Assembly (NCBI GenBank): GCA_030038255.1
Contig: JASHPH010000042.1
Span: 1-55,772 of the forward strand
Direction: 5' to 3'
Length of the DNA: 55,772 nt
Source: Candidatus Sulfotelmatobacter sp.
GTDB taxonomy: Bacteria > Acidobacteriota > Terriglobia > Terriglobales > Acidobacteriaceae
A program made the position numbers and the translations under genes. Below the pieces are notes generated by a model, which ran no database searches, was not told the DNA's origin, and saw only the letters and a list, made by a program, of their open reading frames with translations. Below are positions 1 through 55,772 of the stretch, piece by piece; the first letter of the stretch is position 1; each line of letters begins with the position of its first letter.

Positions 1-264
1 CAGGTTCTGGGTGTGAGCATGGATAGCTGGTTCTCGAACAAAGCCTTCGCCGACAAGATTGGGGTCACCTTCCCGCTGCTGAGTGATTGGGGCGGCAAAG
101 TCACGCGCGAGTACGGCATCTACAAAGACGAATACCAGGCGGCGCGCCGCGTGAACTTCCTGATCGGCAAAGACGGCAGGATTATGGAAGAGCAGGTTGA
201 CAAGGACGCCATCGATCCGACGAAGATCGTGGACGCCTGCGCCCGGCCAAAGCTGAAGAACTGA
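1..264 (+). CDS. Peroxiredoxin (AhpC/TSA, Bcp-like), 3' part only
   Basis: The reading frame is open from the first base of the window, so the gene begins outside it. About 87 codons are visible and end with TGA at 262-264. The residues GVSMDSW, FPLLSDW and YGIY followed by RVNFLIGKDG match the second half of thioredoxin-fold peroxiredoxins, which reduce hydrogen peroxide and organic peroxides. The peroxidatic cysteine lies in the missing N-terminal part and cannot be checked. The family call rests on the SD-W loop and the final beta-strand/helix pattern. A thiol oxidoreductase of the same superfamily is the main alternative. Confidence 0.8.
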   Translation, partial: QVLGVSMDSWFSNKAFADKIGVTFPLLSDWGGKVTREYGIYKDEYQAARRVNFLIGKDGRIMEEQVDKDAIDPTKIVDACARPKLKN

Positions 265-468
265 TTCACGCGACCTTCTGTCATCCTGAGCGGCGTTCGT
301 TGCCGCTCAGGATCACGCCCGTCAAACCTACCCTAGCCAACGACTTCCACGCGCCCCGGAAACTAAACCGTCTCTACTGTGTTTACAAGAGAGCGGGTAA
401 GATCAGTAAAGGGACATCCAGCCCAAATTAAGACGAGGGTGCGAATTTCTATGCATTGGGGCGAAGAT
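265..468. other. Gap with one hairpin repeat
   Basis: This stretch between the peroxiredoxin and the first DUF6600 gene holds a perfect 12-bp hairpin (arms 283-294 and 302-313, loop of 7 bases). The arm ATCCTGAGCGGC resembles the palindromic repeat family also seen near 29257. It lacks a T-run, so a rho-independent terminator is not well supported. No convincing promoter was found. Confidence 0.5.
283..313. repeat. Palindromic intergenic repeat (TCATCCTGAGCGG type)
   Basis: The arms ATCCTGAGCGGC and GCCGCTCAGGAT are exact reverse complements separated by GTTCGTT. The sequence is related to the TGTCATGCTGAGCGG arms at 29257 and 29586, which suggests a dispersed REP-like family. Confidence 0.6.
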
Positions 469-2487
469 ATGAAAACACGCAAGTGGTCCGCATTGATGAT
501 TCTACTGGCGAGCTTTGCATTTGCCTTGCAAGTTTCGGCTATCGCGAAAGCCCAGGATGAATATGATGATCAGAGCCAGGATCCTCCCGGCCGCGTGGCG
601 CGGCTGAACTATTCGCAGGGATCGGTTTCCTTCCGCCCGGCCGGCGAGGACGACTGGGTCACGGCGGTGCCCAACCGCCCAATTGTGACCGGCGACGATC
701 TCTGGACCGACAACGATTCCCGCGCTGAAGTTCACGTCGGGTCGACGGCGATCCGCATGGGCCAGAGGACCGGCATCACTTTCCTCACTCTTGACGACAA
801 CAACACACAAATTCGCCTGGCGCAGGGAAGCCTGATCGTGCGCGTGCGCCACGTGGATGACGACGACACCTACGAGATCGACACGCCGAACATCGCGTTC
901 ACGCTGCTGCAGCCCGGCGAATACCGCGTCGACGTGAGTGAAGACGGAAGCCAGACCATCACCGAGGTGTTTCATGGCCGCGGCCACGTCACCGGCGGGG
1001 GCTTTACCTACAACGTGATCGCCGGCCAGTCGGCCAGTTTCACCGGCAGCGACCATCTTGACTATGACCTTGAGCAGCTTCCGTCGCAGGATGACTTCGA
1101 CAGCTGGGCCTTTGACCGCGACGCGCGTGAGGACGAGGCCGATTCAGCCAACTATGTTTCGCGCGAAATGACTGGCTATGAAGATCTCGACGAATACGGC
1201 AGCTGGAGCTACGTCCCGGGGTATGGCGAGTGCTGGCAGCCAGTGGGCGTGGTCGTGGGCTGGGCTCCGTATCGCTTCGGCCACTGGGTCTGGGTCGGAC
1301 CTTGGGGTTGGACTTGGGTGGAAGATGAGCCCTGGGGTTTCGCTCCGTTCCACTATGGCCGCTGGGCCTTCGTCAACGGCGGATGGTTCTGGGTGCCGGG
1401 CCCAGTGGTCGTGCGGCCGGTGTGGGCGCCGGCACTGGTGGCGTTTGTGGGCGGCGGGCCCGGATTCCGCTTCTCTGCAGGAGTGGGCGTGGGATGGTTC
1501 CCTCTCGGGCCCGGTGAGGTTTACGTCCCTGGATATCGCGTAAGCCGCGCCTACGTGAACAATGTGAACATCACCAATACTTCGGTGAACGTCACCAGGG
1601 TCACGAACGTCTACAACACGGTGATCGTCAACAAGACGACGATCACGAATGTGACGTATGTCAACCAGCGAGTGAATAACGCGGTGACCGTTGTCTCGCA
1701 TGATGCCTTCGTGAATGCACGGCCGGTGTCGCAGAACATCCTCAAAGTGCAACCGCAGGAAATCGCCTCGGCGCCGGTTTCGCACGTCATAGCGGCCGAG
1801 CCGGTGCACTCGAGTGTGGTTGGCGTGGGACGTCCTGTCCAGACTCGTCCGCCCGCCACCGTGATCAATCGGCAGGTGGTCGCGGTGAGAACTCCTCCAC
1901 CTCCTCCGCGGCCGATTGAACAACGCCAGGCGCAAGCGGGTGGGCACCTCAATCAGCAGGCGCTGGTTCGTCCGGCAGGCGCATCGCAGCCTGCCCCGAT
2001 GAATCAGGCTCCGATGGGTAGACCTGCGCCGATTCAACCCGGGGCGAATCAGGGCGGAGTGAATCAAGGACGACCAGCGCAGACGCAGGAAGGCTTCCGG
2101 CCATTTGGTCAGCCGGCCAATGCGAGCCAGCCGGCCAATGCGACCAACAGCCAGGTGAAACCAATGCTCAAGCCGCAGCCGCGCGTGTATGAGCAACAGG
2201 GCCCGGCACCGGAAAATGAGAACCGTGGCGGTGTGCAGCAGTTCGGCACACCACGCCCGGAAGCCAGCCAGCAGCCGAGTCAGCAGCAGAGGGCTGCGCA
2301 GCCGGAGTCGCATCCTTTGGTGAAGCCAGCGCCTGCGGTCCAAGAACGAACTCCGCAGCAGGAGCAGCAGCAGGCGCAGAAGTTCAACCAGTGGCAGCAG
2401 CAGCGGCCCGCTCCCGCGCCGGCGCCAAAGCCGCAGTCGCATCCGGCACCGCCGCCCAAGTCGAGCCCTCCGCCGAAGAATCACTGA
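469..2487 (+). CDS. Secreted FecR-like / DUF6600 protein, Pro/Gln-rich tail
   Basis: A protein of about 672 aa. A signal peptide is clear (MKTRKWSALMILLASF followed by AKAQ). Residues about 43-200 look like a FecR-type beta domain: RVARLNYSQGSV, then GDDLWT, AEVHVG, LAQGSLIVRV and EIDTPN. Residues about 243-330 are the Trp/Tyr/Pro-rich DUF6600 region (YGSWSYVPGYG, GWAPYRFGHWVW, HYGRWAFVNGGW). A Val/Asn/Thr-rich stretch follows, then about 200 residues rich in Pro and Gln. I chose ATG 469 because it sits directly before the signal peptide; ATG 451 is also possible. The protein is probably exported and may lie at the cell surface. Its biochemical role is unknown. It has a paralog at 5669 on the other side of a two-component system. 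Confidence 0.8.
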   Translation: MKTRKWSALMILLASFAFALQVSAIAKAQDEYDDQSQDPPGRVARLNYSQGSVSFRPAGEDDWVTAVPNRPIVTGDDLWTDNDSRAEVHVGSTAIRMGQRTGITFLTLDDNNTQIRLAQGSLIVRVRHVDDDDTYEIDTPNIAFTLLQPGEYRVDVSEDGSQTITEVFHGRGHVTGGGFTYNVIAGQSASFTGSDHLDYDLEQLPSQDDFDSWAFDRDAREDEADSANYVSREMTGYEDLDEYGSWSYVPGYGECWQPVGVVVGWAPYRFGHWVWVGPWGWTWVEDEPWGFAPFHYGRWAFVNGGWFWVPGPVVVRPVWAPALVAFVGGGPGFRFSAGVGVGWFPLGPGEVYVPGYRVSRAYVNNVNITNTSVNVTRVTNVYNTVIVNKTTITNVTYVNQRVNNAVTVVSHDAFVNARPVSQNILKVQPQEIASAPVSHVIAAEPVHSSVVGVGRPVQTRPPATVINRQVVAVRTPPPPPRPIEQRQAQAGGHLNQQALVRPAGASQPAPMNQAPMGRPAPIQPGANQGGVNQGRPAQTQEGFRPFGQPANASQPANATNSQVKPMLKPQPRVYEQQGPAPENENRGGVQQFGTPRPEASQQPSQQQRAAQPESHPLVKPAPAVQERTPQQEQQQAQKFNQWQQQRPAPAPAPKPQSHPAPPPKSSPPPKNH

Positions 2488-2598
2488 GGCTGCGCCAGGG
2501 GCCGAGGCAGGCGGATGGTGGTTGACGCTGACTCCTGCTGGAGGGTGTGATAGCTTCGCACGAGATGCGCTTGCAAACCTGATTATCGGATGAAGCCT

Positions 2599-2637
2599 GC
2601 GCCGGGAGGGCATGAACTTCTCCCGGCGCAACTTTTT
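2599..2637 (+). terminator. Strong hairpin with T-run, overlapping a possible start codon
   Basis: GCGCCGGGAG (2599-2608) is an exact reverse complement of CTCCCGGCGC (2620-2629), with an 11-base loop and a run of five T at 2633-2637. This has the form of a rho-independent terminator for the DUF6600 gene ending at 2487. It also contains the GGGAGG Shine-Dalgarno-like sequence and the ATG at 2612. It could therefore instead control translation of the downstream kinase gene. Confidence 0.55.
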
Positions 2638-3997
2638 GAGAGCGCGACCTGATCGCTCGACCAGACAGATGAACAACGCCAAAGGCACGATTGCCAAGTC
2701 GATGATCAACTGGATGGACATCCTGTGGCTCGTGTTTCTAACGGCGCTGGCCTTTCTGCCGCCGGTCACCGAGATCCACAAGCAACTCATCCTGGTCGCG
2801 TTCGGTGTCATCCAGCTGGCTGAGGGCTGGCTGGTGTCGCGCATGGGACGCCGCGGTCCCGCCTACATCGTGCTGCTGAAGATCGCCCTGGCTACGCTGC
2901 TCATCGATCACACCGGCGAGCCCATCAGCATTAACAGCAACTACTATCCGATTTATTTCCTGCCGGTTCTCACCGCTGCCGAGTACTTCGAACCGCTTGG
3001 CACTCTGCTCTGGACTACGCTCGCCTCGGCAGCTTATTGCTCGTATCTCTATCCGGCGATGCAGGAGTACGAAATTCCGGCCGAGAGCTATGGCCTGCTT
3101 GCCATTCGCATTCTGTTTTTCTTTCTGGCCGCGATGGTGGTGAATCGGTTTGCGGTGGAGAACCGCAGGCAGACGCGATTGTATCAGGAACTTGCCGAGA
3201 CCCTTGCCGAGACCAATCGCCGCCTGGAACAGGCGCAAGCCGAGGCCCGGCGCTCCGAGCGGCTGGCCGCGCTGGGTCAACTTTCCGCCGGACTCGCGCA
3301 CGAGATTCGTAATCCGCTGGGCGTGATCAAGGGCTCGGCTGAGATGCTCAGCCAGAAGTTGGCGGATTCCAATCCGCTGGCCACCGAACTTGCCGGTTAC
3401 ATTTCTACCGAAACCAACCGGCTAAGCGGACTGGTCACACGCTTTCTCGATTTCGCCCGGCCGCTGCTCGCCGAGCTGACGCCGCAAGACATCACCGCGG
3501 TTCTTGATCGCGCGCTGATGCATGTCGCAACCGTGTGGAAAGGCGATCCCGTGAGCGTCGAGAAAAAGTACAAACCCGGCCTGCCGCCGGTCGCGCTTGA
3601 TGAAGGATTGTGCCAGCAGGCTTTCGTCAATATCGTGCAGAATGCATACGACGCCATGAGCGCGGGCGGCGGCGTGCTGCGCGTGACAGTGGGAAGGTCG
3701 CATGCTACTGGGCGTAACGGCGAGGCGGCGGATGGAGTTGAAGTGCGCATCGCGGATACGGGCCCGGGCATCCCTCCTGACTTGCGTGAGCAGATTTTCA
3801 ATCCGTTCGTCACGACGAAGAAAAACGGCGTAGGGCTGGGGCTTTCCATCGTGTCGAAGATCGTCGATGGTCACCGTGGTTCCATCCGGATTGAAGACAC
3901 AGGTGGAGCGCAGGGCACCGGCGCCTGCTTCGTTGTGTTTTTTCCTGCGAGTACAGAGGCCAAGGCAGTCGAGCCCGACCACATGGTGATCTCATGA
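2612..3997 (+). CDS. Membrane sensor histidine kinase, NtrB-like
   Basis: A 461-aa sensor kinase. The N-terminal part (about residues 32-180) has roughly five hydrophobic segments. A coiled linker follows (LAETLAETNRRLEQ), then a HisKA domain with LSAGLAHEIRNPLG, where His230 is the predicted phosphate acceptor. The ATPase domain has the N box (FVNIVQNAYDAM), G1 (IADTGPGIP) and G2 (GVGLGLSIV). The gene lies 22 bases before an NtrC-type activator, so this pair should form one two-component system. The start is uncertain. ATG 2612 has the best Shine-Dalgarno sequence (GGGAGG) but lies inside a terminator-like hairpin. ATG 2669 or 2702 would still keep all membrane segments. The signal sensed is unknown. 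Confidence 0.88.
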   Translation: MNFSRRNFLRARPDRSTRQMNNAKGTIAKSMINWMDILWLVFLTALAFLPPVTEIHKQLILVAFGVIQLAEGWLVSRMGRRGPAYIVLLKIALATLLIDHTGEPISINSNYYPIYFLPVLTAAEYFEPLGTLLWTTLASAAYCSYLYPAMQEYEIPAESYGLLAIRILFFFLAAMVVNRFAVENRRQTRLYQELAETLAETNRRLEQAQAEARRSERLAALGQLSAGLAHEIRNPLGVIKGSAEMLSQKLADSNPLATELAGYISTETNRLSGLVTRFLDFARPLLAELTPQDITAVLDRALMHVATVWKGDPVSVEKKYKPGLPPVALDEGLCQQAFVNIVQNAYDAMSAGGGVLRVTVGRSHATGRNGEAADGVEVRIADTGPGIPPDLREQIFNPFVTTKKNGVGLGLSIVSKIVDGHRGSIRIEDTGGAQGTGACFVVFFPASTEAKAVEPDHMVIS

Positions 3998-4019
3998 ACC
4001 ATTCCGGAGAAGCGCGCTG

Positions 4020-5390
4020 ATGCCGGCCATCCTGATTGTCGAAGACGAAGCCAAGATGCGCCGCCTGCTCGAGTTGAATCTGGGCGAGGACGGCTTCAGC
4101 ACGTTTTCCGCCGGCGACGCAGAGACCGGTCTGAAACTGCTGCGCGAAAATGCCGTCGACCTCGTCGTGACCGACCTGAAACTTCCCGGCATGAGCGGCC
4201 TCGAATTTCTGCACGCCGTCAAGCGCCAGAACGCGGCCTTGCCGGTCGTCGTGATGACCGCATTCGGGACGGTCGAGACCGCGGTCGAAGCGATGAAGGC
4301 TGGAGCCAGCGACTACGTTCTTAAACCGTTTTCGCTGACCGAAATGCGGCTGAAGATCCGGAAGGAGCTCGATGTCCGCAATCTCCAGGAAGAAAATCGC
4401 TCACTGCGCGAGGCGCTGGGCAAAAAGTATTCGCATCCCAACATCGTCGCGCGCAGCGCGAAGATGCAGGAAGTCTTGGCTACCGTGGAGCGCGTGGCGC
4501 CGACAAACTCCACGGTGCTGCTCGGCGGCGAGAGCGGCGTCGGCAAGGACTTGATCGCCCGAGCCATTCACGAGAAATCACGCCGCGCACGTGGACCGTT
4601 CCTCAAGATCAACAGCACTGCGATTCCCGAAAGCCTGCTCGAAAGCGAATTGTTCGGCTACGAGAAAGGAGCTTTTACCGGCGCCGCGGCCAGCAAACCA
4701 GGAAAGTTCGAACTGGCCGACAAGGGGACGCTGTTCCTCGACGAAATTGGAGACGTCCCTGCGGCCACGCAAGTCAAACTGCTGCGCGTGCTGCAGGAGC
4801 GGGAATTCGAACGCTTGGGTGGGACGAAAACAATCAAGGTGGACGTGCGCCTGATCGCAGCCACCAATCGCGACCTGCGCGCCGCGCTCGAAGAAGGCAC
4901 ATTTCGCGAAGATCTCTACTACCGCTTGAACGTTGTCCCGATCGATATCGCGCCGCTGCGCGAACGCAGGGAGGACATTCCCGATCTCGTGAATCTTTTC
5001 ATCTCACGCTTTGCCGCCGACTCGGGGAAATCGATCGAGAGCATTTCTCCCGATGCGATGCAGATTCTGGTGAACTATCACTGGCCCGGAAATGTGCGCG
5101 AGCTGCAGAACATTGTCGAGCGCGCGTGTGCGCTGGCGAAGCAAAATGTGCTGCAGGCCTCTGACATTCATCTGGATGTACGTCCGGCGAAGGCCGCCAA
5201 CGGCGCCGGCGGATTTCTCCCCGACGGCATGACATTGGAGCAGTGGGAGGACGAAATGGTACAGGAGGCATTGCGCCGCGCCAACGGCAACAAGAGTCAG
5301 GCCGCGCGGTTGCTGGGCCTTTCGCGGAATGCCTTGCGCTACCGGCTGTCGAAGATTGGAATTGAGGACGAAGGGGAGAAAGAGTGTTGA
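4020..5390 (+). CDS. NtrC-family sigma-54-dependent response regulator
   Basis: A 456-aa activator with the three standard domains. The receiver domain has Asp52 (VVTDLKLPGMSG) as the likely phosphorylation site and the conserved KP at about 102. The AAA+ domain has Walker A (GESGVGKD, about 170-177), the sigma-54 contact loop GAFTGA (217-222) and Walker B (GTLFLDEIGD). The C-terminal Fis-type helix-turn-helix is NKSQAARLLGLSRNALRYRL. All key residues are present, so it should open sigma-54 promoters once phosphorylated. GGAGA lies about 12 bases before ATG 4020. The partner is the kinase just upstream. A likely target is the promoter at 5528, only about 140 bases downstream of this gene. Confidence 0.95.
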   Translation: MPAILIVEDEAKMRRLLELNLGEDGFSTFSAGDAETGLKLLRENAVDLVVTDLKLPGMSGLEFLHAVKRQNAALPVVVMTAFGTVETAVEAMKAGASDYVLKPFSLTEMRLKIRKELDVRNLQEENRSLREALGKKYSHPNIVARSAKMQEVLATVERVAPTNSTVLLGGESGVGKDLIARAIHEKSRRARGPFLKINSTAIPESLLESELFGYEKGAFTGAAASKPGKFELADKGTLFLDEIGDVPAATQVKLLRVLQEREFERLGGTKTIKVDVRLIAATNRDLRAALEEGTFREDLYYRLNVVPIDIAPLRERREDIPDLVNLFISRFAADSGKSIESISPDAMQILVNYHWPGNVRELQNIVERACALAKQNVLQASDIHLDVRPAKAANGAGGFLPDGMTLEQWEDEMVQEALRRANGNKSQAARLLGLSRNALRYRLSKIGIEDEGEKEC

Positions 5391-5404
5391 GGGCATGATC
5401 CGAC

Positions 5405-5460
5405 TGGCCGAAAACCACCACCCTTGGCCAAGGTCGGCCAAACCGAGCCGGATTCGACCA
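5405..5460 (+). promoter_or_regulatory. Candidate NtrC-type enhancer (upstream activating) sites
   Basis: A perfect 12-bp palindrome, CCTTGGCCAAGG, lies at 5422-5433. Nearby are repeated elements CTGGCCGAAAACC (5404), GTCGGCCAAA (5433) and TTCGACCAAA (5452). They lie roughly 95-150 bases upstream of the expected transcription start of the sigma-54 promoter, a usual distance for bound NtrC proteins. Binding by the neighbouring regulator is an inference. Confidence 0.45.
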
Positions 5461-5527
5461 AATTCAGCCGTCGGCTCAGATTCTCTCTTGAAAACAAAGG
5501 ACTTGCCAGCCCTAGTCTTTTCTCTTT

Positions 5528-5543
5528 TGGCATGGCAGTTGCC
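5528..5543 (+). promoter_or_regulatory. Sigma-54 (-24/-12) promoter
   Basis: TGGCATGGCAGTTGCC matches the sigma-54 consensus TGGCACG-N4-TTGC at nearly all conserved places. The GG and GC dinucleotides are exactly ten bases apart. Transcription would begin near 5554, about 115 bases before the second DUF6600 gene. The gene for a sigma-54 activator ends just upstream at 5390, which strengthens the call. Confidence 0.75.
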
Positions 5544-5668
5544 TTTCTTTAAGCCGAGAGATTTCCCAAAATGCGGGTTCATAGAGTTAGGAAACAAAAT
5601 CTCGGGCCAGATTTCAAAGGACGGAATTCCGGCTCACTAGCTTTTCGGTTGGGCGAGTCGAGGTGGGT

Positions 5669-8032
5669 ATGAAAACAAGATTCTTTTCAACCTTTGCAAT
5701 CTTAACGCTGGCACTGGCCGGCGCATTCACGATCAGCGCGTTTGCGCAAACGACGCAAGAGACTCCGGCGCCTTCGGATCAGCCAAGCGCGCCGATGGAG
5801 ATCGGCACACCGCAGGGCCCGCAAGGTCCGGACACGCAAGCTGCGCCCGCTGAGCCGCAGGGTGACGCGCAGCCCATGCAGACTCCGCCTGATGCCGACT
5901 CTCAGCCTGCAGAGGCTCAGCCGGGTGGCCCTACGGGCGAGACTCCGGCGAAGACGGACCTCGGTGTGGGGCGCATCAGCCTGATTCATGGCGACGTTTC
6001 CACGCAGCGCGGCGATTCCGGCATCTGGTCGGCGGCAACGCTGAATCAGCCGGTCATGGGCGGGGACAAGATTTCAACTGCCGAAGGCGCCCGTACGGAA
6101 GTCGAACTCGATTTCGCCAACATCCTTCGTCTGGGCACAAACTCGAAGGCCAACATCGCAACCTTCACTCACAAAGACATTCAGATTCAGCTGGCGCAGG
6201 GCATCGCCTCGTACTCGGTTACCAAAGACAGCGAGGCCGAGCCTGAGATCGACACGCCAAATGTCTCAGTGCATCCCGCGCATCGCGACGGCGTGTTTCG
6301 TATCGAAGTCCGTCCCAACGGCGACACGATCGTGATCGTGCGCAAGGGCGAAGCGCAGATTTCCACGCCGCAGGGCAGCACCGAAGTTCGCCAGGGAGAA
6401 CAGGCGACCATCCGAGGCGACTCCAACTCGGCGCAATACAAGATCGACCAGGCTCCGGCTCCCGACGACTGGGATCGCTGGAATGCCGACCGCGATTACT
6501 TGATCCGCAACGCGCAGTCGTGGCGCCACACCAATCGCTATTACACCGGAACGCAGGATCTCGACGCCTATGGCAACTGGCAGAACGTGCCCGACTACGG
6601 CGACGTGTGGGTTCCGAATGAGCCGGCGGGCTGGGTTCCGTATCGCGATGGCAGCTGGACCTATGAGCCGTACTACGGCTGGACCTGGGTCGGCTACGAG
6701 CCTTGGGGCTGGGCTCCGTATCACTACGGTCGTTGGTTTTGGTGGAACGGTGGCTGGGCGTGGTGGCCGGGAGCGGCGTGGGGCTGGTACCGTCCGTTCT
6801 GGGCGCCGGCGTACGTTTCCTTCTGGGGATGGGGCGCGGGCTTTGGCTTCGGATTCGGCTGGGGATGGGGCGGTTGGGGTGGCTTCGGCTGGCTCCCGCT
6901 CGGACCCTGTGATTGGTTCCATCCGTGGTGGGGCGGATACGCCGGCCGCTTTGGCTGGATCGGACACGGCTGGGGGTACGATCGCTTCGGCGGATTCGCA
7001 CCGCTGCACGCTGGAACGCGATTCTCGAACGTGGCGAACATTCATGATGCGCACATTGGCGGAGCGCTCTCAACGGTGCGGGCTGGAGCATTCGGTACCG
7101 GCGGCCGCGTCGCGGCAATGGCTGCGACCCGCGAGCAGATTGGCGGCGCGCGCATGATGGCAGGCAACCTGCCGGTCACGCCGACGCGTGCAAGCTTGTC
7201 CGCCAGCGGACGGCCGGCGGCTGCATCCACCATGCACGGTGGCGGGGCGGAGCACTTCTTCGGTTCGACCCACGCCAATGCGGCGCGTCCGGAGTCATTT
7301 GGACAGCAGGTTTCGCATCTGCAGCAGAGCATGGCGCAGAACCATATCAGCGGATTCAGCGCCGGCAGCCGGGGTACGGCAATGGCCTCGCGCGGCGGAT
7401 TTGGCTCCAGCGGCGCGAAGCCGAGCGCGGGGATGGGCAGCCGCGGCGGCTCTTCATTTGAGAACGGCAGCCGTGGCGGCGAGCGCGCATTTACGGCACC
7501 GAATAGCAGCAATGCGCGGTCGTCGTTTGAAGGCGAGCGCAGCGGGGCTTCTTCTTCGGCCAGCCGCGACGGATTCCGCCCCTTCACTCCGCCCTCGCAC
7601 AGTGAAGCGTCGGGTGGGTCTTCCTATAGCGGATCGTCCTACGGCAATGCTGAGCGCGGAGGGAACGGCAGCTACTGGAACCGGACTTCGCCCGGCGCGG
7701 AGCGCAACAGCGCAACCTACGCCGATGGCTACGGCCGCGGATCTTCCGAATCGTCCTCGCGCGGATCGTATTCGCGTCCGCAGCTCGACATGCGGCAGCC
7801 GATCGTGCGCTCTCCTTACGGTGGAGGAAGTTCGCGCGGCGGATATGGTTCTGAGTCGCGGCCCAGCTATGGCGGGTCGCGTCCAAGCTACGGAGGTGGG
7901 TCGCACAGCACTCCCAGCTATGGCGGCTCTCATGGTGGCGGTCATGTGAGCGCGCCGCATTCCTCTGGTGGAGGACACTCTAGCGGTGGTCACTCCGGTG
8001 GCGGCAGCCACGGCGGTGGAGGTCACCACTAA
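5669..8032 (+). CDS. Secreted FecR-like / DUF6600 protein, Gly/Ser/His-rich tail
   Basis: A protein of about 787 aa with a signal peptide (MKTRFFSTFAILTLALAG, AFAQ). Residues about 30-95 are rich in Pro and Gln. A FecR-like domain follows (VGRISLIHGDVSTQRG, GDKISTAEG, LAQGIASYSV, EIDTPN), then a Trp-dense DUF6600 region at about 285-430 (YGNWQNVPDYGDVWVP, GWTWVGYEPWGWAPYHYG). The C-terminal 300 residues are low complexity and end in a Gly/Ser/His tail. The order of domains is the same as in the protein at 469. Translation probably starts at ATG 5669, after AGGTGGGT; GTG 5663 is in frame. Expression is probably sigma-54 dependent. The His/Gly tail might bind metal, but this is only a guess. 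Confidence 0.8.
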   Translation: MKTRFFSTFAILTLALAGAFTISAFAQTTQETPAPSDQPSAPMEIGTPQGPQGPDTQAAPAEPQGDAQPMQTPPDADSQPAEAQPGGPTGETPAKTDLGVGRISLIHGDVSTQRGDSGIWSAATLNQPVMGGDKISTAEGARTEVELDFANILRLGTNSKANIATFTHKDIQIQLAQGIASYSVTKDSEAEPEIDTPNVSVHPAHRDGVFRIEVRPNGDTIVIVRKGEAQISTPQGSTEVRQGEQATIRGDSNSAQYKIDQAPAPDDWDRWNADRDYLIRNAQSWRHTNRYYTGTQDLDAYGNWQNVPDYGDVWVPNEPAGWVPYRDGSWTYEPYYGWTWVGYEPWGWAPYHYGRWFWWNGGWAWWPGAAWGWYRPFWAPAYVSFWGWGAGFGFGFGWGWGGWGGFGWLPLGPCDWFHPWWGGYAGRFGWIGHGWGYDRFGGFAPLHAGTRFSNVANIHDAHIGGALSTVRAGAFGTGGRVAAMAATREQIGGARMMAGNLPVTPTRASLSASGRPAAASTMHGGGAEHFFGSTHANAARPESFGQQVSHLQQSMAQNHISGFSAGSRGTAMASRGGFGSSGAKPSAGMGSRGGSSFENGSRGGERAFTAPNSSNARSSFEGERSGASSSASRDGFRPFTPPSHSEASGGSSYSGSSYGNAERGGNGSYWNRTSPGAERNSATYADGYGRGSSESSSRGSYSRPQLDMRQPIVRSPYGGGSSRGGYGSESRPSYGGSRPSYGGGSHSTPSYGGSHGGGHVSAPHSSGGGHSSGGHSGGGSHGGGGHH

Positions 8033-8145
8033 GCATCGCAGAGTTCGAAAGGCTGTGAAAGCGCAATGCTCGGCGAAGGGCGTCGTTGATGTAAACGAAG
8101 TGAAGACAGAGTGAGATGTAACCTGAAGTGAAGGTCAGAGGCGGG

Positions 8146-8176
8146 AAGGGCGTGCCGCAAGGCGCGCCCTTTCTCT
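8146..8176 (+). terminator. Rho-independent terminator
   Basis: GGGCGTGCC (8148-8156) pairs with GGCGCGCCC (8161-8169), including one G-T pair. The loop is GCAA, a stable GNRA tetraloop, and a pyrimidine-rich tail starting TTTCTC follows. It lies 115 bases after the second DUF6600 gene and should end its transcript. Confidence 0.75.
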
Positions 8177-8204
8177 TCTCACAGACGGAATTCGGGAGCC
8201 GGTG

Positions 8205-8966
8205 TCACGGCCGCGCGTAAGCGGGACTGTCCGGGTCGGGCCGGTCGTAGTCTTTTCCGTACTTGTTTTTGTGGGCCATGGTGACGTCGGTTTCGGCCAG
8301 CGTGAACGTCCCAATCGACGTGTCGCCTGCCGCGACCGTGATTTCGCGGCTTACGGCGCGCAGCGCCTCGGGCGCGACCGACGCGTGGAACACCTGCAAC
8401 TCGTAGCGGCCGGGGGGCACATTGGGAAGGCTGAGTTCGCCCCGCGCGTCCGAGATGGCGTAGTAGGGAGTGGCCAGTGCGATCACCTCGGCGCTCATCT
8501 GCGCGTGAATGTTGCAGAAGATGAACGAAATTCCCGGCTTGTCGAACTGCACAAAACGCGTCGTCCCGCTCTCGTAGAGTCCCAAGTCGAAGCGCTTGCC
8601 CTCGAAAAGGGAAAACACATTGTGGAAGAACGGATCGTGATTCGGAAACTCAACCTTCCCGCCGACCGGAATCACCAACAGAGAGGGATGGAAGGCCTTG
8701 TCTTTCTGCACCAGCTTGGGAATTTCGTCGGGCTTCTGCTGCGGAGCGTCTACTGTCGTGCCGATCGGAGTCAGCCACACGACCGTCTGCGAGGCATCAT
8801 TCAGCCGATGGCCGCCGCGGGTCAGCTCGACATGCGCCTTGAGCACAGTCTGCTGAGCGGATACGAACCCGGCCCACATTGAGACACAAACCAAAATCCC
8901 CACCCTACGAAAACCACGTAGGGTGGGGCACCCACGAATGTCGCGGTAAATCAATCGCGGTTTCAA
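8205..8966 (-). CDS. Exported cupredoxin with C-terminal Ig-like regulatory domain
   Basis: A protein of 253 aa. The middle part has the type-1 copper pattern: His in HDPFFHNVF, then FCNIHAQM, which gives Cys-x2-His-x2-Met. A carboxypeptidase-regulatory-like beta sandwich follows (GELSLPNVPPGRYELQVFHA). Similar proteins bind copper and carry electrons in the periplasm, so that is the likely role here. A hydrophobic export segment is present near residue 23-38 (VGILVCVSMWAGFVSA). The start is TTG 8966, which overlaps the stop codon of the upstream porin gene, so translation is probably coupled. The segment coding residues about 12-23 is a palindromic repeat, which makes the N-terminus odd. Confidence 0.78.
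   Translation of the reverse strand: MKPRLIYRDIRGCPTLRGFRRVGILVCVSMWAGFVSAQQTVLKAHVELTRGGHRLNDASQTVVWLTPIGTTVDAPQQKPDEIPKLVQKDKAFHPSLLVIPVGGKVEFPNHDPFFHNVFSLFEGKRFDLGLYESGTTRFVQFDKPGISFIFCNIHAQMSAEVIALATPYYAISDARGELSLPNVPPGRYELQVFHASVAPEALRAVSREITVAAGDTSIGTFTLAETDVTMAHKNKYGKDYDRPDPDSPAYARP
8898..8928. repeat. Perfect 12-bp inverted repeat inside a signal-peptide coding region
   Basis: CCCCACCCTACG (8898-8909) and CGTAGGGTGGGG (8917-8928) are exact reverse complements with a 7-base loop. It lies within the first 25 codons of the cupredoxin gene. It looks like an intergenic palindromic repeat that became coding, or a hairpin that affects translation. Confidence 0.65.
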
Positions 8967-10594
8967 AACAGTATCCCCGCGGCCAGACTTACCTGATTGG
9001 CAGCGCTGCTGCTGGTATAAATCGGGAATGTGTGCAAGCGCCGAAATTCTGCGGAGAGCACAAGATCGGAACGCGGACGGAAAACTACATTCACCAGCCC
9101 GGCGCGATTTCGCCCGATGATCGAGCCGGGCGGGCCGCCATTATTGGCGTCGGTCGCAAAGCCCCGTACGTCGTTGGCAAACGCGTCGTCTTCCGAGATG
9201 GCACCGTTCCATTCCAGCTTCGGCGTGAGCTGGAACTTCAGCTGCGTCCATCCGCCTGCAGTGTCGAGGCCGCGAATGGGCGTCGTTTTGTAACTGGGAT
9301 TACCTCCGTACACGACCGAAGTACCGATCGCCCCACCCAGTCCACCAATGCCCCGCCCGCGATAAAACTCGCCAGAAAGCGCGAGGCGCGGCAGGATGGG
9401 AATCTGCCAGTCCGCCATTCCCGCCCACGCATCCACGTAGCGGCTCCACATCCAGTTTTGTTCGCCGTAGTAGCCGGCTACGCCAAAGCTGAGCGGATGC
9501 CCCTGTACCGGGCGCGACCATGCCGTGCGCAGGGCATAGGCGGGCTGGCCCGAATTTTCGCCGGCCTGCGGCGTGCGCACGAACGAGTTGTAGTTTGGTT
9601 CCCAGTCGAGGTTGTCCAGAATTCCCGCCTGCACGGTGAAGGTCTGCTGGTCGGAAATCGGAAAGCGATGCTCGACCCGCAGCTGCGGCGTCCAGGCCCA
9701 GAGATTGCCGGCGAAAGCAAACGTCGGTGTGGCCAGCGACGCGAACGATGTTGGCGACAAGGGTGAGATGAATAACGAATCTTGGCCGGCGACGATCGAA
9801 GTTTGATCCCAGTCGAAGCGCACACTCGCCGTCTGCAGGCGGACCAGTCCGAAATTCACACCGTTGCCGGTGTTGGGGAATCCTCCGGCAAAATCCATCT
9901 GAATGTCCGCTGAAGTTTTGGCCCCGGCCAGGTTTGGACCGAAAATCTCCAGCCCGAGTTCTGACTGACGCAGCGTGGCACCGAGAGTGGCCTGCGGACT
10001 CCCACCCACAACTGGCTGGGCGTAGCTTGGGAAGTCGAGATTGTCAGTGTTGCCGACGTTGCGGAACGCGTTCATCAATACGATTCCGTGCAGGCGCGCA
10101 CGGTACTTGGAAGCGGTCTCAACCTTCGTCTGATATTGTTCGTCAATTTTCGAAGTGATCAGCATCGTGGATTCTTCCAGCTTCTGCACGCGTTCTTCGA
10201 GTGGCGCACTGTTTTCCGCGGAAGCCACGGCAGTCGCGAGAGTTGGATTGCCCGATCCCGCGCTGGCCACGGCCGCGCCTTCACCCGTTTGTCCGCGCGC
10301 AGGCCGCTCGAGCAGGGTACGCGTAGCTTGCAAATCCTGCCGCAGCTGCCGCATTTCGGCACGAGACTCGATATTTTCCGCGCGCATCTGTTCCACCAGA
10401 TCACGGAGCTGCCGCACCTGATCCTGCAGATCGCGAACTGCGCTGGCTGTGTCCGCCGAGGCAGAAGCGGTCTCCTCCGTAAACGTCGCGTCTTGCGCCT
10501 GGATGCGCGGACCAAGATTGTGCGGACCGAAGAAAACAAATGCCGCAAACGCGAACGCGGCTCCCCCTACTGCAGAAGTCCCAAGTCTCTTCAC
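8963..10594 (-). CDS. Outer-membrane porin with N-terminal coiled coil (DcaP-like)
   Basis: A protein of about 543 aa. It begins with a signal or anchor segment (VGGAAFAFAAFVFF). A coiled coil follows (VRDLQDQVRQLRDLVEQM, then EMRQLRQDLQATRTLL), and then a long series of alternating beta strands typical of trimeric porins (RLHGIVLMNAF, LGLEIFGPNLAGAKTSADIQ, QTASVRFDWDQTSIVAGQDS). It ends in a hydrophobic Phe (LAAGILF), the usual outer-membrane insertion signal. I chose GTG 10594 because GGAGGA lies 5 bases before it; GTG 10609 is possible. It is followed directly by the cupredoxin gene. The substrate is unknown. Confidence 0.82.
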   Translation of the reverse strand: MKRLGTSAVGGAAFAFAAFVFFGPHNLGPRIQAQDATFTEETASASADTASAVRDLQDQVRQLRDLVEQMRAENIESRAEMRQLRQDLQATRTLLERPARGQTGEGAAVASAGSGNPTLATAVASAENSAPLEERVQKLEESTMLITSKIDEQYQTKVETASKYRARLHGIVLMNAFRNVGNTDNLDFPSYAQPVVGGSPQATLGATLRQSELGLEIFGPNLAGAKTSADIQMDFAGGFPNTGNGVNFGLVRLQTASVRFDWDQTSIVAGQDSLFISPLSPTSFASLATPTFAFAGNLWAWTPQLRVEHRFPISDQQTFTVQAGILDNLDWEPNYNSFVRTPQAGENSGQPAYALRTAWSRPVQGHPLSFGVAGYYGEQNWMWSRYVDAWAGMADWQIPILPRLALSGEFYRGRGIGGLGGAIGTSVVYGGNPSYKTTPIRGLDTAGGWTQLKFQLTPKLEWNGAISEDDAFANDVRGFATDANNGGPPGSIIGRNRAGLVNVVFRPRSDLVLSAEFRRLHTFPIYTSSSAANQVSLAAGILF

Positions 10595-10647
10595 GTCGTC
10601 CTCCTGCACAACACCCGGGGTAGGCGCGTGACGACGAGAGTAGCGCC

Positions 10648-12543
10648 CTACATCTCCGGATGTGAAATCGAACGATCCCCGGAGTTACTTTGCGAGGCGG
10701 GCACCAGCGAACGAACGCCAACTGGAACCTCGTGGCCGCTGCGGGAGTCGGATTGCCGCCCGGGCAGCATGATCTTGAACACCGTTCTGCCCTGGCCGGT
10801 GCGTTCCACGGAAATCTCGCCTCCGTGGTCCTGCACAATCTTTTGCACGACCGCCAGCCCCAGGCCCGTGCCGTTTTCCTTGCCGTAGCTGACGAAAGGA
10901 TGGAACAGCCGGTCGCGAATCGATTCCGCAATGCCAGGACCGTTGTCGGAGACCGAGATCGTGATCGTGCCCGCAATCTCAGCCGCTGTAATTTCCACCT
11001 GTCCGCCCACGGTGGGAGCGGCTTCACACGCGTTCAGCAGCAGGTTGTACAGCGCCCGCTCCAGCTTGCGCGAATCAAACCATCCCGCCACCGATGTGCT
11101 GCACAACACGTCGATCGAACGGTCGTGATGCCGAGGATGCAACCGCACCGCATTTACCGCCCGCTGAATCGTCTGCGGCACGTTGCCATATGCCGGGCTT
11201 AGCGACTCTCGCGTGCGCGCGAATTCGAGCAGTGAATCGATCAGGTCCGTCATCAGGTTCACGCCGGTGCGGACTTCCTGGTACAACTCTTCCCGCTGCG
11301 CGGGCGTCAGGTGGGGATCGCAAAGGAACTCAGAGTTGGCCACGATCGCGGCCAGCGAATGGCGCAGGTCGTGCGAGATCGAACTGGCCATCCGCCCGAT
11401 GGTCGCCAGTTGCTCGGACTCGAGCAGATCCTGCCGGCTCTTGAGCAGGCTCTGCCGCATGCGGTCAAAGGCACGAGTCAATTCGGCCACTTCGTCTCCG
11501 CCACGCGGATCCAGCGGATGATGGAAATCGCCGGCCTCCAGCGCGCGCACTCCGCCCACGAGGCTCGCCAGCGGCCGCGTGAAAGTGTGCGAGAGGAAGA
11601 AAACTAGCCCGCTTCCCACCACAATCGCAACCAGGCCGAGCAACAGCAGATACCGATTCAACTGATCGATGAATCGCGTCGCCTGATCGTACGAGCCCAG
11701 CACGTTCAGGCGAACCGGTGTTGTGGGCGAGTTGGACAGGACCAGCGAAGTCGCAAGGAAATGTTCTTTGCCCAGGCTGCTGTCGTGCGGCTCGGCTTGC
11801 GCCGATCCCGCGATCAGGCTCTGAATGTTTCCACCCATCATCTGGTCGGGCGTGAGCGTGGTGGCGATGATTTCGTTTCCCGAAGAAAATGCAACCTGGC
11901 TGCCCGCGACTTTGCTCACTTCTGCGGCTAGCCGGTCGTTGATCTCGTAGCCAATCACCAGGAAGCCGAGCAGCGTGCCCTCGGTGCGCGAGCCGCGGTA
12001 AATCGGCTCGATAAAGGTCTGGTACAGGTGATGGTCGCCGAGCCACCAGTGGCTGGACTCACTGCGCCCTTCATCGAGAGATTGCTGAAAATATTTTTCC
12101 GCCGCTTCGTGCGTGAATCCTGGGGTCTTGGTATGCAGCGCTACTACTTTGCCGCTGCGGTCGACCAGCACGAACAGGTCGCTGCCCGCGATCTGATACA
12201 CGTCCTGCGATGCGTCCTGAATCGTGACCGGATCGGGGCTGGTCATGATGGCGCGCGTAATGGGCAGGTAAGCCAGTAGGGCGACGTCGCTGGTCAGCAT
12301 GGTTTCACGCTCGTGCCGGAAATCCTGGAACGCGCTGACCGAGTTGCGCAGATTCTCGGCAATGCTCTGGCGCACGTTGCCCTCTACGCTGCGCCGCACC
12401 AAAAGAAGGCTGGTGGTGGTGAGCCCGGCCGTGACAAGGATCATCGACAGCAGAAAGCGGGCACGCAGGCGCAGCCGAGGCAAGAGTGCGGCTGTCGACC
12501 CGTTCGGGTGAGAACTGGCTGCGGTTTCCAGGGATGGGCTCAC
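10648..12543 (-). CDS. Sensor histidine kinase with periplasmic Cache-like and HAMP domains
   Basis: About 631 aa. The first membrane helix is FLLSMILVTAGLTTTSLLLV. A periplasmic sensor of about 270 residues follows (LFVLVDRSGKVVALHTKT looks Cache-like), then the second helix (YLLLLGLVAIVVGSGLVFFL) and a HAMP linker (RPLASLVGGVRALEAGDF). The HisKA box is SSISHDLRHSLAAIVANSE, and the ATPase boxes are LLLNACEA, VSDNGPGI and GTGLGLAVV. GTG 12543 lies 5 bases after the stop of the response regulator gene and puts the protein start at the usual distance from the first helix. The long upstream in-frame extension overlaps the regulator and is not needed. It should phosphorylate the adjacent OmpR-type regulator. 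Confidence 0.88.
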   Translation of the reverse strand: MSPSLETAASSHPNGSTAALLPRLRLRARFLLSMILVTAGLTTTSLLLVRRSVEGNVRQSIAENLRNSVSAFQDFRHERETMLTSDVALLAYLPITRAIMTSPDPVTIQDASQDVYQIAGSDLFVLVDRSGKVVALHTKTPGFTHEAAEKYFQQSLDEGRSESSHWWLGDHHLYQTFIEPIYRGSRTEGTLLGFLVIGYEINDRLAAEVSKVAGSQVAFSSGNEIIATTLTPDQMMGGNIQSLIAGSAQAEPHDSSLGKEHFLATSLVLSNSPTTPVRLNVLGSYDQATRFIDQLNRYLLLLGLVAIVVGSGLVFFLSHTFTRPLASLVGGVRALEAGDFHHPLDPRGGDEVAELTRAFDRMRQSLLKSRQDLLESEQLATIGRMASSISHDLRHSLAAIVANSEFLCDPHLTPAQREELYQEVRTGVNLMTDLIDSLLEFARTRESLSPAYGNVPQTIQRAVNAVRLHPRHHDRSIDVLCSTSVAGWFDSRKLERALYNLLLNACEAAPTVGGQVEITAAEIAGTITISVSDNGPGIAESIRDRLFHPFVSYGKENGTGLGLAVVQKIVQDHGGEISVERTGQGRTVFKIMLPGRQSDSRSGHEVPVGVRSLVPASQSNSGDRSISHPEM

Positions 12544-12548
12544 GCGAT

Positions 12549-13292
12549 TCAGCGAACGAACTTGTATCCCATGCCGTGTACGGTGCGGAAGTGTACCGGG
12601 CTCGATGGGTCCTTCTCCAATTTTTGCCGCAGCTTCAGAATGTGGTTGTCCACGGTGCGCGTGGAGGGATAATTCTGATAACCCCATACTTCATTTAGCA
12701 GTTCATCGCGGCTGATTACACGCTCGGCATTCTGCACCAGGAACTGGAATGTCTTGAACTCTTGCGCGGTCAGAACTACGGGCTTGCCGTCGCGTTTAAC
12801 CTCCAGTTTTTTGAAGTCCGCTAAAATGCCGTCGAAGCTGACGACCTGCGCCTCGGGCGCGCGCGCCGTATGGCGTAGCGCGGCTCGAACCCTGGCTAGC
12901 AACTCGCGCGGGCTGAACGGCTTGGTTACGTAATCATCGGCGCCCAGTTCGAGCAAGAGGACTTTATCCGATACGTCGCTAGCCGCGCTCAGCACGATGA
13001 TGGGCATCGTCGGCGCCGCCGCTTTGATCTCCTTGCAGACGTCGCGGCCAGAAAGCTTCGGCAGCCTCAGGTCGAGAACAATCGCCGATGGCGGCGTTGC
13101 CTGGAAGCTCTCGACCGCGGCCCGGCCATCGGCCTGCACCTCGACGACGTAGCCTTCAGTCTCGAACAGTCGCCGCAGCGCTTTCTGTACGGCCGGATCG
13201 TCCTCGACCACGAGAATCCGTCCCGGAGGCTTAACCGAATTGCCGGAATTTACAACCCGAGTGGAACCGAGTGGTGTGGCAAGATTGCCCAT
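12549..13292 (-). CDS. OmpR/PhoB-family response regulator
   Basis: About 247 aa. The receiver domain starts at RILVVEDDPAVQKAL, has the phospho-acceptor Asp in AIVLDLRLPKLSG, and KP in YVTKPFSPRELL. The winged helix at the C-terminus has VWGYQNYPSTRTVDNHILKL, typical of OmpR/PhoB DNA-binding domains. ATG 13292 has AGGA 8 bases upstream. ATG 13331 also has a good Shine-Dalgarno sequence (GGTGAGG) and would add 13 residues, so the start is undecided. It is the first gene of a minus-strand operon with the kinase, the porin and the cupredoxin, which are its probable targets or partners. Confidence 0.9.
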   Translation of the reverse strand: MGNLATPLGSTRVVNSGNSVKPPGRILVVEDDPAVQKALRRLFETEGYVVEVQADGRAAVESFQATPPSAIVLDLRLPKLSGRDVCKEIKAAAPTMPIIVLSAASDVSDKVLLLELGADDYVTKPFSPRELLARVRAALRHTARAPEAQVVSFDGILADFKKLEVKRDGKPVVLTAQEFKTFQFLVQNAERVISRDELLNEVWGYQNYPSTRTVDNHILKLRQKLEKDPSSPVHFRTVHGMGYKFVR

Positions 13293-13568
13293 AAGATCTG
13301 TCCTGTTTAGGGGGAGAGCTTCCGGACCCATGTCCAAACCTCACCGGAAGTGGCTCGACTTTTGAAGCTTACAACGATTTGACGGTATATCTGGCCGTAA
13401 GCTGCGGCTTTTGACATTTTTTTTACAATTTCACTAGAGTGTGGAGAAAAGTGACGGAAATCGAGTTGCGAGGCGCATGAACACAGCTGCCGCGCCCCAT
13501 GGTACCCCCACGGACACTACTGCCTTGCTTGGCGCAGCATGTGCCGTCGCTTGTCGTAGAATTGCCGC

Positions 13569-14336
13569 TTGGCTTCGCCCCTTGACGCACTCGTCGTGGT
13601 TTTAGTGCGCCCGCGCAATCCTCTCAATATCGGCGCGGCCGCCCGTGCCATGAGCAACTTCGGCATCCGCCGCCTCCGCTTGGTGAATCCCTATACCGTC
13701 GCGTTTCGAGAGGCACGGTCCGCTGTTGGCGCCTCGCATCTCCTCAAGGCGGCCGAAGAATTCAAATCCGTTGCCGACGCGGTGGCCGACTGCACTCTCG
13801 TGATCGCAACGACTGGCGTGCGCAACCGTGCCCTGCATCATCCTCTGCGCCGGCTCGGGACTGAAACCGGCGCCATGATTTGTGAGCAATTGCAGCGGGG
13901 CCGCGTCGCGCTGCTGTTCGGCTCGGAGAAAATCGGCCTCACCAACGACGACTTCAGCCACTGCCATTGGCTGCTGAACATTCCCACCGAAGCTGATCAC
14001 GTCTCCATGAATCTGGGCCAGGCAGTCGCCGTGTGTCTCTATGAGATAGCGCGCGCGGGGCGGACGCCAGCGGAAATCGGCACGTCGCCATCCACAACAC
14101 CGGACGCCGCGCCCACCACCGTCGGTGAAGCCGAGCAGATCACCGAGACCCTGCTCGAGGCCCTTCACAGGAGTGGCTATGTAAAGCCTGGCAACGATGC
14201 CGTTGCCGAAAAGAAGGTACGCAGCCTGATTCTTCGCCTTAACCTGCGCGCCGGCGACGCGAAGGTCCTGCTCGGTATGGTGCGTCAGATTGTGTGGAAA
14301 CTGCGCCGCACAGGTAAGGATAAAGAACATGGATAG
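13569..14336 (+). CDS. SPOUT RNA methyltransferase, TrmJ-like
   Basis: A 255-aa SPOUT-fold enzyme. The three conserved motifs are visible: RPRNPLNIGAAARAMSNFG (motif 1), ALLFGSEKIGLTNDD (motif 2) and VSMNLGQAVAVCLYE (motif 3). The length and the C-terminal helical extension fit TrmJ, which adds a 2'-O-methyl group at position 32 of some tRNAs using S-adenosylmethionine. Other members of the TrmH/SpoU superfamily cannot be excluded. The start is TTG 13569, directly before ASPLDALVVVLVRP. The 276-base gap up to the regulator gene at 13292 contains no clear promoter. The gene converges on the pseudokinase gene with only 6 bases between them. Confidence 0.85.
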   Translation: MASPLDALVVVLVRPRNPLNIGAAARAMSNFGIRRLRLVNPYTVAFREARSAVGASHLLKAAEEFKSVADAVADCTLVIATTGVRNRALHHPLRRLGTETGAMICEQLQRGRVALLFGSEKIGLTNDDFSHCHWLLNIPTEADHVSMNLGQAVAVCLYEIARAGRTPAEIGTSPSTTPDAAPTTVGEAEQITETLLEALHRSGYVKPGNDAVAEKKVRSLILRLNLRAGDAKVLLGMVRQIVWKLRRTGKDKEHG

Positions 14337-14342
14337 GGGCGG

Positions 14343-15716
14343 TCAGCGCGTCGCGCGCTCTGGCGAAACCTCGACGCCCGTTCTTCTGAAGCGAAACCTG
14401 AGCATCCAGGTGCTGGCCACCGCTTGTCCGTTGACTTGCGGCGGCGAAAATTCCCAGCGCTCGGCCGCCTTCACGGCCAGGTTCGCGAAATACTTACTCG
14501 GTCCGGCCGAAGCGAGCTTCGCCGACGTAACTTTGCCCGACGAATCCGCTTCCACGCGAACTCCCACCTTGATGGTTCCCGTGATTGTGTTCAGCGCGCT
14601 TTTTGGAACGTCAGGCAAAACGCGTCGCGCAACTTCTCCCTTGGAATCGTTGGCCGGCTTCGCCGTAGAAAACGGCACGGGAAGCGACTCAGGCGCACGC
14701 GCCGCGCCAGCCGTCGTGCCGGTTGCTTGGACATTCGTGGCCGGTTTCGCGGCGCCTTTGTAGAAAATCCGCAACCCTAGAGCAAATACCAGCAGCACCG
14801 CTACGGGAATTAGCATCCGCCATTTGAAGTTCACATGTAAGCCGGTTGCTTTCACTTCGGTGGGAGCAACGGACGCCGGTTCCGCTGGCACCGACCGTCC
14901 GGCTGGCTGCAGCCGGGCGCGGATGTCTGCGATCGAGCATCGCCGCTTCGGGTCCAGATGCAGGCACTCGCGCACAATGCCACGAAATGGCTGCGGCATC
15001 GTTTCCAGCATTCCAGGGTCAAGCTGCGATTCATCCCCGGCAGACGGCACTTTCTGCATCAGAGCAGCCACGATTGTCACTCCCACCGACCACAAATCTC
15101 CGGCTGGCGTAACGATTCCCGCCGCTGTTTCTGGCGCATCAAAAACATCCCGCCGTCGCGACATCGTCGTCTCCGCTACGCTCAACGCTCCCAGGCTCAC
15201 CTCTGATGACGAATGAATCTGATCGGCCGAAAGCTTCAATTGATCGCCTGCGGCCAGCACATTCGAGGGCGTGATCCGACCGTGGACCAGCCCCTTTTCA
15301 TGCAGATAGGAAAGTGCGTCCAGCAGGGGCGGCAGCAGGTCGGTGACCTCGGCAGGCGTCAGCGCGCGCTCCGGAAGAATTTGTGACAAATCCTCCTCGG
15401 CCAGCTCCATCACCACATAGAGAACCGGAACGTCGTCGATCTGAGCGCGGCCGCCATCGAAAATGCGAATCAGGTGAGGATGAGAAAGCTGCGCCGCCGC
15501 CCGCCAGCGCGCCAGAACGCGGTCGGCCTCGCGGGCATCGGCCGCGATCAGTTTGATCGCGGCCTTTTCGGACGCGCGATCCGGCCGTTCGGTTACGAAC
15601 ACCGCGCTGTGGTCGGAGCCTCCCAGCCACTGCCTGAGTGGAAATCGCCCGTCGACCACGCGGCCTTCCCATGTTTTCCAAACTTCCGCCTTGCCCATGC
15701 CCTGCCCCGCGAACAT
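14343..15716 (-). CDS. Membrane pseudokinase fused to a TonB C-terminal domain
   Basis: A 457-aa protein. Residues about 20-270 have the protein kinase fold: LGGSDHSAVF as a degraded glycine loop, AAIK with Lys55, and DAPE and GDLWSVG in the C-lobe. The catalytic loop reads HGRITPSN (145-152) where active kinases have HRDLKPEN, so the catalytic Asp is lost. The DFG motif is replaced near 161-166 by KLSADQ. A single membrane helix follows (MLIPVAVLLVFALGLRIF, about 301-318). Residues about 375-446 match the TonB C-terminal fold (GTIKVGVRVEADSSGKV, AVKAAERWEFSPP). It is probably a catalytically dead cytoplasmic signal receiver linked to a periplasmic TonB-like domain. What it senses is unknown. 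Confidence 0.82.
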   Translation of the reverse strand: MFAGQGMGKAEVWKTWEGRVVDGRFPLRQWLGGSDHSAVFVTERPDRASEKAAIKLIAADAREADRVLARWRAAAQLSHPHLIRIFDGGRAQIDDVPVLYVVMELAEEDLSQILPERALTPAEVTDLLPPLLDALSYLHEKGLVHGRITPSNVLAAGDQLKLSADQIHSSSEVSLGALSVAETTMSRRRDVFDAPETAAGIVTPAGDLWSVGVTIVAALMQKVPSAGDESQLDPGMLETMPQPFRGIVRECLHLDPKRRCSIADIRARLQPAGRSVPAEPASVAPTEVKATGLHVNFKWRMLIPVAVLLVFALGLRIFYKGAAKPATNVQATGTTAGAARAPESLPVPFSTAKPANDSKGEVARRVLPDVPKSALNTITGTIKVGVRVEADSSGKVTSAKLASAGPSKYFANLAVKAAERWEFSPPQVNGQAVASTWMLRFRFRRTGVEVSPERATR

Positions 15717-15776
15717 TCTATGCCACTCCTGCTGCTACCATAGCAATTCACAGCTAGAAAATCCGAAAGGCTCCCT

Positions 15777-17099
15777 TTGCCCTTCACCACCGAAAAGTCG
15801 AAGCAGCTTTACCAGCGCACCTTGGGCGTGCTGATCGAGGCCAGCAGTTCGTCCTCCCGCGGCCCGGCCAACTACGGTGCTTATCCCATCTTCATGGAGC
15901 GCGGTCGCGGCTCGCGTCTCTTCGATGCCGACGGCAACGAATACGTCGACTGGATGATGGCCTTTGGCGCTCTGCCGCTCGGCCACGCCCATCCCGAGAT
16001 CGTGGAGGCCGTCGCTGAAGCCGCCTCCACCGGCGCGCATTTTGCAACCGCGACTTCTGTGGAACTGGAAGTTGCCGAGATGCTAAAGAAGATCATTCCC
16101 AACGCTGAGCGCGTGCGCTTTGCCAACACTGGTACGGAAGCAGTCATGGCCGCGATTCGCCTGGCTCGCGGCGTCACTGGCCGGCCAAAGATTCTAAAGT
16201 TCGAAGGCCACTATCACGGCTGGCACGACGACCTGCTGGTCGGTTCCAATGTTTTGCCGCCCGCGGCGCTAGGACTCCCCACCGATCCCGTCAAAATTCC
16301 CGACAGTTCGGGGCTCAACCGCACGGCGCTCGATGACACCATCGTCGTTCCGTGGAACGACCTCGCGCTGCTCGAGAGCGCCATCGACAACCATCCCGGC
16401 CAGATCGCAGCCATTATCACCGAAGGCATCATGGCTAACATGGGCGTGATTCCTCCCTCCGAGGGATATCTACAAGCCGTGCAGAATCTCGCGCGCGGTA
16501 ACGACATTCTGTTCATCCTCGACGAAACCGTCACTGGCTTCCGGATCGCGCCCGGCGGCTGCCAGGAATACTACAAACTTTCTCCCGATCTTGCGACCTT
16601 CGGCAAAGCTCTTGGCGCGGGCTTGCCCGTCGCCGCGCTCGTCGGCCGCGCCGACGTGATGGATGCCCTGCAGTGGGGCGGAGTCCTGCATTACGGCACG
16701 CACAACGGATCACGCATCGGCATGTACGCCGCCTGCGCCAACCTGCGCGTGCTCACCCGCGACAACAACGCTGCGTTCCGGCACACCTGGAAGATTTCCG
16801 AACGGTTGTGCCGTTGCTTGACAGACCTGTTTCGAAAGAAGGGGAGAGCGGCCATTGTGCAGAGCGTCGGCCCCATGTTTCAGGTGATGCTCACCGATCG
16901 CCCCGCAATCCGCGACTACCGCGAGTTTTGCTCGTACGTAGACCGAGGGGCATTTCAGAAATTTGTGTTGTCGCTGTTTCCGTTGGGGGTTTACGCCTCT
17001 CCGTCGGCCGCGCTGCATTCGATCGTCACGCTGGCGCACACTGAGGTAGATGTGGACCTCACGCTGGCGGCAGCCGAGAAAGCGCTGGAGAGCATATGA
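15777..17099 (+). CDS. Class III aminotransferase, glutamate-1-semialdehyde aminomutase-like
   Basis: A 440-aa PLP enzyme of fold type I. Visible features are FANTGTEAVMAAIRLAR, the cofactor-stacking HYHGWHD, ILDETVTGFR with the conserved Asp, and the Schiff-base lysine in LATFGKALGAGLPV. The sequence is closest to the HemL branch. It does not show the standard HemL GKVIGGG motif around the lysine, so a role in making 5-aminolevulinate is doubtful and I do not give it the name hemL. The start is TTG 15777. It overlaps the following dehydrogenase gene by 4 bases (ATGA), so both probably act in one pathway. The substrate is unknown. Confidence 0.8.
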   Translation: MPFTTEKSKQLYQRTLGVLIEASSSSSRGPANYGAYPIFMERGRGSRLFDADGNEYVDWMMAFGALPLGHAHPEIVEAVAEAASTGAHFATATSVELEVAEMLKKIIPNAERVRFANTGTEAVMAAIRLARGVTGRPKILKFEGHYHGWHDDLLVGSNVLPPAALGLPTDPVKIPDSSGLNRTALDDTIVVPWNDLALLESAIDNHPGQIAAIITEGIMANMGVIPPSEGYLQAVQNLARGNDILFILDETVTGFRIAPGGCQEYYKLSPDLATFGKALGAGLPVAALVGRADVMDALQWGGVLHYGTHNGSRIGMYAACANLRVLTRDNNAAFRHTWKISERLCRCLTDLFRKKGRAAIVQSVGPMFQVMLTDRPAIRDYREFCSYVDRGAFQKFVLSLFPLGVYASPSAALHSIVTLAHTEVDVDLTLAAAEKALESI

Positions 17100-17899
17100 C
17101 GGCGCGATCCACAACCATCGCGGAGCGCGCCGCCCAACTCCTGTCGCTCGAAGGCAAAGTTGCGCTCGTCACCGGAGCCGCCTCGGGCATCGGTCGTGGC
17201 ATTGCGATTCGCCTGGCGGAGGTCGGAACCTTCGTTGCCATCCTCGATATCGATGAAGCCCGCGCCCTCGAAACCGCTGTCGAAATTGAGTTGCGTGGGG
17301 GAGCTTCCATCCATCTGCATTGCGATGTTTCCAATTCCACCGATTGTCGCCGTGCTGTCGGGGCGCTCATCGAAAACAAGGGCACAATCGACATTCTTTG
17401 CAACTCGGCCGGCATCGCCATCCGCAAAGACGTGGTCGAAGTCACGGAAGACGAATGGGACCGTGCCCTCAATGTGACGCTGAAAAGTATTTACCTGCTC
17501 TCGCACGAGGTCGTGCCGCGCATGATCCGCCAGGGCGGCGGCGCCATCGTTAACATTGGCTCCGGATGGTCGCTCAAAGGCGGTCCGCGTGCCGCGGCTT
17601 ACTGCGCCGCGAAGGGCGGCGTCGTGAATCTGACCCGCGCCATGGCCATCGACCACGGCCGCCACAACATTCGCGTGAACTGCGTTTGCCCGGGCGACGT
17701 TGAGACGCGCATGCTCTACAGCGAGTGCGCGCAGCTTGGCGAGAATATCGAAGCGTTTATGCGCGAAGCCGCGAATCGTCCGCTGGGGCGCGTCGGCAGC
17801 CCCGACGACGTTGCCAATGCGGTCCTGTTTCTCGCGAGCCCGATGTCGAACTGGATCACCGGCGCAGCCTTGGTTGTCGATGGTGGCGGTTTGGCATAA
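17096..17899 (+). CDS. Short-chain dehydrogenase/reductase (SDR)
   Basis: A 267-aa classical SDR. The dinucleotide-binding motif TGAASGIG lies near residues 25-32. ILCNSAG corresponds to NNAG. The catalytic Ser is in NIGSGWS and Tyr/Lys in YCAAKGG. The C-terminus has the usual WITGAALVVDGGG. It should use NAD(H) or NADP(H). The start overlaps the stop of the aminotransferase gene (ATGA), which implies translational coupling and a shared pathway, for example interconversion of an amino-ketone or amino-alcohol. The exact substrate cannot be read from the sequence. Confidence 0.88.
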   Translation: MTARSTTIAERAAQLLSLEGKVALVTGAASGIGRGIAIRLAEVGTFVAILDIDEARALETAVEIELRGGASIHLHCDVSNSTDCRRAVGALIENKGTIDILCNSAGIAIRKDVVEVTEDEWDRALNVTLKSIYLLSHEVVPRMIRQGGGAIVNIGSGWSLKGGPRAAAYCAAKGGVVNLTRAMAIDHGRHNIRVNCVCPGDVETRMLYSECAQLGENIEAFMREAANRPLGRVGSPDDVANAVLFLASPMSNWITGAALVVDGGGLA

Positions 17900-17931
17900 C
17901 GGCTGCAAGTGGATGCAGGGCTCTGCGGTGC

Positions 17932-18315
17932 TCAGGAACGGGTGAGGAGAAGCACTCCGCAGCAGACAAAAATGGTGGCCAACCAGCGGCGCCGGTCGAC
18001 GTTTTCATGCAGGAACCACTTGGCGGCTACTGCGTTCGCAATGAACGTAAGTGCGGCGGATGCCGGACCCACGAGGCTGAGGTCGGCCCAGGATAGGCCA
18101 ATCAGGTTGCTGAAAAATGCGATCGCCATGAAGAAAACGCCGCCGAAGAGCACCCCACTGGAGAGCAACCGGATTATTACGCGTACAAAGCCATGGCTAC
18201 GACGCAGCTCGCCGAGGTCGCCGATGCGGCGCATCGCGAGGGCGACGAGAACGTCCCCGGCAGCGGCGGCGAAGACCGTAGTAGAAATGCACAGCCACGT
18301 GTAGAGAGTTCTCAT
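17932..18315 (-). CDS. Half-size EamA/DMT transporter subunit A
   Basis: A 127-aa protein with four membrane helices (LCISTTVFAAAAGDVLVALA, LLSSGVLFGGVFFMAIAFF, ADLSLVGPASAALTFIANAV, WLATIFVCCGVLLLT). The motif ADLSLVGPASA and the pair WFLHE/RRRWLAT are typical of EamA/EmrE-like (drug/metabolite transporter) proteins. It overlaps the upstream gene at 18312 by 4 bases (ATGA). Both genes code for four-helix proteins, so they could act as a heterodimer in the manner of ArnE/ArnF. The exported substrate is unknown. Confidence 0.75.
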   Translation of the reverse strand: MRTLYTWLCISTTVFAAAAGDVLVALAMRRIGDLGELRRSHGFVRVIIRLLSSGVLFGGVFFMAIAFFSNLIGLSWADLSLVGPASAALTFIANAVAAKWFLHENVDRRRWLATIFVCCGVLLLTRS

Positions 18316-18737
18316 ACGCGCTCCTCGACCGCCGCAGGCTCGGAGACTGCCGGGCGCCGGATCTCGGTTCGCGAAGGGCCTCCCGCAACCAGGCCAACTC
18401 CAATGACGATGAAGGCGACGCCCATCCAGCGCTGCCGGCTGACGTGCTCATGCAGCCAGAAAATCGAGAGCAGCACCATGTTGACGTACCCGAGCGCAGT
18501 AGCCGGCAGGACGTAGCTAAGATCGGCAAATGAGAGCGCCGTCATGTAGCAGTACATGAAGACGAGTAAGCAAAGAATTCCAATGATCACAAAAGGATTC
18601 GCCAGGACAGACAAGACGTGAGTGACATGGTGGATGTCAATGGAGCCGGTGTCCTTCATGCCGCGGGCAAGGAAGGCGTCTCCAATACTGCCGAACAACG
18701 CGATGGAGAGAATCACGAGGTACTTACGAAACGTCAA
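18312..18737 (-). CDS. Half-size EamA/DMT transporter subunit B
   Basis: A 141-aa protein with four helices (YLVILSIALFGSIGDAFLA, VIIGILCLLVFMYCYMTALS, LPATALGYVNMVLLSIFWL, WMGVAFIVIGVGLVA). It shares ADLSYVLPATALGYVNM and LHEHVSRQRWMGV with the subunit downstream, so the two are distant paralogs. A soluble tail of about 25 residues follows the last helix. The gene is first in the pair and overlaps the second by 4 bases. The pair converges on the aminotransferase/dehydrogenase operon. Confidence 0.75.
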   Translation of the reverse strand: MTFRKYLVILSIALFGSIGDAFLARGMKDTGSIDIHHVTHVLSVLANPFVIIGILCLLVFMYCYMTALSFADLSYVLPATALGYVNMVLLSIFWLHEHVSRQRWMGVAFIVIGVGLVAGGPSRTEIRRPAVSEPAAVEERV

Positions 18738-18816
18738 AGGGAATGTCCTGTAAGAGTGCTCGACCAGCTTAAGGATTAGATGCGGCCCACCCTATTGAGG
18801 ATAACAGGCGTTACCC

Positions 18817-19734
18817 TCACGGACCCAGCCTGCCAGGATTCTCCCCGTGCCACTGGCGTCGCTGTCGCGCCGATTCGTACAGCATGATGCTCCCCGCCAC
18901 CCCGGCATTCAACGATTCCACGTGCTCGGAATGCGGAATCGCGACGGTCTCATCCAGTTGCGCCATCAACGCGCGCGGCAGCCCAGCGCCCTCACTTCCA
19001 ACAAAAATCGCGCAAGGCCCGGTCAGCATTGCCTGATCGAGCGGAGTGCCCTTGTGCGAGGAGGTCGCGATCATCCGCACTCCCTGCGCGCGCAACTTCG
19101 CCGAAATGCCCTCTAATCCACCCGCCGCCTTCGCCACGATCACGGGCAGCCGAAATACCGATCCCGCTGAAGCGCGGATCACCTTCGCGTTGAACGGACT
19201 CACCGTCCCTTCGCCCAGCACCGCACCCGCGCTGCCGAAGGCTTCGGCCGAGCGCAGGATCGTCCCCAGATTTCCCGGATCCTGCAAACCGGCCACGACC
19301 ACGAGCGGGCCAACGTGCAGCCGTTGCGTTATTTCTTCTAACCTAAAGCTCCTTAACCGCACCAGCGCGGCGACGCCCTGCGGAGTGTCGCTGGGCACTG
19401 CGCAGTCGAAAAGCCGGTCGGGTAACAGCAGCGTTTCGGCGTGCGCGCCGATCTGGGGCAGAAGGCGCTCGGTCAGGCTCTCAGCCGACTCCTTGAAGAA
19501 CACGGCCCGAAAACGCAGCCCGCTGCGGATCGCTTCTTCCACGATTCGCACGCCTTCGATTGCGCAATCGCCTTCCGTGGTTCGTTCGCCACGGGCAAAC
19601 GCCTGGCGCAGTTCTTTCACCAGCGCATTGTGCCGGCCTTCGATGCGCCGCAGCCGTTGCCGGGCGTCTGCTTTCGATTCTGCCTTAGGAGTCATCGTCT
19701 CAAAGTCATCTGCGTGCCTGCATCCCTGCATCAT
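18817..19734 (-). CDS. TrmH/SpoU-family RNA 2'-O-methyltransferase
   Basis: A 305-aa protein. The N-terminal part (RIEGRHNALVKELRQAF) resembles the substrate-binding domain of TrmH-type enzymes. The C-terminal SPOUT domain has VVVAGLQDPGNLGTILRSAE, FVGSEGAGLP and VESLNAGVAGSIMLYE. It should methylate a ribose in rRNA or tRNA using S-adenosylmethionine. The target nucleotide cannot be decided. I chose ATG 19734 because GAGGGG lies 6 bases before it; ATG 19695 is an alternative. It is transcribed away from tsaC. Confidence 0.88.
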   Translation of the reverse strand: MMQGCRHADDFETMTPKAESKADARQRLRRIEGRHNALVKELRQAFARGERTTEGDCAIEGVRIVEEAIRSGLRFRAVFFKESAESLTERLLPQIGAHAETLLLPDRLFDCAVPSDTPQGVAALVRLRSFRLEEITQRLHVGPLVVVAGLQDPGNLGTILRSAEAFGSAGAVLGEGTVSPFNAKVIRASAGSVFRLPVIVAKAAGGLEGISAKLRAQGVRMIATSSHKGTPLDQAMLTGPCAIFVGSEGAGLPRALMAQLDETVAIPHSEHVESLNAGVAGSIMLYESARQRRQWHGENPGRLGP

Positions 19735-19800
19735 ACTCTGCCCCTCATCTTTTCTGCGTTTTGCCGTATTATGGTAAGTTTCGCCGTCAATTCAAGACCC

Positions 19801-19827
19801 GGTTGCATGCCTGAGTCGTATGCAACC
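19801..19827. promoter_or_regulatory. 8-bp inverted repeat upstream of tsaC
   Basis: GGTTGCAT (19801-19808) and ATGCAACC (19820-19827) are exact reverse complements with an 11-base loop. It lies in the divergent region between the TrmH-like gene and tsaC. It could be an operator or an RNA hairpin; nothing else supports a role. Confidence 0.35.
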
Positions 19828-19855
19828 CATTGTGCGATCACAGAAGGGAGCGCCC

Positions 19856-20506
19856 GTGCGCGCCGAGATCGTCAAAATCAACTGCGAGAAACCCGAATCC
19901 TCCCTGGTCAAGTACGCTGCCGATCAGATCCGCTCCGGCGAAGTGCTGGGCATGCCCACCGACACGTTTTACGGCCTTGCCGCCGATCCGTTCAACTTGC
20001 GCGCCGTCGACCGGGTCTACGACATCAAGACGCGCTCGCGGCACAAACCGCTTTCGCTGCTGATCGAAAGCGTCGATCAAGCCGAAGAACTGGCCAAGGA
20101 TTTGCCCTCGCACTTCTACGCCCTGGCGCGAAAATTCTGGCCCGGACCCCTGACCATCATCGTCAAGGCCGGCTCGCGGCTGCCGCTGAAAGTGACAGCC
20201 AACACCGGCAACGTCGCCCTGCGTGTGCCCAACGCCAAAATTCCGCTCGCTGTGGTGACGGCCGCGGCTATTCCCATCACGGCGACGTCGGCCAACTTGA
20301 GCGGCGCAGCCGAATGCACCAGCGCTGACCAGGTGCGCGACCAGCTGCAGGGCCGCATCAGCATCATAGTAGACGGAGGGCCCTCGCCACGCGACATCGC
20401 TTCGACCATCGTGGACCTTAGCGACGAGAACGCAGGCTGGCGCGTTATCCGCGAAGGCGCCATTCCCACCGATGAGATTTCCACCTTCTTAGCGCAGGAA
20501 GGATGA
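19856..20506 (+). CDS. tsaC: L-threonylcarbamoyladenylate synthase (YrdC/Sua5 family)
   Basis: About 216 aa. It shows the YrdC/Sua5 signature: GEVLGMPTDTFYGLAADPF, KTRSRHKPLSLLIES, FWPGPLTIIVKA, ALRVPN and TATSANLSG. The enzyme makes threonylcarbamoyl-AMP from threonine, bicarbonate and ATP, the first step of t6A modification at position 37 of ANN-decoding tRNAs. I chose GTG 19856 because AGGGAG lies about 6 bases before it; ATG 19820 has no ribosome site and lies in an inverted repeat. It ends inside a 14-base tandem duplication that links it to the next gene. Confidence 0.93.
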   Translation: MRAEIVKINCEKPESSLVKYAADQIRSGEVLGMPTDTFYGLAADPFNLRAVDRVYDIKTRSRHKPLSLLIESVDQAEELAKDLPSHFYALARKFWPGPLTIIVKAGSRLPLKVTANTGNVALRVPNAKIPLAVVTAAAIPITATSANLSGAAECTSADQVRDQLQGRISIIVDGGPSPRDIASTIVDLSDENAGWRVIREGAIPTDEISTFLAQEG

Positions 20507-20521
20507 TGCAGGAAGGATGAC
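20494..20521 (+). repeat. 14-base tandem duplication at the tsaC/ydcF junction
   Basis: GCAGGAAGGATGA occurs at 20494-20506 and again at 20508-20520, a 14-base step. The first copy contains the stop of tsaC and the second contains the start of the next gene, so the duplication separated what may have been an ATGA overlap. Confidence 0.7.
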
Positions 20522-21131
20522 GTCTTCAGCCGCCAACCAGCATCCCCGCCGCTGGTGGCTTCGTCTGCTGGCGGTAGCTGTCGTGGCCGTTGTGTTGTGG
20601 CTGCTCATCACGGCCATTGAGATCGTTCGCACCGCGCATCTTGAAGAACTCCACCCGGCCGATGCGATCGTCGTTTTCGGCGCTGCAGAATATTCAGGCC
20701 ACCCGTCTCCTGTCCTGCGTGCGCGACTCGACCACGCCTTCGACCTGTACGAACGCCACCTGGCCCCCGTCGTAATCACGACCGGCGGCGCCGCGGCTGA
20801 TCCAACGTTTAGCGAGGGCGGGGTTGGCAAAGACTATCTGCGCAAGCGCGGTGTTCCCGAGAATGCGTTGATCGCGGAAACTCAGGGTTCAGACACCGCG
20901 CAATCCGCGCGGCGTATTGCCGTCATTATGCATGCCAACGGCCTGCGCAGTTGCGTGGCCGTCAGCGACGCCTATCACGAGTTCCGCATCCGCAGGCTGC
21001 TCGAGCACGAAGGCGTGCAGGTGTATGTGGCTCCGCGTCCCGAATCACGACCGCACACTCTCGCAGCCCGCACTGAGGCTGTTGCACGGGAAACGCTGAG
21101 TTATTTGTTATGGAAGCTTGGCGTGGGATAA
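20517..21131 (+). CDS. YdcF/ElyC-family membrane protein (DUF218)
   Basis: A 204-aa protein with one N-terminal membrane helix (LLAVAVVAVVLWLLITAIEI) and a DUF218 domain (ADAIVVFGAAEYSGHPSPVL, VVITTGGAA, LIAETQGSDTAQSARRI, VAVSDAYHEFRIRRL). Related proteins (SanA, ElyC, YdcF) act in envelope integrity; the enzymatic reaction is not established. The start ATG 20517 lies in the second copy of a tandem duplication. The Shine-Dalgarno AGGAAGG of that copy touches the start codon, while the one of the first copy is about 14 bases away. Confidence 0.85.
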   Translation: MTSSAANQHPRRWWLRLLAVAVVAVVLWLLITAIEIVRTAHLEELHPADAIVVFGAAEYSGHPSPVLRARLDHAFDLYERHLAPVVITTGGAAADPTFSEGGVGKDYLRKRGVPENALIAETQGSDTAQSARRIAVIMHANGLRSCVAVSDAYHEFRIRRLLEHEGVQVYVAPRPESRPHTLAARTEAVARETLSYLLWKLGVG

Positions 21132-21144
21132 CGACGGACGGAAT

Positions 21145-21455
21145 TCAAAGCAGGCCGTTGGTCGCGACGATTTCGTAATGCGCGGCCTTCGGCTCGTGCT
21201 TCGACAAATATTTCCGCCGGTCTTCGGGGATGATCGACTTCTCATAATCTTCCCCGGCTACCGCCTTAATCGCATCGATCGAATCCCACAGAATGATCGT
21301 GATGAACTCGACCTCGTGCCCAACGTTTCGCCGCAGCAGGTAGCTGCCGCGGTAGCCCTTCGCTTTGCTGATGCCAGCAATTCCGGCTTCAGCATGGATT
21401 CATAGGCATCGGCACGCTCAGGTTTTGTATGTCCGCGCCACACTCGTGCGATCAC
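21145..21455 (-). pseudogene. Antibiotic biosynthesis monooxygenase (ABM) family, frameshifted
   Basis: GTG 21455 has a strong Shine-Dalgarno sequence (GGAGGA, 6 bases before) and codes for IARVWRGHTKPERADAYES. After MLKPE the frame changes. In the new frame the sequence continues GYRGSYLLRRNVGHEVEFI, WDSIDAIKAVAGEDYEKSI and AAHYEIV, and stops at 21145. Joined across the shift this gives about 103 residues, the usual size of an ABM-like dimeric alpha-beta barrel protein. The break is near 21380 and fits loss of one A in GAAATT. It is either a recent mutation or a sequence error. Confidence 0.75.
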
Positions 21456-21483
21456 AAAAATCCTCCGTCAGCATCGGGGTGCT

Positions 21484-22008
21484 TTACCACCCCATGCGCT
21501 TGCGCAGTTCCGTGATGTGCGCTACATGATGGCGGCCATGCCAGGCGTAGAGTGCCAGATTCTTTTCCAGCGTCATTGCGCCCAGTGCGGGATGCCGGAA
21601 GGTTCGCTTCCAATCGTCAGCGTTGAGCGAGCGCAGCAGCCGTACCCAGCGATCGTGCAGCGCGTCCAGCATAGTCAAAGACACTTCAACCGGAGTTGCC
21701 GCCATATCAGCCAGCTTTGCCCAGCGATCCTCTTCATAGGGCTTGATCGTCGGATCGTCTTCCGTGAGCGCCAGCTTGAACCGGACATAAGAATTCAGGT
21801 GACTGTCGGGCACATGGTGGACGACCTGGCGCACGGTCCATCCGCCATCGCGGTAAGGGGTGTCGAGCTGCGCGGGCGACAAACCCTTCACTGCCGCGCG
21901 CAGGTTCGCCGGTGTGCTCGCAATGTCGTCGAGAAATTGCCGCCTCTGTTGTTCGCTGGGAGGGCCTTCGTAGTGAAACCTGCCGATGGGATATCTGGGA
22001 TCGGTCAT
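21484..22008 (-). CDS. DinB/YfiT-family (BstA-like) putative thiol transferase
   Basis: A 174-aa protein of the DinB four-helix fold. The three metal-binding histidines typical of YfiT/BstA are visible in RQVVHHVPDSH and in YAWHGRHHVAHI. The N-terminus IGRFHYEGPPSEQQR is also typical of the YfiT branch. BstA-type proteins join bacillithiol to electrophiles, and others in this family are called metal-dependent hydrolases. Which thiol this organism uses is not known. ATG 22008 has GGGAGA 7 bases upstream. It lies between two broken genes on the same strand. Confidence 0.82.
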   Translation of the reverse strand: MTDPRYPIGRFHYEGPPSEQQRRQFLDDIASTPANLRAAVKGLSPAQLDTPYRDGGWTVRQVVHHVPDSHLNSYVRFKLALTEDDPTIKPYEEDRWAKLADMAATPVEVSLTMLDALHDRWVRLLRSLNADDWKRTFRHPALGAMTLEKNLALYAWHGRHHVAHITELRKRMGW

Positions 22009-22106
22009 GTTATCTCCCTTTTCTTATCTCCCTTGTCAGCCTTACTTAGACAAGAACTGACTTCGCTGGAAACTGAACTAGAGATGACCGATGCCGCTGA
22101 AACACT

Positions 22107-23063
22107 TCACAGAAGTGCGCGATCCAATTTTTTTCTTCGTGATCCCCGGATCTTGCCCCACCAGATCCACATTCCCGTCGCCATCACAACGACCAGTGGT
22201 GTGATCAGCATGCTTCCTTCGGGTCCCGCCGTCCCTCCGCTCCACAGCGGATTGCCTATAGGATGCGAACTGAAAAGGTGACCCTGCATGAACAATCCAC
22301 TATCCGCCGTTCCATAAAATTACTGGGCCCAGTCCCAGCCAGCATGGAAGCCTACCGCCCACCACAACGACTTCGTGTACCACAGCGTGAGGCAGAAGTA
22401 GAGCCCGCTGAGACCGACCTCCAGCAGACCCAAGGCCGATTCTCCATTGTTGCCCATGTGCCAGATCGCGAACACGACGGACAGCAGGAATGCTGCCGGC
22501 CAGAAACCGATGCCCCGCGCCAGCGTGTACTGCAGATATCCGCGCAGGGCCGATTCCTCGAAGAAGCCCACAATCAAGAAGAGCAGCCCCCACGCCAGAG
22601 CATACTTCCACGCGGCCAGTCCGGTTAGAGCAATCCGGTCAAAGGCAAGCCAACCTGCTTTCCACAAAATGCCGATCAGAAGCGACAGGGACAGGAATCC
22701 CCAGATTGCGCCGCTAATCAGGCGGACCAGTTTGTGGTCACCCGCGTAGCCGTAAGAGAGCAACGGGCGTTTTTCAATGTGCGCCATCACCCTAGTGGCG
22801 AGAAAAATAGCAAACAGTTCCAGGGATTCCTGAAGCAGCGCGGGAATGACCGGGATCTCGCCCTGTGGCTCCAGCGAGAAAAAATGGCCAAGCACCGCCA
22901 TTGAGGCCATGTGGACCACCTGATAGACGGCCACGAACAGCAGGGCACTCCATCCCACCCGGAGACCCTGGCTGCCCACGAAAATTCGCTTGATCGTGGC
23001 GTTCCCGGACGGACAGTAAGCTGCATCCAAGTTAGGAGATTCCACAGGCGATGGCTGGCTCAT
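22107..23063 (-). pseudogene. CPBP intramembrane metalloprotease interrupted by a stop codon
   Basis: ATG 23063 has GGGGAG about 6 bases upstream and opens a protein of 247 codons with about seven helices. The CPBP motifs are present: FFEESALRGYLQ (EExxR), AAFLLSVVFAIWHM and GFHAGWDWAQ. An in-frame TAA at 22320-22322 comes right after WDWAQ. The same frame then continues for about 70 codons (FYGTADSGLFMQGH, GNPLWSGGTAGPEGS, and a membrane helix LITPLVVVMATGMWIWW) and ends at 22107. That continuation is what intact family members have, so a single base change created the stop. A truncated protein with all catalytic residues could still be made. Confidence 0.8.
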
Positions 23064-23130
23064 ACTCAACTCCCCAGCGCAACAATGTGCAAACTCCGCC
23101 TAACCTAGCAGTGGTGTTCGCCTCAGACAA

Positions 23131-23145
23131 TCGAATAGAATTCGA
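23131..23145 (+). promoter_or_regulatory. Palindrome just before the Lrp start (candidate operator)
   Basis: TCGAAT-AGA-ATTCGA is a perfect 15-bp palindrome that ends 7 bases before ATG 23153. Lrp/AsnC regulators bind palindromes of this length and often control their own gene. Its position at the place of the ribosome site fits autorepression. Binding is inferred. Confidence 0.5.
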
Positions 23146-23152
23146 ATCAAAT

Positions 23153-23674
23153 ATGGCTAGACTAGCCCTTGACCGAACAGATTTCGAAATTATCCGACTT
23201 CTACAGAAGAATGCTCGGCTGTCGAATAAGCAGGTTGCAGCCGCTGTGCACCTGGCTCCTTCTAGCTGCCACCAGCGGATCAAGAATCTGGAGAAGGCCG
23301 GGGTCATCCGCGGCGCTCATGCGGAAATCGATTCGCGCTCCATTGGCCTCAACCTGGAAGCGCTGGCCTTCATTAAGTTAGCCAAGTACGAAAGAGGTGT
23401 GATCGACCGGTTTATGAATAAAGTTGCGTCGATCCCCGAAGTCCGTCGGGTCTTCCTGGTGAGCGGGCGCCACGATGTCATCGTTCACGTGATCGTGAAG
23501 GACATCGACCATCTGCGAAACCTCGGGTTCGACCGTTTCACGAACCAGCCGGAATTGGTCAGCGTCGAAACTGCAATCGTGTTCGAAAGTCGTGGCAGAA
23601 ATGAATTGCCGATCCTCATGGATGAAGTGGAACCTGCGGAGAAGCCTGCACGGAGGCGCTCACGTGGCCGCTGA
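23153..23674 (+). CDS. Lrp/AsnC-family transcriptional regulator
   Basis: About 173 aa. The N-terminal helix-turn-helix is LDRTDFEIIRLLQKNARLSN followed by KQVAAAVHLAPSSCHQRI, typical of AsnC proteins. The C-terminal RAM domain has VRRVFLVSGRHDVIVHV and VSVETAIVFES. Such regulators bind amino acids or related small molecules and form dimers or octamers. I chose ATG 23153 because the family starts close to this helix. ATG 23051 would add 34 residues with no counterpart. The tail KPARRRSRGR is basic. The stop codon overlaps the start of a kelch gene by 11 bases. Confidence 0.9.
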   Translation: MARLALDRTDFEIIRLLQKNARLSNKQVAAAVHLAPSSCHQRIKNLEKAGVIRGAHAEIDSRSIGLNLEALAFIKLAKYERGVIDRFMNKVASIPEVRRVFLVSGRHDVIVHVIVKDIDHLRNLGFDRFTNQPELVSVETAIVFESRGRNELPILMDEVEPAEKPARRRSRGR

Positions 23675-25124
23675 GCCTAAGGCGACGTCCTCGACGGCCA
23701 TGTTCGCCGCATTGGTGCTTCTCACCTTTGTGGCCTGCGGCGGCTCGGGCTCGAAGAGTTCACCACCACCGCCGACTCTCAACGAGTGGACGTGGATGAC
23801 TGGGGCGGACATGACCAACCAGGCTGGCACTTACGGAACGCAGGGCGAACCCGCCCCCGGCAATACTCCCGGAGCGCGTGTCTGGCCTTGTGCGTGGACC
23901 GACACGTCTAGAAACCTCTGGCTCTTCGGCGGCTACGGATTCGACACCAGCTCCACGACTGGTGGCGGACATGGTGGCGACCTCAATGACCTGTGGAAGT
24001 ATTCCGGCAGCGAGTGGACCTGGGTGAGCGGGGCAAATGTTGTCGAGCAGCCGGGTACGTACGGTACTCAAGGAGTTCCGTCTCCTACCAACGTTCCGGG
24101 AGCGCGCTATCAAGCCGCGAGTTGGACTGATGCTGCGGGCAATTTTTGGCTTTTCGGCGGACTTGGCCTCGATTCGGTCGGGACACGTGGACAGCTGAAC
24201 GACCTGTGGAGGTACAGCGACGGCCAATGGACTTGGATGAGCGGATCCAATCTGGCCAATCAGCCGGGGACACCGGCCGACCAGCCCGGGGTGTATGGGA
24301 CCAAGGGTACGCCTGCTCCCGGCAACGTGCCGGGAGCGCGAGTCGATGCTGCCGCATGGGCCGATTCGTCTGGCAATCTTTGGCTCTTCGGAGGGTCGGG
24401 GGTCGACTCGAACGGAACCCTTGGAGTCCTCAACGATTTGTGGGAGTACAGCGACGGCGAGTGGGCCTGGATGAGTGGATCGAACCTTGTGAATCAGTAC
24501 GGCGTAAACGGGACCAAGGGCACGCCTGCTCCCAACAACGTTCCCGGCGCGCGCACCAACCCCGCAACCTGGATCGATTCTTCGGGAAATCTGTGGCTCT
24601 TCGGGGGTCAGGGCAACGACGTGAATGGATTGTTGTGCCAGCAAACCTTCGTGTGCGAGCTCAACGATCTGTGGAAGTACTCCGCCGGGGAATGGACATG
24701 GATGGGCGGGTCTGACATCGTCGACCAGTACGGTGTGTACGGAACCAAGGGGACGGCCGCCCCCACAAACTTCCCGGGTGCCCGTGACAGCGCTACGGCT
24801 CACATCGACGCGGCCGGCGACGTGTGGCTCCTTGGGGGATTCGGTTTTGACTCGACCGTCGGTCCACCGGAAGTCTTTGGCGACCTCAACGATCTGTGGA
24901 AGTACTCGAACGGCGAGTGGATGTGGATTAGCGGTTCGAACCTCGCCGAGCAGTCGGGAACCTACGGCACCGAAGGCACACCGGCTCCCGACAATGTCCC
25001 CGGAGCGCGCATGGGCGCGGTGAGCTGGACAGATTCGTCGGGGAATTTCTGGCTCTTTGGAGGCATGGCGATTTACATGCCGTACAGCCCGAAGTTCAAC
25101 GATCTCTGGAAGTACCAGCCCTGA
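23664..25124 (+). CDS. Kelch-repeat lipoprotein, six-bladed propeller
   Basis: About 486 aa. The start is GTG 23664, with GGAGG 8 bases before it. The N-terminus has a lipoprotein signal (ALVLLTFVACGGSG), with Cys as the probable lipid site, followed by a Ser/Pro linker. Six repeats of about 68 residues follow; each has EWTWMSGSN, YGTKGTPAP, VPGAR and a NLWLFGG/NDLWKYS core as in kelch proteins. The last strand NDLWKYQP pairs with the first EWTW, so the ring closes with six blades. The protein is probably anchored outside the cytoplasmic membrane. Its partner or ligand is unknown. It overlaps the Lrp gene and may be co-transcribed with it. Confidence 0.85.
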   Translation: MAAEPKATSSTAMFAALVLLTFVACGGSGSKSSPPPPTLNEWTWMTGADMTNQAGTYGTQGEPAPGNTPGARVWPCAWTDTSRNLWLFGGYGFDTSSTTGGGHGGDLNDLWKYSGSEWTWVSGANVVEQPGTYGTQGVPSPTNVPGARYQAASWTDAAGNFWLFGGLGLDSVGTRGQLNDLWRYSDGQWTWMSGSNLANQPGTPADQPGVYGTKGTPAPGNVPGARVDAAAWADSSGNLWLFGGSGVDSNGTLGVLNDLWEYSDGEWAWMSGSNLVNQYGVNGTKGTPAPNNVPGARTNPATWIDSSGNLWLFGGQGNDVNGLLCQQTFVCELNDLWKYSAGEWTWMGGSDIVDQYGVYGTKGTAAPTNFPGARDSATAHIDAAGDVWLLGGFGFDSTVGPPEVFGDLNDLWKYSNGEWMWISGSNLAEQSGTYGTEGTPAPDNVPGARMGAVSWTDSSGNFWLFGGMAIYMPYSPKFNDLWKYQP

Positions 25125-25205
25125 AGACTCTGAACCCGGCTGCGCGACGGCAGAGGTGCACATTCCTCTGATTCTGAACAAGCGCGCCCCACAACCGGGG
25201 GCCGG

Positions 25206-25670
25206 TCAAATCATTCCTTCCAGCCGGACGTAGCTCGCCTCCATGCCACGTTCCATCCCCGTCGCCAGCATGGCCGCCCGCGTTTTTTCATCGGGAAGAG
25301 TCATGCGTATCGTCATCAATGTGCCTGTGCCATCAGCCTCAAAGCGCGTTTCAACGTGGTTGTCGGGAGTTGGGTCGGGCAGGTGCATCCGTTCCACATG
25401 CACAATCCGGCGATTGGGCTCCAACTCGAGAAATTCACCGGTGATGTGAAATCCTCGGCCATTGCTCTTCGTCCACTCGTAGCGGAACTTTCCGCCCGGT
25501 CTGGCTTCGTTGATGCAGACCGGCATCGTCCAGCCTTCCGGGCCGAGCAACCATTGCTGGATCAGCTTCGGATCTGTATGCGCGCGGTACACGGCTTCGG
25601 GTGACGCAGCGAACCGCCGCGTTACCACAATGTGTGTATCGCCTTCCGTCTGCAAGGTCATCTTGCTCAT
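25206..25670 (-). CDS. AHSA1/SRPBCC-family protein
   Basis: About 154 aa with the Bet v1-like fold: IVVTRRFAASPEAVYRAHTD, IQQWLLGPEGW, GGKFRYEW, HITGEFLELEPNRRIVHVE and FEADGTGTLMTI. Proteins of this group bind hydrophobic ligands; a specific function is not known. ATG 25670 overlaps the stop of the ArsR gene by 4 bases (ATGA), and GGAG lies 9 bases upstream. The ArsR-AHSA1 gene pair is common in bacteria and is probably one regulatory unit. Confidence 0.88.
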   Translation of the reverse strand: MSKMTLQTEGDTHIVVTRRFAASPEAVYRAHTDPKLIQQWLLGPEGWTMPVCINEARPGGKFRYEWTKSNGRGFHITGEFLELEPNRRIVHVERMHLPDPTPDNHVETRFEADGTGTLMTIRMTLPDEKTRAAMLATGMERGMEASYVRLEGMI

Positions 25671-26029
25671 CGTTTTTCTCCTCGTTTGTGGGTTTCCATG
25701 GTGGTCAGAACCTGCTTGGCCAAGATCCTGTCCAGCCGGTCGTAGTTCTGCTCCAGCGCCTTGCGCAGCATTTCCAGCCATTGATCCATGGCCTCAATGC
25801 CGGCCTTGGCGAGACGGCGCGGGCGCTTCGTGCCGTCGACTCGACGGATGATGAGTCCCGCTTCTTCGAGCACCTTGAGGTGCTGCGAAATGGCGGGTTG
25901 CGTCATCTCGAACGGCTCCGCCAATTCGTTCACGGTGGCCTCTCCCTTGGCCAGACGCGCCAGAATCGCGCGTCGCGTGGGATCGGACAAAGCAGCGAAG
26001 GCCGTGTCGAGGTTGAAGTGTATATCCAT
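25667..26029 (-). CDS. ArsR-family transcriptional regulator
   Basis: A 120-aa winged helix-turn-helix protein: FAALSDPTRRAILARLAKGE, VNELAEPFEMTQPAISQHLK and VLEEAGLIIRRVDG. No CVC metal site is seen, so it probably senses something other than arsenic-type metals. It is co-transcribed with the AHSA1 gene. A promoter and a palindromic operator lie directly before the start, and no Shine-Dalgarno sequence is present, so the mRNA may be leaderless. Confidence 0.92.
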   Translation of the reverse strand: MDIHFNLDTAFAALSDPTRRAILARLAKGEATVNELAEPFEMTQPAISQHLKVLEEAGLIIRRVDGTKRPRRLAKAGIEAMDQWLEMLRKALEQNYDRLDRILAKQVLTTMETHKRGEKR

Positions 26030-26036
26030 AAATATT

Positions 26037-26065
26037 TACTTATATAAGCATTATATTATTGTCAA
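26037..26065 (-). promoter_or_regulatory. Promoter and operator of the arsR-AHSA1 operon
   Basis: On the minus strand TTGACA (26060-26065) is followed after 15 bases by TATAAG (26039-26044), or after 17 bases by TAAGTA (26037-26042). The perfect palindrome CTTATATAAG (26039-26048) covers the -10 region, so a bound ArsR dimer would block transcription. The start site would lie within a few bases of ATG 26029. The whole stretch is far richer in A and T than its neighbours. Confidence 0.55.
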
Positions 26066-26387
26066 GCAAATTCTTGGGCGCCGCTTCCAAGCGGGCCAGG
26101 AACAGTTCATCCTTGCTTGTGATGGAGGGAAACCACTACGGCGGGTTACCGGCTCGATGGTGGATGCCGTTTGAGATACTCGTGTGTAGATCGGGGGTCC
26201 CGACGAATTTCCTAGGTTGCCGGCGACTCACGCTTGCAACTACCATCGCTTGGGTCTACCATGCTCGCGGCCCACTCTGTGGTGATTGGCCTTTAGATTC
26301 TCGTGCCAACTTGGCGGCGCGAAGCGCATCTTGTACGCTAAACTCTCGGTGCATAGCAGTTGCACCATTTCTGGGGCAGGTCACAGC
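26066..26387. other. Gap upstream of ku
   Basis: No gene is visible in these 322 bases. A fair sigma-70-type promoter for ku is TTGCAA (26234-26239), a 17-base spacer, and TACCAT (26257-26262). It would give a leader of about 120 bases. Nothing else was recognised. Confidence 0.35.
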
Positions 26388-27230
26388 ATGTCATCTTCCG
26401 TCTGGAGCGGTCACTTAACGTTCGGTCTCATCTCCATGCCCGTGCGGCTGTTCTCGGGCGCACGCAGTTCCGGCATTTCCTTCAACATGCTGCATCGAAC
26501 CGACAAGTCGCGGTTGAAGCAGCAGTACGTCTGCCTCGCAGAAAAGGTCGTCGTAGATCGCAGCGACATCGTCAAAGGCTACGAGTTCCGCAAAGACGAA
26601 TACATTGTTATCGAGCCCGAAGAGATCAAGAAGATCGAGCCGCAGACCGCCAAGACCATGGAGATTCTCGAGTTCGTCAAGGCGAGCGAGGTCGATCCCG
26701 TCTATTTTGAATCGTCGTATTACATGATGCCGGAGGAAGCTGGTCGCCGCCCCTACGCGCTGCTGACCAAGGCACTCGAGGAAAGCGACTACGTGGCTAT
26801 CGCCAAGATCACCATGCACAATCGTGAGTACACGGTCTTCCTGCGCCCCACCGAGGGCGGCCTGATGCTGCACACCATGTACTACGCCGACGAAGTGAAG
26901 AAAGTTGAAGGCTTCGGCGCGCCCGAAGGCGTGGAGTTGAAAGAAGCCGAAGTCAAAGTCGCGCACCAGTTGATCGAAGCTCTCGCTGCTGAGTGGGATC
27001 CGGAGAAGTACAAAGATAATTTCCAGGAAAACCTGAAGAAGTTGATCGAGACCAAGCTTGAGGGCGGAGAAGTTGCTGCCGTTGAAAAGCCGAAGAAACT
27101 CGCCCCGGTGGTCGATCTGATGGCCGCGCTCAAAGAGAGCCTGGCGCAGATGGAAGGCAAGAAGAAGCCCGTGGCGACGATAAGGTCAGAAGAACCCGCG
27201 GCTGCGGCAGGAAAGTCGCGGCGGCGGTAA
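26388..27230 (+). CDS. ku: DNA end-binding protein Ku
   Basis: About 280 aa, the normal size of bacterial Ku. It shows the Ku core: SSVWSGHLTFGLISMPVRL, CLAEKVVVDRSDIVKGYEF, EPEEIKKIEPQTAKTMEI, VYFESSYYMMPEE and GGLMLHTMYYADEVKK. It ends in a Lys/Arg-rich tail (GKSRRR). Ku binds double-strand DNA ends and recruits the ligase LigD for non-homologous end joining. No ligD gene lies in this window. I chose ATG 26388, which has AGG 8 bases upstream and matches the family start. Confidence 0.95.
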   Translation: MSSSVWSGHLTFGLISMPVRLFSGARSSGISFNMLHRTDKSRLKQQYVCLAEKVVVDRSDIVKGYEFRKDEYIVIEPEEIKKIEPQTAKTMEILEFVKASEVDPVYFESSYYMMPEEAGRRPYALLTKALEESDYVAIAKITMHNREYTVFLRPTEGGLMLHTMYYADEVKKVEGFGAPEGVELKEAEVKVAHQLIEALAAEWDPEKYKDNFQENLKKLIETKLEGGEVAAVEKPKKLAPVVDLMAALKESLAQMEGKKKPVATIRSEEPAAAAGKSRRR

Positions 27231-27439
27231 AGCGCCGCTGTTCTCAGAACCTCCAAGAGTTCCCACTCTCTTGAAGAAGGCCATATCCGCGTTGCGCCCA
27301 GGCATCCCGCCGCTGTTCGCTCCGCATCTCTCCGCTGGGAGCCGAGTACTGCCTGCTCAGTGCCGGGCTCTCTGGCGCAGTTCGGCAGCAATCGCTACAA
27401 TAATGGCTTCATTTGAAATCAATTTTCTCCGGAGTCCTG

Positions 27440-29239
27440 ATGAGTTTGCGACGTGTGGGCGGGCTGGCTGCGATGGCGCTGGCCACGGTTCTATGGATGT
27501 CTTGCGGCCAGGTGTATCGCCCTGTGGTTATTCCGATTAACACCATTCCGCCCAATCCCGCCAACTTTCATGCTGTCTTCAGCATCAACGCCAACGTGCC
27601 TTTCAACCAGGGCACCGCGATGCAAATCGACGTTTCGGGAGACAGCGAGATCGGCGCAGCGGACATGGGCGTGAATCCGACCCACGGAATTTCTATGCCC
27701 AATAACTCGCGCGTGTTCGTGGCCGCTGCAGGCAGTGTTTACCAGGGCCAAGCTGACGTGGTCACTGCCTTCACGCCCGCCGTAGACAGCAGAATCGCCA
27801 GCGGATTCGGCACGACGACGGTATTCACCTATCCCAGCACAGGTAACGGCCAATCGTCGAATATCGCGCAACTAAGCGAGACAGGCAATGTCGTAACCGT
27901 GAACCTGAGTTCGCTCATCAGCACGGCGCAAGTGGGCGCAGAAATTCTCATCTCCGGCGTGAGCGTGAGTGGATACAACGGTAGTTTCGTCATTTCCTCT
28001 GCCAGTGGAACAACCCTTCAGTACACTGCTACCAGCACAGGCCTTGCCACTGTTCTCTCAAGCGGAGTTGCCACCGTTCCGGTAGTTTGTCCCTACCTGC
28101 CCGATTTCCTGGCGACCAGTCAGAACAATGTCGTTTACGTTGCCGATTACGGCGTGGAAAACGGTTCGAATTGCAATCTTCCGACGACCGACTCGGTCGG
28201 ATACTTAAGCGCTTCGCTCAACAGCATCACGAACATAGAATACCTACCGGGTTCGCATCCAGTCGGTTTGGCGGAAACCGCGAATGGGCAGAATCTCTAT
28301 GTGCTGAACCAGGGCAGCGCCACGGTAGCACCGAACGTGACCGACCTTTCGCCTGTGGATCTAACTCCGTACTGTCCGTCGTCGGCGCCGCCATGTCCCA
28401 TCACCGTGGGGGCGAATCCGGTCTGGATCACGGCGCGGCCCGACGGGCAGCGCGTCTACGTCGTGTCGCAGGGAACGGGCGAACTGTACACCATCAACAC
28501 CGCGACCAACACTCTGGTACCAGGATCGCCGCAGTCACTGGGTGGCCCGGGCGCCAACTTCGTGCTTTACGACTCCAGCCTGAGCCGTTTGTATGCCACG
28601 AATCCCTCCACCGGGACAGTCTTTGTTTTCGATGCGACTACCGACCCGCCTACGCCGATCGGCAGCCCTTCGGGATTGAGCATTCCCGCGCCGCCGCCGT
28701 GCGTAACTCCGGGGATTTGCGGGCCGGTCACGCCGGTCGGAGTGGCGGCGCTGAGCGATGGCAGCCGGTTTTATGTTGCCAGCTACGTTGTGTCGAACTC
28801 CACTTGTCCTGATCCCAATGTGACCGCGACCGGATGTGTCATTCCGCAGGTGACCGTCTTCGATACCGGCACACTGGCGATCAAGACCACGGTGTTTCCG
28901 CTGCTCGCTCCGCTGACTTTGACATCGCCGGTGGACGGCGTGCAGCCGTTCGCGGTGGCACCGGTGGCTTATTGCGAGCCGGCGATTCCGTATTCGCCGG
29001 CGTTCACCCGTTTTCGCATGTTCGCCGCCGCTGCCGTGGACGGCAGCCACGTGTACGCCAACATCTGTGACGGAGGAGAGGTAGCCGACATCTTCACCAC
29101 CACCAACACGATCTCGGTGCAGGGCAACTCTCCCGATACTCTTGTTACCGATCTGCTGGCACCCTTCAGCGCGGGAGCGCCGGGAAGTAATGGCCAGCCG
29201 TCGCCGCAGTATCCGACCTTCTTGTTTACGGGGCAGTAG
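27440..29239 (+). CDS. YncE-like beta-propeller lipoprotein
   Basis: About 599 aa. The start ATG 27440 has GGAG 5 bases upstream. The N-terminus is a lipoprotein signal (LAAMALATVLWMSCGQ). The rest is made of repeats like DFLATSQNNVVYVADYG, HPVGLAETANGQNLYVLNQG, PVWITARPDGQRVYVVSQGT and FVLYDSSLSRLYATNPSTG, which is the pattern of YncE/NHL-type propellers. A Val/Ser/Thr-rich insertion lies near residues 140-210 (VNLSSLISTAQVGAEILISG), interrupting the N-terminal part. The protein is probably on the periplasmic or outer surface. No ligand can be named. It has no clear operon partner. Confidence 0.75.
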   Translation: MSLRRVGGLAAMALATVLWMSCGQVYRPVVIPINTIPPNPANFHAVFSINANVPFNQGTAMQIDVSGDSEIGAADMGVNPTHGISMPNNSRVFVAAAGSVYQGQADVVTAFTPAVDSRIASGFGTTTVFTYPSTGNGQSSNIAQLSETGNVVTVNLSSLISTAQVGAEILISGVSVSGYNGSFVISSASGTTLQYTATSTGLATVLSSGVATVPVVCPYLPDFLATSQNNVVYVADYGVENGSNCNLPTTDSVGYLSASLNSITNIEYLPGSHPVGLAETANGQNLYVLNQGSATVAPNVTDLSPVDLTPYCPSSAPPCPITVGANPVWITARPDGQRVYVVSQGTGELYTINTATNTLVPGSPQSLGGPGANFVLYDSSLSRLYATNPSTGTVFVFDATTDPPTPIGSPSGLSIPAPPPCVTPGICGPVTPVGVAALSDGSRFYVASYVVSNSTCPDPNVTATGCVIPQVTVFDTGTLAIKTTVFPLLAPLTLTSPVDGVQPFAVAPVAYCEPAIPYSPAFTRFRMFAAAAVDGSHVYANICDGGEVADIFTTTNTISVQGNSPDTLVTDLLAPFSAGAPGSNGQPSPQYPTFLFTGQ

Positions 29240-29256
29240 TGAGTTCTAGGCGACGA

Positions 29257-29602
29257 TGTCATGCTGAGCGGAGAACGAGCCGCGAAGGCGGGTCCCGTTC
29301 GCAGTCGAAGCATCCCTATGAGCGTTACAGAAGCCTCGATCGTGCGGCGCTTTGAAAGGGCGCGGCTTTCAGCCGCGCCCGGAACGGGCTCGATTTGGGT
29401 GGCGCAGCGCTTTCAGTGCTGCGATTAAAGCCTTCCCTCTTGCGCTAGGGCTTTAACCCCCCTGAAATTCCCAGCAAGGATTTTTCAGCAGAGTGTTCAG
29501 CCGCCCGGGGCAAGACTCCAGCATTCGTGATGGGGGTAGGGGATGCTTCGACTCCGCAACGCAGATCGCTTCGCGCCCTGCATTGCTCCGCTCAGCATGA
29601 CA
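29257..29602. repeat. Large inverted repeat with 17-bp perfect ends
   Basis: TGTCATGCTGAGCGGAG (29257-29273) and its exact reverse complement (29586-29602) flank the segment. A second matching pair lies inside: AGTCGAAGCATCCCTA (29303-29318) and TAGGGGATGCTTCGACT (29537-29553, one extra G). So two copies of a repeat of about 65 bases face each other. They are probably a dispersed palindromic family of this genome. Confidence 0.75.
29358..29380. terminator. GC-rich hairpin (possible terminator)
   Basis: GGGCGCGGCT (29358-29367) and AGCCGCGCCC (29371-29380) pair perfectly around a TTC loop. A second hairpin, CGCAGCGCT with AGTGCTGCG, follows at 29403-29423. Neither has a T-run, so stopping of transcription is possible but not shown. 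Confidence 0.4.
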
Positions 29603-29620
29603 GCAGGCACGTCCGGCCAA

Positions 29621-30874
29621 CTACGCCCTCGCCGGGACTTCCTCCTTCGCTGATTCCTTGGCCGCGTAGTGCGAGTCCACGTATTCGTCGAGGATCGCGA
29701 TGAACTCCTGGACGATGTGGTCGCCTTTGAGCGTGGTGAACAGCCGTCCGTCAACGTAGACGGGGGCCTTCGGCTCTTCAAACGTTCCCGGCAGCGAGAT
29801 GCCGATGTTGGCGTGCTTCGATTCACCCGGGCCGTTGACCACGCATCCCATGACGGCGAGCTTCATCTCTTCGACGCCGACGTAACGGCCCTTCCATGAA
29901 GGCATCTGCGCGCGCAGGTACGACTGTATCTGCTCGGCCATTTCCTGGAAGAACGTGCTGGTGGTGCGCCCGCAGCCGGGGCAGGCCGTAACTTGCGGCG
30001 TGAAGGTGCGAATGCCCATGGATTGCAGAATCTGTTGCGCCACGCGAACTTCCTCGGTGCGATCGCCGCCGGGAGCAGGCGTGAGCGAAACGCGGATGGT
30101 GTCGCCGATGCCTTCCTGCAGCATAACGCCCATCGCTGCGCTTGACGCGACCACGCCTTTCGCACCCATGCCGGCTTCGGTCAACCCGAGATGCAGCGGG
30201 TAGTTGCAGCGCGCCGCCAGCGCGCGGTAGACGTCAATCAGATCCTGCACGCCGCTGACCTTCGCGCTGAGAATGATCTGGACGGCGCGCAGGCCGTATT
30301 TTTCGGCCAGTTCTGCCGAATTCAGCGCGCTCACAACCATCGCTTCCATGGTGACTTCGCGCGCGTCTTTCGGCTCGGCAAGGCGCGAATTCTCGTCCAT
30401 CATGCGCGTCAGCAGCACCTGGTCCAGCGATCCCCAGTTCGCCCCGATGCGCACCGGTTTTTGATATTTCACCGCGACTTCGATCATCGTGCGGAAATTC
30501 GAGTCACCCTTGGCGCCGATGCTGGCGTTGCCCGGATTGATGCGGTACTTGGCCAGATCGCGTGCGCACTCTGGATATTTGGTGAGCAGTACGTGGCCGT
30601 TGTAGTGGAAGTCGCCGATGATGGGCACGCGCACGCCGATTTTGTCGAGTTCTTCAACGATCCGCGGAACGGCCGCGGCTGCGTCGTCGTTGTTAACGGT
30701 GACGCGAACCAGTTCCGAGCCGGCGCGGGCCAGCGCTGCGACCTGCTGCACGGTCGATGGGACGTCGGCCGTGTCGGTGTTGGTCATGGATTGCACCACA
30801 ACTGGTGCATCGGAGCCGACGCGCACACCCCCGACGACGGCCGTAACGGTCCTTCTGCGCTGAATCGTAGCCAT
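29621..30874 (-). CDS. ispG: 4-hydroxy-3-methylbut-2-enyl diphosphate synthase
   Basis: A 417-aa protein that covers the whole family. It shows [14 protein letters not shown] near the start, the TIM barrel ([25 protein letters not shown]) and the iron-sulfur cysteines in CPGCGRTT and [11 protein letters not shown]. It converts methylerythritol cyclodiphosphate to HMBPP, the next-to-last step of the MEP isoprenoid pathway, using a 4Fe-4S cluster. The dxr gene of the same pathway lies at 35477. ATG 30874 fits the family start. It is transcribed away from the receptor kinase. Confidence 0.96.
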
Positions 30875-30935
30875 GTGGAAGCTTTATTTTAGCATGTGAA
30901 AACCGGGCCTTCGGCGTTGCGTCAAGTGCACGGGC

Positions 30936-30941
30936 TATAAT
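30936..30941 (+). promoter_or_regulatory. -10 element (TATAAT) close to the kinase start
   Basis: A perfect TATAAT lies 11 bases before ATG 30953. Transcription would start near 30948, leaving a leader of about five bases. No Shine-Dalgarno sequence precedes the ATG, which fits a nearly leaderless mRNA. No good -35 element is visible at 17 bases. Confidence 0.45.
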
Positions 30942-30952
30942 CGCACCCACGC

Positions 30953-33544
30953 ATGGCGCTCGGTGCTGGCACCAAAATCGGTCCGTACGAGATTGTTGCC
31001 CCCCTCGGGGCGGGAGGCATGGGCGAGGTGTACCGCGCCCGGGATACACGGCTCGGCCGCGATGTCGCCATCAAGGTTCTTCCTGCGGCCTTGGCCCGTG
31101 ACGCCGAGCGGCTGCGGCGATTCGAAACCGAGGCGCGCACCGTCGCAGCGCTCAACCATCCCAACATTCTTGCCATTCACGACATCGGCACGCACGACGG
31201 TGCGCCCTATCTGGTATCGGAGTGTCTGGAGGGCCAAACGCTGCGGACCGAGTTGAGCGGCGGCGCTCTGCCGCTGCGGCGCGTGGTCGAATACGGCATT
31301 GAGATCGCACAGGGCCTGGCCGCGGCGCATGACAAAGGCATCATCCATCGCGACCTAAAACCGGAGAACATTTTTGTCACGCGCGACGGACGGGTGAAGA
31401 TTCTCGACTTCGGATTGGCGAAGCTGGCGCGGCCGGAAACGGCATCGGATGATGGTGCGACCCTCGGATCGGTTCCGACATCAACGGGAATTGTCCTCGG
31501 TACCGTGGGTTATATGTCACCCGAACAGGTGCGGGGCGAACCAGCCGATGCGCGTTCCGACATCTTCGCGTTAGGAACGGTCCTGCACGAAATGCTTTCC
31601 GGCCAGCGCGCGTTCCGTCGCGACACCTCCGCGGAGACCATGACCGCCATCCTGAAGGAGGAGCCGACAGAGCTGAGCACGGCGGGCAAGCTGGTCTCGC
31701 CGGCCATGGAGCGGATCGTGCGGCGTTGTCTCGAGAAAAGGCCGACCCAGCGCTTTCAGTCGGCGCGCGATCTCGCCTTCAATCTCGAAGGCGTCTCGGG
31801 ATTGTCTTCGACGAGCGCTGGCGGGCCAGCTCCGGCAGAGCGGCCAACCAGCAGACTTGTGATGCCTTTCGCTGCTGGCGCTATCCTCGTCGTGCTCATA
31901 GGCGTCGCAGGCTGGCTGCTTGGGCGGCAGAGTATCGTGATCACCCAGCCGACTTACCAGCAACTTACCTTCGAGCGCGGGTTGGTCTACGCGGCGCGCT
32001 TCGCGCCGGATGGACGATCCGTGTACTACAGCGCCAGCTGGAATGGCGCGCCCGTGCAGCTTTATTCCACGGTTGCGGGTGGTCCGGAATCGCGTCCGCT
32101 CAATCTGGTCGACTCTACGTTGTTTGCAGTCTCCCCGTCGGAGATGGCAATTTCGGTCGGCTGCAAGGATCGCTACATCGGCCTTTGCCAGGGCACGCTG
32201 GGATTGTTGCCTTTAGCCGGTGGATCGCCGCGCGAGATCGCTGACGATGTGATGGCGGCGGACTGGAGCGCAGACGGAAGCAAAATGGCGGTGATTCGCC
32301 AGGTGGGAGCGAAGTACCGCCTGGAATATCCGCGCGGGAAGATGATCTACGAGAACGATCGCCCGCTGGGATATGCGCGAGTCTCGCCGCGTGGCGACGC
32401 GGTCGCCTTCGCCGAATTTCACGCGGTGGATGGTGACGCCGGCCAGGTACTCGCGGTTGACCTCAACGGTAAGCAATTGATCCGTGTGCCGAATTTTGTC
32501 AGCGTGGAAGGGGTGGCGTGGTCTCCGTCGGGCGACGAGGTATGGACTGCAGCTACGCATACCGCAGGTTGGGCGGATGCGATTCTAGGCCTTGGCCTGA
32601 ATGGTAAGGAGCGGGTTGTGTTGCGGCTCCCCGGCATGCTGCGGCTGCACGACGTTTCCCGCGATGGGCGGATTCTGGTCTCGAAAGAGTCGTGGAGGAG
32701 CGGGATCCAGTTTCGTGGACCGGGCGATACCAAAGAACGCGATCTCTCGTGGCTCGACTACGCGCTTCTGCGCGATCTCTCGACCGATGGCAAAGAAGTC
32801 TCATTCGACGACTGGGGATTGGCGGCCGGCGCTTCAGGGTTGGCGTTCTTGCGCAAGACCGACGGATCGCCCGCGATTAAACTCGGCACCTGGGGAGAAC
32901 CGGTTCTTTCGCCGGATGCGAGCAACGTGCTGGCCTTTGACGCTGCCGCGATCGGTTCGACCGCTTTTGACCTGTTGCCGACCGGGGTCGGCGAGGTGCA
33001 AAAACTCCCCACAAGCGGATTCGAACAGTGTGCCTCGTTGGGTTTTATGCCAGACGGGAAGGCCGTGTACTTCGCCTGCGACGACGGCCATGCCTGGAGA
33101 ATGTACTTGCAGGACGTCGCTGGAGGTTTGGCGCACGTGGTCACGCCACCAATTTCGGTGAAGCGGAATCACCTCGAATCCCACCTGGTTTCATCCGACG
33201 GCAAGCTCATGTTTGCGCGCGACGTAGACGGCCGCGGCGGACTTTACCCCATTACCGGCGGCGAGCCCCGCGCGATCCCAGGATGGTCTTCCGAGGATAT
33301 GTGGATTAACTGGTCTTCCGACGGCCGCTCAGCTTATCTCTATCAAGACGCGAAGACGTCGGCCGCCGTATATCGGCTCGATCTCACTAGCGGCAAGCGG
33401 GAGCCGGTCCTCACTCTCTCCCCGAGCGATCCTGCCGGAGTGACGTCGGTTCTCAATGTCCGCATGACAACCGATGGCAAAGCCTACGCGTATTCCTTCT
33501 CGCGGGAACTATCCGATCTGTTCATGGTCGATGGCGTGCGCTAG
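30953..33544 (+). CDS. Receptor-type Ser/Thr protein kinase with TolB-like propeller
   Basis: An 863-aa protein. Residues 1-280 form a complete kinase domain: glycine loop LGAGGMGEVY (about 19-27), VAIK with Lys41, catalytic loop HRDLKPEN (132-139), DFG (152-154) and MSPEQ. A single membrane helix lies at about 302-323 (LVMPFAAGAILVVLIGVAGW). The remaining 540 residues contain TolB/WD40-like repeats (VYAARFAPDGRSVYYSASW, VMAADWSADGSKMAV, SLGFMPDGKAVYFACDD, MWINWSSDGRSAYLY) that should form an extracytoplasmic propeller. All catalytic residues are present, unlike in the pseudokinase at 14343. Its ligand and targets are unknown. Confidence 0.93.
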   Translation: MALGAGTKIGPYEIVAPLGAGGMGEVYRARDTRLGRDVAIKVLPAALARDAERLRRFETEARTVAALNHPNILAIHDIGTHDGAPYLVSECLEGQTLRTELSGGALPLRRVVEYGIEIAQGLAAAHDKGIIHRDLKPENIFVTRDGRVKILDFGLAKLARPETASDDGATLGSVPTSTGIVLGTVGYMSPEQVRGEPADARSDIFALGTVLHEMLSGQRAFRRDTSAETMTAILKEEPTELSTAGKLVSPAMERIVRRCLEKRPTQRFQSARDLAFNLEGVSGLSSTSAGGPAPAERPTSRLVMPFAAGAILVVLIGVAGWLLGRQSIVITQPTYQQLTFERGLVYAARFAPDGRSVYYSASWNGAPVQLYSTVAGGPESRPLNLVDSTLFAVSPSEMAISVGCKDRYIGLCQGTLGLLPLAGGSPREIADDVMAADWSADGSKMAVIRQVGAKYRLEYPRGKMIYENDRPLGYARVSPRGDAVAFAEFHAVDGDAGQVLAVDLNGKQLIRVPNFVSVEGVAWSPSGDEVWTAATHTAGWADAILGLGLNGKERVVLRLPGMLRLHDVSRDGRILVSKESWRSGIQFRGPGDTKERDLSWLDYALLRDLSTDGKEVSFDDWGLAAGASGLAFLRKTDGSPAIKLGTWGEPVLSPDASNVLAFDAAAIGSTAFDLLPTGVGEVQKLPTSGFEQCASLGFMPDGKAVYFACDDGHAWRMYLQDVAGGLAHVVTPPISVKRNHLESHLVSSDGKLMFARDVDGRGGLYPITGGEPRAIPGWSSEDMWINWSSDGRSAYLYQDAKTSAAVYRLDLTSGKREPVLTLSPSDPAGVTSVLNVRMTTDGKAYAYSFSRELSDLFMVDGVR

Positions 33545-33659
33545 GGCCGGAGCGGTTCTCCCTACTTACGTCTCCCGCACGGTTCCTTGGACGTGCTCCA
33601 CAGTGTCGATGGCTTCATCGCAGGACGGCCGATTTCCATAGCACACAGATGCGTGCTGC
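33545..33659. other. Gap downstream of the kinase
   Basis: No gene is visible. A 9-bp inverted repeat begins here: TAGCACACA (33639-33647) pairs with TGTGTGCTA (33667-33675). Confidence 0.4.
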
Positions 33660-34046
33660 ACATATTTGTGTGCTAGGCCGCCGGGCCGCGGCACACTCCG
33701 GCCGCGGCTCTGGTCGAGCAACTTTGGAATTCAGGCGGCGGAGTACTGAGCACGCAGGTACTGCAGGAATTTTTGTGTGAGTTTGCAGCGCAAGTTGACG
33801 AGGCCCCTTTCAGCGGCCGAGATTCGCCGCCTCGTCCAGCCTTATCTGTCCTGGGAAGTTGTGGTGAATACTCCTCAGGCCGCGCTTGACGCTTTGGAGG
33901 TGAGCGCACGCCACAAGGTGTCGTACTGGGACGGCCTAGTGTTGCACGCCGCCGAATTCGCCGGGGCTGCTGTTCTCTACAGCGAGGACTTCTCCCACCG
34001 GCAGCGCTATGGCTCCCTGCGGGCGATCAATCCCTTTCGCGATTAA
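33660..34046 (+). pseudogene. PIN-domain toxin (VapC-like) remnant
   Basis: One frame reads AAGPRHTPAAALVEQLWNS and then GGGVLSTQVLQEF, the middle of a PIN domain. Near 33770 the frame shifts. From 33777 the next frame continues RKLTRPLSAAEIRRLVQ, YWDGLVLHAAEFAG and VLYSEDFSHRQRYGS, and stops at 34046. Upstream of AAGPRH there is a TAG at 33674, and no DTNVL start motif remains. VapC toxins cut RNA with conserved acidic residues; the first Asp is missing here, while the Asp residues in YWDGLV and SEDFSH remain. It is a decayed toxin gene, and no antitoxin gene is visible beside it. Confidence 0.7.
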
Positions 34047-34055
34047 GGCAAAGAC

Positions 34056-35384
34056 CTATGGCAGGCGGTCCGCTAGGCCAGGAATTGTCTTCATCAGGTC
34101 GTTGTAGATGACCATCACCGCGAACAGCACCAGGAAGACGAACGCAGCCTGATAGACGCGCTCCTTGATGGCCAGACTGATGTCGCGCCGCATCAGGCCT
34201 TCGATGATCAGGAACAGGATCACGCCGCCGTCAAGAATGGGAATTGGCAACAGGTTAAAGATGCCGAGATTCAAGCTGATCGCCGCGGTCAGTTCCATGA
34301 GCGGCGTCCAGCCCTTGCTGCGGGCGGCCTCGCCTGCAGCCTGCCCGATGCGGATGGGCCCTTCGATCGAGCGCATAGAAATCTTGCGCTCGGCCATCTT
34401 CTTGACCAGTTCCAGGATCAGCATTGCGTTCTGCCGGTTTTCATGCAAAGAGAGACGGAAGGCGTCGCCGAGGGCGAGCGTCTTGGTCTTCATCGGCATG
34501 CTGCCCACGCCGATCCGGTAGCGCTTTTCGATCAGCACCGGCTGCACCGTGAAATTTAGTGTTTTGCCGTCGCGCAGTACGGTCAACGTAACCGGCTTGT
34601 CCTTCGTGGACTCAAGGCTCTCGATCATCGCCGCGATCGCCGGAAGAGGCTTTCCATCGAGGGCGACGATCTCGTCTCCCTCCTTCAGGCCGGCCTTCTC
34701 GGCGGGCATGTCCGAAGTCAAATCTGTAATGATCACCTTCGACTCGTTTGGCGCCCAACCCGCTTGGCCGATTTGATCGACGCCCGCAGCCTCCGGCACG
34801 ACCGTTTTCTCAAGAAGCTGCCCATTGCGGTCCACCACCACATCGAGTGGCTGCCCAGGGCTAAGGTCTTCTTTCATCGTGACGTCTTTCCAGGTTGGAT
34901 TCGCAATTCCGTCGATACGCGTGATGCGGTCGCCAATCTGGAAGCCGGCCTTCGCCGCAGGCGTGTCCTTGAACACCCATCCGACCACCGTTGGCTCGTC
35001 GTAAACCGCCGGATATTCGTAGTGCACGGCGTAAACCAGGGTCAGCAGAACGATGGCCAGCAGAATGTTCATCGCGGGGCCGGCTATGGCGATCAGGAAA
35101 CGGTGCCAGCGCGGATGCGAGAGGAATTCGCCCGAGTCGCCAGTGCGTTCGTCCATGGGGTTCTCACCCGCCATCTTGACGTAGCCGCCGAGCGGCAATG
35201 CATTGATGCGGTAATCCGTCTCGCCCTTGCGGAAGCCGATGAGCCGTTTGCCGAAGCCGATGGCGAACTGCTCCACGCGCACGCCGAGCCACTTGGCCAC
35301 GGCATAGTGGCCGAACTCGTGGATCAGGATCATGAAACCCAGAACGGCGACGACCGCAACGAGCGAGGTGAGGAAATCAGACAT
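34056..35384 (-). CDS. rseP: RseP/site-2 membrane metalloprotease
   Basis: A 442-aa protein. The zinc site HEFGH lies at about 22-26 in the first helix, and the second motif is NLLPIPILDGGVILF near residue 375. Two PDZ domains lie between (VGWVFKDTPAAKAGFQIGDR and IITDLTSDMPAEKAGLKEGD). Such proteases cut membrane-bound anti-sigma factors or remnant signal peptides within the membrane. It is the last gene of the uppS-cdsA-dxr-rseP cluster, 92 bases after dxr. Confidence 0.93.
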   Translation of the reverse strand: MSDFLTSLVAVVAVLGFMILIHEFGHYAVAKWLGVRVEQFAIGFGKRLIGFRKGETDYRINALPLGGYVKMAGENPMDERTGDSGEFLSHPRWHRFLIAIAGPAMNILLAIVLLTLVYAVHYEYPAVYDEPTVVGWVFKDTPAAKAGFQIGDRITRIDGIANPTWKDVTMKEDLSPGQPLDVVVDRNGQLLEKTVVPEAAGVDQIGQAGWAPNESKVIITDLTSDMPAEKAGLKEGDEIVALDGKPLPAIAAMIESLESTKDKPVTLTVLRDGKTLNFTVQPVLIEKRYRIGVGSMPMKTKTLALGDAFRLSLHENRQNAMLILELVKKMAERKISMRSIEGPIRIGQAAGEAARSKGWTPLMELTAAISLNLGIFNLLPIPILDGGVILFLIIEGLMRRDISLAIKERVYQAAFVFLVLFAVMVIYNDLMKTIPGLADRLP

Positions 35385-35476
35385 AATCGAGGTACGTACT
35401 CTCCAAGTGATTAGATTCCGAAAATTAGACGCAGACGCTAAATCGCATTAAGAGCAGATGCTGAACGAAAAAGATA

Positions 35477-36685
35477 CTATGCGAACGATGTAGCCCTGAG
35501 ACGCCCAGTCTTTCTTGTGCTCCTGCCCGAGCGCGCCACCCGCTCGTGGGCAGAGCGGCGGGCTGCGGCGTCGGCTGCAAGCACTTGAGCGATAGACTCC
35601 AGTTTCCCGCTTTCGGTTGCATCCAGAACTTCTTCGATGAGCCTGGGAATGTCATTAAACCCAATCGTGCCTTCGAGAAAGGCCGCCACTGCTACTTCGT
35701 CGGCCGCATTCAAAGCCACAGTTTTGGCGCCGCCCGCCTCCACGGCTTCGTACGCCAGTCGCAGGCAAGGAAATTTTTTCAGGTCCGGCGGACAGAAGTC
35801 CAGATGACGCAAGTCACTGACTGCAAAGCGCATTTCCGACGGTATCCGCTCCGGATATGTTAGCGCGTACAGAATCGGCAAACGCATATCCGTCACCGAA
35901 AACTGAGCAAGTATGCTGCCATCCACAAACTCCACCATGGAGTGAATTGTGGACTGCGGGTGGACAATTACTTCCACTTTTGCAGGGGGTATGTGAAAGA
36001 GTCTGCACGCTTCGATGACTTCGAAGCCCTTGTTCATCAGCGTGGCCGAATCGATGGTGATGCGCCGGCCCATCTTCCACGTGGGATGGTTGAGCGCCTG
36101 CTCGACCGTGATGGAGGCGAACTCGGAACGCGGAGTATGCAAGAAGGGCCCGCCCGAAGCCGTCAGCCAGATGCGCTCGACCTCCTCTATGCGCCCGCCG
36201 CGCAGGCATTGATGGACGGCGTTGTGTTCGCTGTCGATTGGCAAGAGCGGCTTGCCTTGCTTGCGGGCCTCGGCGGTAATGAGCTCACCCGCAGCCACGA
36301 GACATTCCTTGTTCGCGAGCCCAACCATCTTGCCTGCCTTCACAGCGTCATAGGTGGCTTCGAGTCCGGCGACGCCCACGATGGCGCTGACCACAAAATC
36401 GGCTTCGGGATGCGTGGCCACGCGCACTGTGCCCGCGGCCCCATGCACGACTTCGACGTCGTTCAAGCCTTCTTTTCTTAGGCGGGAGCGGAGAGTCGCA
36501 GCGCTGGTTTCGGTAGCCATCGAAATCACGCGCGGCCGCCAGTGTCGCACCTGTTCGAGTGCAGTTTCCAGATTGCTGCCCGCAGCCAGCGTCACAATCT
36601 GAAAGCGCTCGGGGTAGGACTCGGCCACGCGCAGTGTGCTGCGGCCGATCGATCCGGTCGAACCCAGGATGGCGATGCGTTTCAT
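35477..36685 (-). CDS. dxr: 1-deoxy-D-xylulose 5-phosphate reductoisomerase
   Basis: A 402-aa enzyme. It has the NADPH-binding GSTGSIG near the start, GLANKECLVAAG, the metal and substrate site PIDSEHNAVHQCL, ASGGPF, ATLMNKGFEVIEA and HPQSTIHSMVEF. It makes 2-C-methyl-D-erythritol 4-phosphate, the first committed step of the MEP pathway. The C-terminus (ARSGRSTRKTGRLRATSFA) is longer and more basic than usual. It is located between cdsA and rseP as in many bacteria. Confidence 0.96.
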   Translation of the reverse strand: MKRIAILGSTGSIGRSTLRVAESYPERFQIVTLAAGSNLETALEQVRHWRPRVISMATETSAATLRSRLRKEGLNDVEVVHGAAGTVRVATHPEADFVVSAIVGVAGLEATYDAVKAGKMVGLANKECLVAAGELITAEARKQGKPLLPIDSEHNAVHQCLRGGRIEEVERIWLTASGGPFLHTPRSEFASITVEQALNHPTWKMGRRITIDSATLMNKGFEVIEACRLFHIPPAKVEVIVHPQSTIHSMVEFVDGSILAQFSVTDMRLPILYALTYPERIPSEMRFAVSDLRHLDFCPPDLKKFPCLRLAYEAVEAGGAKTVALNAADEVAVAAFLEGTIGFNDIPRLIEEVLDATESGKLESIAQVLAADAAARRSAHERVARSGRSTRKTGRLRATSFA

Positions 36686-36753
36686 CAGGACAGAATTTCT
36701 ATTTTACGCGGTTCTTGGTTTGTCTGGGGCTTGTTCGAGGGCGCCGGAGGGAG

Positions 36754-37677
36754 TTACTGCATCACGCGCCAGGCCGCATAGTACCACAGCACAGGAGCGG
36801 CAAAGAGCAGGGCATCAATGCGGTCGAGCATGCCGCCGTGGCCAGGCAAAATCGACCCCGAGTCCTTCACGCCGGCGCCACGCTTGACTAGCGACTCGAC
36901 CAGATCGCCTAACTGCGCGGCGATGTTCAACACGATGGTCAGCACCATCACCGGACCCATCGCTGGTACTTCGAGTCCATACAGGCCGTCGGGGCGCTGG
37001 ATCAATCCCCAGGAGAGCAGCGTGGTGCTGATCTGCTCGGCGTGCCCGAACATCAGCCATCCGACGATAACGCTGGCGACGACCGAAGCAACCGCACCCT
37101 CCCAGGTTTTTTTCGGGCTGACGCGCGGCGACATCATATGCCGCCCAATAGCTTTGCCTACGAAGTAGGCGAAGATGTCTCCCGCCCAGACCACCAGCAG
37201 CAGATACAGCAGATAAAATGCGCCCGCCCACATCTGGCGCAACTGAACGAGCATGCCCAGCGGCAACGCGATATAGGTGAACGCGAAGACCGAAGCTGCG
37301 GCTGCGGGATATCCGCCTTGCAGGTCTTGTCCTCGCATGGCGCGCGCCAGGAAAATGAATGGCGCGAGAGCTGAGGCAAATCCCAACATGACGAGGAATC
37401 TTCCCGTCGAGAGCAGCGCTGTCTCGCCGCCGCTGATCGCCAGAGTGACGAAGAACAGCATTGTGAAGATGTAGGTCGGCAGCGGCATCGGCTCGACGCC
37501 GTAGTGTCGCGTGAGGCCAAGGAATTCGCGAATCGTGATGAGGGCCACAACGGCGGCGACGACCGCCAGTACCTCGACCGGCGCGCACAGAATAAGCGCC
37601 AGCACAATGGGAATCAGTACGACCGCGGTCGCGATGCGCTTGAGCAAGGGAAGTGGGAGTTCAGGATGAACGCGCAA
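36754..37677 (-). CDS. cdsA: Phosphatidate cytidylyltransferase
   Basis: A 307-aa protein with about eight membrane helices. The family signature is visible: VSPKKTWEGAVAS, then AQLGDLVESLVKRGAGVKDS and ILPGHGGMLDRIDAL. It makes CDP-diacylglycerol from phosphatidate and CTP, the branch point of phospholipid synthesis. The start is TTG 37677; a TATAAT-like sequence lies directly before it, so a start a few codons downstream is possible. Confidence 0.93.
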   Translation of the reverse strand: MRVHPELPLPLLKRIATAVVLIPIVLALILCAPVEVLAVVAAVVALITIREFLGLTRHYGVEPMPLPTYIFTMLFFVTLAISGGETALLSTGRFLVMLGFASALAPFIFLARAMRGQDLQGGYPAAAASVFAFTYIALPLGMLVQLRQMWAGAFYLLYLLLVVWAGDIFAYFVGKAIGRHMMSPRVSPKKTWEGAVASVVASVIVGWLMFGHAEQISTTLLSWGLIQRPDGLYGLEVPAMGPVMVLTIVLNIAAQLGDLVESLVKRGAGVKDSGSILPGHGGMLDRIDALLFAAPVLWYYAAWRVMQ

Positions 37678-37740
37678 TTATAACCAGAGATGGCGGAGTG
37701 TATCAGCGAGCAGTTTTGGGTAGTGGGCTGTTTTGAATTT

Positions 37741-37896
37741 TTAGGATTTGCCCCGTGATCTGGCCCATACGAACACAGCGATCCACACGAAGACAAAGAA
37801 CGCTGCTCCCCAGAAACCTAGCTGCCTCGCAGCAAAGGTCGCATAGGCCGCTGAGATGAGCAAGATGATGCCCAGTAGTGCAATCTGTTTCTTCAT
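37741..37896 (-). CDS. Small two-helix membrane protein between uppS and cdsA
   Basis: A 51-codon frame from ATG 37896 to TAA 37741. It codes for MKKQIALLGIILLISAAYA followed by a short basic link and FWGAAFFVFVWIAVFVWA, ending RSRGKS. Two hydrophobic helices and a basic tail are typical of genuine small membrane proteins, and the ATG is followed by two lysines. No Shine-Dalgarno sequence is visible. It lies on the same strand as the cluster, 48 bases after uppS and 63 bases before cdsA. I do not recognise a family. Confidence 0.5.
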   Translation of the reverse strand: MKKQIALLGIILLISAAYATFAARQLGFWGAAFFVFVWIAVFVWARSRGKS

Positions 37897-37944
37897 GCAG
37901 ATTTCAAAACAGCCTACTACCCAGTTTTCTGTGTGCGTGTGCGA

Positions 37945-38751
37945 TTAAGAATTTTGCGCGTGGCCGTCGCCGTTCAGCCCGCCATAGCGGCGCTCACGCT
38001 TTTGAAATTCGCGAATGCCTTCGAGCAGGTGCACGCCGCGAAAATCGGGCCAAAGCGTCGAGGTCACGTAAATTTCGGCATAGGCCAACTGCCACAGCAG
38101 GAAATTGCTCAACCGCATTTCGCCCGAGGTGCGGACCACCAGATCCGGGTCGGGGAGATGGCGCGTGTAGAGATGGCGGCTGACCGCATCTTCGTCGATC
38201 TGGAGATGGTCAAAGCCGCCGTTTTGCGATGCGGCCTCAACCATGGAACGGAAGGCGTCCACCAGTTCGCTGCGCGCGCTGTAGTTGAGCGCCAGCGTGA
38301 GCACCATGCCCGTATTGCCAGCTGTAGCCTCGCGCGCCCAACCCATACGCTCCTGAACGTCGGCGGGCAGCTCGTGCTGCCGGCCGATGTATTCCAGCCG
38401 AATGTTGTTTTCGTTGAGCGTGGGCACTTCGGCTTTAAGGTAGCGGCTCAACAGGCGCATCAGGAAAGAGACTTCGCTCGTGGGGCGTTTTTTCCAGTTT
38501 TCTTCGGAAAATGCGTAGAGCGTGAGGGCGGGGATGTGAATGCGGGCGGCGGTCTCGACGGTCGACCGCACGGCCGCGACCCCAGCGCGATGCCCCGCCA
38601 CGCGCGGCATGTGGCGGCGTTTGGCCCAGCGCCCGTTGCCGTCCATGATGATGGCGATGTGTTTGGGGAGCCGCGCTGGATCGAGGTGCCGGTAGACTTC
38701 CGCTTCTTTGCGGTCGAGCCCCGCAGGTACTTTGTCGTGCAAAGTGGACAT
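37945..38751 (-). CDS. uppS: Undecaprenyl diphosphate synthase
   Basis: A 268-aa cis-prenyltransferase. It shows HIAIIMDGNGRWAKRR with the catalytic Asp, HRAGVAAV, LTLYAFSEENWKKR, LALNYSARSEL and PDPDLVVRTSGEMRLSNF. It joins isopentenyl diphosphate units to farnesyl diphosphate to make the C55 lipid carrier used for peptidoglycan. It is the first gene of the envelope cluster. The phosphatase that recycles this carrier (uppP) lies at 47199. Confidence 0.96.
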   Translation of the reverse strand: MSTLHDKVPAGLDRKEAEVYRHLDPARLPKHIAIIMDGNGRWAKRRHMPRVAGHRAGVAAVRSTVETAARIHIPALTLYAFSEENWKKRPTSEVSFLMRLLSRYLKAEVPTLNENNIRLEYIGRQHELPADVQERMGWAREATAGNTGMVLTLALNYSARSELVDAFRSMVEAASQNGGFDHLQIDEDAVSRHLYTRHLPDPDLVVRTSGEMRLSNFLLWQLAYAEIYVTSTLWPDFRGVHLLEGIREFQKRERRYGGLNGDGHAQNS

Positions 38752-38844
38752 CCCGATATGAGGCTAACACAGCGGGGAAGGGGATGCAATGAGGATACCG
38801 GATGCCGTAGGGCGTGACGAACGGCCACTGTCCGGCGATTATTG

Positions 38845-38881
38845 ACCTCAGGTCCGGCGTAAATCATCATCGACCTGAGGT
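38845..38881 (+). promoter_or_regulatory. Hairpin covering the ribosome site of the Sel1 gene
   Basis: ACCTCAGGTC (38845-38854) is an exact reverse complement of GACCTGAGGT (38872-38881), with a 17-base loop. The right arm includes the GAGGT just before AAGGAGT and ATG 38889, so folding would hide part of the ribosome site. Each arm also contains a 9-base palindrome (ACCT-C/G-AGGT), so two protein operator half-sites are an alternative explanation. Confidence 0.5.
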
Positions 38882-38888
38882 AAGGAGT

Positions 38889-39701
38889 ATGCGCAAAAGA
38901 GCATTCGCACGCTTTCTGGCTTCTCTAGCCCTGACTTGCGTGTTTGCTGCGGCCCAGGCCACTGCTGGCCTTGATCCAGCCGCCTTGTTCGAGAAAGGAA
39001 TGAACGCTCTCGCGGGAAGCAGCGCCACGCGCAGCTCCGCGGATGCCGTCCAATATTTTCGTCGCTCCGCCGAACTCGGCTTTGCTCCGGCGCAAGTTGC
39101 GCTCGGGTATCTGTACGAGACCGGACGCGCCACACCCTCCGATCCCGGCCAGGCGCTCGAGTGGTACAAGAAGGCGGCGACGCAGGGAGATCCGCTGGCT
39201 CAGTGGCTGGTTGGCCGCATGATTGTTGCGGGAGAAGTGCCAGCGCCGGATCTCAACGAAGCCGCCAGTTGGCTGGGAAAATCCGCCGACCAGGACGATC
39301 CCTTCGCAAAATATCTGCTGGGAAAAGTTGCGCTCGATCGCGGCGACTATTCACGCGCGGCTGAACTGTTGCGCGCAGCGGCGCAGCAGGGACTTCCGCA
39401 AGCCCAACGCCACCTGGCGCTCTTACTGCGTGCAGGCCAAGGCGTTGCCATGGACCGTTTCGAAGCGTACGTGTGGATGCTGGTCAGCTCTGAGGGTGGA
39501 CTGCACGCCGATCCCAGCGATCTGCAGGCGCTTGAGGCGGACTTGAGCAGCAGCCAGATCGAGCAGGCAAAAAGCAGAGCGCGCGACCTCGAACAGACCA
39601 CGTCGCGAAGCGTTACAGGCCACGGATGCACCGGCTGGCGCGGCGAATCCGACGAGATTCCGGCGGCCCCGCCTCCTGATATACAGCGCTCTTGTCGCTA
39701 A
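38889..39701 (+). CDS. Secreted Sel1-repeat (TPR-like) protein
   Basis: About 270 aa. A signal peptide is visible (RFLASLALTCVFAAAQATAG). Sel1-like repeats follow: DAVQYFRRSAELGFAPAQVA, QALEWYKKAATQGDPLAQW, EAASWLGKSADQDDPFAKYL, RAAELLRAAAQQGLPQAQRH and AYVWMLVSSEGG. Such proteins are helical scaffolds for protein contacts in the periplasm. The C-terminus has a Cys-containing tail (TGHGCTGWRG). ATG 38889 follows GGTAAGGAGT and an RNA hairpin. Confidence 0.82.
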   Translation: MRKRAFARFLASLALTCVFAAAQATAGLDPAALFEKGMNALAGSSATRSSADAVQYFRRSAELGFAPAQVALGYLYETGRATPSDPGQALEWYKKAATQGDPLAQWLVGRMIVAGEVPAPDLNEAASWLGKSADQDDPFAKYLLGKVALDRGDYSRAAELLRAAAQQGLPQAQRHLALLLRAGQGVAMDRFEAYVWMLVSSEGGLHADPSDLQALEADLSSSQIEQAKSRARDLEQTTSRSVTGHGCTGWRGESDEIPAAPPPDIQRSCR

Positions 39702-39768
39702 ATACGAACTTCTTCCACGGGCAGGAGTCCCTTCGACTTCGCCCAGGGCAGCTCCGCGCCACATTAAG

Positions 39769-40845
39769 CTACTTGGCTTCTTCCGGCACGATCTTCAGTT
39801 CCAGTTTTTCTGTATACCGCAACACGGTCAGCGTTGAACTCAAACCTACGCGTACGTCCGTCAGCAGGCGATGCAGGTCGTCCACACCGGCGACGGGCTG
39901 GCCTTCGAGCGCCACGATGACGTCTCCCTCGCGCAGGCCAGCGCGTTTGGCCGGGCTGGCTTCTTCGACCGAGAGCACCAGCGCACCAGTCTCTTTCGGT
40001 AGGTCGTAGAAGCGCACCACGCGGCGATGCACGGGCACGGTCTGCGCCGAGACGCCGATGAAGCTGCGGCGGATGCGTCCGTCGCGCAACAATCGGCTGG
40101 CCACGAACTTCGCCGTGTTGATTCCGATGGCGAAACAGATGCCCTGCGCCGGCAGAATTGTCGCTGTGTTGACGCCGATGACGCGCCCTGCGGAATCGAT
40201 CAGCGGACCGCCCGAGTTGCCGGGATTGAGCGACGCGTCGGTCTGGATCACGTCGTCAATCAGCCGGCCGGAGTACGAACGGAGCGAACGGCCGAGCGCG
40301 CTTACAACTCCAGCCGTCACAGTGGATTGAAATCCGTAAGGGGCGCCGATCGCAATGACGATCTGGCCCACTCGCAATTTTTGCGAATCTCCCAGTGTGG
40401 CCGCGATAAGTGCGTGCTCATCGAAGTTCGGTTCTTCCAGGCGGATGACCGCCAGGTCGCTCGCGGGATCGTCGCCGATCAGCGTGGCCGGCCTACGGTG
40501 GCCGTCGGCCAGAGTGACCGCGATGCGGGCCGCGTCGTGCACAACGTGGCTGTTGGTCAAGATCAGCCCATCGGGGGTGAAAACGAATCCTGAGCCCGAG
40601 CCGGCCCGCTCGCGTGGCTCGCCGGACCGAGTGCGGCCTGCGGGCTGATGCACTTCGACATGGACGACCGACGGGCTGATACGCTCGACCGCGCTTGTGA
40701 CGGCGGCTGAGTAGGCGTCGAGCAAGGAAGCGTCGGCCTTCGTGGGCCTTGATTCGGAGTGCTCTGCGGTGGAACCCCCAAACTGGCTCATAGGCGCGGT
40801 TTGCGCCACCGCAGAGACAAACGGGCGTGCTCTTTCCAGGTTCAT
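39769..40845 (-). CDS. HtrA/DegP-like serine protease with one PDZ domain
   Basis: A 358-aa trypsin-like protease. The catalytic triad is visible: His in LILTNSHVVHDA, Asp in PASDLAVIRLEE and Ser in NPGNSGGPLID. A single PDZ domain follows (GALVLSVEEASPAKRAGLRE). HtrA proteases degrade misfolded envelope proteins. No signal peptide or membrane helix is seen at the N-terminus, so it may act in the cytoplasm, or the start is wrong. No Shine-Dalgarno sequence marks ATG 40845, and Met at residue 19 is an alternative. Confidence 0.88.
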   Translation of the reverse strand: MNLERARPFVSAVAQTAPMSQFGGSTAEHSESRPTKADASLLDAYSAAVTSAVERISPSVVHVEVHQPAGRTRSGEPRERAGSGSGFVFTPDGLILTNSHVVHDAARIAVTLADGHRRPATLIGDDPASDLAVIRLEEPNFDEHALIAATLGDSQKLRVGQIVIAIGAPYGFQSTVTAGVVSALGRSLRSYSGRLIDDVIQTDASLNPGNSGGPLIDSAGRVIGVNTATILPAQGICFAIGINTAKFVASRLLRDGRIRRSFIGVSAQTVPVHRRVVRFYDLPKETGALVLSVEEASPAKRAGLREGDVIVALEGQPVAGVDDLHRLLTDVRVGLSSTLTVLRYTEKLELKIVPEEAK

Positions 40846-41142
40846 GCTGGATAGATGACGGTCGATATGGGTTGGATTCAGGTCGCGGAGCTACGTTCCG
40901 CCGGACAGCCCCTTCGGCGCGCTTTCGCTTGCTCAGGGCAGGCTTAGAACCGGCGGTTGTCCGCTGTTCGGGGAAACCTTCCAAGAAAAAAGCGCCGGGA
41001 CCAGAGGATGGTCCCGGCAGAGTTGGCTGGTTCGCCCGGAAAAATTGAGCTGTTTAGCAGGCGTGAGCGAAGCGGGAGCCTGCTGGCGAAATCCTGAGCC
41101 GCGTTCTTGCGGCGAAGGACCTCCCAAATAGCAATGTGTCCC
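40846..41142. other. Gap holding a minus-strand terminator
   Basis: These 297 bases between the protease gene start and the end of the XRE gene contain the terminator at 40985-41018. Nothing else was recognised. Confidence 0.5.
40985..41018 (-). terminator. Rho-independent terminator of the zinc-ribbon XRE gene
   Basis: On the minus strand GCCGGGACC pairs perfectly with GGTCCCGGC around a 7-base loop (40994-41018), and GCTTTTTTC follows. This is a standard terminator located 125 bases after the XRE gene. Confidence 0.85.
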
Positions 41143-41682
41143 CTACGCGCTCCTTCTCGGCCGCACCGTCAGATCGCGCACCTGGGTCAGGATGCTCGAC
41201 ATCTGCATGCCGTTCAGCTGCGTGACAAAGGGCAGCAGCTCCGCGATAAACTGGTCCTTCATCAGTTCCTTGATTTCTTCCTGACGGCTGCGTTCGCCGC
41301 CGCTGAGCAGTTCGGGCACGGTGACCTCCAGTGCGCGCGCCAGCCGTTCTAGGGACGACAGCGTGGGCGTGGCCTTCTGATTCTCGATTTTCGAAACGTA
41401 GGTGCGCGGCACCGCCATGCGCCCCGCCAGTTGCCGCTGGCTGAGCCCGTTGCGCAGGCGCAGCGAACGGATCGAGCTGGCCAGGTTCAGGTGCCCGTGG
41501 CCGTTGCCCGGTATCGGCATCATGACCGGAGCAGCGACCGGAATGGGCTCAGGCTCGGGCTCCTCGTCCAAAGACGCGTGGCAGCGGCGGCAGTTGTTAT
41601 TGAGGGTGCGGAATTGAACCAGCAGGCAGTGATCGCAACGAACGACCTCCCGGGAGTCAACCGGGGCAAGAGTCGTAGCCAT
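41143..41682 (-). CDS. Zinc-ribbon / XRE helix-turn-helix regulator
   Basis: About 179 aa. Near the N-terminus there is a zinc-ribbon-like segment (CDHCLLVQFRTLNNNCRRCH: two CxxC pairs 12 residues apart). A Pro-rich linker follows, then an XRE domain (IRSLRLRNGLSQRQLAGRM, RTYVSKIENQKATPTLSSL, LARALEVTVPELLSG). The C-terminus is helical. It probably binds DNA as a dimer. I chose ATG 41682 (ATTLAPVDSREVV), which is directly before the zinc ribbon. An in-frame extension to 41766 has no recognisable content. The gene ends at a strong terminator. Confidence 0.82.
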   Translation of the reverse strand: MATTLAPVDSREVVRCDHCLLVQFRTLNNNCRRCHASLDEEPEPEPIPVAAPVMMPIPGNGHGHLNLASSIRSLRLRNGLSQRQLAGRMAVPRTYVSKIENQKATPTLSSLERLARALEVTVPELLSGGERSRQEEIKELMKDQFIAELLPFVTQLNGMQMSSILTQVRDLTVRPRRSA

Positions 41683-41946
41683 CGAGTTGTGGGAGTGCCA
41701 GAGCGGGCCCTCCGTACAGCTTGGCAGCAGGAGTTCTTGGGGGAGTGGCTCCTGCTGTTTCGCCAATCTGCGGCATGCAGCCTGTGGAAGTCAAGGATAA
41801 AATGCACAAGAAACGAGGCACCACCCGGAAAGAAGAAGGATGAAGAATGCGCGTGATGGCGGAAAAAGCGCGAAGGAGCGGGCAAAAGCATGATGGATCG
41901 CGAAGCGGCGTGGGGTTTACTAACTGTGTTCTGTGTTCGCGATAAA

Positions 41947-42591
41947 ATGTCGGCGATGAAGCCCTCGATTGCTGCGCTTGCCATCTTCTGTTGCTTAGCG
42001 GCCGGCACAGTGCCAGCTCAGTCCCAATGCGCCGAGCCTCCCGCAGTGCTGAGCGCGCAGTATTTTCCGTCTGGCGTCTTCGACACGTCAGCACCTAGTA
42101 CGAAGGGAAATTGGTACGCGTGTACGCTGGGTGCTCTGAACGAGCCATCGTTATTCGCATTACGAAATGACAAGTCGATTCAGGTCTATCGCTTTCTATG
42201 GCTGCCGAGTTTTCATCGCCCGATTTCGGTGCGTCTGACCGTAAACGCCGATGGCACTGGTTCGATCGTCACCCGCAGTGTTGACAGTCACGCCGGGCTG
42301 CTCACGAAGCCGGCGTCCGATACTGGGAAGGTCATTCGGGACGAGACCAGTGTCATTGATGAGGACCAGGTTAAGGAGGTGTTGGTGCGGCTACAAGGTT
42401 TCAGCTTCTGGTCGATGCCAACCGAGGACGAGCAGGCTGCTTTTGGGGAGGATGGAGCGCAGTGGATACTGGAGGGCCTCCGACGTGGTGAATATCACGT
42501 GGTAGACAGGTGGTCGCCGAAAGACGATTCATATTCGGCGTTGTGCAAATACCTACTTCATCTGGCGAAGGTTGAAACGACGCTCTACTAG
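41947..42591 (+). CDS. Exported protein of unknown function
   Basis: About 214 aa. A signal peptide is visible (MKPSIAALAIFCCLAAGTVP, AQSQ), so the mature protein is probably periplasmic. ATG 41947 or 41956 can be the start. The mature part begins CAEPPAVLSAQYFPSGVFD and ends with a helical region (DDSYSALCKYLLHLAKVE). Repeats or known motifs are not visible. The base composition looks less GC-rich than that of the neighbours. I do not recognise a family. Confidence 0.6.
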   Translation: MSAMKPSIAALAIFCCLAAGTVPAQSQCAEPPAVLSAQYFPSGVFDTSAPSTKGNWYACTLGALNEPSLFALRNDKSIQVYRFLWLPSFHRPISVRLTVNADGTGSIVTRSVDSHAGLLTKPASDTGKVIRDETSVIDEDQVKEVLVRLQGFSFWSMPTEDEQAAFGEDGAQWILEGLRRGEYHVVDRWSPKDDSYSALCKYLLHLAKVETTLY

Positions 42592-42611
42592 TTCGGGCTT
42601 CTGGGGAGGAA

Positions 42612-43205
42612 GTGATTCACACACGACAAGCAGCTTGGGAACTCCTAACGGAGTTTACCCAGTCCGAGAGTCTGCGCAAGCACGGGCTTGCCGTCGAGGC
42701 CTGCATGCGCGCGTGCGCGCGGAAATTTGGCAATGGCAGCGCCGAGGACGAGAATCTTTGGGGAGTCGTCGGATTAATTCACGACTTCGATTATGAGCGC
42801 TGGCCGAGCCTTGAGGACCATCCCTACAAAGGCAACGCGATTCTGAAAGAGCGCGGTTGGCCCGAAGTGATCACGCACGCCATCATGTCTCACGCCGAGT
42901 ACACCGGCGTGACGCGCGACACCCCGATGGAGAAAGCACTGTTCGCCTGCGACGAGCTGGCAGGATTCATCACCGCTGTGGCGCTCATCAAGCCGGGAAA
43001 GTCGCTGGCGGAGGTCGACGCCAAGTCGGTGCGAAAGAGGATGAAGGACAAGGCCTTCGCGCGCAAGGTGAACCGCGACGACATCATTCACGGCGCAGCC
43101 GAACTCGGCGTCGATCTTGATGAGCACATCGCGTTCTGCATCGAAGCGATGAAACCGATCGCCGCCGAGTTGGGATTGGATGGCAGCGCGGCGAAGACCG
43201 CGTGA
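42612..43205 (+). CDS. HD-domain phosphohydrolase-like protein
   Basis: A 197-aa protein. It has a His-Asp pair in GLIHDFDYERWP, and upstream HGLAVEACMRACARKF, with further conserved His residues in AIMSHAEYTG. These fit the HD superfamily of metal-dependent phosphohydrolases. The C-terminal part (ACDELAGFITAVALIKPGKS) is typical of HDIG-type proteins. The substrate is unknown. The start is GTG 42612 with GGAGG just before it. Confidence 0.82.
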   Translation: MIHTRQAAWELLTEFTQSESLRKHGLAVEACMRACARKFGNGSAEDENLWGVVGLIHDFDYERWPSLEDHPYKGNAILKERGWPEVITHAIMSHAEYTGVTRDTPMEKALFACDELAGFITAVALIKPGKSLAEVDAKSVRKRMKDKAFARKVNRDDIIHGAAELGVDLDEHIAFCIEAMKPIAAELGLDGSAAKTA

Positions 43206-43371
43206 GCGGTTCGGCTCAACAAGAATCATCGCGCAGTATCTGCAGCGCCAACAGGCCACACGATTCGTAGGAAAACCCTATGCTAGAATTCGCTCACGCT
43301 CGGGCGAAAAATCAGCCGCGTCGAGCGCTACCAAACTTCCTCATAAATTGACCTGGTAATGCGGAGATCCG

Positions 43372-44127
43372 GTGGGTAGCGAAGCCAACAAATCAGATCC
43401 CAACGTCACTACTGCCACTCTAGCCTGCAGCCAGTGCGGAGCCAGCCTGCCGGAGGGCTCGCAATTCTGCCTGAAATGTGGCAAACCGATCAGCGTCGGC
43501 TCGAAAAAGACCGATGCGACGGACTCTTCGCCCGAAGTGCAAATCCTTCCGGTCGCAGTTCCGCCCAAACCGCGCAAGCGGCGCGTGTTTCTCTGGGTGA
43601 TGCTGGCGTTGTTTCTCCTGGCAGTCGCGTGGGTCGTGACCAGCGACAGCTTCGTGGCGCAAGGCATTCAGGAGCTAGTGGGATGGAAGCACGACCAGTC
43701 CATCCTGGACACGCCCTTTACGGTGGGGCCGCACACGTTCCGCTACTACAAGTTCTCCTTGCCGGAAGGCTCGATGAACGTGTCGATTGTGGGCGAGTTC
43801 ACATCTGCGATGGATACGCGTGGCGGCAAACAGGACGACAGCTCCGACAACAACATTGAAGTCTTCGTTTTGAGCGAACCCGCTTTCACCGTCTGGGAGA
43901 AGGGATACGCCACCAGTTCAGTTTACGAGAGCGGCCGTGTCGCGCAAGGCTCGCTGCAGAGCGTGCTGCCGCCGGGCGCGAGAATCTACTATCTCATTTT
44001 CAGCAACAAGTTCGCGCCCAAGACCGCGAAGAGCGTCCACGCCACCGTGCTGCTCCGCTACAAGAGCTGGCTGCCGCGCTGGGTGCGGGCGATGAAGGAA
44101 CGGTTCTGGAGCTGGATCGGGGCGTAA
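43372..44127 (+). CDS. Zinc-ribbon membrane protein of unknown function
   Basis: A 251-aa protein. It starts with a zinc ribbon (CSQCGASLPEGSQFCLKCGK), then a basic linker and one membrane helix (VFLWVMLALFLLAVAWVV). The remaining 150 residues should lie outside the membrane and are rich in beta strands (HTFRYYKFSLPEGSMNVSI, VEVFVLSE-like and YYLIFSN). The start is GTG 43372, with GGAG 5 bases before it. The domain outside is not recognised. A zinc ribbon in front of a single helix occurs in many proteins of unknown role. Confidence 0.72.
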   Translation: MGSEANKSDPNVTTATLACSQCGASLPEGSQFCLKCGKPISVGSKKTDATDSSPEVQILPVAVPPKPRKRRVFLWVMLALFLLAVAWVVTSDSFVAQGIQELVGWKHDQSILDTPFTVGPHTFRYYKFSLPEGSMNVSIVGEFTSAMDTRGGKQDDSSDNNIEVFVLSEPAFTVWEKGYATSSVYESGRVAQGSLQSVLPPGARIYYLIFSNKFAPKTAKSVHATVLLRYKSWLPRWVRAMKERFWSWIGA

Positions 44128-44151
44128 CTGCCGATTTGGCCTCGGAGGACG

Positions 44152-44511
44152 TTACTGAGGCTTCGCGGGAGCTGTCTCCTGTGCTGGCGGCGAGTCGGAT
44201 GGTGGCTGCTTGCATTGTTTGCGAGCATCTTCCAGGTCGGCGAGCTGATAGTCAGGGCGCATGACCACGATGCGCCCACCCTTCTGTTGTAGCTCGCGAA
44301 CGTCGCCATCACCGAGCTCCGAACGCCACTTAAAACCGGGCGGATAGTCGCCTTCTACGAAATCAAACGGCCGGTGAGGGTGGAGGCGCGACATGTTCTC
44401 AGAGAACTTGTGCACGTGGCGTTTCACGATGACACAGGGCTGGTCCGCTGCGAGAGCCGCGGGACAGATCAGGATAACGCATATCCAAAGCGGTCGATTC
44501 GCAAAGCTCAC
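44152..44511 (-). CDS. Small exported protein of unknown function
   Basis: A 119-aa protein. It has a signal peptide (SFANRPLWICVILICPAALA) and a mature part of about 97 residues with two cysteines that could form a disulfide (DQPCVIV and RKQCKQP). The C-terminal tail is rich in Pro and Ala. GTG 44511 has GGAGGT 6 bases upstream. It lies 54 bases after ftsK on the same strand and may be in its transcript. I do not recognise a family. Confidence 0.65.
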   Translation of the reverse strand: MSFANRPLWICVILICPAALAADQPCVIVKRHVHKFSENMSRLHPHRPFDFVEGDYPPGFKWRSELGDGDVRELQQKGGRIVVMRPDYQLADLEDARKQCKQPPSDSPPAQETAPAKPQ

Positions 44512-44565
44512 TGTACACCTCCGCCGAGCAGTTGCTGCAGATCCGCTCTTGGGGTACGCATTGTA

Positions 44566-47001
44566 CTACCGCATCGACTCTTCGATTTCTGAAATCCAGT
44601 CCGGACGCTTCAACACTTCGCGCGGCTTGGGGCCGTCGGCGGCACCTACGATGCCATCCTGCTCCATCAGGTCGATGAGGTGCGCCGCACGGCCGTAGCC
44701 GATGCGCAGGCGGCGCTGCAGCAGGGAAGTCGAGGCCTTGCCGAACTCGACCACCAGTTTCACAGCGTCGTTGTACAGGGGATCGTCTTCGCCCTCGCCG
44801 TCGTCGAGCGGACCGCCGTCGTTGGTGCCGATCGCAGGTTCGTGCTCGTCTTTCGGCACTTCGAGGAAGCGCTCCTGATACTCAGCCGTGCCCTGCGCCT
44901 TCCAGAACTCAACCACCGCAGCAATTTCTTTCTCGGTGACGAACGGTGCGTGTAGCCGGTGTACGCGCGCCGATCCTGAGGGCAGATAGAGCATGTCGCC
45001 CTTGCCGAGCAAGGCCTCGGCGCCGTTGGCGTCGAGAATGGTGCGCGAGTCAACTTTCGTCGCGACGCGGAAGGAAACGCGCGCTGGGAAGTTCGCCTTG
45101 ATCAATCCCGTAATCACATCGACCGAGGGCCGTTGCGTCGCGAGCACCAGGTGAATGCCGACGGCGCGCGCCATCTGCGCCAGCCGCGTGATCGATTCCT
45201 CGACGTTGGACGAATCGAGCATCATCAGGTCGGCCAGTTCGTCGATGATGATGACAATGTAGGGAATTGGCTTGTCGTCAGCTTCTGATTCTTCGGCGAA
45301 CAGGCTGGGCGTCTCCGACTGATCGAACAGGCGGTTGTACTGATCAATATTGCGCACGCCTTTCGAGGCCAGCAGCTTCAGCCGCCGCTCCATTTCGCGC
45401 ACGGCGTTACGCAGCGCATTGGCCGCAAGTTTCGGCTCGGTGATGATGGGCGTGTAAAGATGCGGAATGCCTTCGTAGTTGCCGAGTTCGAGTCGCTTCG
45501 GGTCGACCAGAATCAGTCGCACCTGATCGGGCGTCGCCTTGTACAGGATCGACATGATCATGGCGTTGATGGCCACGCTCTTGCCCGTTCCAGTCGATCC
45601 TGCGATCAGAAGGTGCGGCATGCCCGTCAGTTCGGCGGTGACGATGCGGCCATTGATGTCCTTGCCCATCGCCAGGGTGAGCTTCGATTTCGAGCCCAGA
45701 AATTCCTGCGACTCGATGTTCTCCCTCAGCCAGATGATTTCGCGCTGCCGGTTCGGCACCTGAATGCCGACCGTGCTCTTGCCCGGCATGCGCTCGATGA
45801 GAATGCTTTCGGCCTTCAGCGCCAGGCAAAGGTCGTCCGAAAGATTGGTGATGCGGCTGTATTTGATGCCGGCTTCGGGCTTGAACTCGAATGTGGTGAC
45901 GACCGGGCCGGGATTGATCTGCGTGACCTGACCGTGCACGTCGAACTCGGCGTACTTCTCCGTGAGCACCTGCGCTAGCAGCTTGAGTTCGTCGGCATCG
46001 ACGGCCTGCTGCTCGTCAGGACGTTGCAGCAGGCTGCTCGAGGGCAGTTTGTAGCCGCCGGCGATGCGCGGCATCGTGGTCTTGGCCTTGTGGCCGCTGT
46101 CGGCGCGCTCGGAAACTTCGGGGTCGGAAACGTTTTCGGTGGGCAATGCTTTCGGGAGCGAATCCGCGAGGATTCCGCCACTGCTGGCCGCTGTCTGGGG
46201 TACGGGCTTCTCCGCGGTCTCCTCGGCGGTCCCTCCTTCGGCCATCATGCGCTCGATACCGGTTCGGCGGGGGTCGGATGCTGAGACGGGTTGCGTAGTC
46301 TGCGGACGCGACTGGATCAACTGCGTCTTCACTACCGGCTTCGAGATGCGGCGCTGCTCCAGTTCCTTCTGCTGGCGCCTGCGGGCACGCTCCTCTTGCC
46401 AGTCCTTGTGGCGATTCCACAACGCAGTGGTGAAGGCGAAGCGAGTCGGCGCCCACAATTGAAGGGATGAGAATGAAAAAGCGGTCGAAAGATACAGCGC
46501 GACCGCGAGAATCGTCGCGCAGACGATGTAAGCGCCCACGAGATTCAAGTAGTGAATGAGAAAGTCGCCGACCACGCGGCCGAGCAAGCCTTCGATCGGA
46601 ATCACGTGCAGCCAGCGCAAATGCCCCGGCAGAAGCGCCAGCAGCGCCGGGACGAACATGACCAGCCAGATCCCGCCCAGGCTCTTGGCCACCGGCGACT
46701 GCACTTTGATCGAACGAAACCAGCGCAGGCCGAGCATCGTGGGGAAGATCGCGAGCAGGAATGCACCGACGCCGAAGAACTGCAAGAGAGCATCGGCAGT
46801 GTAAGCGCCCACCACGCCGATCCAGTTGCGGGCGGCGTGCGAGCCGGTCAAGACCGAGGCGCTGTTCCACGAAGGATCGAGCGGAGAATAGGAGGCGAGC
46901 GAGAGGAAAAGGAGGAGCGCAGAGACGCACAGCAGGAATCCGACCAGCTCGTTGAGCCGCCGGTTCCCGGTGGGCACAAAAATAGTCGCCAGATAATCCA
47001 T
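44566..47001 (-). CDS. ftsK: DNA translocase FtsK/SpoIIIE
   Basis: About 811 aa. Four or five membrane helices lie in the first 190 residues, then a linker rich in charged residues. The motor domain has Walker A (GSTGTGKSVAINAM) and Walker B (IPYIVIIIDELADLMM), with the conserved LVDPKRLELG and LATQRPSVDVITG. The C-terminal gamma winged helix (ASTSLLQRRLRIGYGRAAHL) should read KOPS-type DNA signals. FtsK moves chromosome ends through the closing septum. ATG 47001 fits the first helix; TTG 47049 gives 16 more residues without clear purpose. Confidence 0.95.
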   Translation of the reverse strand: MDYLATIFVPTGNRRLNELVGFLLCVSALLLFLSLASYSPLDPSWNSASVLTGSHAARNWIGVVGAYTADALLQFFGVGAFLLAIFPTMLGLRWFRSIKVQSPVAKSLGGIWLVMFVPALLALLPGHLRWLHVIPIEGLLGRVVGDFLIHYLNLVGAYIVCATILAVALYLSTAFSFSSLQLWAPTRFAFTTALWNRHKDWQEERARRRQQKELEQRRISKPVVKTQLIQSRPQTTQPVSASDPRRTGIERMMAEGGTAEETAEKPVPQTAASSGGILADSLPKALPTENVSDPEVSERADSGHKAKTTMPRIAGGYKLPSSSLLQRPDEQQAVDADELKLLAQVLTEKYAEFDVHGQVTQINPGPVVTTFEFKPEAGIKYSRITNLSDDLCLALKAESILIERMPGKSTVGIQVPNRQREIIWLRENIESQEFLGSKSKLTLAMGKDINGRIVTAELTGMPHLLIAGSTGTGKSVAINAMIMSILYKATPDQVRLILVDPKRLELGNYEGIPHLYTPIITEPKLAANALRNAVREMERRLKLLASKGVRNIDQYNRLFDQSETPSLFAEESEADDKPIPYIVIIIDELADLMMLDSSNVEESITRLAQMARAVGIHLVLATQRPSVDVITGLIKANFPARVSFRVATKVDSRTILDANGAEALLGKGDMLYLPSGSARVHRLHAPFVTEKEIAAVVEFWKAQGTAEYQERFLEVPKDEHEPAIGTNDGGPLDDGEGEDDPLYNDAVKLVVEFGKASTSLLQRRLRIGYGRAAHLIDLMEQDGIVGAADGPKPREVLKRPDWISEIEESMR

Positions 47002-47198
47002 GAGGCCGGACTTACCCACCGGAGACACTACAGCCCTCCGGTGCCGCAATCGGCCAGAGCCCTTACATTATGCCAAGAAGCCGCTGTTGGGACAATCGAG
47101 GAATTGGACTGTAGTGCTCAGATGGTTTCCCGGAGAGCGGCCTATCGGCTACGACAGATGGCGAAGCTGATGCAGACGAAGTAGAATTCCGCGGAGCT

Positions 47199-48071
47199 TC
47201 ACTGCAGGTGCATCACAAACGCCAGTGCGATTACGACGACGCCCGCGATAATGCGATAGACGATGAACACGCGCAGGCTGTTTGATTGCAGGTAGCGGAT
47301 CAACCAGGCGATCGCGGCATAGCCCACCAGCGCAGAAACGACAATTCCCACCAGAAACGGTGCATGCATGCCGGCGGGAAGGCCCTCTTTGCGAAGTTCA
47401 TGGGCTTTGAGCAGCGCAGCTCCGGCGATGAGCGGTGTCGAGAGCAGGAAGCTGAAGCGGACGGCGGCTTCGCGCGTCAGGTTGCGGAACAGGCCGGCCG
47501 TGATGGTTGATCCCGAGCGCGAGACGCCGGGAATAAGAGCGAAGGCTTGAGCTACGCCGATGATGAGGGAATCGACGAGAGAAATTTGCGTCAGCGGCTT
47601 GTTGAGGGTGCCGACTTTTTCTCCCAGCCACATCAGAAGGGCCACGACGATGAGGGCACTGGCGATCAGAAAAATGTGCTCGCGGAAGTATTCTTCGGCA
47701 TTGTGCTCCAGTAGCTTCCCGGCGATGCCGCCAGGAATTGTAGCGAGGGCCAGAAACCAGAGTAGCATTCGCTCTTCCTTTTGCTCTTCGACGGTCAGGT
47801 TCGTATCGGAAGCACCCGATTCCGAGAAGCGAACAACTTTTCCGCCCAGCGCCGCGCGCACGATCTGGAACCAGGTTCGCCGAAAGTAAAAGAGCACCGA
47901 AACCAGGGTTCCGAAGTGCAGAGCAACGTCAAAGCTGAGCTCGTGCGCCGGCGAGAGCTCGTTCCAGCCGAGCAGGCGCCGCACGATGATGAGGTGTCCG
48001 GAGCTGGAAATGGGGATGAATTCCCCCAGTCCTTGAACGATGGCAAGAACCACTGCTTGATAGATGGGCAA
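47199..48071 (-). CDS. uppP: Undecaprenyl-diphosphatase
   Basis: A 290-aa membrane protein of the BacA/UppP family. The two signature motifs are GLGEFIPISSSGHLI near residue 15 and PGVSRSGSTITAGL near residue 150. About eight helices are visible. It removes one phosphate from undecaprenyl diphosphate so the lipid carrier can be used again in cell-wall synthesis. The C-terminus ends with a hydrophobic helix (FIVYRIIAGVVVIALAFVMH). The gene for synthesis of the carrier lies at 37945. Confidence 0.95.
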   Translation of the reverse strand: MPIYQAVVLAIVQGLGEFIPISSSGHLIIVRRLLGWNELSPAHELSFDVALHFGTLVSVLFYFRRTWFQIVRAALGGKVVRFSESGASDTNLTVEEQKEERMLLWFLALATIPGGIAGKLLEHNAEEYFREHIFLIASALIVVALLMWLGEKVGTLNKPLTQISLVDSLIIGVAQAFALIPGVSRSGSTITAGLFRNLTREAAVRFSFLLSTPLIAGAALLKAHELRKEGLPAGMHAPFLVGIVVSALVGYAAIAWLIRYLQSNSLRVFIVYRIIAGVVVIALAFVMHLQ

Positions 48072-48179
48072 GGTCAGTCCGTGTTTCGATCAGGATGGTG
48101 CGACGGTTGAATGTAAAAGATAAAAGAGAGTCTTTGCGCGCGCAAGAGCAAGATGGCGGTTGTTCCCGGCGGAGCATCC

Positions 48180-48484
48180 TCACACCTGCGGTCGGTCCAA
48201 TTTCTTCTTTCGATAAATCAGGATCGCACGCACACTGGCATAAAGCGCGGCGTTCAGGAGTGCAATTAGTATCCAGAGGAAGTACTACGGGCGCGTACCC
48301 ATTTCTACATCGCGGATAAAAATCCATAACAACGAGGGAGGGCAGAGGACAACGAAGACGAGCATCGCGACCGGGTTGAGCGCGTGGACCAGACTTCCAG
48401 AATGAGCCGATAGGAGAAAAGTGCAGCCGTGACTCCAAAGCCTAACTTTGCGAAGCGAAAAATCGCTCGAAGATGAGGCGGCAT
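48180..48484 (-). pseudogene. Small membrane protein, frameshifted with an internal stop
   Basis: ATG 48484 codes for PPHLRAIFRFAKLGFGVTAA and a first helix. Near 48390 a shift is needed to read on: GSLVHALNPVAMLVFVVLC, PPSLLWIFIRDVE. A TAG at 48285-48287 then interrupts a third helix, YFLWILIALLNAALYASV, which is followed by RAILIYRKKK and a TGA at 48180. The three hydrophobic segments in a row would be a sensible small membrane protein of about 100 residues. The family is not known to me by name. Confidence 0.5.
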
Positions 48485-48488
48485 ACCG

Positions 48489-49454
48489 TCAGTTGCTCGC
48501 ATTCCCCCAGGTCGGAACGCCCTGCTGCACATAAAAAATCAGCTTCTGCGCCCGCAAGGCCCAGTCACTCTGGCCATACTGACCCACGATTCTCTGCGCC
48601 AAGGCTAGCGAGCGGTTCTTCGATTCTTCCGATTTTTTCTGATTGGCTTCTGTCTTGTAGATTTCGATCAACGCCGAGCGGCGCCAGGCGGCATCATACA
48701 GCGCTTCCGCCGCGGCCGGAGACTGTTCGTGGTCCTTGGCGTAACTCTCATACAGATCGGCTTCTTTGTCCGGGCACTTCGACGCACCCTGCCAGTCGCC
48801 GCAAAGTTTGTTCTCGATGAGGTGAAATGCGGCGAGGTCGGCCCACTTAGTGCCGGGAAATTTCTTCATTACCAGCCGCATCCACTGTTCGTCGATCTGG
48901 CCGCGCATGTAAGCTTCGCGCTCGCGCGCCGAAGGACGCGTCATTACGTCGGAACGCTCGATTTGCCAGCGAACGTCGGCGGCGCGGTACAGGCCCTCGG
49001 CCGCCAGCGGCGATGTGGGAAACAGGTCATAGACGCGATAGTAAAGCCGCATGGCATCCTGCGCGGCATCGCGGCGTCCACGGCGGCGGCTGGCTTGATC
49101 TTCGGAATCGGCAGCCTCGCCGAACACGATCTTGTCGCCGTTGGGCGTCGAGTTCGTGACCAGTGCCTTGCTCGAGACCCATCCCGTGACGGTTTTGCCG
49201 CGCGATTCGGGATCATCTTCGTCAGCGTCCCGCCTCGGTTCCTTGAGAATTGCCTCCACTTGGGTCCAGTCGTGCGTCGAGTTGAGAATGATGAGTTCGT
49301 GTCCGCGTTCTGCATCGGCGAGTTTGGCGGCGTCGGCGCTGGGGGAGACGCGAACGGATTCCTCGGCCACCAGAGTGCCGCGCGGTCCTTGCCCGAAGGC
49401 GAGGTTCGTGAAAAACAGCAAAGCAGCGGGAAGGAGAACCAAGTGCAACTTCAT
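48489..49454 (-). CDS. Exported SH3-like / helical-repeat protein
   Basis: About 321 aa. A signal peptide is visible (MKLHLVLLPAALLFFTNLAF). The first 90 residues have an SH3b-like pattern (VAEESVRVSPSADAAKLADA, ELIILNSTHDWTQVEA, VTGWVSSKAL). The rest is helical with TPR-like elements (AMRLYYRVYDLFPTSPLAAE, FPGTKWADLAAFHLIE, SPAAAEALYDAAWRR, QYGQSDWALRAQKLIF). Such proteins often bind peptidoglycan or partner proteins. The function is not known. ATG 49454 matches the signal peptide. Confidence 0.68.
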   Translation of the reverse strand: MKLHLVLLPAALLFFTNLAFGQGPRGTLVAEESVRVSPSADAAKLADAERGHELIILNSTHDWTQVEAILKEPRRDADEDDPESRGKTVTGWVSSKALVTNSTPNGDKIVFGEAADSEDQASRRRGRRDAAQDAMRLYYRVYDLFPTSPLAAEGLYRAADVRWQIERSDVMTRPSAREREAYMRGQIDEQWMRLVMKKFPGTKWADLAAFHLIENKLCGDWQGASKCPDKEADLYESYAKDHEQSPAAAEALYDAAWRRSALIEIYKTEANQKKSEESKNRSLALAQRIVGQYGQSDWALRAQKLIFYVQQGVPTWGNASN

Positions 49455-49493
49455 AATTAGATTATTCGCTGGATGCACCTTGCTTGCAACGGG

Positions 49494-50483
49494 TCAGGAC
49501 CGGCGCAGTTGCTCAAGCATCGCCGGCTCGATGTTTCCGCCGGAGATAATGGCGACGTTGAGCTTCGTATTGGGCAAGTGAGCGCGCCGGAAAAGGAATC
49601 CGGCGGCGGCGACAGCGCCGCTCGGTTCGGCCACAGTCGCGGGATTCGCAGCGAGCAGCCTCATGGCTTGCCGGATTTCGTCTTCGGTGACGGTGACGAT
49701 GTCATCGACATACTTCTGCATGTGCTCGAAATTGATGGTGCCGATGCTCTGCGTGCGCAGGCCGTCGGCGATGGTGCGGGAGACTTGCTCGGCAGGGAAC
49801 TGAACGATCTTTCCGGCGCGTAGGCTGGCTTGGGCGTCTGCGGCAAGTTCGGGTTCAACGCCAATGACTTTGACCTTGGGGTTAGTTAGCTTGACTGCCG
49901 TGGCGACGCCCGAGATGAGGCCTCCGCCGCCGATGGGCGAAAAGACGGCGTCGACTTCAGGCATGTCTTCCAGGATTTCCAGCCCGATCGTACCCTGGCC
50001 GGCGATGATTTTTTCGTCGTTATAGGGAGGGACGATGATGTATCCGTGCAGCGCGGCGAGTTCTTCGGCTTTAGCTTTGCGCTCATCGCTGCCGGGACCG
50101 ACGACGACGATTTCCGCCCAAAGTTTGGCCGTCGCTTCGCGCTTGATGGTGGGTGCGTTGTTGGGCATTACAATAACCGCTTTCACCTTGAGTGCTCGCG
50201 CGGCATAGGCGACGCCTTGCGCGTGATTGCCGCTGGAGTAGGAAATGACGCCGCGTTTGCGCTCTTCATCGCAGAGCGATGCGATCTTGTTGTAGGCCCC
50301 ACGCAGCTTGAACGCACCGATGGGCTGCTGGTTTTCGGGCTTGAGCAGCAGCCGGGCTTCGCCCGGCCGGACAGCCGAGGGCGGCTGTCCCCACGTGGTC
50401 TGTGGCAGCTCGATCAGCCGTGTGCGAACGGCGACACCCCGGATGCGTGATTGGGCGGAGTGAAGGTCGGAGAGGGTGATCAT
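49494..50483 (-). CDS. Threonine/serine dehydratase-like PLP enzyme
   Basis: A 329-aa enzyme of PLP fold type II. The PLP lysine is in PIGAFKLRGAYNK. Further motifs are SSGNHAQGVAYAAR, the phosphate-binding SPIGGGGLISGV and EPSGAVAAA near the end. Its length, without the regulatory ACT domain, fits a catabolic threonine dehydratase or a serine racemase-type enzyme, so I give no gene symbol. It is the gene directly after RNase J on the minus strand, 20 bases away. Confidence 0.88.
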   Translation of the reverse strand: MITLSDLHSAQSRIRGVAVRTRLIELPQTTWGQPPSAVRPGEARLLLKPENQQPIGAFKLRGAYNKIASLCDEERKRGVISYSSGNHAQGVAYAARALKVKAVIVMPNNAPTIKREATAKLWAEIVVVGPGSDERKAKAEELAALHGYIIVPPYNDEKIIAGQGTIGLEILEDMPEVDAVFSPIGGGGLISGVATAVKLTNPKVKVIGVEPELAADAQASLRAGKIVQFPAEQVSRTIADGLRTQSIGTINFEHMQKYVDDIVTVTEDEIRQAMRLLAANPATVAEPSGAVAAAGFLFRRAHLPNTKLNVAIISGGNIEPAMLEQLRRS

Positions 50484-50503
50484 CGGGCTCAGGCTGCAGT
50501 TTC

Positions 50504-52168
50504 CTAGATCTCTAGGATCACGGGCATGATCAGCGGGCGCTTCTGGCTTTGCTTGGAGATATAGCGCTTGAGGTCGGCGCGGATTTTCTCTTTGATTACG
50601 CCGTAGTCGCCTTTTTCTTCCTCGCTCGATTGCTCGAGCGTTTCCATGACGATCTGACGGGCACCATCCATGAATCCATCTTCACCGACGTTGAAGCCGC
50701 GGGTCACGATTTCAGGAGCCGTTTCGACCTCTCCTGACAGCTTGTTGATGGCAATGATGGGCAGTACGATGCCGTCTTCGCTCAGGTGACGGCGGTCTTT
50801 GATGATGAGGTCTTCCACCACGTCGGTGCGGTTTCCGGAGTCGATGCAGACGCGGCCGACATTCACCTTGCCCGTCTTGCGTGCACCGAGTTCGTCGAAT
50901 TCGAGAATGTCGCCGCTCTCGATCAGCATGGCCTTGCCCACAGATCCGTGCATGGCCGCCGCCATTTCTGTGTGCAGCTTCAGTTGTCGGTACTCTCCGT
51001 GGATGGGAATGAAGTAGCGCGGCTTGACCAGATTGATGATGAGCTTGAGTTCTTCCTGGCTGGCGTGTCCGCTGACGTGCACAGGCGGCGACGTTCCATC
51101 TTCATAAATCACGTGCGCCTCGCGGCGGAAAAGGTGATCGATCATGCGGTAGATCGTCTTTTCGTTGCCCGGGATAATGCGCGACGAGAGGACGACGGTG
51201 TCGCCCTTTTCGATTTTGGCGTGTTTGTGATTGTCGACAGCGGCGCGCGAAAGGGCCGACATGGGCTCGCCCTGCGTGCCGCTGATCAGCACGCAGACTT
51301 TCTCCGGCGGGAAGTTTTTCATCTCGCCGGGATTGATGATGAGGCCCTCGGGAGCTTCGATGTAGCCAAGGTCTTCGGCAATTTCGGCAGAGTTGTTCAT
51401 CGACCGGCCGATGAACGCGATCTTCCGGCCATGCTCGCCGGCGAGCTCGACGGCAAGCTTGATGCGGTGAATCGAAGACGAGAAACACGAAATGAAAAGC
51501 CGGCGCCGGGTGTGGGCGAAAACTTCGTCGAACTTGCGGCGGACGGCGCGCTCGCTGGGTGTGTATCCCTTGCGCTCAACGTTGGTGGAATCCTGAAACA
51601 GCGCCAGCACGCCGGTTTTGCCGTACTCAGCGAACGTATGCAGGTCGAACAACCGGTTGTCGGTGGGCGTGGGGTCGACCTTGAAATCGCCAGTGTGGAT
51701 GACGACGCCGAGCGGCATGTGGATGGCCAGCGCGACGCAGTCCACCAGGCTGTGCGTCACCGCGATGGGGTGGATCGTGAACGCTCCGACCTTGAAGCGC
51801 TCGTTGGCGCGAATCTCGCGCAAGTCGGCGTCATCGAGCAGGCCGTGCTCGTCGAGTTTGTCTTCGACATAGGCGAGCGTGAACTCGGTGCCCCAGACCG
51901 GCACATTGAGTTCCGAGAGAATCCAGGGCAGCGCGCCGATGTGGTCCTCGTGGCCGTGCGTGAGGATGATGCCGCGGACCCGCGAGCGGTTTTCGATGAG
52001 ATACCGAATGTCGGGAACGACGATGTCAACGCCGAGCAGTTCAGCTTCGGGAAACATGAGGCCGGCGTCAATGACGATGATGTCGTCGCCCCAGCGCACG
52101 GCCATGCAGTTCATGCCGAACTCGCCCAGGCCGCCGAGGGGAATGATCTGAAGTTTTCCGCTGGGCAT
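50504..52168 (-). CDS. rnj: Ribonuclease J
   Basis: A 554-aa enzyme of the metallo-beta-lactamase / beta-CASP family. It has the zinc motif LTHGHEDHIGALPW, HTGDFKVDPTPTDNRL, DSTN and the beta-CASP region with SGTQGEPMSALSRA, ending with HVSGHASQEELKL and IHGEYRQLKLH. It degrades and processes mRNA and rRNA with 5'-exonuclease and endonuclease activity. It is the major RNase in bacteria that lack RNase E. The divergent 138-base region to the EcsC gene holds a 7-bp hairpin (52220-52238) in its leader. Confidence 0.93.
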   Translation of the reverse strand: MPSGKLQIIPLGGLGEFGMNCMAVRWGDDIIVIDAGLMFPEAELLGVDIVVPDIRYLIENRSRVRGIILTHGHEDHIGALPWILSELNVPVWGTEFTLAYVEDKLDEHGLLDDADLREIRANERFKVGAFTIHPIAVTHSLVDCVALAIHMPLGVVIHTGDFKVDPTPTDNRLFDLHTFAEYGKTGVLALFQDSTNVERKGYTPSERAVRRKFDEVFAHTRRRLFISCFSSSIHRIKLAVELAGEHGRKIAFIGRSMNNSAEIAEDLGYIEAPEGLIINPGEMKNFPPEKVCVLISGTQGEPMSALSRAAVDNHKHAKIEKGDTVVLSSRIIPGNEKTIYRMIDHLFRREAHVIYEDGTSPPVHVSGHASQEELKLIINLVKPRYFIPIHGEYRQLKLHTEMAAAMHGSVGKAMLIESGDILEFDELGARKTGKVNVGRVCIDSGNRTDVVEDLIIKDRRHLSEDGIVLPIIAINKLSGEVETAPEIVTRGFNVGEDGFMDGARQIVMETLEQSSEEEKGDYGVIKEKIRADLKRYISKQSQKRPLIMPVILEI

Positions 52169-52306
52169 GAGGTAAGGATGATGCTAGCAGGAGCAGTACC
52201 CAGTTGCCAGTACCCGGGCCCCAGCTGCCAGAGCTGGGCTGCGCTGAGTGCTGAGTAGCGGGCTCGTCGATGGCATTCCGGTTCGGCGTGCGATAAGGTT
52301 GAAGGA

Positions 52307-53005
52307 ATGGCGGAACAGCGCAAATCGTGGCTGCGACGGCGCGTGGAGAACGCGCTGGTTACGGGATTGACGCGCGCGTACTCGACGGTGCGCGTGGATC
52401 CGGCGAAGTTTTTGTTGCACCTCCGGGCGGCGTATGGCTTGCCCATCAGCGGATATCACGGCGTCCATTCGCTGGAAATCGGCGAGCTCGATTCTGTAAC
52501 CGACTCGATTATTCGCAGCGGAATGAAGCTGGCCGCTCTTGAAGGCGCAGGGCTGGGGATGGGCGGGCTGCTGACAATCGTGTCCGATCTCGGGATTCTG
52601 TCGGCAATCACCATGCGCACGATTCAGAAGCTGAGCCTGCTCTACGGATTCGAATTCAACACCGACGACGAAATCGCCGAATTATGGATTGCCGCCGCCA
52701 GCGCGGCGGGTGTAGACATCAGCCGGGAACTGCTCGAGAAAGAAGTGGTCAACAAATTCGTGCCGCGCGTGATCCAGCGCATTGCGGCGAGGGCCAGCGC
52801 CGAAGTAGTCGAGAAGTGGGCGGGTCGCATGATTCCGCTCGCCAGCGGCGCGATCGGAGCCGCGCTGAACTACTGGTTTGTACGGGCGTGGGGAGAACGA
52901 GCGAAGGCGCATTTTCGGGCGCGGCATCTGCAGTTGCGGCAACGAACCGAACGAGTAGCTGCGGACGAGCGGACCACGCGGCCGCAGCTTGTGCCCCCGA
53001 GCTAA
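52307..53005 (+). CDS. EcsC-family protein
   Basis: A 232-aa protein with the EcsC pattern: ENALVTGLTRAYSTVR, LEGAGLGMGGLLTIVSDLGI, LSAITMRTIQKLSLLYGFEF and a helical C-terminal part (VIQRIAARASAEVVEKWAGR, IPLASGAIGAALNYWFV). Two Gly-rich hydrophobic segments could insert into the membrane. EcsC proteins were named after a gene next to an ABC transporter of Bacillus; the molecular role is not known. It is transcribed away from rnj and converges on dapD. Confidence 0.8.
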   Translation: MAEQRKSWLRRRVENALVTGLTRAYSTVRVDPAKFLLHLRAAYGLPISGYHGVHSLEIGELDSVTDSIIRSGMKLAALEGAGLGMGGLLTIVSDLGILSAITMRTIQKLSLLYGFEFNTDDEIAELWIAAASAAGVDISRELLEKEVVNKFVPRVIQRIAARASAEVVEKWAGRMIPLASGAIGAALNYWFVRAWGERAKAHFRARHLQLRQRTERVAADERTTRPQLVPPS

Positions 53006-53052
53006 TCAGCTAGCCGGCGGTGGATTTGAAAACTGTCAGTCCGCTACCCGGT

Positions 53053-53925
53053 TCAGCGCAGCCAATCTTCTAATTCAATTCCGCGCTCGGTTTTCTCGTC
53101 GCGGTATTTCACGATCACCGGTGTGTAGAGCGACAGATTCCATTCGGCAGCTTTACCTTTTTTCACTGCGCGTGACCCAGGCACGACCACAGCATTTTCC
53201 GGAACTTCCAGCGGCGCGTCAGACGTTGCACGGTAGATTTCGCTTTTGACCAGATCGTAGAGCGGCGTTGATCGCGTCAGGATTGTGCCTGCCCCGAGGA
53301 CCGCGCGAGCACGCACGAGCGTGCCTTCGAAGATGCCGCAATTTCCGCCCACCAGCACGTCGTCTTCAACTATGACGGGCGAGGCATTCACCGGTTCGAG
53401 CACTCCTCCGACCTGTGCCGCAGCGCTCAGGTGCACGCGCTTGCCGATCTGGGCGCAGGAGCCGACCAGCGCGTGCGAATCAATCATGGTGCCTTCGTCA
53501 ACATAGGCACCGACGTTGATGAACATCGGCGGCATGCAGATCACCGATGGCGCTACATACGCACCCAAACGTACGGAAGATCCGCCGGGAACGACGCGCA
53601 CGCGGTCGGCGACCGAGAAATGGCGGGCAGGGAAGGTGTCCTTGTCGACGAAGGACAAACCGGCAGACATTTCTGCGAGCGCGCCGAGACGAAAGCCGAG
53701 CAGGATACCTTGTTTAACCCAGGGGTTGACCGTCCACCGGCCATCTACTTTTTCGGCGGCACGGATCTTGCCCTGCGTGAGTTGGTCGCGGAATTCAAAG
53801 AATGTATTTCGCGCTGCGGGATCGTTTTCGACTTCGCCTTGGGCAGCCAGGCGCTCGATGGAGGATTTCAACCGTCGGACCTCAGCCGCCAGACCTTGGA
53901 CTTCAGACGCGGAATTCTTACTCAT
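53053..53925 (-). CDS. dapD: Tetrahydrodipicolinate N-succinyltransferase
   Basis: About 290 aa. The N-terminal helical part ([20 protein letters not shown]) is followed by a left-handed beta-helix made of hexapeptide repeats ([55 protein letters not shown] and [15 protein letters not shown]). It transfers succinyl from succinyl-CoA in the succinylase branch of lysine and diaminopimelate synthesis. ATG 53925 fits the family; GAGAAG lies before it. It is the last gene of the dap cluster, 97 bases after dapA. Confidence 0.92.
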
Positions 53926-54022
53926 GTCTTCTCGCGGGTTCTCAATTGCCGAAGAGCACAAGAATATCAGGATCGAATGTTTCCAAGGTCTCAGGTCCGA
54001 CGCCCGCGGGCTGAGCGGCGCT

Positions 54023-55150
54023 TCACACGCACTTGCATTCACTCCTGATGAGAACACCCGTCATGGCATGCGCGGCTTCGCGCGCGGCAGCGACCGTCGA
54101 GTAGGGGCCGTGCCAGCGGGCGTGGTTAGTGTCATGGCCGGCGGGGCGCCCCTTGCCGTTGCTGCACTGGCCGCAGGAGCCGCGATGCAGCACGATTTTG
54201 TGCGGTCCGGCAGCCCAGTTTTCGTAAATGAAAAACTCGGCCGCGGCCGTCGCCCCGGAGGGCTTGCTGATCAGCCCAACTTCCGTCGCGACCTTTTGCA
54301 GGCGCGAGCGGGTGTCGCGGCGCATGGGCACGAGCGGCAGTCGGTAGACCTCTTCGATTTTGCCCATCATTGCGAGAACTGCCTTGACCGGCAGCGGGCT
54401 CGATTCGATGAAATTCGCCTGCATCAGCGGCAGATACTTGCGCTGCAGGCTGCGCGCGGTTGTCCAGTCGTTGGCGAGCGCGGCGCGCGTGAGCGCGGCC
54501 ATCTCGTGCGGAATTTCGTTCGACGCAACCGAGATCACTCCGACTCCACCCAGCGCGATCACCGGCAGAGTGACGGCGTCGTCTCCGGAAAGCACCAGAA
54601 ACGTCTCCGGCACTGCGCTGATCGCCTCGGCGATCTGGGTCATGTTACCGCTGGCTTCCTTCACGCCGACGATGTTGGGAATCTCGGCGAGCCGTGCCAG
54701 CGTGGCGGGTTCAAGGTTGGCCGCGGTGCGGCCGGGCACGTTGTAAAGAATGACTGGCTTGTCGATGACGGCTTCGGCGATCGCCTTGAAATGGCGGTAC
54801 TGGCCCTCCTGCGTGGGCTTGTTGTAGTAGGGCGACGCGGTGAGGATCGCGTTTACGCCGGGCCGAGCGGCGAGTTCCTTGGCCTTTTCGACCGCGTCGT
54901 GCGTGGCATTCGAGGTGGCGCCGGCGACGATGGGCACGCGCCCGGCCGCGACTTCGATGGTCGTGTCGACGACGTGCAGCCACTCGTCGTGTGTGAGAGT
55001 CGGCGTCTCGCCCGTGGTGCCGCAGGGTACGAGAAAGTCGATGCCCGACTCGATCTGCCACGCGACCAGGTTGCGCAGGGCCGCGTCGTCGACGGAGCCG
55101 TCCTGACGAAAAGGTGTGACGAGAGCAGTGCCACAGCCACGGAGTTGCAT
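54023..55150 (-). CDS. dapA: Dihydrodipicolinate synthase with a Cys-containing C-terminal extension
   Basis: A 375-aa protein. Residues 1-295 are a complete DapA TIM barrel: [20 protein letters not shown] with the catalytic Thr, [11 protein letters not shown] with Tyr, and [11 protein letters not shown] with the Schiff-base Lys. It condenses pyruvate with aspartate semialdehyde. The usual enzyme is about 290-300 residues. Here about 75 more follow: [46 protein letters not shown] and SECKCV. This looks like a small separate domain with four Cys in C-x2-C and C-x-C pairs, possibly a metal site. Its function is unknown. The reading frame is uninterrupted. Confidence 0.93.
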
Positions 55151-55188
55151 GGGTTAAGCATAGCGCGAATGGGGGGAGAGGGAAAATC

Positions 55189-55635
55189 TCAGGGAGGATC
55201 AAGACGGGTGCGCAGATTGATAACCCGTTTGCACTCTTCTAATATCTGAGGAACATTGAAGTCCTGATCGAGTCCTCCAAAAGATACAAGCTCATTCGGA
55301 CAGCCTGCCTCGAAGCAGAGCAGCCATATCTCGTAGGCTCCGGACAGGGGTTCCTTTTCGCCAGAGAGGATTTCCTTTGCTGTTTGTTTCGCAAGGAATA
55401 TCGACGCTTCCTGCTTAGATAGCCCCGCAATACCCATCTCTGCCAGCGCCCTCTCAGGTGGGTCTCCAAGATCGAAATAAGATGGCTTTACAAAAGAGGC
55501 AAGCCTCCGGATGGCGCTACCGTCGTATCCAAGTTCGAGTGCATTCACAGCCACGTCCGGCAGGTCAGCATACGCAAGCCTTCCCAACGCAAACTGGGCT
55601 ATCGCCTGATTGAGTTTGGAGCGCAGGGCCGTCAT
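55189..55635 (-). CDS. Unknown protein inserted in the dap operon
   Basis: A 148-aa helical protein. It starts at ATG 55635 (TALRSKLNQAIAQFALGRLA) and has VNALELGYDGSAIRRLASFV and EASIFLAKQTAKEILSGEKE. It has no signal peptide or membrane helix. Its DNA is clearly poorer in G and C (43-55% in three 60-base lines counted by hand) than dapA next to it (75% in one such line). It lies 19 bases after dapB and 38 bases before dapA. Its style resembles immunity proteins of toxin systems, but I cannot name a family. Confidence 0.65.
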   Translation of the reverse strand: MTALRSKLNQAIAQFALGRLAYADLPDVAVNALELGYDGSAIRRLASFVKPSYFDLGDPPERALAEMGIAGLSKQEASIFLAKQTAKEILSGEKEPLSGAYEIWLLCFEAGCPNELVSFGGLDQDFNVPQILEECKRVINLRTRLDPP

Positions 55636-55654
55636 TGCGTTGCTCGCAGAATTT

Positions 55655-55772
55655 CTATAATTCTCGCCACACGTCCTTGAAATCGTAAAAGCCTTTCTTC
55701 CCGGCGAGCCACTCGGCGGCGCGGACGGCGCCTTCGGCGAAGCCGCAGCGGGATTTGGCGTCGTGGCAGAGA
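55655..55772 (-). CDS. dapB: Dihydrodipicolinate reductase, 3' part only
   Basis: The frame is open to the edge of the window and codes for the last 38 or so residues: HDAKSRCGFAEGAVRAAEW then LAGKKGFYDFKDVW and REL. This is the C-terminal helix of DapB, which reduces dihydrodipicolinate with NAD(P)H. The stop is TAG 55655-55657. The order dapB, unknown gene, dapA, dapD supports the assignment. Confidence 0.82.
   Translation of the reverse strand, partial: LCHDAKSRCGFAEGAVRAAEWLAGKKGFYDFKDVWREL

Follow-up and report, generated by a model that had tools for sequence, protein, structure and literature searches.

A membrane kinase/sigma-54 activator pair with a FecR/DUF6600 exported protein as its probable output in Acidobacteriota

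A membrane histidine kinase and an NtrC-family activator encoded in a 5.1 Mb draft genome of Candidatus Sulfotelmatobacter sp. very probably constitute a dedicated two-component/sigma-54 system, with the exported protein D2 as its conserved output and the flanking paralogue D1 under other control. The window, the whole 55,772-nucleotide stretch analysed, corresponds to contig C176. Comparison among related genomes establishes the predicted promoter architecture, links it to D2, and shows that kinase and D2 are inherited together; phosphorylation, DNA binding, and the direction of control we infer from family knowledge. At the level of sequence, the kinase/activator pair with D2 is real, conserved, and specific, representing an undescribed system as far as literature searches reach.

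In the proposed mechanism, the polytopic kinase would respond to a signal at or within the inner membrane and phosphorylate Asp52 of the activator, which would bind two 16-bp dyads (TGGYYG-N4-CNRCCA) ~120-140 bp 5' of the expected transcription start, a usual position for NtrC-type enhancers, and loop to sigma-54 RNA polymerase at 5528-5543, turning on D2. D2, composed of a FecR-type β fold, a Trp-rich DUF6600 domain, and a Gly/Ser-rich tail, would then be made, exported, and act at its presumed location outside the inner membrane. The suggestion in the initial annotation of a surface or stress response is plausible.

Layout of the locus

The reading frames lie where the initial annotation had placed them and, together with Pfam matches, bear out its description of two exported proteins of the same domain order flanking a kinase/activator pair (Table 1). 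The activator gene and D2 are separated by 278 bases, and the D2 start at 5669 is backed by a ribosome-binding-like GAGGTGGGT just 5' of it and by similar starts in relatives. The hairpin behind D2 is not among the predictions of the terminator scan. Window positions 8205-13337, on the - strand, hold a second sensor cluster composed of a small exported protein whose end resembles CarboxypepD_reg at a score below the cut-off, a protein of 547 aa with no Pfam match that looks porin-like by eye, and a histidine kinase with (by eye) an OmpR-type response regulator.

Table 1. Features of the kinase/activator/D2 locus in window coordinates.
Feature	Position	Strand	Remark
Gene presumed to be peroxiredoxin-like, 3' end only	1-264	+	
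D1, exported FecR+DUF6600 protein, 672 aa, Pro/Gln-rich tail	469..2487	+	paralogue, probably outside the sigma-54 regulon
Membrane sensor histidine kinase, 4-6 predicted TM helices, phospho-His230	2612..3997	+	ATG 2669 is probably the true start, rather than 2612, judging by alignment
NtrC-family response regulator: receiver (Asp52), AAA+ with GAFTGA, Fis-type HTH	4020..5390	+	
Predicted upstream activator dyad 1, TGGCCGAAAACCACCA	5405..5420	+	
Predicted upstream activator dyad 2, TGGCCAAGGTCGGCCA	5425..5440	+	centre 20 bp from dyad 1
Third conserved element TTGAAAACAAAGGACTTG (block TGAAAACAAAnGAGTTA)	5488..5505	+	between dyads and promoter; common to many relatives
Predicted -24/-12 sigma-54 promoter, TGGCATGGCAGTTGCC	5528..5543	+	transcription start expected at ~5554
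D2, exported FecR+DUF6600 protein, 787 aa, Gly/Ser/His-rich tail	5669..8032	+	conserved output (probable)
GC-rich hairpin followed by a T-rich run, possible D2 terminator	8148..8172	+	by eye

Promoter architecture and co-occurrence with the kinase

The predicted D2 promoter begins 138 bases past the last base of the activator gene, as initially annotated, and agrees with the sigma-54 -24/-12 consensus TGGCAYRN4TTGCW at all but the last base. It displays the GG at -24, the GC at -12, the conserved flanks, and the retention among relatives that characterize sigma-54 promoters, and the genome itself encodes sigma-54. Scored against this consensus with a weighting of our own, a site of at least 12 is present in the 145 bp 5' of the D2 start at 23 of 23 loci, the window included, and one of at least 13 at 19 of 23, compared with 0.052 and 0.0075 sites per locus, respectively, expected from dinucleotide shuffles of the same stretches; the site is thus beyond chance. 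These 23 loci were retained from 37, the remaining 14 being left out for an activator truncated by a contig end (3), a D2 gene outside the stretch (10), or an N in the gene (1).

Alignment of 29 promoter stretches, most lying 5' of D2 and some 5' of other genes, reveals these shared blocks: dyad 1 TGGCTGAAAACCACCA, dyad 2 TGGCTGAnnnCGGCCA ~20 bp on, the TGAAAACAAA block, and the promoter. The window dyads are centred ~141 and ~121 bp 5' of the expected transcription start. Over 62 rows, the spacing between dyad 1 and promoter clusters near 85-90, 108-118, and 121-137 bp; these rows include second dyads of a single promoter and several weak cases, such as L141, where a kinase-less genome combines a 2-mismatch dyad and a -24/-12 site of 12.5. 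In four loci of genus g10 (L092, L091, L094, and L122), the exact dyad 5' of D2 lies just 85-86 bp before the promoter and is preceded, 23 bp upstream, by a second dyad with one or two mismatches.

The distribution of the kinase, D2, and the control site was compared across 200 genomes of the order, comprising two families. Kinase matches of E 1e-40 or better occur in 49 genomes, 37 of them at 55% identity or more, termed kinase-bearing here, and 12 at just 33-38%. D2-type genes, defined by at least 50% identity over the FecR+DUF6600 core, occupy 38 places in 36 genomes, every one kinase-bearing; past this cut-off, the next match falls to 48% identity, with a drop from 361 to 289 bits. A D2-type gene is therefore present in 36 of 37 kinase-bearing genomes (not found in G126) versus 0 of 163 others (Fisher's test, 6e-39, with related genomes treated as independent). 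The dyad TGGYYGAAAWCCACCR, at no more than two mismatches and followed 60-150 bp downstream by a -24/-12 site (at least 12), precedes 36 of the 37 D2 genes whose upstream region could be scored, G023:C417 being left out at a contig start; the exception, G145, has a 3-mismatch dyad with a site of 13.5. Among named-genome loci with a kinase at 51% identity or more, D2 was not found in the stretch for 10 of 18, several of which end at contig ends.

Among kinase-bearing genomes, 33 of 37 contain the exact dyad pattern, versus 14 of 163 others. Of its 15 places in the latter, one has a -24/-12 site of at least 12 (L102; 12.0, at +336), and at none is the longest ORF that follows similar to D1 or D2. 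In kinase genomes, exact dyads with no site of at least 12 are found at L051, directly behind the activator in G042, and at L119, L130, L133, L138, L139, L140, L149, and L150, while L132 combines an exact dyad with a weak site. A composite promoter model (R1), built from 29 sequences of the same kind and searched under strict filters, gives 43 matches with E < 1e-4, all in kinase-bearing genomes and covering 30 of the 37.

D2 is not always next to the regulator. The 7-9 kb read downstream of the regulator in G165, G072, G042, G081, G169, and G041 does not contain D2, and in these genomes D2 lies elsewhere, in two copies in G042, and keeps the dyad and the promoter, as does the second copy in G109. 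D2 lies 2.4-4.8 kb from the regulator in G070, G067, and G092, with the promoter retained. The predicted control site travels with its target gene, which is the strongest evidence for D2 as the output.

Two sets of related genes served as negative controls. In a DUF6600 control of 20 genes, taken from the top of the DUF6600 list with a usable start required (L283, with no start, was left out) and comprising 19 genes from kinase-less genomes and the genome's own third copy on C316, a -24/-12 site precedes 1 of 20 and a dyad 0 of 20. Because all 20 are closer to D1 than to D2, near homologues of D2 (38-48% identity) were added as a further control, covering 20 of the listed kinase-less places. 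A dyad with up to two mismatches precedes none of these 20 and one with three mismatches precedes 1 of 20; a -24/-12-like site of 12.0 occurs anywhere in 900 bp in 5 of 20, and dyad and site occur together in 0 of 20. The initial proposal that D2 is the output of the sigma-54 activator gains support from these dyads and the -24/-12 site, from the 36/37 versus 0/163 distribution, and from the 0/20 near homologues. This comparison with other Acidobacteriota genomes is the conservation check put forward in the initial annotation.

Protein features and alternative readings

The kinase, composed of HisKA and HATPase_c domains by Pfam, has its best named-genome match in a Candidatus Sulfotelmatobacter MAG at 90% identity. 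Four hydrophobic segments are clear, and a low-confidence structure model (pTM 0.42), used as a hint for helices only, is compatible with six; a Pfam search found no PAS or periplasmic domain. His230 is kept in 22 of 22 sequences, in which His56, His100, and charged residues of the membrane part are also invariant. The activator, with receiver, sigma-54 AAA+, and Fis HTH matches in Pfam, keeps Asp52, the Walker A region, and GAFTGA (GAFSGA in 2 of 16), displaying the phospho-Asp receiver, AAA+ domain with a GAFTGA loop, and Fis-type HTH of NtrC-family activators (bEBPs).

D2 begins with a signal peptide by eye, followed by FecR (36.9 bits, cut-off 24) and DUF6600 (56.7 bits, cut-off 27), a Pfam family of no assigned function with a Trp-rich pattern; no NCBIfam model matches it. 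In Foldseek, the D2 core model (pLDDT 78.8, pTM 0.79) matches two FecR-type anti-sigma structures, 4m0h and 6ovk, at E 1e-7 to 6e-6, providing the FecR fold of anti-sigma and cell-surface signalling proteins, and its DUF6600 part has no convincing PDB match. The C-terminal end is a Gly/Ser/His tail and not that of a PEP-CTERM target. Tails are Gly/Ser-rich in most of 23 D2 sequences, and the four from the second family are poorer in Gly/Ser and richer in Pro/Arg, so tail chemistry is not conserved.

The label NtrB/NtrC, given initially, holds as a generic description and fails in the nitrogen sense: among the best 25 NCBIfam models for each protein, kinase and activator score below every cut-off. 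A classical nitrogen system with D2 responding to nitrogen limitation, which the activator domain order and its match to NtrC, NR(I), would suggest (446.3 bits, cut-off 558.6), is most improbable, since the kinase also falls short of NtrB, NR(II) (134.8 bits, cut-off 240), the activator scores higher against AtoC than against NtrC (522.6 bits, cut-off 714), the kinase is polytopic, and no nitrogen gene is present among the neighbours scanned. Other models likewise give scores below cut-off: AtoS for the kinase (198.9 bits, cut-off 646), ZraR for the activator (399.1, cut-off 760) with ZraS for the kinase (161.2, cut-off 479), and PrsR for the activator (425.5, cut-off 502.6). The promoter might also be real and its dyads bound by a different sigma-54 activator, the neighbouring pair controlling something else. 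The genome has 26 sigma-54 activator-domain matches, a number of which are partial or hit other AAA proteins, gene proximity is by itself no proof of control, and this activator is linked to the dyads by co-occurrence; yet dyad, D2, and kinase occur together, near D2 homologues of kinase-less genomes have no dyad (0 of 20), and 16 activators show almost no variation in the recognition region of the HTH, making another activator quite unlikely.

D1 and D2 share domain order and neighbourhood, with FecR at 32.5 bits (cut-off 24) and DUF6600 at 97.9 bits (cut-off 27) in D1, and in one genome, G195, an exact dyad precedes D1. That both are outputs of the pair is nevertheless very unlikely, and the symmetry implied in the initial annotation does not survive. 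No good -24/-12 site lies in the 330 bp upstream of D1 in the window (best score 10.0), best scores over ten loci are 9.5-12 with 1 of 10 reaching 12, and the DUF6600 genes picked from kinase-less genomes are D1-like (20 of 20). Near the kinase, D1 (at least 60% identity) is present at 10 of 15 loci of the window's genus versus 0 of 22 loci read in other genera, some of them truncated upstream. D1 as a second output was accordingly rejected. A GGAAACTAAAC...GTGTTTAC block lies 5' of several D1 genes of the genus (window 340-470), possibly as a promoter recognized by a different sigma factor. A further reading makes D2 both output and sensor, its FecR domain reporting to the kinase and closing a feedback loop. 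In known systems, FecR domains serve as signalling parts in the periplasm, and a feedback loop has been proposed for pilin and PilS. The structural match of D2 to anti-sigma FecR proteins, the co-inheritance of kinase and D2, and the kinase's lack of a detected periplasmic domain fit such a loop, whereas Pfam detects FecR and DUF6600 only, with no anti-sigma domain before FecR, and distant Acidobacteriota kinases at 38-44% identity have no D2 beside the pair at 20 of 20 loci (L169-L188, some incomplete). We regard the loop as rather unlikely and retain D2 as the output of the kinase/activator pair.

Further targets and known systems

A regulon beyond D2 in the genome itself was considered and finds no support: 17 dyad-like places were scanned for a -24/-12 site, 16 of them beyond D2 with one or two mismatches, and there is no clear excess because a reversed control pattern gives 13. 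R1 has one strong place there, before D2, and one weak place (C96, E 0.004). The sole further 1-mismatch dyad, L071 (G000:C350:2888), has a -24/-12-like site of 12.5 at +111 and no convincing ORF behind it.

In some kinase-bearing relatives, dyad and promoter also precede genes other than D2, encoding small lipoproteins in G161 and G197 (the one that was scanned has a TIG domain), a different small lipoprotein type in G070 and G161, an exported protein of 409-419 aa in G070 and G014, and one protein each in G169, G081, and G109, that of G109 being Gly-rich. By eye, these nine further targets have an N-terminal signal or lipoprotein signal (Pfam scan: four of them), and most further targets in relatives thus look exported. 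Dyad and -24/-12 site also precede short proteins of ~80-100 aa at L262 (G161:C24) and L264 (G092:C15, dyad with three mismatches), which are alike by eye and have no visible signal sequence.

Eleven of the distant Acidobacteriota genomes contain 13 exact dyads. Three have a -24/-12 site (at least 13) 67-89 bp downstream with an exported-looking ORF behind; in one, L325, a site scoring 12.5 stands at 197 and a membrane protein follows; and nine have no site of at least 12. At L319 (1501-1905), an exact dyad and a -24/-12 site precede a 98-aa exported-looking WXXGXW-repeat protein, whose repeat recalls the Trp-rich pattern of DUF6600; the distant regulon is a lead only. A tentative extension, possible and still doubtful, is a class-wide Acidobacteriota sigma-54 regulon in which one conserved activator and the dyad would serve Trp-/Gly-rich surface proteins, FecR/DUF6600 proteins in one order and WXXGXW-repeat and other exported proteins in distant relatives. 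The regulator would have been kept through a replacement of the coat protein, and the exported protein would act back on a kinase that senses within the membrane.

For DUF6600, which is named in none of 5.39 million open papers searched, the conserved enhancer and promoter supply a regulator and a DNA motif and permit a direct test, and the locus offers an entry point to sigma-54 control in Acidobacteriota. Within the accessible literature, no study of sigma-54 control of the cell exterior in Acidobacteriota was found, and searches on FecR proteins or the RpoN regulon in Acidobacteria yielded nothing relevant; the name Acidobacteriota is absent from the main text of the two sigma-54 surveys searched. 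A general hypothesis, read from the available part of its source, holds sigma-54 to be a controller of the bacterial exterior, with AtoC-like activators as the most common subgroup (PMC3162934), and D2, which probably belongs to the cell exterior, would fit it. The available text of this source contains none of the terms acidobacteri, Koribacter, Solibacter, or FecR. If true, the proposed system would support sigma-54 as a governor of the cell exterior in Acidobacteriota.

D2 shares the FecR fold with FecR/PupR cell-surface signalling proteins (4m0h, 6ovk) and differs from them in its lack of a detected anti-sigma domain and in carrying DUF6600 and a Gly/Ser tail fused to FecR; neither a TonB receptor nor an ECF sigma is among the six window proteins scanned. 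In ZraSR-ZraP, a membrane kinase and a sigma-54 regulator act on a nearby exported target. The D2 locus has the same composition, whereas its ZraR and ZraS scores are below cut-off and D2 belongs to another family than the target. The nearest precedent found is PrsK/PrsR with PEP-CTERM proteins, in which, according to the portion of the source available, a membrane kinase and a sigma-54 response regulator were matched by phylogenetic profile to a cis site before PEP-CTERM genes, the activator motif and -24/-12 site preceding scattered genes for exported proteins as they do here (PMC1569441). The activator described here is below the PrsR cut-off, PrsK is not among the best 25 models of the kinase, the outputs are FecR/DUF6600 proteins, and the host is an acidobacterium. 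The kinase, activator, and D2 thus appear to work like PrsK/PrsR and ZraSR-ZraP, yet by their model scores belong to neither.
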